A stretch of DNA of 64,000 nucleotides from Marmoricola endophyticus (GTDB lineage Bacteria; Actinomycetota; Actinomycetes; Propionibacteriales; Nocardioidaceae). Under the pieces are notes generated by a model. The model searched no databases. It was not told the DNA's origin and saw only the letters and a program-made list of their open reading frames with translations. The stretch's first letter is position 1, and each line of letters starts with the position of its first letter. The stretch covers positions 1,540,861 through 1,604,860 of the forward strand of contig NZ_BMKQ01000001.1 of the NCBI RefSeq assembly GCF_014644415.1. Reading direction: 5' to 3'. Shown one piece after another: positions 1 to 64,000 of the stretch. The translations under genes were made by a program, and so were the position numbers.

Positions 1-292
1 CGGCGAGGTAGGCCCGGTGCGCCTCGGCGTACGACGACGCCAGGTCGGGGTCCTCCCCCAGGCGCTCGGTCATCTCCCGCATCGTGCCGTCGGCCTCGAG
101 CGTGCCGATCCGCGAGGCGGCGCGCGGGCAGGTGAGGTAGAAGGTCGTCGGGAACGGCGTCCCGTCCTCGAGCCGCGGCTCGGTGACGACGACGTCGGGC
201 AGCGAGCACGGACAGCGGTGACCCACGGCGTGCACCGACCGCGGCGGCCGGCCCAGCTGAGCGGCGACCGCCTCGGTGTCCTCGGGGCTCAC
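1..292 (-). CDS. DUF501 domain protein (C-terminus cut by window edge)
   Basis: The first 97 codons of a protein whose C-terminus lies outside the window. The GTG start overlaps the ftsB stop in a GTGA junction. The product contains an early Cys-rich stretch (GHRCPCSLPDVVV, about residues 23-35) and the segment FPTTFYLTCPRAASRIGTLE, both typical of the actinobacterial DUF501 family. DUF501 genes usually follow eno and ftsB/divIC and precede an exopolyphosphatase (ppx/gppA) gene, which fits here. The biochemical role is unknown. The family assignment is by recall of motif and synteny. Confidence 0.85.
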   Translation of the reverse strand, partial: MSPEDTEAVAAQLGRPPRSVHAVGHRCPCSLPDVVVTEPRLEDGTPFPTTFYLTCPRAASRIGTLEADGTMREMTERLGEDPDLASSYAEAHRAYLA

Positions 293-777
293 TCTCCGGG
301 AGTCTTCTTCGTGATGGTGCCGACCGGGGCGCGCTCGGTCGGCGGGTGGTCAGCGTTCTGGAGGGACGAGTACTGCTTCGACCACCACGGCGTCGCCTCG
401 GACTTCGCCACCTGCGAGGGGTCGGCCAGCCGGTCGCCGGAGTCGAGCAGGTGCCCGTTCTCGTCGATCACCTGGTACGCCGTCTCGCCGGGCATCACCC
501 AGCCCAGCCGCTCCCGCGCCTGGGTGCGGACGTAGTCGTCGTCCTTCCAGCGCTCGTTCGCCTTCTCCAGCCGGTCCACCTCCGTCTGCGAGGCGGTGAT
601 CTGGCTGCGCAGGTCGGCCAGGTGCGAGCGCTGCTGGAGGTACGCCTTCATGCTCGAGGCGTACGAGACCAGCAGCACGGCCAGCACCAGCGCGACCACG
701 AGCGCGCGCGGGGTCAGCCGAGGGCGGCGGCCACTCGCCGCCGACGCCTCCCGTGCCGTCCCGCGTGCTGGAGCCAC
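289..777 (-). CDS. ftsB: FtsB/DivIC-family septum formation initiator
   Basis: A 162-residue bitopic membrane protein. It has a basic Pro/Arg-rich cytoplasmic N-terminus, one membrane segment at about residues 25-42 (LVVALVLAVLLVSYASS), then a coiled coil of about 40 residues (QQRSHLADLRSQI...LEKANERW). The conserved stretch ARERLGWVMPGE marks the FtsB/DivIC family, which bridges FtsL and FtsQ in the divisome. It begins 7 bp after eno and overlaps the DUF501 gene by 4 bp, so the three are probably cotranscribed. The tail after about residue 110 is polar and unstructured, as is common in actinobacteria. Confidence 0.9.
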   Translation of the reverse strand: MAPARGTAREASAASGRRPRLTPRALVVALVLAVLLVSYASSMKAYLQQRSHLADLRSQITASQTEVDRLEKANERWKDDDYVRTQARERLGWVMPGETAYQVIDENGHLLDSGDRLADPSQVAKSEATPWWSKQYSSLQNADHPPTERAPVGTITKKTPGE

Positions 778-784
778 CCTCGGC

Positions 785-2164
<1,380 letters not shown>

Positions 2165-2761
2165 TCAGCGGGGCAGGCAGAGGAAGAACGTCCGGGTGCG
2201 GAGGTAGTACGGCCGCCACGGCAGGATGTCCCACCCACGCTCGTGCAGCATCCGCTGCAGCTCGCGCTGGGTGGGCCAGAAGGAGTCGTCGTTGCCGAAC
2301 GAGGACCGCGGGTCGTGCTGCTTGTCCTGCTCGGAGTAGAGCCGGCCGCGGTAGCCGTCGACCGTGGTGATCTCACTGAGGTCGAAGGCGGCGTCACCGG
2401 GCACCGCGACGTGGGTGTCGAGGATCATCGCGGTCCCCACCGAGCGGTCCAGCAGGGAGAGCTGGTCGGCCAGCGTGAGGTGGTAGAAGAGCCCGAGGTT
2501 GATGATCAGGTCGTAGCCCTGGCAGTCGGTGGTGCGGATGTCCTCGACCCGCCACTCGATCCGGTCGTCGTCGGGATAGCGCTCGGCGCGCGCGTCGACC
2601 GCGGTCACCTGCCAGCCCTGGTCCGCGGCACGCACGGAGAAGCCTCCGTGCCCGGCGCCGAGGTCGAGCGCACGTCCCGGCGGGAACATCGCCAGGAGCC
2701 GGTCGAAGCGGTGGATCCGCTCCTGGTTGGTGCTGAGGGCAGGTCGCTGCTGGTCGCTCAC
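2165..2761 (-). CDS. Class I SAM-dependent methyltransferase
   Basis: 198 residues from a GTG start 10 bases after the mazG stop. A Rossmann-type SAM site is visible as RALDLGAGHGG (motif I), followed by VTAVDARAERYP (acidic residue at the end of strand 2) and a motif-IV-like segment LIINLGLFYHL. The substrate is not evident; the C-terminus is aromatic- and Arg-rich. The reading frame could extend 13 codons upstream into mazG, but the GTG gives the compact domain. The gene lies between mazG and eno and is probably cotranscribed with them. Confidence 0.8.
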   Translation of the reverse strand: MSDQQRPALSTNQERIHRFDRLLAMFPPGRALDLGAGHGGFSVRAADQGWQVTAVDARAERYPDDDRIEWRVEDIRTTDCQGYDLIINLGLFYHLTLADQLSLLDRSVGTAMILDTHVAVPGDAAFDLSEITTVDGYRGRLYSEQDKQHDPRSSFGNDDSFWPTQRELQRMLHERGWDILPWRPYYLRTRTFFLCLPR

Positions 2762-2771
2762 CGGCACGACC

Positions 2772-3410
2772 CTAGCCAGAGACCCGGCGGCGCACGGCAT
2801 CGCGGAGCGCCTGCTCCGCGTCGAGACCCGATGCCTGGGCCTCGACGGCGAGCGCCAGCAGGCGCTCGCCCAGGTCGCCGTCGTCCGCGGCGGCGAGGTC
2901 CGCGTGCACCGGCCGCCCGGCGCGACCCATCCGGTCGATCACCTTGTCGGCGTACAGCAGCGCGGGCAGTGAGGCGGGCAGCCCCTCGGTGGGGTGGGAG
3001 CGCTGCTTCTCGGTGCGCTTGATGTTCTCCCACGCCTCGTTGATCTCGTGGGGGTCCTGGTCGGCGACCGGGGTGGCGCCGCTCCCGGCACCGAAGACGT
3101 GCGGGTTGCGGCGTACGAGCTTGGCGGCGAGGTCCGCCGCGACGTCACGGACGTCGTAGCGCCCGGCCTCGGCGTCGATCGCCGCGTGGAAGTACACCTG
3201 GAGCAGCAGGTCGCCGAGCTCCTCGCGCAGGTGGGTCCAGTCGCCGGTGCGCTCGCCCTCGTCGATCGCCTCGAGCGTCTCGTGCGTCTCCTCGAGGAGG
3301 TACCGCGCCAGCGAGCGGTGCGTCTGGGCCGACTTCCACGCGCACTCGGCGCGCAGGCGCGCCATCAGCGCGACCAGGTCCTCCAGGGGAGAGTCGGCCG
3401 GGGTCGTCAC
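2772..3410 (-). CDS. mazG: MazG-family nucleoside triphosphate pyrophosphohydrolase
   Basis: 212 residues with one MazG domain in the N-terminal half. The family's Mg-binding acidic motifs appear as YLLEETHETLEAIDEG and LREELGDLLLQVYFHA, followed by RRNPHVFG. The enzyme hydrolyses (d)NTPs to monophosphates and limits abnormal nucleotides. The family's usual CPWD before QTH is CAWK here. The GTG start overlaps the stop of the upstream lipoprotein gene (GTGA), indicating translational coupling in the mfd-lipoprotein-mazG unit. Confidence 0.9.
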   Translation of the reverse strand: MTTPADSPLEDLVALMARLRAECAWKSAQTHRSLARYLLEETHETLEAIDEGERTGDWTHLREELGDLLLQVYFHAAIDAEAGRYDVRDVAADLAAKLVRRNPHVFGAGSGATPVADQDPHEINEAWENIKRTEKQRSHPTEGLPASLPALLYADKVIDRMGRAGRPVHADLAAADDGDLGERLLALAVEAQASGLDAEQALRDAVRRRVSG

Positions 3411-4089
3411 GCGCAGCGCTGCGGGACCGGAAGCGCGGACACGTACGACGCGCTCGGCTGCTGCGAGGCCGACTGCTTGGCCGCGGCCGAGACCGGCTCG
3501 GAGACCGAGGCGTCGCGCAGCTTCAGCTGCCCCTCGTCGACGGTGAGGTTGTAGCGCGGATCGAGGCTGACGTCCGGGCCGCTCTTCGCGGCCCAGGCGG
3601 AGATCACCTGCGCGCCCGCGGTGGTCGCCTGCTGGGCCGCCGCGCCCACCGCACTGCCCGACAGACCGAGGTCCTTCGCCCCGACCTGCTGCTGGACCAG
3701 CTGACCGCGGTTGACCAGGTCAGCGATGTCCAGCAGGGCGTCGCGCTCGGCCCCGGAGACCCGCTTCCCCTTCAGCTGGTCCTCGAACTGGGTCCGGACC
3801 TGGCTCAGCGCCGAGGCGTCGACGCTGACGTCGTGGGTACGGGCGTAGCGCAGGGCCTGCTGGGACTGGACCACCACCGCGAGCGTCGACTGCGCGATCG
3901 CACCGCGCGAGGTGGGCTGGGCCCCCTGCCCGGACCCGGCCAGCGCGCACTGCGCCTGGGTGACGTCGTCGAGGGTGTCGCGCGAGAGCGTGTAGTCGCC
4001 GACCTTCAGCGCCGTCCCGGGCTGGGTGGCGCACGAGGAGAGCAGCAGCCCGGAGGACAGCGCAGCGGCCAGGACGAGACGGGTGCGGC

Positions 4090-4093
<4 letters not shown>
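3407..4093 (-). CDS. SurA-N-like lipoprotein
   Basis: 228 residues. The signal peptide ends in the lipobox LLSSC (LVLAAALSSGLLLSSCATQ, Cys at about residue 20), so it is predicted to be an extracytoplasmic lipoprotein. The body is a helical, Gln/Ala-rich domain like the N-terminal region of SurA-type chaperones (ALKVGDYTLSRDTLDDV, then RVSGAERDALLDIADLVNRG), with a short C-terminal segment near DPRYNLTVDEGQLKL. No parvulin catalytic domain is seen. A lipoprotein of this type sits between mfd and mazG in many actinobacteria. Both ends overlap neighbours by 4 bp. Confidence 0.8.
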
Positions 4094-7656
<3,563 letters not shown>

Positions 7657-7974
7657 ACGGTGCCTCTCTGTGCTGTGGGCGCACGCGCTGCCACCCCCGA
7701 TCCGGGACGGAACGGGGGTGCGGGTGCTGCTGGTCGCAGTCTACGAGCGTCGTGCCACGCGCCCATCGCCTGCCGGGGTGTGCGACAGCGAGCGGGTCCA
7801 CCGACTGTCACACGTCCTCGACGACGGCGTCGCGGCCCGCCCTCGGCGACCACGCGGGTGCCGGAGCCGCACAGCACGAGGTTGCGACAGTCGGTACACG
7901 TCGCCCTCTTGTCGCAACTCTGAGGTTGCTATACGTTGATGCAACCATTTAGTTGCTACTTTTCGGAGGTCGTC
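7657..7974. promoter_or_regulatory. Divergent intergenic region between mfd and the SRPBCC operon
   Basis: 318 bp between two divergent starts. I see no credible coding sequence. The mfd-proximal half holds an imperfect inverted repeat (7778-7788 with 7805-7813, one bulge). The right half holds a 9-bp inverted repeat (7881-7889 with 7910-7918) and the tandem operators described separately. It must hold promoters in both directions. Confidence 0.7.
7909..7956 (+). promoter_or_regulatory. Candidate promoter with two GCAAC-N6-GTTGC operators
   Basis: Two perfect palindromes of identical geometry, GCAAC-N6-GTTGC, lie at 7914-7929 and 7941-7956, 27 bp apart. A possible -35 TTGTCG (7909-7914) and -10 TATACG (7930-7935) would place the first palindrome in the promoter spacer and the second just downstream, the layout of a repressor-controlled promoter. 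The operon encodes an ArsR-type repressor, the obvious candidate binder. The promoter boxes are a guess; the palindromes are certain. Confidence 0.6.
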
Positions 7975-8415
7975 ATGGGTTTCCCCGATCGCATCGAGCG
8001 CAGCGTCGAGCTGCCGCTGTCACCGACCGAGCTCTGGCCGGTCCTCACCACCGCCGAGGGGCTGTCGTCGTGGTTCCCCGAGTCCGCCGACGTCGACCTG
8101 CGACCGGGCGGCGCCGCCACCATGACGTGGACCGAGACACATGCGCCGACCATGCGTGTGGAGCAGGTCGAGGAGCCGCGGTTGTTCGCGTTCAGCTGGC
8201 CGCTGGACGAGAACGGGGTCGACACGCTGCCTCGGACGTACGTCGAGCTCACTCTCCAGGCGACCGCGGACGGCACCCGGCTGACGGTCGTCGAGAGCGG
8301 CTTCGCGCAGCTGCCGGAGGACCGCTACCAGTCGACGTACGACGGCCACCGGGACGGCTGGGAGCGTGAGCTCGGCGAGCTGGTCGACCACGTCCTCGGC
8401 CTCGTCCGCTCCTGA
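7975..8415 (+). CDS. SRPBCC-domain protein (AHSA1-like)
   Basis: 146 residues, the size of a single SRPBCC/START-fold domain. Features are IERSVELPLSPTELWPVLTT near the N-terminus, LSSWFPESADVDLRPGG, and the C-terminal helix YQSTYDGHRDGWERELGEL, which resemble the activator-of-Hsp90-ATPase homologue 1-like family. The ligand is unknown. ATG 7975 is chosen for its GGAGG at 7965-7969; an upstream in-frame ATG would lie within the operator. It is the first gene of a three-gene operon with an ArsR repressor, a common pairing. Confidence 0.85.
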   Translation: MGFPDRIERSVELPLSPTELWPVLTTAEGLSSWFPESADVDLRPGGAATMTWTETHAPTMRVEQVEEPRLFAFSWPLDENGVDTLPRTYVELTLQATADGTRLTVVESGFAQLPEDRYQSTYDGHRDGWERELGELVDHVLGLVRS

Positions 8416-8416
8416 A

Positions 8417-8794
8417 GTGGCCACCGACCCACCAGGAGTGCCCGGCGAGGTACCCGACGGTCTCGACGAGGTGGCGCACCACGTGTTCGCCGCGCTGGCA
8501 GACCCGACACGGCGCGCGATCCTGACCGAGCTGGCCCAGACGGGACCGCTCACGGCGACCGACCTGGCCTCGCGGCTGCCGATCACCCGGCAGGGCGTCG
8601 CCAAGCACGTCGCCCTGCTGGTCGAGGCCGGGCTGGTGGTGCCCGAGCCGGGAGAGGGCCGTCGCGTGCGACACCGGCTCGACCCCGCACCGATGCGGGT
8701 GGCCGAGCGCTACCTCGTCGTCCTCGCGCGCGACTGGGACGGCCGGCTGGAGCGCCTGCGCGACCACGTCGAGGAGTCGAGGAGCACGACATGA
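8417..8794 (+). CDS. ArsR-family winged-helix repressor
   Basis: 125 residues. A winged helix-turn-helix is clear: HHVFAALADPTRRAILTELA, TATDLASRLPITRQGVAKHV (recognition helix) and LVEAGLVVPEPGEGRRVRHR (wing). No cluster of metal-binding cysteines is present, so it belongs to the SdpR-like, non-metal subgroup usually found beside SRPBCC genes. It starts with GTG one base after the SRPBCC stop and ends in an ATGA overlap with the DUF899 gene. It probably represses its own operon through the palindromes at 7914-7956. Confidence 0.88.
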   Translation: MATDPPGVPGEVPDGLDEVAHHVFAALADPTRRAILTELAQTGPLTATDLASRLPITRQGVAKHVALLVEAGLVVPEPGEGRRVRHRLDPAPMRVAERYLVVLARDWDGRLERLRDHVEESRSTT

Positions 8795-9540
8795 GGTACT
8801 CCCGGGTGCCCGAGGACGCGACCCTCCCCGCGGTCGTCGAGCGCGACGAGCGCGAGACGCGGCTGGAGGACCTGCGGGGGCGCGAGAAGGCACACAGCAG
8901 GGAGGGCGACGCGATCGCGGCCGAGCGACGCCGCCTGCCGATGGTCGAGGTCGACGCCTCGCTCGAGCTCGTCGGACCGCAGGGCACGACGACGCTGCTG
9001 GAGGCCTTCGACGGGCGGCGCCAGCTGCTGGCGTACTTCGCGATGTGGCACACCGGAAGCCCGGCGAGCGAGCAGTGCCCGGGGTGCACGTGGTGCATGG
9101 CCCACCTCGGCGAGCTGTCGTACCTCCACTCGCGCGACATCACCGTCGCCGTGCTCGCCCAGGGGCCGTACGACGAGGGTCGCCGCTACCGCGACTTCAT
9201 GGGCTGGTCGGTGCCGTGGTACTCCGCGCTGCCCTCGCTGGACCGGCTGCTCGTGGGAAGGGCCCGCGGGATGATGCACCTGGTGTCGTACGTCCGGTGC
9301 CGGGACCGGGTCTTCGAGACGTACTGGACGACGCGACGGGGCGTCGAGGTCCTGGACAGCAGCTACCGGCTGATGGACCTGACCGTCTGGGGCCGGCAGG
9401 AGCGCCACGAGGACTCCCCTGACGGCTGGCCACAGGGGTGGCACAACGTGGACGGCGAGCACGTCCTGTGTCACGACGGGCGCCCGATCGCGCAGTGGGC
9501 GCGCGTGGAGTCGGGATGCGACGACTCGCTGACCGGGTGA
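8791..9540 (+). CDS. DUF899 thioredoxin-like family protein
   Basis: 249 residues matching the DUF899 family by its basic charged N-terminus ([20 protein letters not shown]), the strand [15 protein letters not shown], a CPGCTWC segment where thioredoxin-fold relatives carry their redox cysteines, and the C-terminal end [15 protein letters not shown]. Enzymatic activity is not established for the family. The ATG overlaps the arsR stop (ATGA), so it is translationally coupled to the SRPBCC-ArsR unit. Confidence 0.75.
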
Positions 9541-9707
9541 CGCCGGCGTCGAGATCTGGATCGACGACAGGGTCGACCTCTCGCGAGGCCGGTCGCCCGG
9601 CTCGCCGTCGCAAACGCACTCGTCGTAGGGTCGAGGACTTGGGTACGTCGAGAGGCGATGGGGCTGCGCGTCACCTGGCCGTGACGTGGACGTGCCAGCA
9701 TGGCGTG

Positions 9708-10166
9708 ATGAGCGATCCACGTCCTCCCCTGCCGCCGTTCGACGAGCAGTCCGCCCGGGCGAAGGTGCAGGCGGCAGAAGACGCCTGGAACACCAGGGAC
9801 CCGGAGAAGGTCGCCGGCGCCTACACACCGGACACGGTCTGGCGCAACCGCGACGAGTTCCTCACGGGGCGCGAGGAGGTCGTCGCCTTCCTGACCCGCA
9901 AGTGGGAGCACGAGCACGAGTACGCCCTCCGCAAGAGCCTCTGGGCGTACGCCGGCAACCGGATCGCGGTCCGCTTCCAGTACGAGTGGCACGACGATGC
10001 CGGCCAGTGGTGGCGCAGCCACGGCAACGAGAACTGGGAGTTCGACGCCGACGGCTACATGGCTCGGCGCGAAGCCTCGATCAACGACGTCGCCATCGCG
10101 GAGACAGCGCGCCGGATCCGTGGGCCGAGGGTGAACGGCGAGGCCGAGGGGATCCCACTGCGCTGA
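9708..10166 (+). CDS. DUF1348/SnoaL-like NTF2-fold protein
   Basis: 152 residues of NTF2-like fold: helix [20 protein letters not shown], strands [39 protein letters not shown] and [20 protein letters not shown]. This pattern matches the DUF1348 nuclear-transport-factor-2 group. No catalytic assignment is possible. The ATG at 9708 is chosen because the region upstream in the same frame is Arg-rich and non-coding in character. The 167 bp between this gene and DUF899 shows nothing recognisable. Confidence 0.75.
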
Positions 10167-10170
10167 CGGC

Positions 10171-10527
10171 TCAGGCCGTGTCGCCGAGCAGGTCGGCGAC
10201 CGCTGCGGCCACGCGCCGTGAGGCACTCGCGCGGTCCAGGCGGCCGTGAGCGTCGTACGTCGCCGAAGCCTCGCGCAGGTCATCGAGCTCGCCGCGCACG
10301 ACCTGAGCCTGGTCGTCGACGGAGAGCGCGCGGCGAGCAGCCTCGGTGGTGCCGACCCCAAGCGGGCTCGTCTCGACGGCACTGGACCCAGGCGACACGA
10401 CGGGGACCGCCTCCGCGTTGTCGATGGCGGCCAAGCAGGTGCGCAGCGCGTCGGCCAGGTCGCGATCACGCGCGCGGCGCGCCTCGAGCAGGGCCGATCG
10501 CAGACGTTCTCTCAGCGACGAGCTCAT
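10171..10527 (-). CDS. GatB/YqeY-like small protein
   Basis: 118 residues. The N-terminal half (LRERLRSALLEARRARDRDL, then LRTCLAAIDNAEAVP) matches the actinobacterial YqeY-like helical proteins related to the tail domain of GatB. The C-terminus is a second helical bundle (VRGELDDLREASATYDAHGR). Function is unknown; YqeY relatives are thought to touch tRNA or amidotransferase activities. It ends 4 bp from the convergent SnoaL-like gene. Confidence 0.7.
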   Translation of the reverse strand: MSSSLRERLRSALLEARRARDRDLADALRTCLAAIDNAEAVPVVSPGSSAVETSPLGVGTTEAARRALSVDDQAQVVRGELDDLREASATYDAHGRLDRASASRRVAAAVADLLGDTA

Positions 10528-10640
10528 GGGCCGATCGTCTCGCGACACCGTCGTGCCCGCCATTGCTTTGAGCGAGGCACGTGCCGAGGCTGCGGTGTCC
10601 CCTGTTCCTGGGGAACGCGCAGCAGGCCGGCCCCGACCGC

Positions 10641-12359
10641 TCAGACCGCCCAGGAGCCCTCGGGCGCGCTGACGCGGGCCTCGTCGGCCTCGGAGTCGGT
10701 CATCATCTCCTGGCTCTGCCGCTCGGCCTCGACCCGGCGCAGGTAGTGGTCCACCTCGTCGTCGACGCGTGCGGAGTCCCAGCCGAGGACGCCGGCCATC
10801 AGCTCGGCGGCGGGGCGGGCGGCGCCGGTGCCGCGGTCGAAGGTCTCGATGGAGAGCCGGGTACGCCGGGTGAGCACGTCGTCGAGGTGCCGGGCACCCT
10901 CGTGCGTGACGGCGTACACCACCTCGGCGGCCAGGTAGTCGTCGTTGCCCTCGAGCGGCTCGCCCAGCGACGCGTCGTCGGCGATGATCGAGAGGACCTC
11001 GTCGACGAGCCCGCCGTACCGGCCGAGCAGGTGGTCGATCCGGGAGACGCTCAGCCCCGACGAGCGGGCGAGCGACACCCGCTGGGCGGTGCGGAGCTCG
11101 AAGCCGGACGCACCGATCAGCGGCACCCGGTCGGTGATCGAGTCGCGCACGGACGCGCCGCGCTGGGCCAGCGTCTCGGCGGCGACGTCCACGGCGTCCT
11201 TCGCCATCACGCGGTACGTGGTCATCTTGCCGCCGGCGATCATCACCAGGCCGGGCACGGGAGCGACGACGGTGTGCTCCCGCGAGATCTTCGAGGTCGG
11301 CTCCGACTCGCCCTTCGCCAGCGGTCGCAGGCCGGCGTACACGCCCTCCACGTCCTCGTGGTCCAGCGGCTCCTTCAGCAGGGTGTTCACGTGCTGGAGG
11401 ATGTAGTCGATGTCGGCGCGGGAGGCGGCCGGGTGCGCGAGGTCGTGCTTCCACGGGGTGTCCGTGGTGCCGATGATCCAGTGCCGTCCCCACGGGATCA
11501 CGAAGAGCACCGACTTCTCGGTCTTGGTGATGAAGCCGGCCGAGGAGCGGATCCGGTCCCGCGGGACCACGATGTGCACGCCCTTGGACGCCTCGACCTT
11601 GAGCTGCCCGCGGCCGCCGACCATCTCCTGGATCTCGTCGGACCACACCCCGGCGCCGTTGATCACGACCTTGGCGCGGATCTCCAGGTCGGCGTCGTTC
11701 TCCAGGTCGCGAGCGGTCACGCCGACCACGGCGTCGCCCTCGCGCAGGAACCCGGTCACCTTCGTGCGGGAGGCGACGTGGGCGCCGTACGACGCCGCCG
11801 TGCGCGCCACGGTCATCGCCAGGCGCGCGTCGTCGACCTGGCAGTCGTAGTAGCGGATCGCGCCGTGCAGGTCCTGGGTGCGCAGGTCGGGGGCCATCCG
11901 CTCGATCTGCTTGCGGAACAGGTGCTTGTGCTTCGGGACGCCCATGTCGTACTTCCCGGCCATGGCCATGCCGTCGTAGAGCACGAGGCCGGCGCCGACG
12001 TACGGCCGCTCCCACGCGTGGTGCAGCGGGTAGAGGAACGGCACCGGGCGGACCAGGTGCGGGGCGAGCCGGGTGAGGAGCAGGCCGCGCTCCTCCAGCG
12101 CCTCCTTGACCAGGCCGAAGTCGAACATCTCGAGGTAGCGCAGGCCACCGTGCACGAGCTTCGAGGAGCGCGAGGAGGTGCCCGAGGCCCAGTCGCGCTG
12201 CTCGATCAGCCCGGTGTTCAGGCCACGCGACACCGAGTCCAGCGCGGTGCCCACGCCGGTGATGCCACCGCCCACGACGAGGACGTCGAGCTCGCCGGCG
12301 CCCATCGCCTCCAGTGCGCGGGAGCGGGCTCCAGGACCAAGGTCTGCGGTGAGGCTCAT
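10641..12359 (-). CDS. glpD: Aerobic glycerol-3-phosphate dehydrogenase
   Basis: 572 residues, standard for GlpD. The dinucleotide-binding motif LVVGGGITGVGTALDSVSRG is near the N-terminus, followed by SSRSSKLVHGGLRYLEMFDF, another family hallmark, and the FAD-contacting GVYAGLRPLAKGE and VMIAGGKMTTYRVMAKDAVD. It oxidises sn-glycerol-3-phosphate to dihydroxyacetone phosphate at the membrane and passes electrons to quinone. No glpF or glpK is adjacent. A short hairpin (10604-10608 with 10612-10616) lies just past the stop but is weak as a terminator. Confidence 0.95.
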   Translation of the reverse strand: MSLTADLGPGARSRALEAMGAGELDVLVVGGGITGVGTALDSVSRGLNTGLIEQRDWASGTSSRSSKLVHGGLRYLEMFDFGLVKEALEERGLLLTRLAPHLVRPVPFLYPLHHAWERPYVGAGLVLYDGMAMAGKYDMGVPKHKHLFRKQIERMAPDLRTQDLHGAIRYYDCQVDDARLAMTVARTAASYGAHVASRTKVTGFLREGDAVVGVTARDLENDADLEIRAKVVINGAGVWSDEIQEMVGGRGQLKVEASKGVHIVVPRDRIRSSAGFITKTEKSVLFVIPWGRHWIIGTTDTPWKHDLAHPAASRADIDYILQHVNTLLKEPLDHEDVEGVYAGLRPLAKGESEPTSKISREHTVVAPVPGLVMIAGGKMTTYRVMAKDAVDVAAETLAQRGASVRDSITDRVPLIGASGFELRTAQRVSLARSSGLSVSRIDHLLGRYGGLVDEVLSIIADDASLGEPLEGNDDYLAAEVVYAVTHEGARHLDDVLTRRTRLSIETFDRGTGAARPAAELMAGVLGWDSARVDDEVDHYLRRVEAERQSQEMMTDSEADEARVSAPEGSWAV

Positions 12360-12435
12360 GCCTCCATAATGCCGGTCGGGCGGCCACTCATCCCAGTACG
12401 GAGGCGACTGTTCTCACAGCAGCCCCGAGGATGTC

Positions 12436-13560
12436 CTAACCGCCGACCGTCACCGTCGTGGTGAGGAACGGGTGGTCGGAGGACGCGCGGACGAAGCCGG
12501 AGTTCTCCCGCACGTAGTCGGTGAACGACACGTCGCTCGTGCCCATCACCCAGTCGATCCAGGGTCGCGGCGCCACCCGGCACCCCCCGGAGGCGGTGCT
12601 CCCGTCGGCGGAGTGCATGGCCGCCCGCGGTCCCATGTCGCAGAAGTACTCTCGCCGGTCGTTCATGTCGCCGGCCACGATCAGCGGCTGCTTGGTCGCC
12701 GCGCGCAGGGCGTTGGCGTCGGCGACCTGCTTGCCGACCGCCACCCGCCGCCACTTCGCGGAGTTGGCGTGCCCGCAGCAGGAGGCCGCGTTGTGGTAGC
12801 TGGCGAACCAGACCTGCGCGCCGGTCTGCTTGTTCTGCAGCAGCACCCGGGGCATCCGGCGCTGCGCGCCGCCGAAGTACGGGTAGGTCCGGGTCTCCCC
12901 CTTGACCAGCGTCCAGGTGTCGGAGCGCCAGAGGATCGCGTTGTCGGCCTCGTACGACTTCACGCCGAGGCTCGCCTCGGACCAGCGTCCGTTCGCGGCG
13001 CCGAAGAACGCGCGTCGGTTCGCGCCCGCGAACTCCTGCAGCGCCGCGACGGTGGCGCCCGACCGGTTCAGCAGCGTCAGCGCGTTGCGCGAGCGCTGCG
13101 GGACGTTGCCTCGGTGGCTGGCGCCCTGCACGTTGAACTCCGCGAAGACGAACGTGGCGCGGGGGGCCGCGGTGGCGGAGGCCCGGGCGGAGGCCCGGGC
13201 GGACGCCTGCGCGGACGCTTGGGCCGCCCGCTTCCTGGTCTGCGCCTGCGCCTTGCCCGCCAGCTTGGCCAGCGCGTCCTTCCGCCCGTCGAGCGCCTGG
13301 TCCAGGGCGACCCGCTCGGCCTTCGTCGGCCCGGTCGGTGTGGCGCTCGGTGTCGCGGTGGCTGACGGCTGCGGCCGGTCCGGACGGCCGTCGGTCAGCG
13401 AGGCCTTCGAGCTTCCCGCATCGCGCCACACGAGCGCGAAGCTGCCGACGAGCACCACGAGGACGACACCGACCACCAGCGCGAGCACCGGCCAGGCACG
13501 CGCCGGCCGAGAAGGCGGCCTGGCGCGCTCGGGTTCAGGCGTGAGGGGTCCGTCCGGCAC
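12436..13560 (-). CDS. Membrane-anchored endonuclease/exonuclease/phosphatase-family protein
   Basis: 374 residues from a GTG start. One membrane segment at about 22-45 follows a Pro/Arg-rich N-terminus, so the catalytic domain should be extracytoplasmic. A low-complexity stalk (about 55-135) contains Ala/Ser/Arg repeats encoded by 12-bp DNA repeats at 13175-13222. The domain carries EEP-fold signatures: FAEFNVQG, ALQEFAGANR (metal-binding Glu), IVAGDMNDR and the C-terminal SSDHPFL (catalytic Asp-His). A secreted nuclease or phosphodiesterase is likely; the substrate is unknown. Confidence 0.82.
   Translation of the reverse strand: MPDGPLTPEPERARPPSRPARAWPVLALVVGVVLVVLVGSFALVWRDAGSSKASLTDGRPDRPQPSATATPSATPTGPTKAERVALDQALDGRKDALAKLAGKAQAQTRKRAAQASAQASARASARASATAAPRATFVFAEFNVQGASHRGNVPQRSRNALTLLNRSGATVAALQEFAGANRRAFFGAANGRWSEASLGVKSYEADNAILWRSDTWTLVKGETRTYPYFGGAQRRMPRVLLQNKQTGAQVWFASYHNAASCCGHANSAKWRRVAVGKQVADANALRAATKQPLIVAGDMNDRREYFCDMGPRAAMHSADGSTASGGCRVAPRPWIDWVMGTSDVSFTDYVRENSGFVRASSDHPFLTTTVTVGG
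13175..13222 (-). repeat. 12-bp tandem repeat within the EEP stalk
   Basis: Four consecutive 12-bp units. The first two are identical (GCGGAGGCCCGG) and the next two diverge. On the coding strand they give the alternating Ala/Ser/Arg stalk. The repeats could change copy number by slippage in frame, altering stalk length. Confidence 0.7.
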
Positions 13561-13613
13561 CGCGCAACCCTAACCGCGAACGACGCGAAACGGTGAAGGA
13601 CGGCCACACGCGG

Positions 13614-14729
13614 CTACTGGACGACGACCTCGACCCGCTGGAACTCCTTGAGCTCGGTGTAGCCGGTGGTGGCCATCGACCGTCGCAGGGCGCCGACGAG
13701 GTTCATCGTGCCGTCCGCCACGCGTGCGGGCCCGAACAGGATCTCCTCCAGCGTGCCGACGCGCTCCATCTCGACGCGCTCGCCGCGCGGCAGCTCTGCG
13801 TGCACGGCCTCGCTGCCCCAGTGGAAGCCCTGTCCGGGCGCGTCGATCGCGCGGGCGAACGGCGAGCCGACCATCACCGCGTCGGCGCCGCAGGCGATCG
13901 CCTTGGCGACGTCCCCGCTGCGGCCGATCGACCCGTCGGCGATGACGTGGACGTAGCGCCCACCGGACTCGTCGAGGTAGTCGCGCCTGGCCGCTGCGAC
14001 GTCGGCGACCGCCGAGGCCATCGGCACCGAGATCCCGAGGACGGTGCGGGTGGTGTGGGCGGCACCGCCGCCGAAGCCGACCAGGACGCCGGCCGCACCC
14101 GTACGCATCAGGTGCAGCGCGGCCTGGTGGGTCGCGCAGCCGCCGACGATCACCGGGACGTCGAGCTCGTAGATGAACTCCTTGAGGTTCAGCGGCTCCG
14201 CCTGCGACGAGACGTGCTCCGCCGAGACGGTCGTCCCCCGGATGACGAACATGTCGACCCCGGCGTCGACGACGGTCTTGGCGAACTCCTTGGTCCGCTG
14301 GGGGCTCAACGAGCCGGCGACGGTCACGCCCGACTCGCGGACCTCGCGCAGCCGCTCGGTGATCAGCTCCGCCTTCACCGGCTCGGCGTAGATCTCCTGC
14401 ATCCGGCGCACGGCGGCGTCGCCCGAGAGGGAGGCCACCTCGGAGAGCAGGTCCGAGGGGTCGTCGTACCTGGTCCACAGGCCCTCGAGGTTGAGCACGC
14501 CGAGGCCGCCGTGGTGGCCGAGCGCGATCGCGGTCTCCGGCGACATCACCGAGTCCATCGGCGCGGCCACGATCGGGAGCTCGAAGCGGTAGGCGTCGAT
14601 CTGCCAGTCGATCGAGACCTCCTCCGGGTCCCTCGTGCGACGGCTGGGCACGATCGCGATGTCGTCGAAGGCGTAGGCACGGCGGGCCCGCTTGGCGGCG
14701 CCGATCTCGAGGTCGTTCACCCGCAGCAC
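13614..14729 (-). CDS. guaB3: GuaB3-type IMP dehydrogenase family protein
   Basis: 371 residues, lacking CBS domains, as in the actinobacterial GuaB3 group. It begins VNDLEIGAAKRARRAYAFDD, has IVAAPMDSVMSPETAIALGH, VIVGGCATHQAALHLMRTGA and VIADGSIGRSGDVAKAIACG. The active-site loop contains a Thr at VLVGFGGGAAHTTRT in place of the cysteine loop of GuaB, a known feature of this paralogue. GuaB3 relatives are reported to act as GMP reductases in some bacteria; I infer a role in guanine nucleotide balance. Two GTG starts 9 bases apart are possible; the first is used. Confidence 0.88.
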   Translation of the reverse strand: MLRVNDLEIGAAKRARRAYAFDDIAIVPSRRTRDPEEVSIDWQIDAYRFELPIVAAPMDSVMSPETAIALGHHGGLGVLNLEGLWTRYDDPSDLLSEVASLSGDAAVRRMQEIYAEPVKAELITERLREVRESGVTVAGSLSPQRTKEFAKTVVDAGVDMFVIRGTTVSAEHVSSQAEPLNLKEFIYELDVPVIVGGCATHQAALHLMRTGAAGVLVGFGGGAAHTTRTVLGISVPMASAVADVAAARRDYLDESGGRYVHVIADGSIGRSGDVAKAIACGADAVMVGSPFARAIDAPGQGFHWGSEAVHAELPRGERVEMERVGTLEEILFGPARVADGTMNLVGALRRSMATTGYTELKEFQRVEVVVQ

Positions 14730-14733
14730 GGTA

Positions 14734-14772
14734 CCGGCCCCGCGCCGCTCACGAGGAGCCGCGCGGGGCCGG
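14734..14772 (-). terminator. Strong hairpin after the DUF4232 lipoprotein gene
   Basis: A perfect 12-bp GC stem (14734-14745 with 14761-14772) with a second inner 4-bp stem. It lies between the lipoprotein stop (14799) and the guaB3 start (14729). It most likely ends the two-component/lipoprotein operon; there is no T tract, as is usual in very GC-rich actinobacteria. Confidence 0.6.
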
Positions 14773-14798
14773 GTGCGTCCGTGCTGCTCAGTGCGAGG

Positions 14799-15533
14799 TC
14801 ACTGCACGGTGCCGACGGCGGTGACGCTCAGCTGGGACTTGCCGCCGGGCAGCTTCTTCGAGCAGGCCCGGAACGAGGACTCCCGCACGAACACGCTCGC
14901 CCGGGAGTCCGGCGGGTAGATCCGGAAGCCGTCGGCGGCGACGGGGGCGCAGGAGTCGCCGTACACGCCCGGGCTGGCGATGCGCAGCTGTGCGCGCGCC
15001 TGCGAACCCGGGGCCAGGGTCGTCCGCTTGGTGGGTCCGATGAAGGTCGCGCCGCGTCCGAGCTGGGTCCCGGACCCGTTGCCGACGAAGGAGACCCCCG
15101 GGTGCCCGTCGAGGACGCAGGTCGAGGAGGACGTGTTCGCGAAGGTGAGCTCGGTGTAGACGCTGCCGGCGGTCCCGCCGCCGTTGCCGGCCGGCGAGGA
15201 CTCGGAGACCTTCAGGTCGCCGGCCGAGCAGATGCTCGTACCGGACGAGCCGGACGGGGAGCCGGACGAGCCGCCCGAGCTGCTCCCGGAGCCACCCGAC
15301 GAGCTGTCGCCGGAGGTCGAGCCGGACGGCTCGGCCGAGGCGCTCTGCGACGGGGAGGTCGCCGGGGTCGGGGTCGGGGTGACGGACACGGTCGTGGCCG
15401 GGGCCGTGCCGGTCGAGGACTCCACGCCGTTGCCGCAGCCGGCGAGGGTGACGCCGAGACCGGCGACCAGCACCGCGCAGGAGGCGGCCCGTACGCGTCG
15501 GGCCGGGGTTCGGTGTGCCATCGGGTTCGTCAT
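14799..15533 (-). CDS. DUF4232 lipoprotein
   Basis: 244 residues. The signal sequence ends in the lipobox VTLAGC, giving a lipid-anchored extracellular protein. A Ser/Gly-rich spacer of about 50 residues (SGSTSGDSSSGGSGSSSGG) separates the anchor from a C-terminal DUF4232 domain (YTELTFANTSSSTCVLDGHP, LAPGSQARAQLRIASPGVYG, two further Cys likely disulfide-bonded). The start could also be the ATG four codons downstream. It lies 68 bp downstream of a sensor kinase gene and may be part of that signalling operon. Confidence 0.8.
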   Translation of the reverse strand: MTNPMAHRTPARRVRAASCAVLVAGLGVTLAGCGNGVESSTGTAPATTVSVTPTPTPATSPSQSASAEPSGSTSGDSSSGGSGSSSGGSSGSPSGSSGTSICSAGDLKVSESSPAGNGGGTAGSVYTELTFANTSSSTCVLDGHPGVSFVGNGSGTQLGRGATFIGPTKRTTLAPGSQARAQLRIASPGVYGDSCAPVAADGFRIYPPDSRASVFVRESSFRACSKKLPGGKSQLSVTAVGTVQ

Positions 15534-15601
15534 GGGGACGACGCTAGGCGAGGCCGGTCGCGGCCCGGGCACACCGACGTCACGGGTCGGGGCCGGTCCT
15601 C

Positions 15602-16891
15602 TCACGAGATCGTGACCTCGCCGTGAGGTGACCGTGACCCCGGCTCGCCCGGCAGCACCAGGGTGACCAGCGCTCCGCCGCCCTCGGCGTTGGCGAACCG
15701 CAGGTCGGCGCCGATGACGTCGGCCTGCCCGGCGGCGATCACCAGCCCCAGCCCGTTGCCGGGGGTGCGACGCGAGCGCCGGAAGCGGCGCGGCCCGTCG
15801 GCGAGCATCGTCTCGTCGAAGCCCGCGCCGTGGTCGCGCACCAGGACCGACGAGCCGCGCTGGACCACCTCCACCGGAGGCGCACCGTGCGCGACCGCGT
15901 TGCGTACGAGGTTGCTCAGCACACGCTCGAGGCGGCGGGGGTCGGTGACGACGCGTACCGGGTCCGGGTCGGCGCCGACCCGGACCGCCTGCTCGACGAG
16001 TTCCCCGGTCGCGACCCCACGTCGTACGGCTCGGCGCACCGCCTCGGCGAGGTCGACGCTCTCCAGGTCGGCCGTCTCGGACCCGCGGTCGAGCCGGGCG
16101 ACCTCGAGCAGGTCCTCGACGAGCGCGGCCAACGCGGCGGCGCGGTCGCGGACCAGCACCGCCGGGCGGGAGTCGTCGAGCAGGTCGGCGGCCGTGGTCA
16201 GACCTGTCACGGGCGTACGCAGGTCGTGGGCGACGTCGGCCGTGAACTGCTGCTCGGCACGCAGCCGGGCGTCCAGCCTCGCGGCCATCGCGTCGACGGC
16301 GTCCGCGAGCTCGCCGATCTCGTCGCTGCGTCCGCCGACCGCCTCGCGCAACGATCCGGCCGGCTCACCGGCGGCGACCCGACGTGCGGTCCGAGCGGCA
16401 CCGCGCAGCGGCCGGGCGATCCGCGCGGCCGACAGCAGCCCGAGGAGGATGGCGACGACGACGGTCGTCCCACCGGCGAGCAGCAGCGCCCGGTCCAGAG
16501 CCCGGACCGACCCGTCGACGACGTCGACGCTGGTGCGCGTGCTGATCACCTCGTCGCCGACCCGCGCCGCCGCCCACACGACGCGGGTCCGGCCACCGGT
16601 GACGAGCGTGCCGCGGTCGCCGCTGCTGCGGACCGCGCGTCGCAGCTCGGCCGGCAGCCGGGTGTCGTCGAGGGAGGCGTCGAAGCTGAGCAGCCGGGTC
16701 CGCCGGTAGACGTCGACGGCCGCCGCGATCTGCGCGTCGGCGGTGTCGCGCGACTGGCGGACCCGGTCGAGCACCACCATCTGGTGCACCGCGAGCCCGA
16801 GGGCGGCGACGGCGAGCAGCACGATGCCCGCCACGGTGGCGGCGATCCGCAGCTGCAGACCCCTGCGCGACCGACCGGAGCGCCCGCTCAC
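15602..16891 (-). CDS. HAMP-domain sensor histidine kinase
   Basis: 429 residues. Membrane segments at about 14-37 and 136-156 enclose a sensor loop of about 100 residues; a HAMP linker follows (RIARPLRGAARTARRVAAGE). The HisKA H-box is ADVAHDLRTPVTG, with phospho-acceptor His at about 222. The ATPase domain shows N box NLVRNAVAHGAP, G1 VRDHGAGFDE and G2 GNGLGLVIAAG. The GTG start overlaps the response-regulator stop (GTGA), so the pair is coupled. The signal sensed is not evident. Confidence 0.92.
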   Translation of the reverse strand: MSGRSGRSRRGLQLRIAATVAGIVLLAVAALGLAVHQMVVLDRVRQSRDTADAQIAAAVDVYRRTRLLSFDASLDDTRLPAELRRAVRSSGDRGTLVTGGRTRVVWAAARVGDEVISTRTSVDVVDGSVRALDRALLLAGGTTVVVAILLGLLSAARIARPLRGAARTARRVAAGEPAGSLREAVGGRSDEIGELADAVDAMAARLDARLRAEQQFTADVAHDLRTPVTGLTTAADLLDDSRPAVLVRDRAAALAALVEDLLEVARLDRGSETADLESVDLAEAVRRAVRRGVATGELVEQAVRVGADPDPVRVVTDPRRLERVLSNLVRNAVAHGAPPVEVVQRGSSVLVRDHGAGFDETMLADGPRRFRRSRRTPGNGLGLVIAAGQADVIGADLRFANAEGGGALVTLVLPGEPGSRSPHGEVTIS

Positions 16892-17589
16892 GTGCGCAGC
16901 CGGTAGCCGAAGCCACGGACCGTCTCGACGAGCTCGGCACCGACCTTCGTGCGCAGCCGCTGCACGTGGACGTTGACCAGGTGGGCGTCGTCCTCCCAGT
17001 CCTCGTAGTCCCACACGCGCTGCAGCAGCTGACCGCGGGACAGCACTGCGCCGCGGGCGTCGATCAGCTCGATCAGCAGCCGCAGCTCGGTGGGCGTCAG
17101 CGGGACCGGCTCCCCGTCTCGGCGCACCTCCATAGCGCGCCGGTCGACGGTGAGGTCGCCGACCTCCTCGACGCCGGCCGACGACTCCTCCCCCGCGCTC
17201 TCGGCACCCGTGGCCGGCTGCTCGGCCCGGCGGAGCACGCTGCGCAGCCGGGCGAGGAGCACCTGCACGTCGAACGGCTTCGTCACGTAGTCGTCGGCGC
17301 CGGCCTCGAGCCCACCGACGACGTCGACGGAGTCGCTGCGGGCCGAGATCAGCACCACCGGGGTGGGTCCGGACTCACGGACGCGCCGGCACAGGGTCAC
17401 CCCGTCCATGCCCGGCAGCATGACGTCGCTGAGCACGAGGTCGTACGCCTCGTCGGCGAAGCTCTCCCACGCCTCGAGGCCGTCCTGGGACCAGGTCACG
17501 GTGTAGCCGTGCCGCTCCAGGTGCAGCGCGGTCGCCTCCCCGATCACGGGATCGTCCTCGACCAGCAGCAGTCGACCCGTCTGCGTCAC
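16888..17589 (-). CDS. OmpR/PhoB-family response regulator
   Basis: 233 residues. The receiver domain has the acidic pair LLLVEDD, phosphorylation site LVLSDVMLPGMDGV and the conserved Lys in DYVTKPFDVQ. The C-terminal winged helix has LTPTELRLLIELIDARG and VNVHVQRLRTKVG, typical of OmpR/PhoB DNA-binding domains. The start is GTG 17589, supported by GGGAGGAA about 8 bases upstream, rather than the longer frame. It is the first gene of an operon with the kinase and the DUF4232 lipoprotein. Confidence 0.93.
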   Translation of the reverse strand: MTQTGRLLLVEDDPVIGEATALHLERHGYTVTWSQDGLEAWESFADEAYDLVLSDVMLPGMDGVTLCRRVRESGPTPVVLISARSDSVDVVGGLEAGADDYVTKPFDVQVLLARLRSVLRRAEQPATGAESAGEESSAGVEEVGDLTVDRRAMEVRRDGEPVPLTPTELRLLIELIDARGAVLSRGQLLQRVWDYEDWEDDAHLVNVHVQRLRTKVGAELVETVRGFGYRLRT

Positions 17590-17652
17590 CGAGCGTTCCT
17601 CCCGTCGGGTGCGTGGCGTACGACGCACAGTCTCACGGTCGGCGCGAGGGGG

Positions 17653-17723
17653 CGTGACGGGCTCGCGCGTCTCCCCCCAGAGACTGGTCCGGCGCTCAGC
17701 GCCCGACGGCCGAGCCCGTCACG
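17653..17723. repeat. 13-bp perfect inverted repeat upstream of the response regulator
   Basis: Arms at 17653-17665 and 17711-17723 are exactly complementary over 13 bp, and the loop holds a smaller hairpin (GGCGC-tca-GCGCC, 17691-17703). It lies between the TetR stop and the response-regulator start. It could terminate the TetR transcript or be part of the control region of the two-component operon. The rest of this 190-bp gap shows nothing else. Confidence 0.55.
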
Positions 17724-17779
17724 AGCACGCAGTCTCGCAGAGTTCGATGCACGGTGGCAACAGGCAAAAAGATTGGCCC

Positions 17780-18418
17780 TCAGCCGCGGATGATCCGGTC
17801 GAGCTCGGCACGCAGCCACGCGGTGTAGTGCGCCTCGTCCCAGCCGAGCTCCTGGGTGAGCTGGAGGTACACCTCGCCCGAGGTGGTGAGGTACACCAGG
17901 TCGACGGTCTGCTGGTCCGGGCTGCCGTCCGAGGGGCCCTCGCCCAGCATCGTCACGAGGTCGTGCGCCATGGCGGCACGCTGGGCACGGCCATCGCGGA
18001 TCAGCTCCAGGGCCTGGGCGTCCTCGCCCGCCGCGTGGATCATCGCCGGCATCAGCGGGGCCATCGTGCGCAGCGACCGCACGACGAACTCGACCGCACG
18101 GTCCAGCCGCTCCTCGCGGTCGTCGACCTGCTCCAGGTGCAGGGCCGCGGTCGCCCCGGTGATGTCGCCGCCGTCGCCGAAGGTGCTGCTGCGGACCGCG
18201 GTCAGGAGCAGGCCCGGCTTGCCGCCGAAGGCACCCGAGACCAGCTCGGTCGAGACGCCCGCCTCCTTGGCCACCAGGGCGAGGGTGGTGCCGGTCCAGC
18301 CGTGCTGGGCGAACAGGCGGGTCGCGACCTCGACCACGCGCTCACGGCGCCGCTGCGCGGCCGCCTGGCGCCCGGAGGAGTCGTACGCACGCTTGGTGCG
18401 CGTCGGTGTGGCTGTCAT
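17780..18418 (-). CDS. TetR/AcrR-family transcriptional regulator
   Basis: 212 residues. The N-terminal helix-turn-helix reads RERVVEVATRLFAQHGWTGT, LALVAKEAGVSTELVSGAF, GGKPGLLLTAV, the standard TetR arrangement, though GKPGLLL replaces the usual K-x-x-L-F/Y helix. The C-terminal ligand domain is helical and acidic. ATG 18418 is used, with AGGAAGAG upstream. No obvious target gene is adjacent: the neighbours are guaB with its GNAT on one side and a two-component system on the other. Confidence 0.88.
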   Translation of the reverse strand: MTATPTRTKRAYDSSGRQAAAQRRRERVVEVATRLFAQHGWTGTTLALVAKEAGVSTELVSGAFGGKPGLLLTAVRSSTFGDGGDITGATAALHLEQVDDREERLDRAVEFVVRSLRTMAPLMPAMIHAAGEDAQALELIRDGRAQRAAMAHDLVTMLGEGPSDGSPDQQTVDLVYLTTSGEVYLQLTQELGWDEAHYTAWLRAELDRIIRG

Positions 18419-18482
18419 GCACTCTTCCTGACGTCGGGATCCTGCTCTCGTCGATGATGCCAGGTCCCCCGCACGGGGGAGG

Positions 18483-18980
18483 TCACGGCTCACCGACGAG
18501 CTCGAGATACATCACGTGGAGGTCGGCGTAGTCGCCGTTCGGTCGCCGGAAGGCGCCCGGCACCGTCCCGACGACCCGAAAGCCGACCCGCTGCCACAGG
18601 CGTACTGCCGCCTGGTTGGTCGCGACGACCGCGTTGAAGCAGATCGCGCGGAAGCCGTTCTCGCGGTGCCACTCGACGACGTGGTCGGCGAGCGCCCGAC
18701 CCACCCCGCGACCCTGCGCCTGCGGCGAGACCATGAACGAGGCGGTGCCGACGTGCGAGCCCTGGGCCGCGCGGTTCGGACCCATCTTCGCCGTGCCCAG
18801 CACCCGGTCGCCGTCGACCGCCACGACGATGTGCGCGGCGTCGGACCAGAAGGCGCGCGCCTGCGCCTGGCCGATCCCGTGGTCGAGGGTGTACGTCTCC
18901 CCCTCCGCCGCCACCGTCGCGATGATCGCCAGCACGCCCGGCCAGTCGCCCTCCTGCAGGGCGCGCAGGCGCACGGCCAC
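18483..18980 (-). CDS. GNAT-family N-acetyltransferase
   Basis: 165 residues, one GNAT domain. The acetyl-CoA motif A is FMVSPQAQGRGVGRALADHV, followed by motif B-like FNAVVATNQAAVRLWQRVGF. The substrate is unknown; the closing FRRPNGDYADLHVMYLEL is typical of general protein or small-molecule acetyltransferases. It starts with GTG 3 bases after the guaB stop, so it is almost certainly cotranscribed with guaB. Confidence 0.88.
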   Translation of the reverse strand: MAVRLRALQEGDWPGVLAIIATVAAEGETYTLDHGIGQAQARAFWSDAAHIVVAVDGDRVLGTAKMGPNRAAQGSHVGTASFMVSPQAQGRGVGRALADHVVEWHRENGFRAICFNAVVATNQAAVRLWQRVGFRVVGTVPGAFRRPNGDYADLHVMYLELVGEP

Positions 18981-18983
18981 GCC

Positions 18984-20534
<1,551 letters not shown>

Positions 20535-21320
20535 TCACCGGCTGCGCATCGCTGGGCCCTCGAGTCTATGCCGCTGCGGCACGGCGAGCCGCACGTGGAG
20601 GTCGCCGCCGTGCAGGCGCATCCGGCCGCGGAGGCCGAGCGCGTCGAGCAGCGGGAGGGTGCCCTCGTCCGCGGCCGGCGCGACCAGCACCACCTCGTGG
20701 GCCCCCGTCGCCAGGGCCAGGCCGAGCGTCTGCGCGAGGACGGCCCGTCCGATGCCGCGGCGACGCCAGGCCGCGCGTACGACGACCGTGAGCTGCGGGA
20801 CCTCCGGCTCCGGCCCTTCCGCGAGCCGACCGGTCGCCACCACCGTCGAGCCGGCCCGGGCGCGGACCACGGAGCCCGCGACCTCGACATCCACCTCGAG
20901 GTCGTCCTCGGGCGGTGGCTCGGCCGCCGCGTCGAGCACCGCGCCGAGGGCGTCCAGGCGGGCCTGCTCGATGCCGGACGGCGCTCCGGGGACGAGCCCC
21001 GCGACGACGGCGGCACGCCGCTCGGGCGCGGCGAGGACACGGTGCGCGGCCCGCAACCACCGGACGGTCTCGTCGACGATGCTCTGGTCGGGTCGGGGCT
21101 CGACCTCGACCGCCAGGCGGCCCGCCGCACCGATCAGGTCGGCCAGGTCGGTGGCGACCCAGCCGGCGGGGGTCTCCAGCACGAGCTCGTCGCGCACCTC
21201 TCCGAGAGCGGGGTGGATCTGCAGGCCGAGCACGTTCACGCCGCGCTCACCGCAGGCGCCGGCGATCCGCGCCAGGGCGCCCGGCCGGTCGGCCGTCGTC
21301 GTCCGCACGGTCCACCACAT
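20535..21320 (-). CDS. ACT-GNAT two-domain protein
   Basis: 261 residues. The N-terminal ACT-like ligand domain (about 1-75) begins with VRTTTADRPGALARIAGACG and GERGVNVLGLQIHPA. The C-terminal domain (about 170-255) is GNAT-like: LTVVVRAAWRRRGIGRAVLA is a good acetyl-CoA motif A. The linker is Ala-rich. An ACT sensor joined to an acetyltransferase suggests amino-acid-controlled acetylation, which is inference. It lies between guaB and groL but is separated from groL by a strong terminator, so it is probably independently transcribed. Confidence 0.78.
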   Translation of the reverse strand: MWWTVRTTTADRPGALARIAGACGERGVNVLGLQIHPALGEVRDELVLETPAGWVATDLADLIGAAGRLAVEVEPRPDQSIVDETVRWLRAAHRVLAAPERRAAVVAGLVPGAPSGIEQARLDALGAVLDAAAEPPPEDDLEVDVEVAGSVVRARAGSTVVATGRLAEGPEPEVPQLTVVVRAAWRRRGIGRAVLAQTLGLALATGAHEVVLVAPAADEGTLPLLDALGLRGRMRLHGGDLHVRLAVPQRHRLEGPAMRSR

Positions 21321-21383
21321 GGCGCCATCCTCGGGCGCGGGTGTGACCGGCTCGCGTCATCGCTGTTGCGGGCGCGAGAACGC

Positions 21384-21419
21384 CGACGGCCCCTCCGGCA
21401 GCTGCCGGAGGGGCCGTCG
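21384..21419 (-). terminator. groL terminator: 36-bp perfect palindrome
   Basis: A perfect palindrome with an 18-bp stem and essentially no loop, starting 15 bp after the groL stop. It is the strongest terminator-like hairpin in this part of the window. It may also work for the ACT-GNAT gene's upstream boundary. No T run follows. Confidence 0.75.
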
Positions 21420-21434
21420 TACGTCGTCGAGGCG

Positions 21435-23063
<1,629 letters not shown>

Positions 23064-23091
23064 TTAGCGGAAGGAAAGTGTGGTGGAACGA

Positions 23092-23124
23092 GAAGACCGG
23101 GACCGCGAGGCGGCCCCGGTCTTC
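23092..23124 (-). terminator. Attenuator-like hairpin between groES and groL
   Basis: Perfect 10-bp stem (23092-23101 with 23115-23124) continued by an inner CCGC/GCGG stem across one mismatch. In the direction of transcription it is followed by TCTCGTTCC, a weak pyrimidine tract. It lies about 38 bases before the groL start, so it could cause partial termination or act as an mRNA processing boundary. Confidence 0.55.
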
Positions 23125-23138
23125 GCGGTGTGTCAGGA

Positions 23139-23250
23139 CCTGAGGTGCCTGGCGCCCGGCTGGCAAGGCGGAGGAGGGAAGGCGACCTGAAGAGCGGAGC
23201 GGTCGTCGACCGACGACAACGCCGCCAGCCGGGATGCCAGGTGCCTCAGG
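23139..23250 (-). repeat. Intergenic structured element, copy A (groES 3' side)
   Basis: A long imperfect inverted repeat (arms 23139-23164 and 23224-23250) encloses a 59-bp core at 23165-23223. The core is nearly the same as that of copy B after rpsI (49180-49238). It differs at a G/C change, GAA versus CT, one G indel and CC versus GT. The arms of the two copies are unrelated in sequence but each is self-complementary. The outer arm covers the groES stop codon. An inner hairpin GTCGTC-GGTC-GACGAC is visible on the transcribed strand. Confidence 0.75.
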
Positions 23251-23539
23251 AGACGACGGCGAGGACGTCGCGGGCGGAGAGGATGAGGTACTCCTCGCCG
23301 CCGAACTTGACCTCGGTGCCGCCGTACTTGGAGTAGATGACCTTGTCGCCGACGGTGACGTCGACGGGGACGCGGTTGCCGTTGTCGTCGACACGGCCCG
23401 GGCCGATCGCGACGACCTCGCCCTCCTGGGGCTTCTCCTTGGCGGTGTCCGGGATGACCAGGCCGGAGGCGGTGGTCTGCTCGGCGTCCACGGCCTGGAC
23501 CACGATCCGGTCCTCGAGCGGCTTGATGTTGACCGACAC
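23246..23539 (-). CDS. groES: Co-chaperonin GroES
   Basis: 97 residues, the normal GroES size. It starts [20 protein letters not shown] and includes the mobile loop [40 protein letters not shown] and [15 protein letters not shown]. The GTG start at 23539 is chosen over the longer frame because of GGAGG just upstream and the canonical N-terminus. It caps GroEL. Two CIRCE operators lie 100-160 bp upstream, so HrcA control is expected. Confidence 0.97.
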
Positions 23540-23639
23540 GATGTCGACCTCCACTTTCAACGATGGGTGACTTGGGATGAGCGGGTCACCGACCTGCCTC
23601 ACGCGCGCCGTCGCGGGGGTCGCGCGTGCCGGGTCGGTG

Positions 23640-23666
23640 CTGGCACCCTCACGGGGAGAGTGCCAG
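23640..23666 (-). promoter_or_regulatory. CIRCE operator 2 (HrcA site), one mismatch
   Basis: Nine-base arms CTGGCACCC (23640-23648) and GAGTGCCAG (23658-23666) with exactly nine bases between, the CIRCE geometry. One arm position deviates from perfect complementarity. It lies between the promoter-proximal CIRCE and groES. Confidence 0.8.
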
Positions 23667-23674
23667 TGGCGAAA

Positions 23675-23701
23675 CTAGCACTCAGGTGGAGCGAGTGCCA
23701 G
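23675..23701 (-). promoter_or_regulatory. CIRCE operator 1 with embedded groES promoter
   Basis: Arms CTAGCACTC (23675-23683) and GAGTGCCAG (23693-23701) separated by nine bases match the CIRCE consensus TTAGCACTC-N9-GAGTGCTAA closely. On the minus strand a plausible promoter is embedded: -35 CTGGCA (23696-23701) and -10 TAGTTT (23672-23677) with an 18-base spacer, so HrcA binding would block it directly. Confidence 0.88.
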
Positions 23702-23751
23702 ACGCCCGGGGCGGCCGCGGCGCTCACCGCCCGCCGCGCGAGGATGCCCGG

Positions 23752-24921
23752 GTGGACCTCGACGCCTTCCGGTGGCTGCTGACCCCGCCGGGCCAGCAGC
23801 TGCTCGAGCGGGCGACCCGGCTGGTCGCGGACGGGGTCCCCGCCCTCAAGGCCGGGGACCGGCTGCGGCGCGACGAGTCGTCGGACCGCGTGGCGACCGC
23901 GCTCGGGCAGGTCGAGCTGCGGGCGCGGGCGGAGACGAAGTTCGGCGGGCTGGCGGAGCGGATGTACTTCACCCCCGACGGGCTGGAGCAGGCCACCCGG
24001 GTCCCGGTCGCCGAGCACCGGGCGGGACGGATGGCGGCGGCGGCGCCGTCCTCCCTCGTCGACCTCGGCTGCGGTGTCGGCGGGGACCTGATCGCGTTCG
24101 CGGCGGCCGGCCTCACCTGCGCGGGCGTCGACCTGGACCCCGTTCGCGTGGAGGTGGCCCGCGCCAACCTGGACGCGCTCGGCCTGGCCGGCGCCGTCAG
24201 CGTCGCCGACGCGACGACGATGGACCTCTCCCCGTTCGCCGTCGCCTTCGCGGACCCGGCACGGCGTACGGGCGCGGGGCGCCGGTTCGCGCCCGACTCC
24301 TGGGTCCCGCCCTGGGACTTCGTCGAGCGGCTGCTGGCCCGTGCCGCCTGCGTGAAGGTGGCGCCGGGCATCCCCCACGACCTCGTGCCCGAGGGCGTCG
24401 AGGCGGAGTGGGTCAGCCACCGCGGCGAGGTCAAGGAGGCCGCGCTGTGGTCGGGGCCGCTGGCGACGACGGCCCGCCGGGCGACGGTGCTCGCCGGGGC
24501 GGGTCTGGCCACGCTGACCGACGAGGACGCGCCGCCGGCCGAGGTCCACGCGCTCGCCGAGCACCTCTACGAGCCGGACGGGGCCGTCGTCCGAGCCGGG
24601 CTGGTGAGTGCCGTCGCCGCCCAGGTGGAGGGCGGGCTGCTGGACGAGCACATCGCCTACGTGACGTCGGCGGTGCGTCGTACGACACCGTTCGCGACCG
24701 GCTACCGGGTGCTCGAGGAGCTGCCGTACCGCGAGAAGCCGCTGCGCGCGGCGCTGCGCGAGAGAGGGATCGGGACGCTGGCCATCAAGAAGCGCGGCGT
24801 CGACGTGGTCCCCGAGGTGCTGCGCCGACGGCTGCAGCTGCAGGGGGACACGGAGGCGACGCTGGTCCTCACCCGGGTCGCCGGACGGGGGACGGCCCTC
24901 CTCGTGGAGCGGCTGCCGTGA
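23752..24921 (+). CDS. Class I SAM methyltransferase with THUMP-like C-terminal domain
   Basis: 389 residues. The N-terminal helical part is LTPPGQQLLERATRLVADGV; the SAM-binding domain has SLVDLGCGVGGDLIAFAAAG and CAGVDLDPVRVEVARAN, then FAVAFADPARRTGAGRR (motif-IV-like DPAR). The C-terminal part (YREKPLRAALRERGIGTLAI, KKRGVDVVPEVLRRRL) is the THUMP-like domain of this actinobacterial family, suggesting an RNA substrate. The GTG start at 23752 gives the family N-terminus. It is divergent from groES, with the CIRCE sites between, and overlaps the MFS gene by 4 bp. Confidence 0.85.
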   Translation: MDLDAFRWLLTPPGQQLLERATRLVADGVPALKAGDRLRRDESSDRVATALGQVELRARAETKFGGLAERMYFTPDGLEQATRVPVAEHRAGRMAAAAPSSLVDLGCGVGGDLIAFAAAGLTCAGVDLDPVRVEVARANLDALGLAGAVSVADATTMDLSPFAVAFADPARRTGAGRRFAPDSWVPPWDFVERLLARAACVKVAPGIPHDLVPEGVEAEWVSHRGEVKEAALWSGPLATTARRATVLAGAGLATLTDEDAPPAEVHALAEHLYEPDGAVVRAGLVSAVAAQVEGGLLDEHIAYVTSAVRRTTPFATGYRVLEELPYREKPLRAALRERGIGTLAIKKRGVDVVPEVLRRRLQLQGDTEATLVLTRVAGRGTALLVERLP

Positions 24922-26372
24922 GCGAGCACCCGCGACCCGCGCCGGAGCCCGGTCCCGTCCCCGACGGTCCTGCGGGCCGGGAGCGCTGGATCGCGCTCGC
25001 GGTGTGCTGCAGCGCGCTGTTCATGACCCTGCTCGACGTCTCGGTCACCAACGTGGCGCTGCCCTCGATCGCCGACGCGACCGGCGCCGGGTCCAGCCAG
25101 CTGCAGTGGGTGGTCTCCGGCTACACGCTGTCCTTCGGCCTGGTGCCGGTGCTGGCGGGGCGGCTGGGCGACGACCACGGCCGACGGCTGATGTTCCAGG
25201 TCGGGGTCGGTGGCTTCGTCGTGACCAGCGCGCTGTCCGGGCTCGCCCCGAACGCCGAGGTCCTGATCGCCGCCCGCGTGCTGCAGGGCGTCGCCGGCGG
25301 GCTGATCAACCCGCAGGTCTCGGGGCTGATCCAGCAGATGTTCTCCGGGCGCGAGCGCGGTCGTGCCTTCGGTGTGCTCGGCACGAACGTCGGTCTGGCC
25401 ACGGCGCTCGGGCCGCTGGTCGGCGGGGCGCTGATCGCGCTGGGCGGCCCGGACCTGGGCTGGCGCCTGGTGTTCTTCGTCAACGTCCCCGTCGGGATCG
25501 TGGTGATGCTGCTGAGCCGGCGGCTGCTGCCCGTCACCCCGAGCACCGGCAGCCACCGCCTCGACCTGCTCGGCTCGCTGACGCTGGGACTGGCGACCTT
25601 CTCGGTCCTGATCGCGGCGATCGAGTACGACGCCGTCGGGCCGCTCGTCCTCGCGCTCGCCGTGCCGGTGCTGGTGCTGCTCGGGCTGTTCGTGCGTCGC
25701 GAGGCCCGGCTGACCCGGACTCGCAAGGACCCGCTGATCGACCTGCGGCTGTTCCGGGTGCCGTCGTACACCTCGGGCGTGGTGCTGGCGCTGCTGTTCT
25801 TCCCCGCCCAGGCGGGCCTGCCGCTGGTGATGGCGCTCTACTTCCAGCGCGGCCTCGGCTACACCGCGCTGCAGTCGGCCCTGGGCGTCACGGCGTTCGC
25901 GCTCGGCAGCGCGACCTCGGCACTGCTGGCCGGGCGGGTCGTGCACCGGGTCGGGCGCCCGCTGGTGGTCGGCGCGGCGAGCACCTTCGCGGTCGGTGCC
26001 GTCGCGCTCGCGCTCGTCGCGCGCACCGGACCGACCGAGCACGTCGGGCTGCTGCTGTTCGCGCCGCTGTTCGTGATGGGTGCCGGCTCGGGTGGTCTGA
26101 TCACGCCCAACCAGGCGCTGACCCTGATGGAGGTCGACCCGGTCGCCGGCAGCACCGCCGGCGGGGTGCTGCAGACGGCTCAGCGCATCGGGCTGGCGGT
26201 CGGCCAGGCAGTGATCGGGGCGACGTTCCTGGCCGCGGTCGCGGGGCCGGGCGCGTCCTCGTACGGCACCGCGCTCACCGCTGCCGTCGCTGCCGCCCTG
26301 GTCTTCGTCGCCGCGGCGATCGGGGTCGGCGTGCTCGACCTCGTACGCACCCGGCGCCGCGCGTCGTCCTGA
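24918..26372 (+). CDS. MFS transporter, DHA2 (EmrB/QacA-like) drug exporter
   Basis: 484 residues with about 14 predicted membrane segments, the DHA2 size. Motifs include FMTLLDVSVTNVALPSIADA (motif D1-like), GRLGDDHGRRLMFQVGVGG (motif A), AARVLQGVAGGLINPQVSGL (motif B region) and LGPLVGGALIALGG (antiporter motif C). It probably exports hydrophobic compounds by proton antiport. The GTG start overlaps the methyltransferase stop (GTGA). A following PNPOx-like gene is 76 bp downstream. Confidence 0.92.
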   Translation: MSEHPRPAPEPGPVPDGPAGRERWIALAVCCSALFMTLLDVSVTNVALPSIADATGAGSSQLQWVVSGYTLSFGLVPVLAGRLGDDHGRRLMFQVGVGGFVVTSALSGLAPNAEVLIAARVLQGVAGGLINPQVSGLIQQMFSGRERGRAFGVLGTNVGLATALGPLVGGALIALGGPDLGWRLVFFVNVPVGIVVMLLSRRLLPVTPSTGSHRLDLLGSLTLGLATFSVLIAAIEYDAVGPLVLALAVPVLVLLGLFVRREARLTRTRKDPLIDLRLFRVPSYTSGVVLALLFFPAQAGLPLVMALYFQRGLGYTALQSALGVTAFALGSATSALLAGRVVHRVGRPLVVGAASTFAVGAVALALVARTGPTEHVGLLLFAPLFVMGAGSGGLITPNQALTLMEVDPVAGSTAGGVLQTAQRIGLAVGQAVIGATFLAAVAGPGASSYGTALTAAVAAALVFVAAAIGVGVLDLVRTRRRASS

Positions 26373-26448
26373 CCCGCTCTTCGCGGCACACCGTCGGCCG
26401 CCTCACCGAACGCGATGAGTCCGGCCCCGCTCCCGGGTCGGTCCCGCC

Positions 26449-26943
26449 ATGGAGACGATCCTCACCGAAGCATTCAGCGACCCCGGCGCCCCGGCGACGC
26501 CGTGGGACCTCACCGACCGGCAGCTGGGCGCCGCCGAGCTCTACTGGCTGAGCACGGTGCGTGCGGACGGCCGGCCGCACGTGACCCCGCTGGTCGGGGT
26601 CTGGCTCGACCAGACGTTCTGGTTCACCACCGGCGCCGAGGAGCAGAAGAGCCGCAACCTCGCGCACGGCACCGCCGTGGCTGTCACGACCGGGGCCAAC
26701 CGCTGGGCCGAAGGCATCGACGTGGTGCTGGAAGGCCGTGCGAGCCTGCGGCGCGACCACACGGAGCTGGAGGACGTGGCAGCGGCGTACCGGTCGAAGT
26801 ACGCCGGCAGCTGGCCCTTCGAGCGCACCGGGGAGCAGCTCACGGCTGGGGGCGGCCACCGAGCGGACCTGTGGGGCGTCGAGGTGACCAAGGTGCTCGC
26901 GTTCGCCAAGAGCCCGCACACGCAGACGAGCTACCGCTTCTGA
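26449..26943 (+). CDS. Pyridoxamine 5'-phosphate oxidase-like (split-barrel) protein
   Basis: 164 residues of the FMN split-barrel family. The pattern AELYWLSTVRADGRPHVTPL, VGVWLDQTFWFTTGAEEQK and NLAHGTAVAVTTGANRWAEG is typical of PNPOx-like F420/FMN proteins. Many actinobacterial members bind F420 rather than FMN; which cofactor applies cannot be told here. Its 3' end overlaps the convergent VanZ-like gene by 13 bp. Confidence 0.85.
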   Translation: METILTEAFSDPGAPATPWDLTDRQLGAAELYWLSTVRADGRPHVTPLVGVWLDQTFWFTTGAEEQKSRNLAHGTAVAVTTGANRWAEGIDVVLEGRASLRRDHTELEDVAAAYRSKYAGSWPFERTGEQLTAGGGHRADLWGVEVTKVLAFAKSPHTQTSYRF

Positions 26944-27311
26944 GGCAGCTGGCGCAGCCCGACGACGATCGCGAGGCCGACCAGCACGCCCGCCGCGTCG
27001 GCGACGGCGTCGGCGACGTTGCCGTCGCGGCCGATCGGGAGCACGGCCTGGAGGACCTCGGAGACGACCGCCCAGGCGAGCAGCGCGACCAGCACCGCCC
27101 GCCAGGACAGCCCGGCTCTCACCCCGGTGACCGCGAGCAGGACGAACAGCACGGCGTGTACCAGCTTGTCCGACACCGGGACGTCGCCGGGGACCTGCGC
27201 CTGCGGCGAGAGGAAGGCGTACGCGCTGGCGGCGAACAGGACGGAGAACGCGGTGCGCCAGAGGTCGCGCGGGTCCGCGCCCCAGCCGCCGGGCTGCCGC
27301 GGCTCAGGCAT
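26931..27311 (-). CDS. VanZ-family membrane protein
   Basis: 126 residues with four hydrophobic segments. VSDKLVHAVLFVLLAVTGVR and AVVSEVLQAVLPIGRDGNVADAVAD are the VanZ-like signatures (His in helix 2, E-x-x-Q and a D-x-x-D-x-x-x-N-like loop). VanZ proteins affect glycopeptide tolerance or surface glycans in some species; the role here is unknown. ATG 27311 is chosen, overlapping the MBL gene stop by 8 bp. Confidence 0.78.
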   Translation of the reverse strand: MPEPRQPGGWGADPRDLWRTAFSVLFAASAYAFLSPQAQVPGDVPVSDKLVHAVLFVLLAVTGVRAGLSWRAVLVALLAWAVVSEVLQAVLPIGRDGNVADAVADAAGVLVGLAIVVGLRQLPQKR

Positions 27312-27933
27312 CCAGCCCGGCGCGCTCGGCACCGATCGTGGTGTCGTCGCCGTGGCCGGTGTGGACCACCGTCTCGTCGGGCAGGGCGAGCAGACGCGCG
27401 CGGATCGAGTCCTTGATCACGTCCTCGTCGCTGTACGAGCGTCCCGTCGCACCGGGTCCGCCCTGGAACAGGGTGTCGCCGGTGAAGACGCAGCCGAGGT
27501 CGTGGACGTAGAAGCACACCGCGCCCGGCGCGTGGCCGGGCGTGTGCAGCACCTTGATCGACGCGCCGGCGACCTTGACGCTCTGCTCGTCGGTGAGGTC
27601 GACGTCCCACAGCTGCGCGTCGGGGTCGTCCGGGCCACCGTGGGTGAGCTCCCACAGCGGCTTGTCGTCGGGGTGCAGCAGGATCGGTGCGCCCACCTGC
27701 TGGCGCAGCTCGGGGGCGACCCGGCTGTGGTCGTCGTGGGCGTGGGTCAGCAGGATCGCCTTGACGCGGCGTCCGCCGACCAGGCGTGTGATCGCGCTCG
27801 CGTCGTGCGGGGCGTCGATGACCACGCACTCCTCGTCGTCGCCGACCACCCAGAGGTTGTTGTCCACCTCGTGGGTCTCGCCGTCGAGGCTGAAGGTGCC
27901 GCTCGCGACGCCATGGTCGACCCGGAGCGTCAT
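27304..27933 (-). CDS. MBL-fold metallo-hydrolase linked to mycothiol metabolism
   Basis: 209 residues. The metal-binding motif is LLTHAHDDH, with later ligands HTPGHAPGAVCFYV, FTGDTLFQGGPG and HTGHGDD, matching glyoxalase-II-like enzymes. The gene overlaps mscR by one base (TGATG). The same pairing of an mscR homologue with an MBL hydrolase occurs in mycobacteria (Rv2259-Rv2260). By analogy with glutathione systems it could hydrolyse the S-formylmycothiol produced by MscR; this is inference from context. Confidence 0.85.
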   Translation of the reverse strand: MTLRVDHGVASGTFSLDGETHEVDNNLWVVGDDEECVVIDAPHDASAITRLVGGRRVKAILLTHAHDDHSRVAPELRQQVGAPILLHPDDKPLWELTHGGPDDPDAQLWDVDLTDEQSVKVAGASIKVLHTPGHAPGAVCFYVHDLGCVFTGDTLFQGGPGATGRSYSDEDVIKDSIRARLLALPDETVVHTGHGDDTTIGAERAGLDA

Positions 27934-29033
27934 CAGAGGATCACCACCGAGCGGAGGACCGAGCCGTCGTGCATCTTGTCGAACGCCGCCTCGACGTCGC
28001 CGATCCCGATCTCCTCGGACACGAACGCGTCCAGGTCGAGCCGGCCGGAGGTGTAGAGGTCGGTGAGCATCGGGAAGTCGCGGCTCGGCAGGCAGTCGCC
28101 GTACCAGCTGGACTTCAGCGCGCCGCCGCGGCCGAAGACGTCGATCAGCGGCAGGTCGGGGAGGGTCATGTCCGGGGTGGGCACGCCGACGAGGACCAGC
28201 ACGCCGGCCAGGTCGCGGGCGTAGAACGCCTGCTTCCAGGTCTCGGGGCGGCCGACCGCCTCGATGACCACGTCGGCGCCCTCGGCGCCCTCGTACGTCC
28301 CGGCGCAGATCCGCTTGATCTCCTCGACCGGGTCGACCTGCGAGGAGTCGACGGTGTGGGTGGCGCCGTTGGCCTTCGCGGCCTCGAGCTTCTTCGCGTC
28401 GATGTCGACCGCGATGACCGGGCTGGCGCCGGCCAGGGCGGCCCCCGCGACGGCGGCCACGCCGACCCCGCCGCAGCCGATGACGGCCACGGACTTGCCA
28501 CGGGTGGCGGCACCGGTGTTGATGGCGGCCCCGATGCCGGCCATGATCCCGCAGCCGAGCAGGCCGACGGCGGCCGGGCGCGCGTCGGGGTCGACCTTGG
28601 TGCACTGACCGGCGGCGACCAGCGTCTTCTCCGCGAACGCGCCGATCCCCAGCGCGGGGCTCAGCTCGGTACCGTCCTCGAGCGTCATCTTCTGCTCGGC
28701 GTTGTGGGTGGCGAAGCAGTACTTGTGCTCGCCCCGCTTGCAGGCCCGGCACTCGCCGCACACGGCGCGCCAGTTGAGGACGACGAAGTCCCCGGGCGCC
28801 ACCTCGGTGACCCCCTCGCCGACGGACTCGACGACGCCGGACGCCTCGTGACCGAGCAGGAACGGGAAGTCGTCGTTGATCCCACCCTCGCGGTAGTGCA
28901 GGTCGGTGTGGCAGACCCCGCAGGCCTGGATCGCCACCACCGCCTCGCCCGGGCCGGGGTCGGGCACGTTGATCGTGACCAGCTCGACCGGCGCGCCCTT
29001 CGCCTTCGCCACCACTGCCTGCACCTGCTGCAT
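27933..29033 (-). CDS. mscR: Mycothiol-dependent formaldehyde dehydrogenase / S-nitrosomycothiol reductase
   Basis: 366 residues of zinc-dependent class III alcohol dehydrogenase type. Catalytic zinc region [14 protein letters not shown] and [14 protein letters not shown]; structural zinc cysteines [15 protein letters not shown]; nucleotide-binding [17 protein letters not shown]. The closest remembered family is mycothiol-dependent formaldehyde dehydrogenase (MscR/AdhE2), which oxidises S-hydroxymethyl-mycothiol and reduces S-nitrosomycothiol. AGGAGG precedes the ATG at 29033. It forms an operon with the downstream MBL hydrolase. Confidence 0.88.
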
Positions 29034-29113
29034 CCCGGCCTCCTGCGTCTCGTGTCGTCGCGGTCCCGCGAGTGCGGCCAACCTAGCGGCCACGTGTCGG
29101 CGGTCGGGGCACC

Positions 29114-30178
29114 CTAGACGAGGACCTCGGTGACGGGGAGCGAGGAGTCGGCCGGCAGGTCGTACGACGACGGCGTCCGGCCGCGCGCGACCATCTCCGC
29201 ACCGAGAGCCGCGACCATCGCACCGTTGTCGGTGCACAGGCCGGGGCGGGGCACGCGGACCCGGATCCCCTTCGCCGCGGCGCGCTCCTCGCAGAGCACG
29301 CGCAGCCGGGAGTTCGCGGCCACCCCTCCCCCGATGAGGATGTCCTCGATGCCCTGGTCGGCCGCGGCGTCGACGGCCTTGCGGGTCAGCACGTCGCAGA
29401 CCGCCTCCTGGAACGAGGCGGCCACGTCGGCGACCGGCACCGGCTCACCACTGCGCTCGCGCGCCTCGACCCAGCGCGCGACGGCCGTCTTGAGCCCGGA
29501 GAACGAGTAGTCGAAGCGGTGCCGCTCGAGGTCGCGCCGGGAGGTGAGCCCGCGCGGGAAGTCGATGGTGATGCTGCCCTCGCGAGCCGCCCGGTCGATG
29601 TGCGGACCGCCGGGGAACGGCAGCCCCAGCAGTCGTGCCACCTTGTCGAACGCCTCGCCCGCCGCGTCGTCGATGGTGGCGCCGAGGGGGACGACGCCGT
29701 CGTCCGCGCCGGTCACGTCGGCCACCCGGAGGATCGACGAGTGCCCACCGGAGACCAGCATCGCCAGGCACGGCTCCGGCAGCGCGCCGTGCTCCAGCTG
29801 GTCGACGGCGACGTGGGAGGCGAGGTGGTTGACGCCGTACAGCGGCTTGCCGAGGGAGAGCGCCAGCGCCTTCGCCGCCGCCACCCCGACCAGCAGCGCC
29901 CCCGCGAGGCCCGGCCCGGAGGTCACCGCGATCGCGTCGACGTCGCCGACCGCGATGCCCGCCGTCTCGCAGGCCCGCTCGACCGTCGGGACCATGGCCT
30001 CCAGGTGGGCGCGCGAGGCCACCTCGGGCACGACGCCACCGAAGCGCGCGTGCTCCTCCACGCTGGAGGCGACCGCGTCGGCGAGCAGCGTGTGGCCGTG
30101 CACGACGCCGACGCCCGTCTCGTCGCACGAGGTCTCGATGCCGAGGACCAGGGGGGCGTCGGTACGGGTCGGGCTCAC
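29114..30178 (-). CDS. tsaD: tRNA N6-adenosine threonylcarbamoyltransferase TsaD
   Basis: 354 residues. TsaD transfers the threonylcarbamoyl group to A37 of ANN-decoding tRNAs. It starts with [28 protein letters not shown] contains the two metal-binding His; [20 protein letters not shown] and [14 protein letters not shown] are strong family hallmarks. GTG start. Its partners tsaB and tsaE lie about 3 kb upstream on the same strand, separated by a PaaX/acyl-CoA dehydrogenase pair. tsaD starts 33 bp after the dehydrogenase stop. Confidence 0.96.
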
Positions 30179-30211
30179 CCCGTGATCCTCCCACTCACCG
30201 GCTGCCGGCGC

Positions 30212-31843
30212 TCAGCCCGGGAACCCCGTCGCGGTGCGCTCCAGGATCGGCCCGAGGTCCAGCCCCGGCGGCAGCGTGCCGAAGGCGCCACCCCAGTCGC
30301 GGCCCAGCCGCGAGGCGCAGAAGGCGTCGGCCACCGCCGCCGGCGCGTGCCGGAGCAGCTGCGCCCCCTGGAAGACGAGCGCCATCTGCTCCACGACCCG
30401 CCGTGCGCGCAGCTCGATGTCGTCGGCGGAGGTGAGCTCCTTCTTCAGCCGGTCGACCGCGTCGTCGAAGCGGGCGTCCGCGCCGCACGCCCGCTCGGCC
30501 TCGGCGAAGAGCAGCTCGAGGGTGTGCGGCTCCCTGGCGATCGCCCGCAGCGCGTCGAGCGCCGCGACGCTGCCCGACCCCTCCCAGATCGAGAGCAACG
30601 GCATCTCGCGGTACGTCCGAGCGAGGTCGAAGTCCTCGATGTACCCGTTGCCACCCAGGCACTCCAGCGCCTCGTTGACCATCGCGGGCGCCCGCTTGCA
30701 CACGTAGTACTTCGTCACGGCCAGGGCGATCCGGCGCAGACCGGCCTCGGCCTCGTCGCCGCGTACGGCACGGTCGTTGGCACCGGCGAGCCGGAGCATC
30801 GCGGTCGTCGCCGCCTCGGACTCGACCTGCAGGTCGGCCAGGACGTTGCGCATCGCCGGCTGGTCGATCAGCAGCTCGCCGAACGCGCTGCGGTGCCGGG
30901 CGTGGTGCGCCGCCGCGGTCACTCCCGCGCGCATCCCGGCGGCCGAGCCGATCACGCAGTCCAGGCGGGTCATGTTGACCATCTCCACGATGGTCCGCAC
31001 CCCACGGCCCTCCTCGCCCACGAGCCAGCCGACGGCGGCGTCGTACTCGATCTCGGAGGAGGCGTTGGACCGGTTCCCGAGCTTGTCCTTCAGACGCATG
31101 AACCGCATCGCGTTCGGGGCCCCGCCGGGCAGGACCCGCGGCACCAGGAAGCAGGTGACGCCCGCCGGTGTCTGCGCGAGGGTGAGGAACAGGTCGCTCA
31201 TCGGCGCGCTGGTGAACCACTTGTGCCCGCGCAGCACGTAGGTCCCGTCGGACTGGCGGGTCGCGGTCGTGGTGTTGGCGCGGACGTCGGACCCGCCCTG
31301 CTTCTCGGTCATCGACATGCCGGCGATCAGGCCGCCCTTGGTCTCGGGGTCGCGCAGCCCGAGGTCGTAGACCTCGTTGGTCAGCAGCGGCTCGAACCGC
31401 GCGGCCAGCTCCGGGTTCGCGCGCAGCGCGGGCACGACGGCGTACGTCATCGAGATCGGGCAGCCGTGGCCCGCGTCGACCCGCCAGGTGTAGAACTTCG
31501 CGGCGCGGGCGACGTGGGCGCCGGGCCGGTCGTCGGCCCACGGAGCCCCGTGCAGGCCGTGCTCGACGGCGGTGCGCATGAGCTGGTGGTAGGCGGGGAC
31601 GTACTCGACCTCGTCGACGCGGTTGCCGTAGCGGTCGTGGGTGTGCAGCCGCGGGGGTACGCGCTCGGCGAGCCGGCCCCACTCGATCGCCGCCTCGGTG
31701 CCGGAGAGCCGGCCGAGGTCGTCGATCTCGGGCAGGGCCCAGCCGGCCCCCTCGCGCTCCACCCCCTCGCGCAGCGCGGGGTCGGCGGCGGTGCTGTGCC
31801 CGACCAGCGGCGGGACCTGGTTGACGACCTCGTGCGTGCTCAT
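30212..31843 (-). CDS. AidB-like acyl-CoA dehydrogenase family protein
   Basis: 543 residues, longer than standard acyl-CoA dehydrogenases (about 380) and matching the AidB group. It begins MSTHEVVNQVPPLVGHSTAA, the characteristic AidB-family N-terminus. The flavin domain contains GMSMTEKQGGSDVRANTTTA and YVLRGHKWFTSAPMSDL; ALECLGGNGYIEDFDLARTY and SIWEGSGSVAALD are typical C-terminal motifs. The substrate is unknown. AGGAGAGG precedes the ATG at 31843. It is divergent from a PaaX-type regulator, which probably controls it. Confidence 0.9.
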   Translation of the reverse strand: MSTHEVVNQVPPLVGHSTAADPALREGVEREGAGWALPEIDDLGRLSGTEAAIEWGRLAERVPPRLHTHDRYGNRVDEVEYVPAYHQLMRTAVEHGLHGAPWADDRPGAHVARAAKFYTWRVDAGHGCPISMTYAVVPALRANPELAARFEPLLTNEVYDLGLRDPETKGGLIAGMSMTEKQGGSDVRANTTTATRQSDGTYVLRGHKWFTSAPMSDLFLTLAQTPAGVTCFLVPRVLPGGAPNAMRFMRLKDKLGNRSNASSEIEYDAAVGWLVGEEGRGVRTIVEMVNMTRLDCVIGSAAGMRAGVTAAAHHARHRSAFGELLIDQPAMRNVLADLQVESEAATTAMLRLAGANDRAVRGDEAEAGLRRIALAVTKYYVCKRAPAMVNEALECLGGNGYIEDFDLARTYREMPLLSIWEGSGSVAALDALRAIAREPHTLELLFAEAERACGADARFDDAVDRLKKELTSADDIELRARRVVEQMALVFQGAQLLRHAPAAVADAFCASRLGRDWGGAFGTLPPGLDLGPILERTATGFPG

Positions 31844-31943
31844 CGGCGTCCTCTCCTGGCCTCGGCGCTGGCGTTGGGTGGCCCTCGGGGGCCACCTGCT
31901 CCGTCGTGATGTTACATACTTTCTGACAAGTGAGTCCACATCT

Positions 31944-31960
31944 GTAGCGTGAGACGCTAC
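31944..31960. promoter_or_regulatory. Candidate operator GTAGCG-N5-CGCTAC in front of paaX
   Basis: A perfect 6-bp inverted repeat with a 5-base spacer ending 5 bases before the regulator's ATG. It lies in the 122-bp divergent region shared with the acyl-CoA dehydrogenase gene, which is unusually AT-rich around 31911-31931. A regulator bound here would block its own translation start or promoter. Binding by the PaaX protein is inference. Confidence 0.55.
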
Positions 31961-31965
31961 GACCC

Positions 31966-32679
31966 ATGCCCCACACGCCGCCGACGCTCTCCGCGCGGTC
32001 GGTCGCACTCAGCCTGCTGCTGGGCTCCCACCCGGACCCCATGAGCTCCGCAGTGCTGACCCACGCCGGCGAGCACCTCGGCGTCCCGTCGGCCACGACC
32101 CGGGTCGCCCTGACCCGCGCCGTCGCCGCCGGGGACCTCGTACGCCGTGGCAGCGAGTACGGCCTCGGCGAGCGGCTGGTCCGGCGTCAGCGGCGCCAGG
32201 ACGAGGCCGTGCGGGACGCGGAGAAGCCCTGGGACGGCAGCTGGGAGATGGCCGTGGTGGTGGTCGCCGGGCGTACGGCCGCCGACCGCGCGGCGCTGCG
32301 CGGCGAGCTCGCGGCGCACCGACTCGCGGAGCTGCGGGAGGGCGTGTGGACCCGACCGGCGAACCTCCGGCGCACTCCTCGCTACGGCGAGGACCCGGTC
32401 CTGCGCACGTTCCGTGCCGAGCCCGACGAGCCCGCGGAGCTGGTGCGCTCGCTGTGGGACCTCGACGCCTGGGCCACCGAGGGACGGCGGCTGCTGGACG
32501 ACCTGCGCCGTACGCCCGACCCGGCTCCACGCCTGGCGGTCGCCGCGGCCCTCGTGCGCCACCTCGCCTCCGACCCCCTCCTGCCACCGCAGCTGCTCCC
32601 GGCCGACTGGCCGAGCGAGGACCTGCGCGCGGGGTACGCGTCGTACCAGGCCGAGCTGCGGGTCCTCGCACTCTCGTGA
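31966..32679 (+). CDS. PaaX-family transcriptional regulator
   Basis: 237 residues. The N-terminal winged helix (SARSVALSLLLGSHPDPMSS, LGVPSATTRVALTRAVAAGD) and the central and C-terminal PaaX-type domains (WDGSWEMAVVVVAGRTAADR, REGVWTRPANL) match the PaaX family, originally repressors of phenylacetate genes that respond to acyl-CoA. The divergent acyl-CoA dehydrogenase suggests an acyl-CoA effector here. It ends 26 bp from the convergent rimI. Confidence 0.88.
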   Translation: MPHTPPTLSARSVALSLLLGSHPDPMSSAVLTHAGEHLGVPSATTRVALTRAVAAGDLVRRGSEYGLGERLVRRQRRQDEAVRDAEKPWDGSWEMAVVVVAGRTAADRAALRGELAAHRLAELREGVWTRPANLRRTPRYGEDPVLRTFRAEPDEPAELVRSLWDLDAWATEGRRLLDDLRRTPDPAPRLAVAAALVRHLASDPLLPPQLLPADWPSEDLRAGYASYQAELRVLALS

Positions 32680-32705
32680 ACCTCCGCGCGAGCGGACGAG
32701 CCGGG

Positions 32706-33134
32706 TCAGGGCGCCGTGGGCGTGCGGGCGAGCCGGGTCAGCACGAGGGCGTCGGTGCCGTCGCGGTAGTAGCGGCGCCGGCGGTGGATCTCGCTGAACC
32801 CGTTCGCGGCGTAGAACGCCCGCCCGGCCGCGTTCGCCTCCGAGACCTCGACCAGCACCCGCTCCGCCCCGGCTGCGTCGGCGCGCTCGACGGCGGCCGC
32901 CAGCAGCGCGCGACCGGCGCCGGCGCGACGTACCCCCGTCGGCACCGCGATGCGCTGCAGGTCGGCGACGTCCCCGGCGACGGTGAGGACGACGTACCCG
33001 CCCCCGCCGACCAGCAGGTCCGGCAGCGCGGCGACGACCGACTCGCGGGACCACGCGTCCACCCCGAAGGCCTCCGCCTCGAGCGCCATGACCGCGGTCA
33101 CGTCGCCCGGCCCGCCGGGCCGGATCGCCGTCAC
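32706..33134 (-). CDS. rimI: Ribosomal protein S18-alanine N-acetyltransferase RimI
   Basis: 142 residues, one GNAT domain. DLQRIAVPTGVRRAGAGRAL is the acetyl-CoA motif A, and SEANAAGRAFYAANGFSEIH plus RRRRYYRDGTDALVL form the RimI-type C-terminus. In actinobacteria rimI lies with tsaB, tsaE and tsaD, which supports the assignment. The GTG start overlaps the tsaB stop (GTGA). Confidence 0.88.
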   Translation of the reverse strand: MTAIRPGGPGDVTAVMALEAEAFGVDAWSRESVVAALPDLLVGGGGYVVLTVAGDVADLQRIAVPTGVRRAGAGRALLAAAVERADAAGAERVLVEVSEANAAGRAFYAANGFSEIHRRRRYYRDGTDALVLTRLARTPTAP

Positions 33135-33769
33135 CGGGGGCGCACCGCTCCCGGCGGGGGCGACAGCTCCTGGGCGTCCGGGCGACGGAGGTACATCGGC
33201 TCGGGGTCGACGAGCTCGTAGCGCTCACCGACCACCACGTCGCACAGCACCGCCGCGCTGGGCAGCTCCGGCCCGGCGCGGTGCGGGAACGCCTCCGGGT
33301 AGAGCACCCCGCCGCGGCCCACGACCAGCGCCTCGGTGGCCGCGTCCGAGGGACGGGTGACGACCGGGCCCGCCGTACGCACCCCTCCGGCGTACACGGC
33401 GAGGTAGACCTCCTTGCGGCGCGCGTCGGTGGCCACCACGAAGTCCTCCAGACCCGCGTCGACGGCCTCGGCCGCGAGCACGTCGAGCGTGCAGACGGCG
33501 TACGCCGGGACGCCGAGCGCGAACGCCATCGTGCGCGCGGTCACCAGACCGACCCGGAGCCCGGTGAAGGGCCCCGGCCCGGCACCGGCGGCGACCGCGG
33601 TGACGTCGGAGGGCAGGGCCCCGACCTCGGCCAGGACCGCCTCGATCGCCGGCGCGAGAAGCTCGCCGTGCCGCATGGCCTCGTCGGCGGTGCGCTGGGC
33701 GACGACGCGCTCCCCGTCGTGCAGCGCGACGGTGACCCGCGTGGTCGCGGTGTCGAGTCCGAGAAGCAT
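33131..33769 (-). CDS. tsaB: tRNA threonylcarbamoyladenosine synthesis protein TsaB
   Basis: 212 residues. It begins MLLGLDTATTRVTVALHDGE, then RHGELLAPAIEAVLAEVG and AVAAGAGPGPFTGLRVGLVT, all TsaB signatures. TsaB is the inactive ASKHA-fold scaffold that dimerises with TsaD. The ATG overlaps the TsaE-fusion stop by one base (TGATG) and its stop overlaps rimI, so the three are tightly coupled. Confidence 0.94.
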   Translation of the reverse strand: MLLGLDTATTRVTVALHDGERVVAQRTADEAMRHGELLAPAIEAVLAEVGALPSDVTAVAAGAGPGPFTGLRVGLVTARTMAFALGVPAYAVCTLDVLAAEAVDAGLEDFVVATDARRKEVYLAVYAGGVRTAGPVVTRPSDAATEALVVGRGGVLYPEAFPHRAGPELPSAAVLCDVVVGERYELVDPEPMYLRRPDAQELSPPPGAVRPR

Positions 33770-34788
33770 CAGAGCGCCCCCTCGGCGACGACGGGCGTGA
33801 TCGAGCGGGAGTGGATGCGGGCAGCGTCGAAGGGCGCGAGGGCGTCGGCCAGCCCTGTGTCGAACCAGCGCTTGCCGAACGGCGTGATCTCCACCTCGCG
33901 CGGCTCGGCACCGCTGTCCTCGAGGTCCTCCGGGACCGCGTCGCCGTGCGGACGCAGCAGCCGGATCTCCAGCCGGTCCTCGGCGAGCGTCTCGGCCAGC
34001 CCCTCGCCCCACTCGACGACGGTGACCGCCTCGTCGAGGTCGGTGTCGAGGTCCAGGTCGTCGAGCTCCGCCGAGCCGTGCAGCCGGTAGGCGTCGACGT
34101 GCACCAGGCCCGGCCCCGACTCCTGCGCGCGGTGGACGCGGGAGATGACGAACGTGGGTGAGGTGACGTCGCCGCGCACCGCGAGACCGGCGCCGATGCC
34201 CTGGGTGAGCGTCGTCTTCCCGGCGCCGAGGTCGCCGGACAGGATCACCAGGTCGCCCGGCGCCAGCAGGCCGGCCAGGCGGCGGCCGAGGTCGCGGGTG
34301 TCGTCGGGGGTGTCGACTCTCATGCGTACGGGCAGCATCTTGCGCAGGAACAGCTGCGGACCGTCCCGGCCGGCCAGCGTGTAGCCCTGCTTGTTCCAGA
34401 ACCGCACCGTCGAGGGCAGCTCCTCGCGGGCGATCAGGCGCAGCCCGTTGAAGCGGCGTCGTACGGCCTCGTCCTCGGCCGCCGCGACCACCTTGCGGGC
34501 GATACCGGTGCCGCGTCCCTCGGCCAGGGTGCCCACCCGGCGCAGCCCGAGCATGTCCTCGAGCGGCAGGAAGATCAGGGTCGCGACCGGCTTGTCGTCG
34601 ATCCAGCCGAGCACACCGCCGTGCTCGGCCAGCGCGGCCGCCACGGACTCCTGGGTCTCCTCCATCGCGGTGGCCGGCGGGTCGAGAGCGGGCCGGTCGC
34701 CGAAGGCGCCGTGGATCACCGCGAGCACCTCGGCCGCCCGCTCGCTGCCGACCAGCTCGATCACGGGCTCGCTCGTGGACGCGGTCAT
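33769..34788 (-). CDS. tsaE: GNAT-TsaE fusion protein
   Basis: 339 residues with two domains. Residues about 10-150 form a GNAT acetyltransferase: VGTLAEGRGTGIARKVVAAA is motif A, and REELPSTVRFWNKQGYTLAG the following helix-strand. Residues about 155-300 are TsaE, the ATPase of t6A synthesis: P-loop SGDLGAGKTTLTQGIG (about 184-199), TSPTFVISRVHRA, and VVEWGEGLAETL. ATG 34788 has GAGGAGG upstream and overlaps the hydrolase stop. No stop separates the domains. TsaE alone is usually about 150 residues. Confidence 0.92.
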   Translation of the reverse strand: MTASTSEPVIELVGSERAAEVLAVIHGAFGDRPALDPPATAMEETQESVAAALAEHGGVLGWIDDKPVATLIFLPLEDMLGLRRVGTLAEGRGTGIARKVVAAAEDEAVRRRFNGLRLIAREELPSTVRFWNKQGYTLAGRDGPQLFLRKMLPVRMRVDTPDDTRDLGRRLAGLLAPGDLVILSGDLGAGKTTLTQGIGAGLAVRGDVTSPTFVISRVHRAQESGPGLVHVDAYRLHGSAELDDLDLDTDLDEAVTVVEWGEGLAETLAEDRLEIRLLRPHGDAVPEDLEDSGAEPREVEITPFGKRWFDTGLADALAPFDAARIHSRSITPVVAEGAL

Positions 34789-35864
34789 CGCGCCACCTCC
34801 TCGCCGGTACGCACCAGTCGCTCGATCTCGGCCTCGATCAGCTCGGGGTCCTCGAAGAGCACCATGTGGCCGGCGCCCTCGACCTCGACCAGCCGGGACC
34901 CCTCGATCCGGGCGGCCATCTTCCGGCTGTGCCCGATCGAGGTGATCCGGTCCTTCGTGCCGCACAGGACCGTGGTCGGCACCGTGCCGAACCGGTCGAG
35001 AACGGCGAACTTGTCCAGCGTCGCGAAGGTGTCGAAGAACTCCGCGAGCACCTCCGTCGGCGTGCCGGCCAGCATCTGGTCGAGCAGCTCGACGTGCGCG
35101 GCGGGGGCCTCGCCGCCGAAGGCGAAGCGGTCGGCGACGAGGAAGCCGAGGTTGGAGCCCTTAGAACGGGCGGAGTCGATCAGCTCCGGCGCCGAGGCCA
35201 GCGCCGCGATCACCCGGGGCGCGAAGAAGCCGCCGAGCACGTCGGGGATCAGCGGCGACAGGATCCGGGCCGGCTTGAGACCCCCGGCGGTCGTCGCGAC
35301 CAGCGCCACGCCACGGACCCGGGCGTCGAAGGTCTCGGGGTACTGCTCGGCGAACGCCATGATCGACATGCCGCCCATCGAGTGGCCGACGAGCACGACG
35401 CCGGGGTCGTCCTCCCCTTCGGGGACGGGCACCATCGTGTCGAGCACCCGCATCAGGTCGTCGCCGAGCTGGTCGATCGTGGCGTGCTCGCGGTCCGAGC
35501 GGCCCGACCGGCCGTGCGACCGCTGGTCGTAGAACACCATCCGGTGCCGCCCGCGCAGCGCGCGCCGCTGGAAGTGCCAGCAGTGCAGGTTCAGCGCGTA
35601 GCCGTGCACGAAGACCAGCGTCGGACCGGGCTCGCGCGGCGCGCTGGTGGCGTACGGCGCCTGCTCGTCGACCTCCGCGTGCAGCACGACGCCGTCGGCG
35701 GTGAGCACCTCGCGGGCAGGCGCCGACAGCGCGGTCAGGTCGTCGACGTCCCGGGCCCCCAGGCGGCGCGCCTTGACCACGCGCCGCTCGACCACCGCAC
35801 CGGCGGCGACGGCACCCAGCCCGGCCAGGCCGACGCCGGCGACACCCTTCACCCAGGCGTTCAT
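34785..35864 (-). CDS. Alpha/beta-fold hydrolase
   Basis: 359 residues. An N-terminal hydrophobic segment (VAGVGLAGLGAVAAGAVVE, about 8-26) suggests membrane anchoring. The hydrolase core shows the oxyanion region LVFVHGYALNLHCWHFQ, the nucleophile elbow VVLVGHSMGGMSIMAF (Ser), and a C-terminal GAGHMVLFEDPELIEAEI with the catalytic His. The substrate is unknown. Its ATG abuts the alr stop directly (TAGATG). This family is commonly inserted between alr and tsaE in actinobacteria. Confidence 0.88.
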   Translation of the reverse strand: MNAWVKGVAGVGLAGLGAVAAGAVVERRVVKARRLGARDVDDLTALSAPAREVLTADGVVLHAEVDEQAPYATSAPREPGPTLVFVHGYALNLHCWHFQRRALRGRHRMVFYDQRSHGRSGRSDREHATIDQLGDDLMRVLDTMVPVPEGEDDPGVVLVGHSMGGMSIMAFAEQYPETFDARVRGVALVATTAGGLKPARILSPLIPDVLGGFFAPRVIAALASAPELIDSARSKGSNLGFLVADRFAFGGEAPAAHVELLDQMLAGTPTEVLAEFFDTFATLDKFAVLDRFGTVPTTVLCGTKDRITSIGHSRKMAARIEGSRLVEVEGAGHMVLFEDPELIEAEIERLVRTGEEVAR

Positions 35865-37013
35865 CTACCTCTCTCCTTCGCCAGTGTGGCGCCGTCGCAT
35901 CCGGCCGCCCACCCGGCTGACGATCTCGTAGCTGATGGTCCCGCACGCCTCGGCCCACTCCTGTGCGGTGGGCTCGCCGGCGTCGCCGGGCCCGAAGAGC
36001 ACGGCCTCGGTCCCCGCTGGCGGCAGCTCGCCGCCGAGGTCCACCACCAGCTGGTCCATGCAGACCCGACCCCGCACCGGGCGCTGCACGCCGTCCACCC
36101 ACACCGAGACCGCGTTGCCGGCGTGCCGCAGCACGCCGTCGGCGTACCCCACCGGGACCACGCCGAGGGTGGTGTCCTCCGGCGCGACCCACGTGTGACC
36201 GTACGAGACGCCCGCACCCGCGCCGACGGGCTTGGTCAGCGCCAGCCGGGCGCGCACGGTCATCGCCGGGCGCAGCCCGAGGTCGCCGGTGTGACCGGGC
36301 GCCGGGTCGAGCCCGTACGAGGCGATCCCGCACCGGACGAGGCCGAAGCGCGCGCTCGGCCGCAGCACGGCTGCGGCGGAGTTCGCCAGGTGCACGACCT
36401 CGGGGGCCAGGCCGAGACGGTCGGCCAGCGCGAGTGCGTCGCGGAAGGCGCTCTCCTGGGCGTCGTTGGCGGGGTGCGCGGGCTCGTCGGCGCACGCGAG
36501 GTGGGACCACAGGCCCGTGAACCGGATCGTCCCGGCCGCCTCGAGCTCGGCCGCGCGGGACAGCACCGCCTCCCAGTCGGCACGGGCCGCTCCTCCGCGG
36601 GAGAGGCCGGTGTCGACCTTGACCTGGACGCGCGCCGGGGTGCCGTCGACCGCTGCGGCGATCTCGTCCAGCTCGGCGACGGAGTACGCCGTCAGGTCGA
36701 CGTCGGCGGCCACCGCCGCGGCGTAGTCCTCCCCCGGCACCGTCAGCCAGCACAGCACCCGGCCGGTGTCGCCGCCGGCACGCAGGGCGAGGGCCTCGTC
36801 GAGTGTCGCGACCCCCAGCCACTCGGCCCCGGCCTCGCGCGCCGCCCGCGCGACGGGCAGCATCCCGTGACCGTAGCCGTCGGCCTTGACCACCGTCATC
36901 ATCGCCACCGGCCGCTCGGCGGAGGCGATCTCGCGCAGCCGGCCGACGTTGTGCCGGACCGCGTCGAGGTCCACCACGATCTCCGCGCGCGGGACGGTCG
37001 GGTTCTCGGGCAT
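35865..37013 (-). CDS. alr: Alanine racemase
   Basis: 382 residues. A PLP-dependent enzyme making D-alanine for peptidoglycan. The PLP lysine is in MMTVVKADGYGHG (Lys about 43). KVDTGLSRGGA, VGAGAGVSYGHTWVAPEDT (second-base Tyr on the opposite subunit face) and CMDQLVVDLGG complete the family pattern. It starts 12 bp after the nnr stop and is part of the nnr-alr-hydrolase-tsaE-tsaB-rimI operon. Confidence 0.96.
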   Translation of the reverse strand: MPENPTVPRAEIVVDLDAVRHNVGRLREIASAERPVAMMTVVKADGYGHGMLPVARAAREAGAEWLGVATLDEALALRAGGDTGRVLCWLTVPGEDYAAAVAADVDLTAYSVAELDEIAAAVDGTPARVQVKVDTGLSRGGAARADWEAVLSRAAELEAAGTIRFTGLWSHLACADEPAHPANDAQESAFRDALALADRLGLAPEVVHLANSAAAVLRPSARFGLVRCGIASYGLDPAPGHTGDLGLRPAMTVRARLALTKPVGAGAGVSYGHTWVAPEDTTLGVVPVGYADGVLRHAGNAVSVWVDGVQRPVRGRVCMDQLVVDLGGELPPAGTEAVLFGPGDAGEPTAQEWAEACGTISYEIVSRVGGRMRRRHTGEGER

Positions 37014-37025
37014 GGCCCGACGATT

Positions 37026-38414
37026 CTAGGAGAGGGTCGACCTCAGCAGCCCACGTACCACCGGCGGGACCGCGTCGGCGACGCGCGCGGCGACCAGCGG
37101 CCCGCCGTCCGAGGCCAGCTGGGCGGCGGCCCCGTGCAGCCAGGACCCCAGCGAGCCGGCGTCGTACGACGACAGGCCGGCGGCACGCAGCGCCCCGCAC
37201 AGCCCGGCCAGCACGTCCCCCGCGCCGGCCGTGCCCAGCCAGGGCGTGCCGGTGGTCGTCACCCGGACCCGACCGTCCGGCGCCGCGCACAGCGTGTGCC
37301 GTCCCTTGAGCAGCACCGTCACCCCGAGGTCTGCCGCGGCCCGGCGCGCGTACCCGAGCTGGTCGGCCTCGACCTCGGCCCGGTCGACGTCCAGCAGCGC
37401 GGCCAGCTCGCCGGCGTGCGGCGTGATCAGCACGTCGGCGTCGGGCTCGAGCGACCGCACGTGCGCGATCGCGTCGGCGTCGACGACCAGCGGCACGCCG
37501 TCGGCCGCCGCCTCGGCGAGCGCCTCGGCGGCGCCCTCGGAGCCGCCCGAGCCGACCACCCAGGCCTGCACGCGACCCGCGCCGACCACGACCTCGGGGT
37601 GGACGGCACGCACCTGGTCGGCGGCTGAGCCGACGTACCTCACCATGCCGGCCAGCCCGGTGCCGGCGCCGGACGTGCAGAGGACGGCGGCGCCCGGGTA
37701 CTGCTCGCTGCCGGCGCGGACGCCGACCACGCCGCGCGTGTACTTGTGGTCGAACGGGCCCGGCACCGGCAGCAGGGCACCGGCGTCCGCGGGCTGCAGC
37801 GCCTCGAGTGCCGCCTCGGGCAGGTCGAGCCCGATGTCGACCAGGTGGAGAGCGCCGCACGCCTCGGCCGCCGGGTCGACCAGGTGGGCGAGCTTGTGCG
37901 TGCCGAACGTGACGGTGAGGTGAGCGCGCACGTGCGGCCCGTCGACCCGCCCGGTGTCGACCTCGACGCCCGAGGGCACGTCGACCGCGACCACCGGCAC
38001 CCCGGCGACGTCGGCGAGCGCGGCCACGGCGTTCTCGCGGAGCCCGGGCCGCCCACCGATGCCGAGGATGCCGTCGACGACGACGTCGGGCCGCGCACCC
38101 CCGGAGTCGACGACGCGCCCGCCGGCGGCCCGCAGTGCCGCGAGCCCCTCGGCGTGCGCCTTCTCCGAGAGCAGCACCGCCTCGACGCCCGCGCCTCGGC
38201 GAGCCAGCAGCGCACCTGCCCACAGGGCGTCCCCGCCGTTGTCGCCCGGGCCGACGAGCAGGCGCACGCGGGCGCCGTACACCTCGCCGAGGAGGTCGGC
38301 GACCGCCGCCGCGAGCCCGTGAGCCGCCCGCTGCATCAGCGCTCCCTCGGGCAGCCGCGCCATCAGCTCGCCCTCCGCCGCCCGGACCTGCTCGACCGTG
38401 TGCGCCCGCCTCAT
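37026..38414 (-). CDS. nnr: Bifunctional NAD(P)HX epimerase/dehydratase
   Basis: 462 residues. The N-terminal YjeF-type epimerase domain (about 1-205) includes VRAAEGELMARLPEGALMQR, LLVGPGDNGGDALWAG and VVAVDVPSGVEVDTG. The C-terminal ribokinase-like ADP-dependent dehydratase domain (about 235-460) includes LITPHAGELAALLD, TVLLKGRHTLCAA and TPWLGTAGAGDVLAGLCGAL. Together they repair hydrated NADH and NADPH. ATG 38414 begins the canonical MRRAHTVEQVRAAE; the longer frame upstream runs into the hairpin region. Confidence 0.94.
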   Translation of the reverse strand: MRRAHTVEQVRAAEGELMARLPEGALMQRAAHGLAAAVADLLGEVYGARVRLLVGPGDNGGDALWAGALLARRGAGVEAVLLSEKAHAEGLAALRAAGGRVVDSGGARPDVVVDGILGIGGRPGLRENAVAALADVAGVPVVAVDVPSGVEVDTGRVDGPHVRAHLTVTFGTHKLAHLVDPAAEACGALHLVDIGLDLPEAALEALQPADAGALLPVPGPFDHKYTRGVVGVRAGSEQYPGAAVLCTSGAGTGLAGMVRYVGSAADQVRAVHPEVVVGAGRVQAWVVGSGGSEGAAEALAEAAADGVPLVVDADAIAHVRSLEPDADVLITPHAGELAALLDVDRAEVEADQLGYARRAAADLGVTVLLKGRHTLCAAPDGRVRVTTTGTPWLGTAGAGDVLAGLCGALRAAGLSSYDAGSLGSWLHGAAAQLASDGGPLVAARVADAVPPVVRGLLRSTLS

Positions 38415-38427
38415 CCCCCCAGTATCG

Positions 38428-38475
38428 GGTCGTGTGCCCAAGGTCGGCTCCTGGACCGTCGTGGGGCACACGACC
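38428..38475. repeat. 48-bp hairpin, left flank of the endonuclease-like pseudogene
   Basis: Perfect 12-bp arms (38428-38439 and 38464-38475) with an inner GGTC/GACC hairpin. The 48-bp unit matches, at 34 of 48 positions without gaps, the hairpin at 39424-39471 on the other side of the pseudogene. A 14-bp palindrome CCACAG-CA-CTGTGG (38474-38487) directly follows. Confidence 0.7.
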
Positions 38476-38530
38476 ACAGCACTGTGGAGAACCCGGATGT
38501 CTTGGCGTCCACCGAGGCAGGCTGCCGCCC

Positions 38531-39437
38531 ATGACGACACCGGTCTGGCACGGGTTGGCGCTCCTGCAAGAGGGCGTGCTGGCCCGCCGCCAGCTCAATT
38601 GCATGGGCCTCGACGCTGACCACGTGGCCGCCCAGGTGGCCGCCCGGCGCTGGCAGACGGTGACCAGCACGGTCGTCTGCACGACGACCGGTCCGTTGTC
38701 GGTCGCCCAGCAGCGGTGGGCAGGAGTGCTGCACTGTGGCGGCGCATCGCTGATCGGGGTCTCACTGCTGCCGCGGTGCACGGGCTGCGCGGCTGGGACG
38801 AGACCAGGTGTGCGTACTGGTGGACGACGAGAGGGCCTTCGAGCCCGTCCCGGGTTTGGCAGCGGTGCGGACGCGCCGCTCGCTGACCGACTTCCGCGAG
38901 CCGCGCGGCGAGCTCCCGCTGTGCCGCCTCGAGCCCGCCGTTCTCCTCTTCGCCGCCTGTACGCGCAGCCCCCGGGCCACCGGACTCCTGGCCGCCTGCG
39001 TCCAGCAACGCCTCACCACCCCGCAGCGGCTCGTCGAGTGGACCCTGCGGATGCGGCCCCTCCGGCGGTCCAGACAGTTCCAGGCCGATCTCGCCGAGAT
39101 GAGCAGCGGCGCGCAGTCGGTCGCCGAGCTGGACGTACGCCGGATGTGCCGCCGATTCGAGCTGCCTCTCCCCCGCCGGCAGGTGAAGCGGCGAGACGGG
39201 CACGGCCACTTGCGCTACACCGACTGCGAGTGGCCGGTCCCGGGCGGGACCGTCGTGCTCGAGGTCGACGGAGCGTTCCACATGGACGTCGAGAGCTGGG
39301 AGCAGGACCTAGCCCGCCAGCGGGCCCTCACGACGCCGGGCAGGCTGGTCGTCCGGGCCACGGCTCACGAGCTGCGCGCCGACCCGGAGCGTGTGGCGGT
39401 CGACCTCGTCCGGTTCGGAGTCAGGTCGTGTGCCTGA
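38531..39437 (+). pseudogene. DUF559/Vsr-like endonuclease family gene with two frameshifts
   Basis: The N-terminal part is read in one frame from ATG 38531 (LALLQEGVLARRQLNCMGLD...STVVCTTTGPLSVAQQRW), a winged-helix domain like AbiEi-type regulators. The reading then moves to a second frame near 38765-38770 (AAVHGLRGWDET) and to a third near 38800-38808 (VCVLVDDERAFEPVPG), continuing to the stop at 39437. Each shift is explained by one missing base in a short G run. The C-terminal part carries TVVLEVDGAFHMDVE, the E-x-D-G...H motif of DUF559/PD-(D/E)XK proteins. An intact relative would be about 300 residues. It interrupts the usual acpS-nnr order on the opposite strand. Confidence 0.75.
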
Positions 39438-39471
39438 GGCCGGTCTGTGGACCGGTCACAGGCTCACGACC
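39424..39471. repeat. 48-bp hairpin, right flank of the endonuclease-like pseudogene
   Basis: An imperfect inverted repeat of the same length as the left one: outer arms GGTCGTGTGCC... and ...GGCTCACGACC with one mismatch, and an inner CCGGTC/GACCGG stem. It covers the last codons of the pseudogene and the last codons of convergent acpS, so it may serve as a bidirectional terminator. Confidence 0.7.
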
Positions 39472-39817
39472 CCTCGAGGACCACCACCGCGGAGGCGATG
39501 CCGGCGTCGTGGGACAGCGAGAGGTGCCAGGTCGCGGCGCCCACGGCGCTCGCGCGCGCCGCGACCGTGCCGGTGAGCACCAGTCGTGGCCGGCCGGAGT
39601 CCTCGGACTCCACCTCGGCGTCGTGCCACTCGAGGTCGCCGGGGGCGCCGAGCGCCTTGGCCAGCGCCTCCTTCGCGGCGAACCGCGCCGCCAGGGACTG
39701 CACCGAACGCTCGCGCTCGGCGGGGGTGAACAGCCGCTCGCGCAGGGCGGGCGTGCGCTGCATGGTCTCGGCGAAGCGGTCCACGCCGACGACGTCGATG
39801 CCGACCCCGACGATCAC
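39464..39817 (-). CDS. acpS: Holo-[acyl-carrier-protein] synthase
   Basis: 117 residues, normal AcpS size. It attaches phosphopantetheine to acyl carrier protein. Motifs are [19 protein letters not shown] (Mg-binding Asp), [19 protein letters not shown] (Glu/Lys active site) and [20 protein letters not shown]. It starts 7 bp after the glmS stop and is probably cotranscribed with it. Confidence 0.95.
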
Positions 39818-39824
39818 GGGGACG

Positions 39825-41672
39825 TCACTCGACCGTGACGGACTTGGCGAGGTTGCGCGGCTGGTCGACGTCGTTGCCGAGCAGCGTGGCCAGCTCGCAG
39901 CCGAACAGCTGCAGCGGCACCACCGCGACCAGGGGCTGCAGCAGCGTCGGGACCCGCGGCAGCGACAGCACGGTGTCGGCGTACGACCCCACCTCGGTGT
40001 CGCCCTCCTCGGCCAGGACGATCGTGCGTGCGCCCCGCGCGCGGACCTCCTGGATCGCGCTGAGCATCTTGGCGTGCAGCTGGTCGCGTCCGCGCGGCGG
40101 CACGATGCAGAAGATCGGCAGGCCGTCCTCGACGAGCGCGATCGGCCCGTGCTTGAGCTCGCCCGCGGCGAAGCCCTCGGCGTGGATGTAGGCCAGCTCC
40201 TTGAGCTTCAGCGCCCCCTCGAGGGCGATCGGGAAGCCCGCGTGCCGGCCCAGGAACAGCACCGCCGGCGCGGCGGAGAGGTCCCGGGCGAGGGCGTAGA
40301 CCTCCTCGGCCTTGGCCAGCTCGCCCTCGACGTGGCCGGGGATCCGGCGGAGCTCGTCGACGACGGCGGCGATCTCGTCGCCGTACATCGTGCCGCGCAC
40401 CTGGGCGAGGTACAGCCCGAGCAGGTAGCAGGCGATCATCTGGGTGATGAAGCCCTTGGTCGAGGCGACCGCGATCTCGGGCCCGGCGTGGGTGTAGATC
40501 ACCGCGTCCGACTCGCGCGGGATCGTCGAGCCGTTGGTGTTGCAGATCGCGAGCACCTTCGCGTTCTGCTCCCGCGCGTGGCGGATCGCCATCAGCGTGT
40601 CCGCGGTCTCCCCGGACTGGCTGATCGCCACGACCAGGGTGTTGCGGGTGAGGATCGGGTCGCGGTAGCGGAACTCGTGGGCCAGCTCGACCTCGCACGG
40701 GACGCGGGTCCAGTGCTCGACGGCGTACTTCGCGACCAGCCCGGAGTAGTTCGCGGTGCCGCAGCCGATGATGACGATCCGGTCGACCTCGCGCAGCTCG
40801 TCCTCGCTGATCCGGACCTCGTCGAGCTGCAGCCGGCCGGTCTCGCTGTGGCGTCCCAGCAGCGCGTCGGTGACCGCCCGCGGCTGCTCGAAGATCTCCT
40901 TGCGCATGAACCAGTCGTAGCCGTCCTTCTCGGCCGCGGACAGGTCCCAGTCGACGTGGTAGCGCGTGCCCTCGGCAGGCGATCCGTCGAAGCCGGTGAC
41001 CTCGACCCCGTCGCGGGTGATCGTGACGACCTGGTCCTGCCCGAGCTCGAGCGCCTCCCGGGTGTGCTCGATGAAGGCGGCGACGTCCGACCCGAGGAAG
41101 TTCTCCCCCTCGCCCAGACCGACGACGAGCGGGGAGTTGCGCCGCGCGGCGACCACCCGGTCGGGGTCGCCCGCGTCCACGGCGACCAGCGTGAAGGCCC
41201 CCTCCAGACGGCGTACGACGGCCCGCATCGCGGTGGTCAGGTCGGCACCGGCCAGCACCTCGCGCTCGAGCAGCTGGGCCGCGACCTCGGTGTCGGTCTC
41301 GGAGACACCCTCGACGCCGTCGCGCTCCAGCTCGGCCCGCAGCATCGCGAAGTTCTCGATGATCCCGTTGTGGACCAGCGCGACCCGCCCCGTGGCGCCC
41401 AGGTGCGGGTGGGCGTTGACGTCGTTGGGCGCGCCGTGGGTGGCCCAGCGGGTGTGCCCGATCCCGGTCGTGGCGTCGGGCAGCGGGTTCTCGTCGATGG
41501 CCTTCTCCAGGTTGGCCAGCCGGCCGGCCCGCTTGTCGGTCGCGATCCGACCGCTGCCGTCGACCAGGGCGACGCCCGCGGAGTCGTAGCCGCGGTACTC
41601 CAGCCGGCGCAGGCCCTCGACCACGACGTCCTGCGCACGCTTCGAGCCGACGTACCCCACGATTCCGCACAT
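39825..41672 (-). CDS. glmS: Glutamine-fructose-6-phosphate aminotransferase (isomerizing)
   Basis: 615 residues. It makes glucosamine-6-phosphate, the entry to UDP-GlcNAc. The class II glutaminase domain begins with [20 protein letters not shown] (Cys2 nucleophile) and has [19 protein letters not shown]. Two SIS domains follow: [36 protein letters not shown] and [20 protein letters not shown], ending [13 protein letters not shown]. No glmS ribozyme is visible in the short 5' gap. glmM lies about 6 kb further along on the same strand. Confidence 0.97.
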
Positions 41673-41756
41673 GGCTGGTGAGTCTAGGGCGAGGGACGTG
41701 CCCTCGGCCGCGACCGGCCGCACCCCGCAGCCCGGCATGCGCCACAATCGGCGACC

Positions 41757-42740
41757 ATGGGCCACGGTCAGACCCCACGGGAACACCTGCGGGACTCCTC
41801 CCCGTACGTCGAGCTCGACCGCGCCGACTGGGCCGCACTGGCCTCCGAGGGCACCGAGGCGACCGCGCAGCCGCTGAACGCCGCCGAGATCGACCGGGTC
41901 CGCGGCCTCGGCGACCAGCTGGACCTGCACGAGGTCGAGGAGGTCTACCTCCCGCTCTCCCGCCTGCTCAGCCTCTACGTCGAGGCGAAGGGCGGGCTGC
42001 ACCGCAACCAGGAGCTGTTCCTGCGCCGGCCGACGCCGCCGCGCACCCCCTTCGTCATCGGGCTGGCCGGGTCGGTGGCCGTCGGCAAGTCGACGACCGC
42101 ACGCGTGCTGCAGCAGATGCTGGCGCACTGGCCCGAGCACCCCTCGGTCGCGCTGGTCACGACCGACGGCTTCCTGCACCCCAACGCCGAGCTGGAGCGT
42201 CGCGGGATCCTGCACCGCAAGGGCTTCCCGGAGTCGTACGACCGCCGCGCGCTGCTGAAGTTCGTCGTCGACATCAAGTCCGGCGTCGACGAGGTGAGCG
42301 CGCCGATCTACTCCCACCTGGTGTACGACGTCGTCCCCGACGAGCGGGTCGTCGTGCAGCACCCCGACATCGTCATCGTCGAGGGCCTCAACGTCCTGCA
42401 GCCCGCACGCACCCGCGAGGACGGCCGGACCGGGCTGGCGGTCTCCGACTTCTTCGACTTCTCGGTGTACGTCGACGCCAGCGAGGCCGACATCAAGAGC
42501 TGGTACACCCACCGCTTCCTCCGGCTGCGCGAGACCGCCTTCACCGACCCGGCGTCGTACTTCCGCAAGTACGCCGACCTGTCCGACCACGAGGCGGTGG
42601 CCACCGCCGACCAGCTGTGGACCACGATCAACGGCCCGAACCTGCGCGAGAACATCGCCCCGACCCGGTCGCGCGCCACCTTGGTCCTGCGCAAGGACGC
42701 CGACCACTCCGTGCGCTACGTGCGTCTGCGGAAGCTCTGA
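41757..42740 (+). CDS. coaA: Type I pantothenate kinase
   Basis: 327 residues. It phosphorylates pantothenate, the first step of CoA synthesis. The P-loop is [20 protein letters not shown]; substrate-binding [40 protein letters not shown] and [15 protein letters not shown] are conserved, as is [17 protein letters not shown]. It is divergent from glmS, across an 84-bp gap with no recognised element. Confidence 0.96.
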
Positions 42741-42755
42741 GCGCCGGCGGGCGGC

Positions 42756-43643
42756 TCAGGAGCCGGCGTCGTAGTGCGCCTGCACCCGAGCCGGGGAGAG
42801 CGCCGTGCCGTAGCCGGACACGTAGGCCATCGACCCCTTGAAGTAGTAGCTGTTCGGGGGGCCCGAGTCGCCGACCGCCGACCAGCCGCCGAGGTTGTCG
42901 TAGCCGATCCGCACGTACCCGTTCGAGACGGGCTCGCCCTTGGTCCAGCTGGTGTTGCTGGCCACGACCTTGCCGTCGACGTAGAGCCGCATGCCCTTGA
43001 GGCTCCCGCTGGGGGTCAAGGTGGCCACCGCCTGGTGCCACACGCCGTCGTTGTAGCTCCGCGAGCCGGTGATGACGTGGGCGCCACCGTCGTAGGTGCC
43101 GAAGGAGAGCCGGCCGTCGTTGGACATGAACAGGTGCCTGTCGTAGACCCCCGACGCCCCGGTCGACTGGTTGCCGACGCCGACCAGCTTGCCCCCCTGA
43201 CCCGTGGTCGTCTTGAACCAGACCTCGAGGGAGAGGCTCGTGGGAATGTCGCCGGCGATCTGCGCTCCGGTGAGGTACCCGCTCCCGCCGTCGAAGCTGA
43301 CGGCACGGTCGCTGTCGCGCTGACCGCAGGGAGCCGCGGAGTCGCGGTAGGAGACGCCGAACCTGGTGTACGTGCCGGACAGGTTGTTGCCGCCGGTGTC
43401 CGCGGCCCGGGTGCCCGAGGCCTCGTTCAGCTGGTAGAAGAAGTACGCGGAGTCCGCCCTCGCCGCACCGAGGACGTCGGCGGGTGCGCAGCTCGAGGCC
43501 CAGCTGCCGCTGGCCGCGGTGTTCTGCGTGTTCGTCACCTTCGACGAGTACGCCCCCAGCGAGGTCGGCGTGCCGAGCAGGAGCAGCACCAGCCCGGCCA
43601 GCACGGCGCCGGCCGCGGCCAGGGTCCGTCCACGACGAGTCAC
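42756..43643 (-). CDS. Secreted LamG-domain protein, probable SipW substrate
   Basis: 295 residues from a GTG start overlapping the signal-peptidase stop. The signal sequence (LAAAGAVLAGLVLLLLGTPT) is followed by SLGAYSSKVTNTQNTAASGS, which shares the T-N-x-x-N-T-A-A-S pattern with the third cluster protein. A concanavalin-like LamG domain occupies about 100-290: AVSFDGGSGYLTGAQIAGDI, SLEVWFKTTTGQGGKLVGVG, WHQAVATLTPSGSLKGMRLY and VDGKVVASNTSW. It probably binds sugars or forms a pilus/matrix part. The gene is last in the three-gene cluster. Confidence 0.8.
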   Translation of the reverse strand: MTRRGRTLAAAGAVLAGLVLLLLGTPTSLGAYSSKVTNTQNTAASGSWASSCAPADVLGAARADSAYFFYQLNEASGTRAADTGGNNLSGTYTRFGVSYRDSAAPCGQRDSDRAVSFDGGSGYLTGAQIAGDIPTSLSLEVWFKTTTGQGGKLVGVGNQSTGASGVYDRHLFMSNDGRLSFGTYDGGAHVITGSRSYNDGVWHQAVATLTPSGSLKGMRLYVDGKVVASNTSWTKGEPVSNGYVRIGYDNLGGWSAVGDSGPPNSYYFKGSMAYVSGYGTALSPARVQAHYDAGS

Positions 43644-44455
43644 TGCTCTTCCTCCCGCGCGAGCGGGGCCAGCCCCACCACGAGCGTCCACAGCAGGGGG
43701 GCCAGGCAGATGCCTGCCACCACCACCCACCACCAGCCGCTGAGGCTGGGCACGGCCGCGACGCTGTAGCGCGTGCCGTCGGAGGGCACGGCGATCCGGG
43801 CGACCTCGCCGCTGCGCATCCGGGGCGAGACCATCTCGTCGGCGAGCTGGGCCCGTACCGGCAGGACGCCGGTCGACACGGCCTCCAGCCGGGGCCCGTC
43901 GACGGTGTCGGTCACCCCGACACGGTCCAGACCGACCCACGGCTGCATCAGCAGGCAGACCGCCGCGAAGGCGACAGCGGCGCCGACGACCCGGACCGGT
44001 GAGCGCCAGGAGGCGCGCACGAGCCCGGAGACCAGCCAGACCAGACCGAGGCCGAGGAGGAGCAGCGGAGCGCCACGCAGGACCCAGCCCACGGCCGGCC
44101 AGACCGCCACGACCTTCCCGACCAGGTGCGCCTGGTCGATGCTCCACGGGTCCGCCGCCGGGTTGACGTCGCCCTTGGTACGGATCCCGCCGGCGGACAC
44201 CTCGACCGCCCGGTGCGTGTAGACCTTCCCCGAGTCGGGCTGGCGGAAGGTGACGAGGTCTCCCACCTGCACGGCGTCGGCCGAGGCCGGACGCGTCAGC
44301 AGCAGGGCGCCGACCGGAGCGGTGCGGCCCATCGAGGCGGTGCGGACGTCGTACCACCGCCCTCCCGTGCTCCACCAGACCAGGGCCGTGAGCAGCGTCG
44401 CGCCCACGGCGAGCGCGGCGATCACCGCGAGCGCGGTGGATCGTGAACGCAGCAC
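43640..44455 (-). CDS. sipW: SipW-type (ER-type) signal peptidase I
   Basis: 271 residues. The catalytic Ser lies in VRTASMGRTAPVGALLL, and the general base is His in SGKVYTHRAVEVSAGG rather than the Lys of ordinary bacterial enzymes, so this is the Ser-His ER type. RTKGDVNPAADPW supplies the conserved Asp region. Membrane segments occur at about 8-28, 110-145 and 240-265. SipW in Bacillus processes the matrix proteins TasA and TapA; here the flanking secreted proteins are the natural substrates. Confidence 0.85.
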   Translation of the reverse strand: MLRSRSTALAVIAALAVGATLLTALVWWSTGGRWYDVRTASMGRTAPVGALLLTRPASADAVQVGDLVTFRQPDSGKVYTHRAVEVSAGGIRTKGDVNPAADPWSIDQAHLVGKVVAVWPAVGWVLRGAPLLLLGLGLVWLVSGLVRASWRSPVRVVGAAVAFAAVCLLMQPWVGLDRVGVTDTVDGPRLEAVSTGVLPVRAQLADEMVSPRMRSGEVARIAVPSDGTRYSVAAVPSLSGWWWVVVAGICLAPLLWTLVVGLAPLAREEEQ

Positions 44456-44491
44456 GACGAGCCTCTCTGGTCTGACGGTGGACGGGTGGGA

Positions 44492-45148
44492 CTACTGGTT
44501 GAAGGACCAGGTGAGCGCCTGGCTCACGGACTGACCCTGGACGGCGGTCGTCGCGTCCGCGGGCAGGCTGACCACGAAGGTGTAGTCCTGGCTGGCCCCG
44601 GCCGCGAGCTTGCCCAGGGAGATCGCGGAGGTCAGGCCGGCGGCGGAGCCGGTGTAGATCGGGGTCCCGGAAGCCGAGGCGCTCTGGTAGATCTTCACCT
44701 GGAGGACCGAGCACAGGTTGCCGGCGCTGGTGTTGGGCGTGGTGGGTGTGGACGAGCCCGTGGCGCCGGTGCTGGAAGCGGTGCAGGCGGCGGGAGTCAG
44801 CGTGCTGGTGCCGACCGCGACCTGACCGACGTTGTTGAAGGTCACCTTGGTGCTCTGCGAGCCGCCCGGCGTGAGCGGGGTGCCCGTGCCGCCGTACTTG
44901 TTGATGTCGGCGCAGGTCGCGGTCGTGTCGTAGCTCTTGCACGTGCTGGAGCCCGAGGTCTCGGTGATCGCCATGCTGGCGCTGGCCGCGGTGTTCGTGC
45001 TGTTCGTGATGGTGGCGGTCAGGCCCGAGAGGGAGGCGCCCATCGAGGCGGCGATCGCGATCGTGCCGACCACGCCCGCGGCCAGTGCGGGCCAGGCGAG
45101 TCGGCGCCGACGGCCGGGGGTGGAGGTGTGGCGAGCGTGCTTGGTCAC
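44492..45148 (-). CDS. SipW-dependent-type exported protein (TasA-like)
   Basis: 218 residues from GTG 45148, with GAAAGG upstream. After a basic N-terminus (KHARHTSTPGRRRRLAWP) comes a long hydrophobic signal and then SLSGLTATITNSTNTAASAS, sharing T-N-x-x-N-T-A-A-S with the LamG protein. The rest is a Thr/Ser-rich beta-sandwich type domain with paired Cys and a C-terminal QDYTFVVSLPADATTAVQGQ. It resembles alternate-signal exported proteins and TasA/camelysin-like fibre subunits. It is the first gene, so it may be the most highly expressed. Confidence 0.75.
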   Translation of the reverse strand: MTKHARHTSTPGRRRRLAWPALAAGVVGTIAIAASMGASLSGLTATITNSTNTAASASMAITETSGSSTCKSYDTTATCADINKYGGTGTPLTPGGSQSTKVTFNNVGQVAVGTSTLTPAACTASSTGATGSSTPTTPNTSAGNLCSVLQVKIYQSASASGTPIYTGSAAGLTSAISLGKLAAGASQDYTFVVSLPADATTAVQGQSVSQALTWSFNQ

Positions 45149-45186
45149 GAGCGTGTGCCTTTCGGTGGCGCGGGTTGGTGGTTGAA

Positions 45187-45206
45187 CTGTAAACGACAAA
45201 CTACAG
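45187..45206. promoter_or_regulatory. Candidate operator CTGTA-N10-TACAG before the SipW cluster
   Basis: A 20-bp site with 5-bp perfect arms in an AT-rich stretch (45181-45230) about 40-60 bases upstream of the TasA-like gene. The AT-richness contrasts with the surrounding DNA. A regulator-binding site or part of the promoter is likely; I cannot name the regulator. Confidence 0.4.
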
Positions 45207-45281
45207 AAATGTGCAATTCACAAACATGAAGCGCATCTCGCTCGAACCCGACAACCCCCTCGCGTCTGGCACCATCGCCCC

Positions 45282-46274
45282 GTGCTGCACCTTCAGCTGC
45301 GTGTGCCGAGCGACCTCACCGACGAGGTCGTGGCGATGCTCACCGACGACGACACCGTCACCAACGTGGCCGTGCACGCGCACGGGTTCCGGGCGCCCGC
45401 CGGGTGCCTGGTCTCCGCCGATGTCGCCCGGGAGAACGCCTCGACCGTCATCGCAGCACTGAAGGAGCTGCAGCTCGACGAGCGGGGCTCGATCGCGATG
45501 TGGCCGGTCGACACGATGCTCAGCCGCGACGCCGAGCGGGCGGAGAAGGCCGCACCCGGCGCACCGGACGACGGCGTGGTGTGGGAGTCGGTGGAGAACC
45601 GGCTGCGCGCGGACTCCCGCTGGACCTGGTCCTTCGCGGCCTTCATGACCCTCGCGGCGTTGATCGCCGGCGCCGGCCGGATCCTGGACCAGCCGATCCT
45701 CATCGTCGGGGCGATGGTGGTCGGCCCGGAGTTCTCCCCCATCGCGGCGTTCTGCTTCGGGCTGGTACGCCTGCGCCCGCGGATGCTGCGCGACTCGACG
45801 CTCTCGCTGGTCGGTGGGTTCGCCCTCGCCCTCGTCGTCGGCACGGCGCTGTGGGCGGTGGCGTACGGCCTCGGCGCGTTCACCCGTGCCGAGGCCTCGA
45901 ACGGCGAGATGACGGACTTCATCGTCAAGCCCGACGGCTGGTCGTTCGTGGTCGCGCTGCTCGCCGGCGTCGCCGGCACGCTCTCCCTGACCACGAACAA
46001 GTCCGGCCCGCTCGTGGGCGTCTTCATCTCGGTCACGACCATCCCGGCGGTCGGTACGGCGGCGGTCTGCCTGGCCTGCGGGCTGTGGCTGGAGGCCGCC
46101 GAGTCGGCGCTGCAGCTGGGGATCAACGTCGCGGGCCTGCTGATCAGCGGGACGCTCACGCTCCTCGCACTCAAGCAGGTGTGGAACCGGCTCGGCATCC
46201 CCGCGGTCAACCGCGACACCATGCTGGCGCTGTCGGCGCGCCCGCGGACCCGGCGACGCGGAGGGCCGCGCTGA
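45282..46274 (+). CDS. DUF389 membrane protein
   Basis: 330 residues. An N-terminal soluble ACT-like part (LQLRVPSDLTDEVVAMLTDD) is followed by about six membrane segments. The DUF389 core shows DQPILIVGAMVVGPEFSPIA and SLTTNKSGPLVGVFISVTTI, ending with GLLISGTLTLLALKQVW. The family (TIGR00341-like) is of unknown function. The GTG start at 45282 is used. It ends 3 bp from the convergent lipoprotein gene. Confidence 0.85.
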   Translation: MLHLQLRVPSDLTDEVVAMLTDDDTVTNVAVHAHGFRAPAGCLVSADVARENASTVIAALKELQLDERGSIAMWPVDTMLSRDAERAEKAAPGAPDDGVVWESVENRLRADSRWTWSFAAFMTLAALIAGAGRILDQPILIVGAMVVGPEFSPIAAFCFGLVRLRPRMLRDSTLSLVGGFALALVVGTALWAVAYGLGAFTRAEASNGEMTDFIVKPDGWSFVVALLAGVAGTLSLTTNKSGPLVGVFISVTTIPAVGTAAVCLACGLWLEAAESALQLGINVAGLLISGTLTLLALKQVWNRLGIPAVNRDTMLALSARPRTRRRGGPR

Positions 46275-46277
46275 CCC

Positions 46278-47273
46278 TCAGCGGGTGATCCGCTCGACCT
46301 CGTCGCCGCGGGTGCCGGTCACCCACAGCGTGTGCGCACCCGGCGCGACCGCGACCGTGTCCGGCTGCCGCACCGTCGGGTACGTCGCCACGACCCGTGG
46401 CCGCGCACCGGACACGTCCAGCCCGACGAGCCGGTTCTCCGCGGTCAGGGTGACCCAGACCGTCGCGGTCCGGCGGTCCGTCGCGATGCCGTACGGGACC
46501 CCGCCGACCTCGGTGCTCCCGACCTCGCGCAGCGGGTCGAGGTCGAAGACCCGGACCCGCCCGGCCGCGGTGTCGACGACGACCTCGCGGTGCCCGGTCG
46601 TCGCCGCGGCGTGGGTGGTGCCCACTCCGCCGTGGACCCGGGCGGTACGGGTGAGCGACGGCAGCGCGTAGGTCGTCAGCGAGAAGGTCTTGTCATCCAA
46701 CGCAGCCAGGACGTCGCCGTCGGTGACCAGCCCACCGGGGCGGGCGAAGCCGGGCACGGTGCCGACGACCCTGCCGCCGCGCACCACCGACAGCTCGTGG
46801 CCGAACTCGTTGCCGACCACGACGGCGCCGCCGGCGGTCTCGACCGCGTCGTGCGGGTGCGCACCCACGCCGACCGAGGTGGCCCGGCCGGTCGCGGGGG
46901 CGACCTCGTAGAGCCGGTCGGAGGTCTCGTCGGGGACGAGCACGGGCCCGCCCGGTCTGCCCAGCTTCACGTGCCGGGCCTTGCCGGGCAGCGGCACCGC
47001 GTGCTCGACGGCCAGGGTCTCCGGGTCGAGCACCAGCAGCCGGTCAGGATCGTGCACCGCGACCGAGAGGGTCCGCGTGCCGGGGTCGTAGACGATGCCC
47101 TGGGGCTTCGGCGCAACGTGGGTGACGGTGCCGGCGGGAGCCTCGACCAGGCGCGGTGAGGTGGCCGGCGCGGCCTTCGGGGCCGGCTCCGCGGACGAAC
47201 CTCCGCCGCAGGACGCCGTGCACGCCAGCAGGGTCGCGGCACCGAGTGCCGCGACCCTCCTCGACGTGCTCAT
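46278..47273 (-). CDS. Beta-propeller (YncE/YVTN-like) lipoprotein
   Basis: 331 residues. The signal peptide has a lipobox-like LLACTASC, suggesting a lipoprotein. The body is made of repeated strands of the YVTN/NHL type: GIVYDPGTRTLSVAVHDPDR, LLVLDPETLAVEHAVPLPGK, HPHDAVETAGGAVVVGNEFG, DTVAVAPGAHTLWVTGTRG. Such propellers often act as binding or scaffolding domains outside the membrane. No catalytic motif is visible. Confidence 0.78.
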   Translation of the reverse strand: MSTSRRVAALGAATLLACTASCGGGSSAEPAPKAAPATSPRLVEAPAGTVTHVAPKPQGIVYDPGTRTLSVAVHDPDRLLVLDPETLAVEHAVPLPGKARHVKLGRPGGPVLVPDETSDRLYEVAPATGRATSVGVGAHPHDAVETAGGAVVVGNEFGHELSVVRGGRVVGTVPGFARPGGLVTDGDVLAALDDKTFSLTTYALPSLTRTARVHGGVGTTHAAATTGHREVVVDTAAGRVRVFDLDPLREVGSTEVGGVPYGIATDRRTATVWVTLTAENRLVGLDVSGARPRVVATYPTVRQPDTVAVAPGAHTLWVTGTRGDEVERITR

Positions 47274-47288
47274 GCCTCGGACGCTACG

Positions 47289-47723
47289 TCAGACCCCTCG
47301 CCCGACCAGGGTGACCGGGACGTTGCCCCGGGTCGCCTTGGAGTACGGGCACACCTCGTGCGCCTTCTCCATCAGCTGCTGCGCGGTCGCGTCGTCGACA
47401 CCGGGGACCTTGCCGGTGAGCTCGACGGTGATCGCGAACGAGCTCTCGTGCGGCCCGAACCCGACCGCGGAGTCGAGGACGATGCCGTCCGCGCCCGACA
47501 CGCCGGCCTTCTCGGCCACCGATCCCAGTGCGGTGCGGAAGCAGGCGGCGTAGCCGACCGCGAACAGCTGCTCGGGGTTCGTCCCGGTGCCCGGCCCGCC
47601 GGTCTCCTTGGGCGCAGTGAGGTCGAGGTCGAGCACGCCGTCCTCGGTGGTCGCGTGCCCGGTCCGGCCGCCCGTGACGGAGGCGCGTGCGGTGTAGACG
47701 ATCTTGTCCGGTGTGGTGGTCAT
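47289..47723 (-). CDS. ohr: Ohr-type organic hydroperoxide reductase (OsmC family)
   Basis: 144 residues, one OsmC domain. The peroxidatic Cys is in LFAVGYAACFRTALGSVAEK and the second Cys in MEKAHEVCPYSKATRGNVPV, the Ohr pattern. It reduces organic hydroperoxides using thiols. No OhrR-like MarR gene is adjacent. It lies 61 bp from glmM, in the same direction. Confidence 0.92.
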   Translation of the reverse strand: MTTTPDKIVYTARASVTGGRTGHATTEDGVLDLDLTAPKETGGPGTGTNPEQLFAVGYAACFRTALGSVAEKAGVSGADGIVLDSAVGFGPHESSFAITVELTGKVPGVDDATAQQLMEKAHEVCPYSKATRGNVPVTLVGRGV

Positions 47724-47784
47724 GACCGGCCCAACCGGAGGCGGTACGTCGGTGTTCCTGCCGCGGCGGGTCGGGTCCGGTGCG

Positions 47785-49140
47785 CTACAGCGCCAGGCGC
47801 CGTCGTACGACGTCGGCCAGCTCGCCCGCGACCTGCTGAGCCGTCTCGACGTCCGCCGCCTCGACCATGACCCGTACGAGCTGCTCGGTGCCGGACGGGC
47901 GCAGGAGCACGCGGCCGGTCTCCCCCAGCTCGGCCTCCGCCTTGGCGACCGCGTCGGCGAGGTCGACGTCGGTCGCGACCCGGGTGCGGTCCACCCCGGC
48001 GACGTTGACCAGCACCTGGGGCATCCGCTGGACGACTCCCGCGAGGTCGGCCAGCGACGACCGGGTGACGGCCATCCGGGCCAGCACGTGCAGCGCGCTG
48101 AGCAGTCCGTCGCCCGTGGTGGCGTGGTCGCTCATGATCACGTGCCCGGACTGCTCGCCGCCGAGGTTGTGGCCCGACGCCTTCATCGCCTCGAGCACGT
48201 AGCGGTCCCCGACAGCGGTCTGTCGCACCGACACGCCTGCGGTGGCCATCGCGCGCACGAAGCCGAGGTTGCTCATCACGGTCGCCACCACGGTGTCCGA
48301 GCGCAGTGCCCCGCGCTCGTGGAGCGCGAGAGCGAGGATCGCGAGGATCTGGTCGCCGTCGACGACCTCGCCGGCGGCGTCGACGGCGAGGCAGCGGTCG
48401 GCGTCGCCGTCGACCGCGAAGCCGGCGTCGGCGCCGTGCTCGACGACGGCCGCGCGCAGGAGGTCGATGTGGGTCGAGCCGCAGCCGTCGTTGATGTTCA
48501 GCCCGTCGGGCTCCGCGGCGAGCGTGATCACCTCGGCGCCGGCGTCGCGCAGCGCCTTCGGTCCGACCTCGCTGGCGGCGCCGTTGGCGCAGTCCAGCAC
48601 GACGGTCAGGCCGGCCAGCGACGGCTCGATCGTGCCGACCAGGTGCGAGGCGTAGTCCTCGACCGGCGAGGGGTGCGTACGGACCCTGCCGAGCCCGCCA
48701 CCGACCGGACGGGGCGCGCTCGTCGCGTCCGCGCCCGTCTCGGACTCGATCTCGTCCTCGACGTCGTCCTCGAGCTTCAGCCCGCCGCGCGCGAAGAACT
48801 TGATCCCGTTGTCGGGCATCGCGTTGTGCGACGCCGAGATCATCACCCCGAGGTCCGCCCCGAGCCGTGCGGTCAGGTGCGCGACGCCGGGCGTGGGCAG
48901 CTCGCCGAGGAGGACGACGTCCACCCCCGCGGACGTCAGCCCGGCGACGACGGCCGCCTCGAGCATCTGCCCGGACAACCTCGTGTCCCGACCGACCACG
49001 GCCACGGGCCGCGGCTGGTCGGGGACGAGCGGGTCGACCAGGACGCGGGCGGCCGCGACCGACAACCCGAGCGCGAGCTCGGGTGTCAGGTCGGCGTTGG
49101 CCAGCCCGCGCACACCGTCGGTGCCGAAGAGTCTCGTCAT
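47785..49140 (-). CDS. glmM: Phosphoglucosamine mutase
   Basis: 451 residues. It interconverts glucosamine-6-phosphate and glucosamine-1-phosphate. It begins [20 protein letters not shown]; the phosphoserine loop is [20 protein letters not shown]; the metal loop is [20 protein letters not shown]; and the sugar-binding loop MVEAADVE is C-terminal. ATG 49140 gives the canonical N-terminus. It is the third gene of the rplM-rpsI-glmM unit, separated from rpsI by the structured element at 49153-49264. Confidence 0.96.
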
Positions 49141-49152
49141 AGCTGCAATGGG

Positions 49153-49264
49153 TCTGGGGCCCGTGGCGGAGTGCCTCGCAAGGCGGAGGAGCGAAGGCGA
49201 CCTCTGAGCGGAGCGGGTCGTCGAGTGACGACAACGCCGCGAGGTGCCCGCCACGGGCCTCAGA
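49153..49264 (-). repeat. Intergenic structured element, copy B (rpsI 3' side)
   Basis: Arms at 49153-49169 and 49248-49264 (17 bp, one mismatch) continue as CCTCGC/GCGAGG (49174-49179 with 49239-49244), enclosing the conserved core 49180-49238. The core again has an inner GTCGTC-ACTC-GACGAC hairpin. It begins at the base adjoining the rpsI stop codon and ends 12 bases before the glmM ATG. Same orientation as copy A. Confidence 0.75.
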
Positions 49265-49765
49265 TCAGCGCTTGCTGTACTGCGGCGCCTTACGGGCCTT
49301 CTTCAGACCGGCCTTCTTGCGCTCGATGACGCGCGCGTCGCGGGTCAGCAGCCCGGCCGACTTCAACGACGGGCGGTTCGCCTCGACGTCGACGGCGTTC
49401 AGCGCACGGGCCACGCCCAGGCGCAGCGCACCGGCCTGGCCGGTGATGCCGCCGCCGTGCACGCGGGCGATGACGTCGAAGCGGCCGGCGAGGTCGGTGG
49501 TCACGAAGGGCTCGTTGACGACCTGCTGGTGCAGCTTGTTGGGGAAGTACGAGTCCAGCGGGCGGCCGTTTACGGTCCACTCACCGGTGCCGGGGACGAT
49601 CCGGACCCGGGCCACGGCCTCCTTGCGGCGCCCGGTGGCGGCCGCGGGGGCGATGGTGGCGGGACGGGCCGGCGCGTCCGCGCTGGGTGCACTCTCGGAG
49701 GAGTAGGCGACGCCCTGGTCGTCGACCTGGTAGGTCTCCTCGTTCTCGAACTGGTTCTCAGTCAC
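49265..49765 (-). CDS. rpsI: 30S ribosomal protein S9
   Basis: 166 residues. The conserved S9 domain begins at about residue 44 ([20 protein letters not shown]) and includes [20 protein letters not shown] and [20 protein letters not shown], ending QYSKR, the tail that reaches the P-site. The first 43 residues are an acidic, Ala-rich extension common in actinobacteria. GTG start with GAAGG upstream. Confidence 0.97.
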
Positions 49766-49804
49766 GCGTGTCTACCTTCTCGAAGTCTGTGATGGGTCGG
49801 AGAG

Positions 49805-50248
49805 TTACTGGGAGATCTGCGTGATCTCGTAGGGCTGGGCCTTCTGGGCACGGTGCGGGTGCTCCGGACCGGCGTAGACCTTCAGCTTCTTCAGCATCTG
49901 CCGACCGAGGCGGTTCTTGGGGAGCATGCCCCAGACCGCGGACTCGATGACGCGACGCGGGTCCTTCTCGAGCAGCTCGCCGACGGTGTCGGTCCGCAGG
50001 CCACCGGGGAAGCCGGAGTGGCGGTAGCGCAGCGACTTGGTCGCCTTGTCGCCGGCCAGCGCCACCTTGGAGGCGTTGACGACGATGACGAAGTCGCCGG
50101 TGTCGACGTGGTTGGCGAACATCGGCTTGTGCTTGCCGCGGATCAGGTTGGCGACCTGGACGGAGAGCCGTCCGAGGACGACGTCGGTGGCGTCGATGAC
50201 GTGCCACTGGCGCTCGATGTCGCCGGGCCTGGGCGTGTAGGTACCCAT
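49805..50248 (-). CDS. rplM: 50S ribosomal protein L13
   Basis: 147 residues. [40 protein letters not shown] and [20 protein letters not shown] are conserved L13 segments. ATG 50248 gives the standard MGTYTP N-terminus. It is the first gene of the rplM-rpsI-glmM unit, with a leader of about 190 nt from a probable promoter at 50439-50468. Confidence 0.97.
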
Positions 50249-50551
50249 GGGTGTGTGCCTCATTCGTTCGTGTGGCCCGGTGCAGACGAACCCTGCTCCG
50301 GGTGGTGCGCGGTGCTGCAGCGGCTCCTGACGAACACGGCCCGGCTCGATCGCACCAGGGATGGGACCTGGGGTACGTCGTCCGGATCTGCGCGCGCATC
50401 CGGTGAGGACGCGGGCGCGGCAGGAGTCGCAGCCGCCAAGAGTACGGGCGGCGTCGCGGAAGGGTCAAAACCGTGAGCCCGGGGTGCCGGCGTGTCACAC
50501 CCGAGGAATAGGTTGGATGTACCGCGACGAAGATCCGCTAAGGAGCGACAC
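50249..50551. promoter_or_regulatory. Divergent region between rplM and gltA
   Basis: 303 bp with no gene. The rplM side carries a leader of about 190 bases, rich in short GC hairpins, in which an L13 autoregulatory site is possible but not recognised. The gltA side has AAGGAG (50540-50545) before the GTG start and a possible -10 TAGGTT (50509-50514). Confidence 0.6.
50439..50468 (-). promoter_or_regulatory. Predicted rplM promoter (TTGACC-N18-TACTCT)
   Basis: On the minus strand, -35 TTGACC (50463-50468) and -10 TACTCT (50439-50444) are separated by 18 bases, a good actinobacterial housekeeping sigma match. It would start transcription of the rplM-rpsI-glmM unit about 180-190 bases before rplM. 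Confidence 0.65.
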
Positions 50552-51859
<1,308 letters not shown>

Positions 51860-51872
51860 CTCCCGCTCGCCC

Positions 51873-51910
51873 CGAGCGCCCGCACCTCTCTGCTGGGGTG
51901 CGGGCGCTCG
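51873..51910 (+). terminator. gltA terminator hairpin
   Basis: A perfect 14-bp stem (51873-51886 with 51897-51910) and a 10-base loop, 13 bp past the gltA stop. No T tract follows; this is normal for GC-rich actinobacteria. Confidence 0.75.
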
Positions 51911-51929
51911 TGCGTTGTGGGACGTCGGA

Positions 51930-52187
51930 GGTCTCGACGCGCTCGCTGGCGCTCGCTGCTCGACCACCGATGGTCGCGGCCGGTGGTCGAGCCCGGCGCA
52001 CAAGAGGTGGTCGAGCCCGAAGCGAGCGCAGCGAGCGAGGACGTCGAGACCACCCAACCCGCACCAACTCGGGCAGCGACCACCGGAGGTCGAGCCTGTC
52101 GAGACCACCCACCCGAGTCCTGGACAGCAATCACCGGAGGTCGAGCAGCCGAGGAGCGCCAGCGACGAGGCGCCCGTCGAGACCCAC
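51930..52187. repeat. Cluster of REP-like palindromic repeats
   Basis: At least four related elements built from GGTCTCGAC/GTCGAGACC and CTCGACCACC/GGTGGTCGAG. Element 1 (51930-51968) and element 2 (52006-52054) are in opposite orientations with a CGCTCGCT-rich centre; shorter derivatives lie at 52085-52109 and about 52136-52187. An extra GGTGGTCGAGCCC half lies at 51982-51994. This repeat type is dispersed in many Nocardioides and related genomes, in my recollection. Confidence 0.75.
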
Positions 52188-52194
52188 GCCGGCC

Positions 52195-53448
52195 TCAGGC
52201 AGCGGCCACCGCTGGCGCGTCCACGTCGTCGGCGACGGCCAGCCGGGCCCGGATCACCCGGCGGTGCTGGGTCAGGGCGAGGAGCGCGGCCAGGCAGGTC
52301 GTGGTGACGGTGACCGCGAAGGCGGCGGTGTGGCCGTGGGAGTCGCTGAGCCGTCCGGCGAGGCTGGAGCCGAGGGCGTACCCGACGCCGGTCGCGGCGG
52401 CCAGCAGCGTCAGCGCGGCGCCGACCCGGGCCGGAGGCACGATCCGCTCGCCGAGGGTGAAGACCGCGATCATGTATGGCGCGACGGCGAACCCGAGGAG
52501 CAGCACCGCGAGGAACGCCGACGCCACCGTGTCGACCAGCAGCAGCGGGACCGACAGCACCGCGAGGGCGACGGCCGCCACCAACCAGCGCCGCTCGTGC
52601 GGCACGCGCTCGGGCAGGAACGCCGTGGCCAGGCCCGCCGTCACGCTGCCGATGCCGAGAGTCGCGTGCACCAGCCCGGCGAGACCCGGCTGCCCGGCCG
52701 CGGTGGTCAGCACGGTGGCGCCGGTCTGGCTCGAGCCGAACAGCACGCCGATGGCGGCCTGCGCGAGCAGGAGCACGACGAACGCACCGGTGACCAGCCG
52801 CCCGGAGCGTCGTACGACGGCGCCGCCGGCGGCCGAGGCACCGGTCAGCGCGGCGGTGCGGTGCAGCCCGAAGGCGCAGCCGAAGACCGCCAGCACGGCG
52901 GCGGCGATGACCAGCGCACCGGACGGCGAGACCGCCACCGCGACGACGCCGACCAGCGCCGGCCCGAGGACGAACGACGCCTCGTCGGCGGCGCCCTCGT
53001 ACGAGAAGGCGGCATCCACCAGCCGACGCTGGTGCCCGTCACCCGCGGTGATCGGTCGCCACCGCACCCGCGCGAGCGGGCCGACCTGGGGCAGCGCGAG
53101 CCCGGTGACGGCGGCGACGGCGACCAGGCCCGCCTCCCCCACGCCACTCGCGGCGAGGTGGACCAGCACGACGAGCCCGACCGCGCCGAGCAGCGACTGC
53201 ACGAGGACGACGGGGCGCTGGCCACGCCGGTCGGCCACCGCGGCCGCCACCGGCGAGCCGACGGCGTTCGCGACGGCGAGGGACCCGGCAGCGGCACCGC
53301 CCGCGCCGTACGACCCGGTGGCGGTGGAGACCAGCAGCAGCGTGCCGAGCTGGCTCATCGCCAGCGGCAGCCGGCCGAGGAAGGCGACGAGGACGTACGC
53401 CGGCCCGGCGAGCGCGAGCAGGCGGCGGTAGGAGGAGAGCGGGGACAC
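52195..53448 (-). CDS. MFS transporter
   Basis: 417 residues with about 12 membrane segments. Motif-A-like AVADRRGQRPVVLVQSLLGA and SLAGRLSDSHGHTAAFAVTV mark the two halves; the helices are very Ala/Val/Leu/Gly-rich. The substrate is unknown; it resembles sugar-efflux/drug-type MFS members. The GTG start at 53448 is chosen for AGAGG just upstream and because the longer frame adds a non-hydrophobic, Arg-rich leader. Confidence 0.83.
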   Translation of the reverse strand: MSPLSSYRRLLALAGPAYVLVAFLGRLPLAMSQLGTLLLVSTATGSYGAGGAAAGSLAVANAVGSPVAAAVADRRGQRPVVLVQSLLGAVGLVVLVHLAASGVGEAGLVAVAAVTGLALPQVGPLARVRWRPITAGDGHQRRLVDAAFSYEGAADEASFVLGPALVGVVAVAVSPSGALVIAAAVLAVFGCAFGLHRTAALTGASAAGGAVVRRSGRLVTGAFVVLLLAQAAIGVLFGSSQTGATVLTTAAGQPGLAGLVHATLGIGSVTAGLATAFLPERVPHERRWLVAAVALAVLSVPLLLVDTVASAFLAVLLLGFAVAPYMIAVFTLGERIVPPARVGAALTLLAAATGVGYALGSSLAGRLSDSHGHTAAFAVTVTTTCLAALLALTQHRRVIRARLAVADDVDAPAVAAA

Positions 53449-53665
53449 AGGGACCTCTGGGTACGGCGCAGCGGCGCGTCGTACCCACCTCCGAGACGCG
53501 CACGTACCCTCTGCGGACGCCACTCTACCGCCGCGGACGCGGCCCGGCCGGACGTCACATTTCGGCAACTCCCGGACAACGGTCGGGGGCCTCACCTAGC
53601 GTCCTCCCTGCTCGCTCCCGCCGAGGTGACCGTCGGTCCCCGGGAGCCACGGATGGAGTCTCGCG

Positions 53666-56600
53666 GTGAAGCGTCTGCTCGCTCTGCTCGGTGTTCTCAT
53701 GATGGGTCTCACGCTGACCTGGACGGCGGGTCCCGCCGTCGCCGTCGCCAGGACGACGACCCGGCCCGCCGCGGTCCCCGCCGCGGACCCTGCCACCCCC
53801 GGCCTGGTCCCGGTGAGCCCGGCGCGGCTCCTCGACACGCGCACCACCGGCGGGATGGTCGGCGCGGGCGGCACCGTCACGGTCCAGGCCGCGGGCGAGG
53901 GCGGGCTCCCGGGCTCCGGCATCGCCGCCGTGGTGGTCAACCTGACCGTGACGGGGCCCACCGGCCCGGGCTTCCTCACCGCCTACCCGACCGGCTCGCA
54001 GCGCCCGGAGGCGTCCTCGGTCAACTACGCCAAGGCGCAGACCGTCGCCAACCAGGCGATCGTCAAGGTCGACGAGGCGGGCTCGTTCACGATCTACGCC
54101 TCCGCCGGGACCCACGTGCTGGTCGACGTGACCGGCTACGTCCCGGACGGCGCCGCGTACTCCGCCCTCTCCCCCTCCCGCGTCCTCGACACCCGTACCG
54201 GCACCGGCGCGCCCAAGGCGATCGTCAAGGCCGGCGGCGTCGTCCGGCTCAAGGTGACGGGCGCCGGAGGCGTCCCGGACACCGGTGCCGGAGCCGTGGT
54301 CCTCAACGTCACCGACACCGCGTCGGCCGGCCCCGGGTTCGTGACCGCCTACCCCGACGGCGCGCAGCGACCGCTGGCCTCGACCCTGAACTACGACAAG
54401 GCCCGGACCGCCGCCGGCATGACCATCGCCAAGGTCGGCGCGGGCGGCTACGTCGACCTCTACACCTCCGCGACCTCCCACCTGGTCGCCGACGTCGTCG
54501 GGTGGTTCCCCACCACGTCGGACTACACCGCGCTGACGCCCACCCGCGCGCTCGACACCCGTACGGGCGTGGGCCGCGGAGGCGTGAAGACCCAGCTGAA
54601 GGCGGGCAAGTCGCTCGACCTGCAGATCACCGGCGTGAACGGCGTGCCCGAGTCGGACGGGGCCACCGCGCCGACCGCCGTGGAGGTCACCGTCACCGCG
54701 ACCGGGCCCAAGGCGGCCGGGTTCGTGACGGCCTTCCCCTCCGGCGTCGACCGCCCCGGGGTCTCCACCGTGAACTACGCCAAGGCCCAGACCGTGGCCA
54801 ACTCGGCCACGACCGGTGTCGGGCCGGACGGCAGGATCACCATCTACACCCCCGCCGCCACCCACGTGGTCGTCGACGTCGTCGGCTACTTCTCCGGACC
54901 GGCCACCACCACCGAGCCGCCCGCCGGCGGCTACCCGGTGGTCAAGGCGATCACCAGCGGCAACGCCTACCACGGTCCGCCGAGCCTGAGCGCGGACGGC
55001 GGCCAGGTCCTCTTCTCGGAGGAGAGCGCGGTCTTCTACGCGGCGAGCCGGGCTGCCGAGACCGGCGACCGCCAGACGCCCGCCGAGCAGACGAGCGCCG
55101 ACAACGACGCACTGCGCGCCGAGGCCCGCCGAGTGACCGCGGACGACGAGGACGGCGGCGCCCGGCTGCGTCTCTACGACGCGAGCACCGGCACCACCAG
55201 CACCGTGGTCGGGTCGCCCGCACTTCCGGCCGACTCGAGCATCGAGGACTACCAGCTCAGCGCGGACGGCCGGTACGTCGTCTACAGCTACGACACCTAC
55301 GACTACGACGAGACGACCGACGAGGGCTCCTCGACGTACGCCCTGAAGCGGCTGGACCGCACGACCGGTCAGACGCTCGACATCTACAGCTCCACGGCGG
55401 CCGACGAGGACTACGTCCCCTCCTCGTCCTTCGCCACCACTCCCGACGGCCGGTTCGTGGCCTACGAGGTGCCGACCGGGAAGTACTGGGAGACCGACGA
55501 CGACTCCGTCCCGATCGTCAACGTGATGCTGAAGGACCTGAGCTCGAGCGCGAAGCCGGTCCTGGTCAACGAGTCGGGCGTCTCCGCCAACGTCGCGTCC
55601 ATCGCGGACGACGGGTCCGCGGTCGCCTACGGCGCGTTCACCAAGGCCCAGGCGGACTCCTACCCCGCCGGCAGCAGCAAGGTCTGGAGCCGCACCAGCG
55701 GCGCCCGCGTCGCGATCCCCCGGTCGAGCAGCGACAGCGCCGCCCAGCTCGCGCCCGACGGTGACAGCGCGGTCTTCCAGGACCAGAGCGCGGCGGACGC
55801 CGTGTACTACCTCGACTCCTGGCGGCGCAGCGGGAACACCTCGACCAAGCTGACCTCGCAGACCGAGCTCGAGGAGTACGGCGGCGAGCAGAGCACCGAC
55901 GGCCGCTACGTCGTCCACGGCGTGGACTACTACGACGCCGACGACGTCGACGAGGACGGCGAGTTCGGCGACGGCCACCCGGTCGGCATCCGGCTCTGGG
56001 ACACCCAGACCCGGCGGCTGACCACCGTTGCCGGCGCCGACTCCTACACCGTCGGCCAGGACGACTCGACGATGCCGGTGGCCGGCACGATCTCGGGCGA
56101 CGGCAGTCACGTCGGGTTCCTCACCGGGCGCGGCCAGGTCGCCCTGTGGGGCCCCAACCCGCGAGACCCGAACGTCGGCCGGGCCCTGGAGGTCGACGAG
56201 AGCGACCTGCCGCCCGGTGAGGTGGGTACGTCGTACTCCGGCACCCTGCACGCCCGAGGAGGCAAGGCGCCGTACACCTGGAGCGTGACCGGTCTGCCCG
56301 CCGGCCTGTCGCTGGACCCCTCCACCGGGGCCGTCGCGGGCACCCCGAGCGAGGCCTCGGACGAGCCGGTGGAGGTCACCCTCACCGACTCCCGTGGCTC
56401 CCAGGCGACCGGCACCGTCGCGCTGACCGTGTACGCCCCGCTCGGCAAGGCGGCCTCGGCCACGGGCGCCGGCTACAGCTGCTCGAAGCTGCAGAGCGGT
56501 GCCGTCGCGTGCTGGGGCGGCTCCGTCTTCGCCACGGTCCTGGCCCCCCATGCGGTCAGCGGGCTGCCGCGGGGAGCCACGGTGAGCAAGGTCGTCGCCG

Positions 56601-57352
56601 GCAGCTACTCCGGCTGCGCCGTGCTGGCCAACCAGTCCCTGTACTGCTGGGACGCCGGCGAGGAGGCGGCCTACCGCCTCTCGATCCTCGGCACCGGCAT
56701 CGTCGACGTCACGGCCAGCGACGACGCGCCCTGCGCACTGCAGTCCACCGGGGTGGTGCGCTGCGTGGTCTACGACGAGGACGGCGACCAGTCCGTGCAG
56801 ACCGTGGCGTTCGGCGGCAAGGTCAAGGCGGTGTCCGGTCTGGGCGAGTACCTCTGCGGCACGCTCTCCACCGGGGCGCTGAGGTGTCTCTACGTCGGCT
56901 ACGGCGAGCCTCCGGTCACCGTGCGCGGGGTCAGCGCGAAGTCGTTCTCCGTCGGGTACGACGGTGCCTGCGCGGTCGTCACCGGTGCCACCGTCCGCTG
57001 CTGGGACGGCGACGACGAGGGCAGCCCGTACGCGATCTCCGGCGTGTCGAGCGCGACCCAGGTCGCGACCGACAGCAACCACGGGTGCGCCCGGATATCC
57101 ACCGGCGCGGTCTCCTGCTGGGGCTACAACGACGACGGCCAGCTCGGGAACGGCACCACCACCGACCCGGCCTCGCCCACCGCCGGCAAGGCGGTCGCCG
57201 GGCTCAGCGGGGCGTCCGCGGTCGCGGCCGGCGACGGTCGCTCGTGCGCGCTGCTCTCCGACGGCGGCGTCCGGTGCTGGGGTGCCGCACCCACCGGGGA
57301 CGGGACCGCGAGGGGCCGGCCCCGGCCGGTCCGGGTGCTGGCCCTCGGCTGA
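53666..57352 (+). CDS. Giant secreted protein: three N-terminal repeats, TolB-like propeller, Ig-like and RCC1-like domains
   Basis: 1228 residues. The signal peptide is about 1-27. Three repeats of about 115 residues (about 48-160, 165-282, 287-410) each begin with LDTRT and end in a D-V-x-G-Y/W-F/V motif; this module occurs in many actinobacterial surface proteins. About 430-850 is a TolB/WD40-like propeller (SADGRYVVYSYDTYDYDE, ATTPDGRFVAYEVPTGKYW). Then a putative-Ig domain (GKAPYTWSVTGLPAGLSLDP, GAVAGTPSEASDEP) and RCC1-like repeats with C-W-G motifs (GYSCSKLQSGAVACWGGS, SCWGYNDDGQLGNGTTTDP). No membrane anchor or LPXTG is seen. The GTG start follows GGAG. Confidence 0.85.
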   Translation: MKRLLALLGVLMMGLTLTWTAGPAVAVARTTTRPAAVPAADPATPGLVPVSPARLLDTRTTGGMVGAGGTVTVQAAGEGGLPGSGIAAVVVNLTVTGPTGPGFLTAYPTGSQRPEASSVNYAKAQTVANQAIVKVDEAGSFTIYASAGTHVLVDVTGYVPDGAAYSALSPSRVLDTRTGTGAPKAIVKAGGVVRLKVTGAGGVPDTGAGAVVLNVTDTASAGPGFVTAYPDGAQRPLASTLNYDKARTAAGMTIAKVGAGGYVDLYTSATSHLVADVVGWFPTTSDYTALTPTRALDTRTGVGRGGVKTQLKAGKSLDLQITGVNGVPESDGATAPTAVEVTVTATGPKAAGFVTAFPSGVDRPGVSTVNYAKAQTVANSATTGVGPDGRITIYTPAATHVVVDVVGYFSGPATTTEPPAGGYPVVKAITSGNAYHGPPSLSADGGQVLFSEESAVFYAASRAAETGDRQTPAEQTSADNDALRAEARRVTADDEDGGARLRLYDASTGTTSTVVGSPALPADSSIEDYQLSADGRYVVYSYDTYDYDETTDEGSSTYALKRLDRTTGQTLDIYSSTAADEDYVPSSSFATTPDGRFVAYEVPTGKYWETDDDSVPIVNVMLKDLSSSAKPVLVNESGVSANVASIADDGSAVAYGAFTKAQADSYPAGSSKVWSRTSGARVAIPRSSSDSAAQLAPDGDSAVFQDQSAADAVYYLDSWRRSGNTSTKLTSQTELEEYGGEQSTDGRYVVHGVDYYDADDVDEDGEFGDGHPVGIRLWDTQTRRLTTVAGADSYTVGQDDSTMPVAGTISGDGSHVGFLTGRGQVALWGPNPRDPNVGRALEVDESDLPPGEVGTSYSGTLHARGGKAPYTWSVTGLPAGLSLDPSTGAVAGTPSEASDEPVEVTLTDSRGSQATGTVALTVYAPLGKAASATGAGYSCSKLQSGAVACWGGSVFATVLAPHAVSGLPRGATVSKVVAGSYSGCAVLANQSLYCWDAGEEAAYRLSILGTGIVDVTASDDAPCALQSTGVVRCVVYDEDGDQSVQTVAFGGKVKAVSGLGEYLCGTLSTGALRCLYVGYGEPPVTVRGVSAKSFSVGYDGACAVVTGATVRCWDGDDEGSPYAISGVSSATQVATDSNHGCARISTGAVSCWGYNDDGQLGNGTTTDPASPTAGKAVAGLSGASAVAAGDGRSCALLSDGGVRCWGAAPTGDGTARGRPRPVRVLALG

Positions 57353-57358
57353 GGTCGT

Positions 57359-57400
57359 CGCGAGGCGCCGTTCGTCCGCACGGACGGGCGGCGCCTCGCG
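57359..57400 (+). terminator. Terminator after the first giant surface protein
   Basis: A long hairpin 7 bp past the stop; the core 57361-57398 is identical to the one after the second paralogue (61243-61280). The stem of about 20 bp has a 3-base loop and one internal mismatch. Confidence 0.7.
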
Positions 57401-57560
57401 GACGTTCGGCGGCAGCCGTCGGGCAGCCCCACCCTTTCGTGGGTACGCGGAGTCCGCCATTTCGCTGACACCACACTCAGCGCGCTCTTAGGTTGTCTCC
57501 GCCGCACCACTGTCGAGGCGACCGTCGGTCCCACGGTGGTGCGCGGAACGGAGACCCTCG

Positions 57561-60500
57561 ATGCTGAAGCGTCTGGTCGGACTGGTCGGTGCCTTGCTGG
57601 TCGCATTCTCCCTGGTGTGGTCGGCCGGCCCGGCGCTGGCCGGTCCCGCTGCGGGTGCTGCTGCCCGGACTCCGGCCGCGACGCCGGCTGCCGATGACGC
57701 GGCGCCGGTCCTGGTGCCGGTGAGTCCGGCCCGGCTGCTGGACACCCGCACCACCGGCGGAATGGTCAAGACCGGTGGGACCGTGAAGGTCCAGGCCGCC
57801 GGTCAGGGCGGACTGCCCTCCTCGGGCGTGGCCGCGGTGGTGGTGAACCTGACCGTCACCGCCCCCACCGCACCGGGCTACCTCACCGCCTACCCCACCG
57901 GCGCGCAGCGTCCCGAGGCGTCCACCGTCAACTACGCCAAGGCCCAGACCGTCGCCAACCAGGCCATCGTCAAGGTCGACGCCACCGGCTCCTTCACCCT
58001 CTACGCCTCGGCCGCCACCCACGCCCTGGTCGACATCACCGGCTACGTCCCCACCGGCGCCGCCTACACCCCGCTGAACCCCACCCGGATCCTCGACACC
58101 CGCACCGGCACCGGCGCGCCCAAGAAGATCGTCGCCAAGGACGGCGTCGTCCGCCTCAAGGTCACCGACACCGCCGGCGTCCCCGCCACCGGCGCCGGCG
58201 CCGTCGTCCTCAACCTCACCGACACCGCCTCGACCGGTCCCGGGTTCGTCACCGCCTACCCCGAGGGCGTCACACGTCCCAACGCCTCGACCCTGAACTA
58301 CGCCAAGGCCCAGACCGCCGCCGGGATGACCATCGCCAAGGTCGGCGACGACGGGTACGTCGACCTCTACACCTCCGCCTCCTCCCACGTGATCGCCGAC
58401 GTCGCCGGCTGGTTCCCCACCACCACCGACACTCCCGGCTACACCCCCCTGACCCCCACCCGCGCCCTGGACACCCGCACCCGCAGTGCCGGCCAGCTCA
58501 AGGCCGGCACCACCCTCGACCTCCAGATCGCCGGCACCAACGGCGTCCCCGCCACCGGCGCCCCAGGCGCCCCGAGCGCCGTCGAGATCACCGTCACCGC
58601 CACCGGCCCCGAGGCCGCCGGCTTCGTGACCACCTACCCCACCGGCGTGACCCGACCCACCGTGTCGACCGTGAACTTCGCCAAGGCCCAGACCATCGCC
58701 AACTCCGCCACCACCGGGCTCGGCACCGACGGCAAGATCACCCTCTACACCCCCGCCAACACCGACGTCATCATCGACGTCGTCGGCTACTTCTCCGGCA
58801 CCGCCGGTTCACCGTCCGGCGCGTACCCGACGATCGCCACCATCACCAGCGGCGACAGCACCGTCGGCACGCCCAGCCTGAACGCCGACGGATCGAAGGT
58901 TCTCTACGCCGACGACGGCGACAACTCGACCGACGACGAACCTTCGGCTCAGCGGCGGGCGGAGGAGGGCTCCGACGACCAGGCGCAGCACCAGCAGGAG
59001 ATCCGCGCCGAGCACGCCCTGCGCGCCGCGGACGACGAGGAGGTGGGCGGTCCGCGCCTGCGTCTGTACGACGCCACGAGCGGTGCCACGACGACCGTGC
59101 TGGACTCCTCCGACCTTCCGGAGAACGGGTTCCTCGACACCAGCGGCTACCAGCTGAGCGCAGACGCGAGGTACGTCTTCTACACCTTCGACGACGTCAC
59201 CTTCGACGATGAGGGTTACGTGTCGGCCGAGAGCCGTGTCCTGGCTCGCATGGACCGGTCGACCGGCCAGAGCACCACGATCACGCGCTTCGACTTCGAC
59301 TCCGACAACTACTTCGACGAGAACTTCGCCGCCACCCCGGACGGCCGCTACGTCGCCTACGACGAGCCCAGCGGCGAGGACCTCGACAACGCCCACGGCG
59401 AAGCGGTCACGCGCGTGATGGTCAAGGACGTCAGCGCGAGCACGGCAGCGGTCCAGGTCAGCCCGCCGGGGACGTCGGCGACCGTCAGCTCGATCGCCGC
59501 CGACGGCTCCGCGGTCGCCTACGGCGACTACGCCGAGGGCGACGCGGACGTGTACTCCGGCGGGCGCGCGGAGGTCTGGACCCGGTCGAACGGCGCGAGG
59601 ACCGCCATCCCGGGCGCGAGCAAGTACAGCAGCGCACAGCTCAGTGCGGACGGCAGCTCAGCCGTCTTCCAGAACCAAACCGCCGACGACGACGTCTACG
59701 ACCTCTCGGTCTGGAAGCGGGCGACCGGCAGCTCCGCCAAGCTCACCACGGAGGACTCCCTCGAGGAGTACGGCGGTCAGCAGAGCGCTGACGGCCGCTA
59801 CGTCGTCCACGACGTGGACCACTACGACAGCGACGGCGAGGGCGACACGTACCCGGTCGGGGTCCGGCTGTGGGACACCCAGACCAGCCGGCTGATCACC
59901 GTCGCCGGCGCCGAGTCCTACACCCCCGACCAGGACGACAGCGCGATGCCGTACGGGGGTGTGATCTCCCGCGACGGCAGCCACGTCGCCTTCATCACCG
60001 GCGACGGTCAGATCGCGCTGTGGGGCCCCAACCCGCGCGACCCCGCCGCCGGTCGCGCACTGGAGCTGGTCGGCGCCGACCTGCCGGCGGGGCTGGTGGG
60101 CAAGGCGTACTCGGCCTCCCTCGCGGCACGGGGTGGAAAGGCGCCGTACACCTGGTCCGCGTCGGGCCTGCCCGGCGGCCTGACCATCAACCCGAGCACG
60201 GGCACCATCAGCGGCACGCCCACCGCACAGGCCTCCGCGAAGGTCACCGTCACCGTCACGGACTCCCGTGGCACGAGGACGAACGGCCGACAGTCTCTGC
60301 GGGTGTACACCGCGGTCGGGAAGGTGGCCGACGTCACCGGCGCGGGCTACACCTGCGCGAAGCTGCAGACCGCCGGTGTGACCTGCTGGGGTGGCGAGCC
60401 CGGCGACGCGCTGGCCCAGCGGGCACCGGTGCGGGTCACCGGCCTGCCCGCGCAGCGGACCGTCACGCAGGTCGTCAGCGGCTCGTACACCGGCTGTGCA

Positions 60501-61235
60501 CTCCTCTCGGACAAGACGGTGTGGTGCTGGGACGCCCAGGACAACACCGCCGAGCCGCGGACCGTGTTCGGCTCGGACGTCACCGACCTCGCCGACGCCG
60601 ACAACCTGTGCGTCGTCATGACGGGAGGGACGGTCGAGTGCCAGGGGTACGACGACGAGGGCGACGAGGTCGCCGCTCCGCTCGACTTCGGCGGCACGGT
60701 CTCCTCGATCGAGGGCGGTGGCGGCTACCTGTGTGGCTTGCTCTCCACCGGCGCCGTGCAGTGCACCTACTCCTACTACGGCGACGCGCCGACCACGGTC
60801 CGCAACGTGACCGCCTCGTCGATCTCCGCGGGCGGCGACGGTGGATGCGCGCTGCTCACCACCGGCACCGTCCGGTGCTGGGACGCCTCGACCGAGGGCA
60901 CGAACCGTGCGATCACCGGCCTGGGCGCGTCCACCCCGACGCAGATCTCGACCGACGGCGCCCACGGCTGTGCGCTGAAGTCGGACAAGAGCGTCTCGTG
61001 CTGGGGAGACAACTCTGTCGGACAGCTCGGAGACGGCACGGACGACGACCGCGTATCGCGCAATGCCGCGGCCGCCGTCCCTGGTCTCAGCGGGGTGGTA
61101 TCGGTCATGGCCGGCGACGGCCGCTCCTGCACCGCGCTGTCGGGCGGCAGCTCGCGGTGCTGGGGCGCGGCGTACACCGGTGACGGCACACGTCAGGACC
61201 GGTTCAGCCCGACTGCCGTCCTCGGCGTCGGCTGA
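57561..61235 (+). CDS. Giant secreted protein, tandem paralogue of the preceding gene
   Basis: 1224 residues with the same order of domains: signal peptide (about 1-27), three LDTRT repeats (from about residue 53), a TolB-like propeller (SADARYVFYTFDDVTFDD, ATPDGRYVAYDEPSGEDL), a putative-Ig domain (GKAPYTWSASGLPGGLTINP) and C-terminal RCC1-like repeats (GYTCAKLQTAGVTCWGGEPG, SCWGDNSVGQLGDGTDDDRV). The loop regions differ from the first copy, suggesting diversified ligand binding. The repeat region is strongly biased to C-ending codons. GGAG precedes the ATG. Confidence 0.85.
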   Translation: MLKRLVGLVGALLVAFSLVWSAGPALAGPAAGAAARTPAATPAADDAAPVLVPVSPARLLDTRTTGGMVKTGGTVKVQAAGQGGLPSSGVAAVVVNLTVTAPTAPGYLTAYPTGAQRPEASTVNYAKAQTVANQAIVKVDATGSFTLYASAATHALVDITGYVPTGAAYTPLNPTRILDTRTGTGAPKKIVAKDGVVRLKVTDTAGVPATGAGAVVLNLTDTASTGPGFVTAYPEGVTRPNASTLNYAKAQTAAGMTIAKVGDDGYVDLYTSASSHVIADVAGWFPTTTDTPGYTPLTPTRALDTRTRSAGQLKAGTTLDLQIAGTNGVPATGAPGAPSAVEITVTATGPEAAGFVTTYPTGVTRPTVSTVNFAKAQTIANSATTGLGTDGKITLYTPANTDVIIDVVGYFSGTAGSPSGAYPTIATITSGDSTVGTPSLNADGSKVLYADDGDNSTDDEPSAQRRAEEGSDDQAQHQQEIRAEHALRAADDEEVGGPRLRLYDATSGATTTVLDSSDLPENGFLDTSGYQLSADARYVFYTFDDVTFDDEGYVSAESRVLARMDRSTGQSTTITRFDFDSDNYFDENFAATPDGRYVAYDEPSGEDLDNAHGEAVTRVMVKDVSASTAAVQVSPPGTSATVSSIAADGSAVAYGDYAEGDADVYSGGRAEVWTRSNGARTAIPGASKYSSAQLSADGSSAVFQNQTADDDVYDLSVWKRATGSSAKLTTEDSLEEYGGQQSADGRYVVHDVDHYDSDGEGDTYPVGVRLWDTQTSRLITVAGAESYTPDQDDSAMPYGGVISRDGSHVAFITGDGQIALWGPNPRDPAAGRALELVGADLPAGLVGKAYSASLAARGGKAPYTWSASGLPGGLTINPSTGTISGTPTAQASAKVTVTVTDSRGTRTNGRQSLRVYTAVGKVADVTGAGYTCAKLQTAGVTCWGGEPGDALAQRAPVRVTGLPAQRTVTQVVSGSYTGCALLSDKTVWCWDAQDNTAEPRTVFGSDVTDLADADNLCVVMTGGTVECQGYDDEGDEVAAPLDFGGTVSSIEGGGGYLCGLLSTGAVQCTYSYYGDAPTTVRNVTASSISAGGDGGCALLTTGTVRCWDASTEGTNRAITGLGASTPTQISTDGAHGCALKSDKSVSCWGDNSVGQLGDGTDDDRVSRNAAAAVPGLSGVVSVMAGDGRSCTALSGGSSRCWGAAYTGDGTRQDRFSPTAVLGVG

Positions 61236-61242
61236 ACGCCCA

Positions 61243-61280
61243 CGAGGCGCCGTTCGTCCGCACGGACGGGCGGCGCCTCG
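61243..61280 (+). terminator. Terminator after the second giant surface protein
   Basis: Same hairpin as at 57361-57398, base for base, 7 bp past the stop. The duplication therefore included the 3' flank. Confidence 0.7.
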
Positions 61281-61302
61281 CTGTCTTCAGCGCCTCAGCG
61301 CC

Positions 61303-61638
61303 TCAGTGCCACAGCGCGCGGCCGAGGCGACGCGCGCCGTCGCCCAGGGCCCGCCCCGTGGACACCCAGCGGTCGCGCGCGTCGCGGACGCACAGCCCCG
61401 CGACGGCGCCGAGCACGGCGACGGCGACCACCAGGGCACCGGTGAGGACGCTGCCTGCCTGCAGCACGACGGCGTACGCCGTGGCGACCAGGCTCAGGAC
61501 GAGCAGCAGCAGCGCCCAGGGCAGTACGCGGCTCGCGGGGGAGACCGGCTCCTGCGCGGCCGTCGAGCCCACGTCGGCCCGCGGGGTCGCCTGCTCGCGG
61601 ACGCGGAAGAGGTCGACGGGGGCGGAAGTCACCGCCAC
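61303..61638 (-). CDS. Small membrane protein of unknown function
   Basis: 111 residues. Two adjacent hydrophobic segments (VLPWALLLLVLSLVATAYAV and VLTGALVVAVAVLGAVAGL) follow a polar N-terminus (VAVTSAPVDLFRVREQATPR); the C-terminus is basic (RDRWVSTGRALGDGARRLGR). I do not recognise the family. The start is GTG 61638 or the GTG two codons later. It is divergent from the UDP-glucose dehydrogenase gene. Confidence 0.6.
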   Translation of the reverse strand: MAVTSAPVDLFRVREQATPRADVGSTAAQEPVSPASRVLPWALLLLVLSLVATAYAVVLQAGSVLTGALVVAVAVLGAVAGLCVRDARDRWVSTGRALGDGARRLGRALWH

Positions 61639-61755
61639 ATGGTGCCGCCGGGGCCGCCCGCGATCAAACCGGTGTGAGGCAGGTCCCGCCCTCCCGAGAC
61701 ACTTTCTGAGGCCGCTCCTGCAACGCCGAGGTGGGATACCCCTACGATCGGGCGG

Positions 61756-63063
61756 GTGCTGATCAGTGTCATCGGATGCGGGTACCTGGGCGCCACCCAC
61801 GCGGCGGGCATGGCCGAGCTCGGCTTCGACGTGGTCGGGGTCGAGTCCGACCCCACCAAGGTCGCGGCGCTGCGCGACGGGCGCGTGCCGTTCTACGAGC
61901 CGGGTCTGCCCGAGCTGCTGTCGCGACACGTGGAGGGTGGGCGGCTGCGGTTCACCGACGACATCGCCGAGGCGACCGACGCCGACGTCCACTTCGTCTG
62001 CGTGGGCACCCCGCAGCAGGCGGGGAGCCTCGGCGCGGACCTGACGTACGTCGACGCGGCGATCGAGTCCCTGGCCCCGCTGCTGACCCGGCCGACCGTG
62101 GTCGTCGGCAAGTCGACGGTCCCCGTGGGGACCGCGGAGCGGCTGACCGCACGGCTCGCCGAGCTGGCACCCGCGGGCACGGAGGCACTGCTCGCGTGGA
62201 ACCCGGAGTTCCTGCGCGAGGGCTTCGCCGTCGAGGACACCCTGCGCCCGGACCGACTGGTCTTCGGCGTGACCCATGACCGCGCCGAGCAGACGCTGCG
62301 CGAGGTGTACGCCACGGCCCTGGCCGCCGACACGCCACTGGTGGTGACCGACCTGGCCACCGCCGAGCTGGTGAAGGTGTCGGCCAACGCGTTCCTGGCC
62401 ACCAAGATCTCCTTCATCAACGCGATGGCGGAGATCTGCGAGAAGGTCGGCGCGGACGTCACCCACCTCGCCGACGCGATCGGCCACGACAAGCGGATCG
62501 GGCGCAAGTTCCTCAACGCCGGCGTCGGCTTCGGTGGCGGCTGCCTGCCCAAGGACATCCGGGCCTTCCAGCACCGCGCCTCCGAGCTCGGGGTGGACCA
62601 CGCGACGGCGTTCCTGCGCGACATCGACGCGATCAACCAGCGCCGCCGCGAGCACGTCGTCGAGCTGACCCGCGAGCTCACCGCCGGGGACGACTCACCG
62701 CGGGTCGCCGTGCTGGGCGCGGCGTTCAAGCCGGACAGCGACGACGTCCGCGACTCCCCCGCGCTGTGGATCGCCCAGAAGCTGCACACCGACGGGTACG
62801 ACGTCGTCGTCCACGACCCGGAGGCCATCGGCCCCGCGCGCGCGAAGCTGCCGGACGCGACGTACACCGAGGACCTCGACGAGGCGCTCGCCGGTGCCGA
62901 CATCGTCCTGCACCTGACGGAGTGGCCCGTCTACCGGCAGATCGACCCCGCCCGGGTCGCGACCCTGGTCCGCCACGCGCGACTCGTCGACGGGCGCACC
63001 CTGCTCGACGTGCCCGCCTGGCGTGCCGCCGGCTGGGAGGTCAGGTCGCTCGGCCGGCCCTGA
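61756..63063 (+). CDS. ugd: UDP-glucose 6-dehydrogenase
   Basis: 435 residues. It oxidises UDP-glucose to UDP-glucuronate for surface polysaccharides. The N-terminal Rossmann motif is ISVIGCGYLGATHAAGMAEL; the conserved YEPGLPELL and KSTVPVGTAERL follow; the catalytic Cys (about 263) is in GVGFGGGCLPKDIRAFQHRA; and the C-terminal domain has VAVLGAAFKPDSDDVRDSPA. GTG start at 61756. With the adjacent methyltransferases it suggests the edge of a polysaccharide locus. Confidence 0.95.
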   Translation: MLISVIGCGYLGATHAAGMAELGFDVVGVESDPTKVAALRDGRVPFYEPGLPELLSRHVEGGRLRFTDDIAEATDADVHFVCVGTPQQAGSLGADLTYVDAAIESLAPLLTRPTVVVGKSTVPVGTAERLTARLAELAPAGTEALLAWNPEFLREGFAVEDTLRPDRLVFGVTHDRAEQTLREVYATALAADTPLVVTDLATAELVKVSANAFLATKISFINAMAEICEKVGADVTHLADAIGHDKRIGRKFLNAGVGFGGGCLPKDIRAFQHRASELGVDHATAFLRDIDAINQRRREHVVELTRELTAGDDSPRVAVLGAAFKPDSDDVRDSPALWIAQKLHTDGYDVVVHDPEAIGPARAKLPDATYTEDLDEALAGADIVLHLTEWPVYRQIDPARVATLVRHARLVDGRTLLDVPAWRAAGWEVRSLGRP

Positions 63064-63118
63064 CCACTCGCGCCGTGCTCGTGCGCCTGCCCGGCGCGGC
63101 GCGGCGCGAGCCCGGCGC

Positions 63119-63940
63119 TCAGCCGCGCGAGAACGTACGACGGACCTTGCCCTTGACCCGGTCGAGGAACGACGGCGGCGGGTCCTCCGGGCGCCGCAGC
63201 ACCATCAGGTCCTGCCACTCGGGGCCGGGACCGCCGTTCCACCGGCCGTACTCGACCAGCTCGATCTCCAGCCCGGCCGCGGCGACCTGCGCCCGCACGT
63301 GGCCCTCGTCGAAGGCGATGGCCCGCAGCGGGTCGTCCGGGTCGTTGTAGATCGTGACGTCGTCGAGCCGGTGCACCATGGGGTACGCGCTGGTCAGCGC
63401 GGCCTCGTAGCTGTCCTCGTCGTAGAGGAACCAGGTCGCGATCACCCGCCCACCCGGCCGCAGGACGCGGCGCAGCTCGCGCAGGTAGCGGTCGACGTCC
63501 TCCTTGTAGAAGTGCGTGAAGATGCTGAACAGCACGGCGACGTGGAACCCGTCGCTGCGTGCGGGGAACGTGACGTCCTCGGCCTCGAGCGCCCCGCCCG
63601 GGTTGTAGCGGTCGTTGCGCACGTCGATGTGGCGGAAGTGGTAGCCCTCCGCGATCGGCGCCAGGTGGCGGCGCGCCCAGCGGACCTGCCGCGGCATCAC
63701 GTCGAACCCGACGTACCGGCCGCGGAAGTCGGTGTTGACCATCAGCCCCGTCGCCAGGCGTCCGATGCTGCAGCCCACGTCGAGGACCTCGTCGTCGGGT
63801 CGAAGCCCGAGTCGCTGCACGGCGGACGCCAGCTGGGCGGCGTTGGCCAGGAACCTCTCGTCGTCGTTCTCGTTCATGAAGCGCAGCGCCGTCGGGGCGA
63901 GCGGCACCTCGACGTCGGTGCCCTTGATCGTGGCTGCCAC
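63119..63940 (-). CDS. Class I SAM-dependent methyltransferase
   Basis: 273 residues. SAM-binding motif I is EVLDVGCSIGRLATGL; GRYVGFDVMPRQVRWARRHL and AVLFSIFTHFYKEDVDRYLR, LRRVLRPGGRVIATWFLYDE follow the ubiquitous Methyltransf_11/25 pattern. The C-terminus ends with a basic amphipathic helix FLDRVKGKVRRTF, possibly membrane-associating. A near-identical tail ends the preceding gene, so this is one of a tandem pair. The acceptor may be a glycan or lipid, judged only from the UDP-glucose dehydrogenase neighbour. Confidence 0.82.
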   Translation of the reverse strand: MAATIKGTDVEVPLAPTALRFMNENDDERFLANAAQLASAVQRLGLRPDDEVLDVGCSIGRLATGLMVNTDFRGRYVGFDVMPRQVRWARRHLAPIAEGYHFRHIDVRNDRYNPGGALEAEDVTFPARSDGFHVAVLFSIFTHFYKEDVDRYLRELRRVLRPGGRVIATWFLYDEDSYEAALTSAYPMVHRLDDVTIYNDPDDPLRAIAFDEGHVRAQVAAAGLEIELVEYGRWNGGPGPEWQDLMVLRRPEDPPPSFLDRVKGKVRRTFSRG

Positions 63941-63944
63941 CGGC

Positions 63945-64000
63945 TCAGCGCTTCGAGAGGGTACGACGGACCTTGCCCTTGACCCGGTCGAGGAACGACG
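63945..64000 (-). CDS. C-terminal fragment of a paralogous methyltransferase (cut by window end)
   Basis: Only the last 18 codons are present, reading VFLDRVKGKVRRTLSKR and stop. This closely matches the C-terminus of the next gene, and 40 bp (63961-64000) are identical to 63135-63174. It ends 4 bases before the start of that gene. By homology of the tail it is probably a second copy of the same methyltransferase; the body is outside the window. Confidence 0.6.
   Translation of the reverse strand, partial: SFLDRVKGKVRRTLSKR

Follow-up and report, generated by a model that had tools for sequence, protein, structure and literature searches.

The two intergenic palindromes considered here, copies A and B, are best explained as members of a large superfamily of MITE-like, non-autonomous palindromes which carry a strand-specific fold and have in part been retained by their hosts, a reading to which we assign roughly even odds (about 0.5). 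Both lie in a 64,000-nucleotide stretch of the Marmoricola endophyticus genome, hereafter the window. The superfamily is united by a two-strand module, GCAAGGCGGAGGAG / CGACGACAACGC, and not by its ends. This module is flanked on its outer side by a long palindrome and on its inner side by a short hairpin that covaries, and the arms are terminal inverted repeats which are unrelated between subfamilies. The core appears to be new; the kind of element that contains it, a MITE or extragenic palindrome, is already known.

Copy A occupies window positions 23139..23250 of the plus strand, between groES and groEL, and copy B positions 49153..49264, also plus, between rpsI and glmM. Gene calls were taken from a GC-frame script and not from an annotation; identities were assigned by NCBIfam for ten proteins, and other group names were read from sequence ends. 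All four genes are on the minus strand, and the core strand, plus in both copies, is antisense to them. Copy A comprises a left arm (23139..23162, plus), a core running from GCAAGGCGGAGGAG...GACGACAACGC with a variable central hairpin (23163..23222, plus), and a right arm (23223..23250, plus), whose paired end contains the groES stop codon (TCA, 23246..23248, minus). The core of copy B spans 49178..49237 (plus), and the rpsI stop codon (49265..49267, minus) falls directly outside the edge of the element. The original prediction had placed both elements at a stop codon and ahead of a further gene on the same strand, and this is how they are arranged.

Both cores run GCAAGG..CAACGC over approximately 60 nt and contain GGAGGAG. 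BLASTN aligned copy A to copy B with an E of 4e-16, over 69 bp only (positions 22-90 of the 112-nt query). The arms show no relation between the copies and are self-complementary within each, and the fold of either strand of either copy outperformed 200 of 200 shuffles (plus -80.0 vs minus -65.4 kcal/mol for copy A; plus -83.3 vs minus -67.1 kcal/mol for copy B). The proposal of two intergenic elements with a common core and unrelated, self-complementary arms is thus borne out. The "almost identical 59-bp core" of that proposal stands as regards a common core of this length and must be relaxed as regards identity, which is 87% over the 69 aligned bp; the core, moreover, includes the variable hairpin. 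Between copy A and the start of groEL, at window positions 23097-23130, inspection by eye showed another short inverted repeat rich in GC, AAGACCGGG..CCCCGGTCTT.

The predicted pairing is genuine. In an RNAalifold analysis of 27 copies, compensatory changes were found in 32 of the 40 predicted pairs, which upholds the earlier view of a conserved structure with covarying arms. The pairing also reaches into apparent internal loops, which are in fact two tandem G-A steps (GAGGAG opposite GACGAC) that swap with Watson-Crick pairs. The two strands of the core were both parsable in 101 of 158 copies; among these, the inner step was GA/GA in 84, Watson-Crick in 12 and otherwise in five, and the outer step GA/GA in 95, Watson-Crick in three and otherwise in three; the pair following these steps was G-C in 50 copies, C-G in 49 and broken in two. 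Across 80 named loci, the central hairpin contained 542 Watson-Crick positions and 14 others, as counted from local alignments, which trim the ends. At the same loci the arms paired much better with each other than with mismatched partners (median scores of 46 and 20, respectively), as terminal inverted repeats should. Just outside the element, pairing dropped to the level of shuffled sequence in an analysis of 148 of the 158 copies. By eye, a further internal loop (GTCGCGA / GCAGCA-like) also appears conserved in the long-type copies L280, L283, L028 and L234, roughly 27 bp outside the core and near the point at which short-type copies end.

Wobble pairs indicate which strand is under selection. 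The paired columns of 161 rows aligned to the model (158 distinct copies and three duplicates) held 5181 Watson-Crick, 850 G-U and 39 A-C cells, with a further 139 G-A, 23 T-C and 143 other, where the units counted are sequences and not evolutionary events. A G-U pair read on one strand corresponds to A-C on the opposite one, and the excess of G-U therefore shows that selection has acted on the plus strand, which carries the core and runs antisense to the gene that the element abuts. An alignment of the Nocardioidaceae arms made independently of the model, and rewarding Watson-Crick pairs only, gave 530 G-T against 21 A-C; the same approach at the 80 named loci gave 211 against 57. At the orthologous nuoA, sufC, rpsI and gyrB loci (32 of 42 copies, aligned to the model and again counted as sequences), one-sided changes produced 25 G-U, three A-C, 21 Watson-Crick and 23 other pairs, and two-sided changes 68 Watson-Crick, eight G-U, one A-C and four other. 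The fold is thus still under selection in place; pairing-breaking one-sided changes, the 23 above, also occur. With the replication origin assumed central, the core strand was the leading-strand template for 11 of 13 listed copies in one Streptomyces genome (24 matches) and for six of 15 in another (16 matches).

The family is large and widely distributed. Within its own genome, BLASTN recovered copies A and B and a third, copy C, between tsf and pyrH. The covariance model R1, built from the 27 copies of alignment A1, matched copy A at window 23132-23254 (E 8.8e-20) and copy B at window 49146-49268 (E 1.3e-24), added a fourth strong copy after nuoA, and in total reported 11 copies at E < 1e-7 and nine more at E 0.005-0.17. 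It matched 15 of 23 genomes in the genus (E up to 1e-5), 158 of 294 in the family (E up to 1e-8) and 97 of 393 in the class (E up to 1e-5), the last in 27 of 122 genera; copy numbers from the family and class searches are lower bounds, as nine to 12 candidates were scored per genome. The exact two-strand core pattern occurred in at least 119 stretches, 80 of which were listed. Those listed include Streptomyces, Kitasatospora, Nocardia, Gordonia, Rathayibacter, Pseudonocardia, Micromonospora, Jiangella, Leucobacter, Propionibacteriaceae and Nocardioides and, outside the Actinomycetota, four Clostridia MAGs. A second model, R2, built from 47 diverse copies, returned between five and 124 matches per genome (E up to 1e-4) in 14 genomes, all picked for holding the core, with the maximum of 124 in a single 1.9 Mb Oscillospiraceae MAG. 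One copy used as a query (L088) had no match in plasmid and phage collections, and a single viral contig (L404, IMG/VR) carried the exact core pattern in a collection of 2.9 million contigs. Four tandem copies at approximately 101-bp spacing, followed by a minus-strand stop, were observed at L066 (G020:C1:146210-146630), and copies are clustered at L167 too. In Nocardioides sp. Soil797 (L300), a copy adjoins, by eye, the apparent stop of tsf, the same locus as copy C.

A covariance search of this genome and of other Nocardioidaceae had been put forward as the check on the prediction, with many covarying copies just after stop codons as the supporting outcome, and such copies were obtained: in 121 of the 158 distinct copies, no more than 30 nt separate the end of the model from the stop of a gene on the opposite strand. 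The two commonest registers, in which the stop coincides with the last paired triplet or stands directly outside it, account for 35 and 27 of these 121. As nuoA alone contributes 16 copies, we note that the same two registers lead when each combination of gene group and offset is counted once (10 and 14 of 64). When the 80 named loci were inspected by eye, a stop at a distance of 53-54 nt from the core was seen on its right in 18 loci (minus-strand stops) and on its left in five (plus-strand stops). Abutting copies in tandem gene pairs were antisense in 85 cases and sense in four, and 64 tandem copies abut a stop with the next gene no more than 60 nt away. In 31 convergent pairs, the edge coincides with the stop of the antisense gene in 27 and with that of the sense gene in 16. 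A palindromic MITE would be expected in both orientations, yet the ratio is 85 to 4, and selection or a directional mechanism is therefore needed. The purging of unfavourably oriented copies from operons was considered as the whole cause and rejected: antisense copies prevail by 64:1 where the next gene is close and still by 21:3 where it is far. Convergent pairs, anchored mainly on one side, also disfavour it.

Nocardioidaceae copies, most of them at the stops of housekeeping genes, are long-lived, vertically inherited at fixed loci, and have kept their pairing on the antisense strand. The 121 stop-near copies fall into 54 groups by upstream gene, the largest being nuoA (16), sufC (13), gyrB (seven, one doubtful), aminobutyraldehyde dehydrogenase (six) and rpsI (six), where one member of each of the largest groups was named by NCBIfam. 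Identity was 0.811 for copies at the same locus in different genomes (284 pairs), 0.750 for copies in the same genome (86 pairs) and 0.733 for pairs of neither kind (6889). Loss is also seen. Among the nuoA-nuoB spacers of the genus, 23 of 24 being readable, the element is present in four, and its core is degraded in one of these. A further spacer (L217, in G020) has arm-like sequence but no core, as though the latter had been deleted, and the other 18 measure 7-69 bp. At one such spacer (L222, in G008) part of the core has been replaced by another hairpin. A comparison of genomes G016 and G004 at nine sites, seven of them alignable, yielded one filled/empty pair at CTAG. Two further sites, nuoA-nuoB and one at which a remnant of an arm persists, appear to have lost the element in G004, and the remaining four were not clean.

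In the high-copy relatives, MITE behaviour is evident. The flanking TNA triplets were identical for 10 of 12 Oscillospiraceae copies, the other two being unreadable, and for six of six in Micromonospora, such that all 16 readable copies of the 18 tested in these two genomes display a target-site duplication. The ends of the Oscillospiraceae, Micromonospora, Streptomyces and Nocardioidaceae elements are mutually unrelated. The genome of M. endophyticus itself contains a core-sharing, MITE-like subfamily (G000:C1, L035-L049) with CTAG-type ends, CTAGGGCGTGTCTCTCAATT / CTAGGGCGTGTCTCTCAATTC, which match at 21 places, namely eight close pairs and five lone ends; several copies bear an extra internal hairpin, CTCCGGGGTCCC... 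A transposase with matching ends was sought in this genome around the CTAG-type ends, three of the five lone ends included, and none was found. Nor was any gene linked to the element among frames of at least 100 aa within 2.2 kb of the 80 named loci: of the 12 clusters listed, those of 10, five and five loci run through the element itself, and the others cover no more than three of the 80. The elements are thus short, without coding capacity and without a linked transposase gene, as is usual for MITEs. For the Nocardioidaceae type to which copies A and B belong, TNA was present at both paired edges in 47 of 148 copies (the 148 used for this and the flank-position counts exclude those of L035-L040, L066 and L067), the N's being complementary in 47 of 47 and identical in none. 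With TNA at both edges in only this fraction and its N's inverted, no direct target duplication is visible in these 148 copies; the window copies are therefore called MITE-derived and not proven MITEs, and any account of the stops in terms of TNA is indirect. The contention that the pattern was not one of simple descent is not sustained, as A and B descend from one MITE-like family.

Other explanations accommodate parts of these data. The main rival, which we nevertheless consider doubtful, holds that the plus-strand RNA, an antisense transcript into the gene end, is itself functional, as a structured terminator or a protein-binding antisense RNA that would stop or mark antisense transcription at the 3' ends of expressed genes. 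RNA-like G-U and tandem G-A pairing on exactly that strand speaks for it, as do an orientation and register that remain fixed even in convergent pairs. However, a two-strand scan of the surroundings of copies A and B for hairpins with loops of 3-8 and a following U-tract found no terminator-like site, and a scan for promoters of the sigma-70-like type, the one type searched, found none around them; the same core, moreover, is found in the high-copy MITEs of Clostridia and Micromonospora. Improbable in our estimation is an element of the 3'-UTR or intercistronic mRNA that acts in stability or coupling within the operon, the role which the original prediction had suggested for testing. The location directly after a stop, the frequent filling of the operon spacer and the compensatory changes in place at orthologous loci would suit such an element. 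Yet the strand that folds runs antisense to the gene it abuts, so that the wobble and G-A pairs lie opposite the mRNA (G-U against A-C, and G-A against T-C, in the 161 rows above) and the role is left without support; the element is, furthermore, easily lost, as its presence in so few of the readable nuoA-nuoB spacers indicates. We find equally little to recommend a largely neutral palindrome whose arms are complementary through template-switch correction of quasi-palindromes and not through selection. Tandem copies exist, and at some loci (e.g. sufC) the arms enter the last codons, as template switching would give. Such correction is strand-symmetric, however, and would erase the G-U and G-A pairs which are here kept with a bias to one strand; conservation of the core between phyla also speaks against it.

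The likeness of small palindromic repeats after stops to REPs, and the single-strand specificity, suggested two further possibilities: a REP/BIME-like element that depends on a RAYT/IS200 (HUH Y1) transposase, or a retroelement that depends on a reverse transcriptase. The Y1 transposase domain (Y1_Tnp, PF01797) was absent from all 24 genus genomes. Reverse transcriptase (RVT_1, PF00078) had matches in three of the 24, two of them over the cut-off; one of the three, G008, carries the element, and the copy-rich G000, G007, G012, G016 and G019 had none. No GTAG/CGTC tag was evident at the left foot, where flank positions left of the paired region reach at most 0.17 bits (148 copies). The missing Y1 domain and tag rule out REP/RAYT membership, and the missing RVT_1 in copy-rich genomes a retroelement, to the extent that we retain only a very slight probability for either. 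REP/BIME elements are likewise palindromic, extragenic and mostly near gene ends, whereas ours is approximately 110 nt long against their 20-40. In PMC3733652, CGTC repeats are assigned chiefly to the alpha-Proteobacteria and those tagged GTAG chiefly to the gamma-Proteobacteria.

No named RNA family fits the element, as had been surmised. Rfam at its gathering threshold returned nothing in the window and only three tRNAs at nine named loci; at nine further loci, with E up to 1, a single sub-threshold match was obtained, to COG3860 RNA in L008, away from the element. The covarying helix and purine-rich internal-loop module are nonetheless like those of structured RNAs in Rfam. The ERIC, BOX, RUP and Correia repeats are likewise intergenic and structured and are regarded as MITEs; to our knowledge, they are confined to narrower groups. 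The element also resembles those bacterial MITEs that are mobilised by DDE transposases of the IS5 superfamily, with TNA or CTAG targets: it is short and non-autonomous, has inverted repeats at its termini and, in relatives, TNA duplications of 3 bp, and reaches a high copy number in some genomes. Unlike these, the element has a strand-specific structured core common to unrelated ends in two phyla and, in the Nocardioidaceae, is oriented, anchored at stops and selected for pairing. The core was not found described in the literature searched, comprising mostly sources other than subscription journals, largely at the level of title and abstract, and including passages of PMC3733652 and PMC12306157.

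The reading of MITE-derived palindromes built around a fold may be put in mechanistic terms. Relatives insert with duplication of a TNA target, presumably by a TNA-duplicating, IS5-like DDE transposase. The stops TGA and TAA are TNA sites, so that an element inserting into one would restore it and be tolerated; stops would be hit, and the copies survive, because the codons are themselves TNA. The short versions of the Nocardioidaceae, with arms of approximately 27 bp and a direct duplication that is no longer visible, remain at stops through vertical descent and retain their fold. When single-stranded, the antisense strand would form a long hairpin, in which the tandem G-A module may serve as a compact cap or protein-binding site; this is the weak step of the scheme. 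Such a cap would allow the long palindrome to be replicated and mobilised, and fixed copies would leave a strand-specific hairpin at gene ends that the host may tolerate or use. Our best guess for the function of the fold is accordingly a single-strand cap or binding site in palindrome maintenance and mobility. Were the cap a mere spacer, its conservation in sequence across phyla would be needless. More tentatively, we entertain a portable palindrome-cap, found at the apex of unrelated palindromes and transposon ends in Actinomycetota and Clostridia and domesticated in the Nocardioidaceae as an antisense end-of-gene element. The tandem G-A module, sandwiched by two different stems, would in this form be what permits long palindromes to exist and to spread.

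Whereas a bacterial MITE is normally recognised by its ends, it is a folded core that is conserved here, flanked by unrelated ends in two phyla, with strong covariation, a clear preference for one strand and no match in Rfam. This predicts a host or transposition factor which reads the fold. The covariance model can be used to annotate many intergenic repeats, and the conserved operon-internal copies, such as those after nuoA, gyrB, sufC, rpsI and groES, offer a direct test of the effect of a mobile element on expression.
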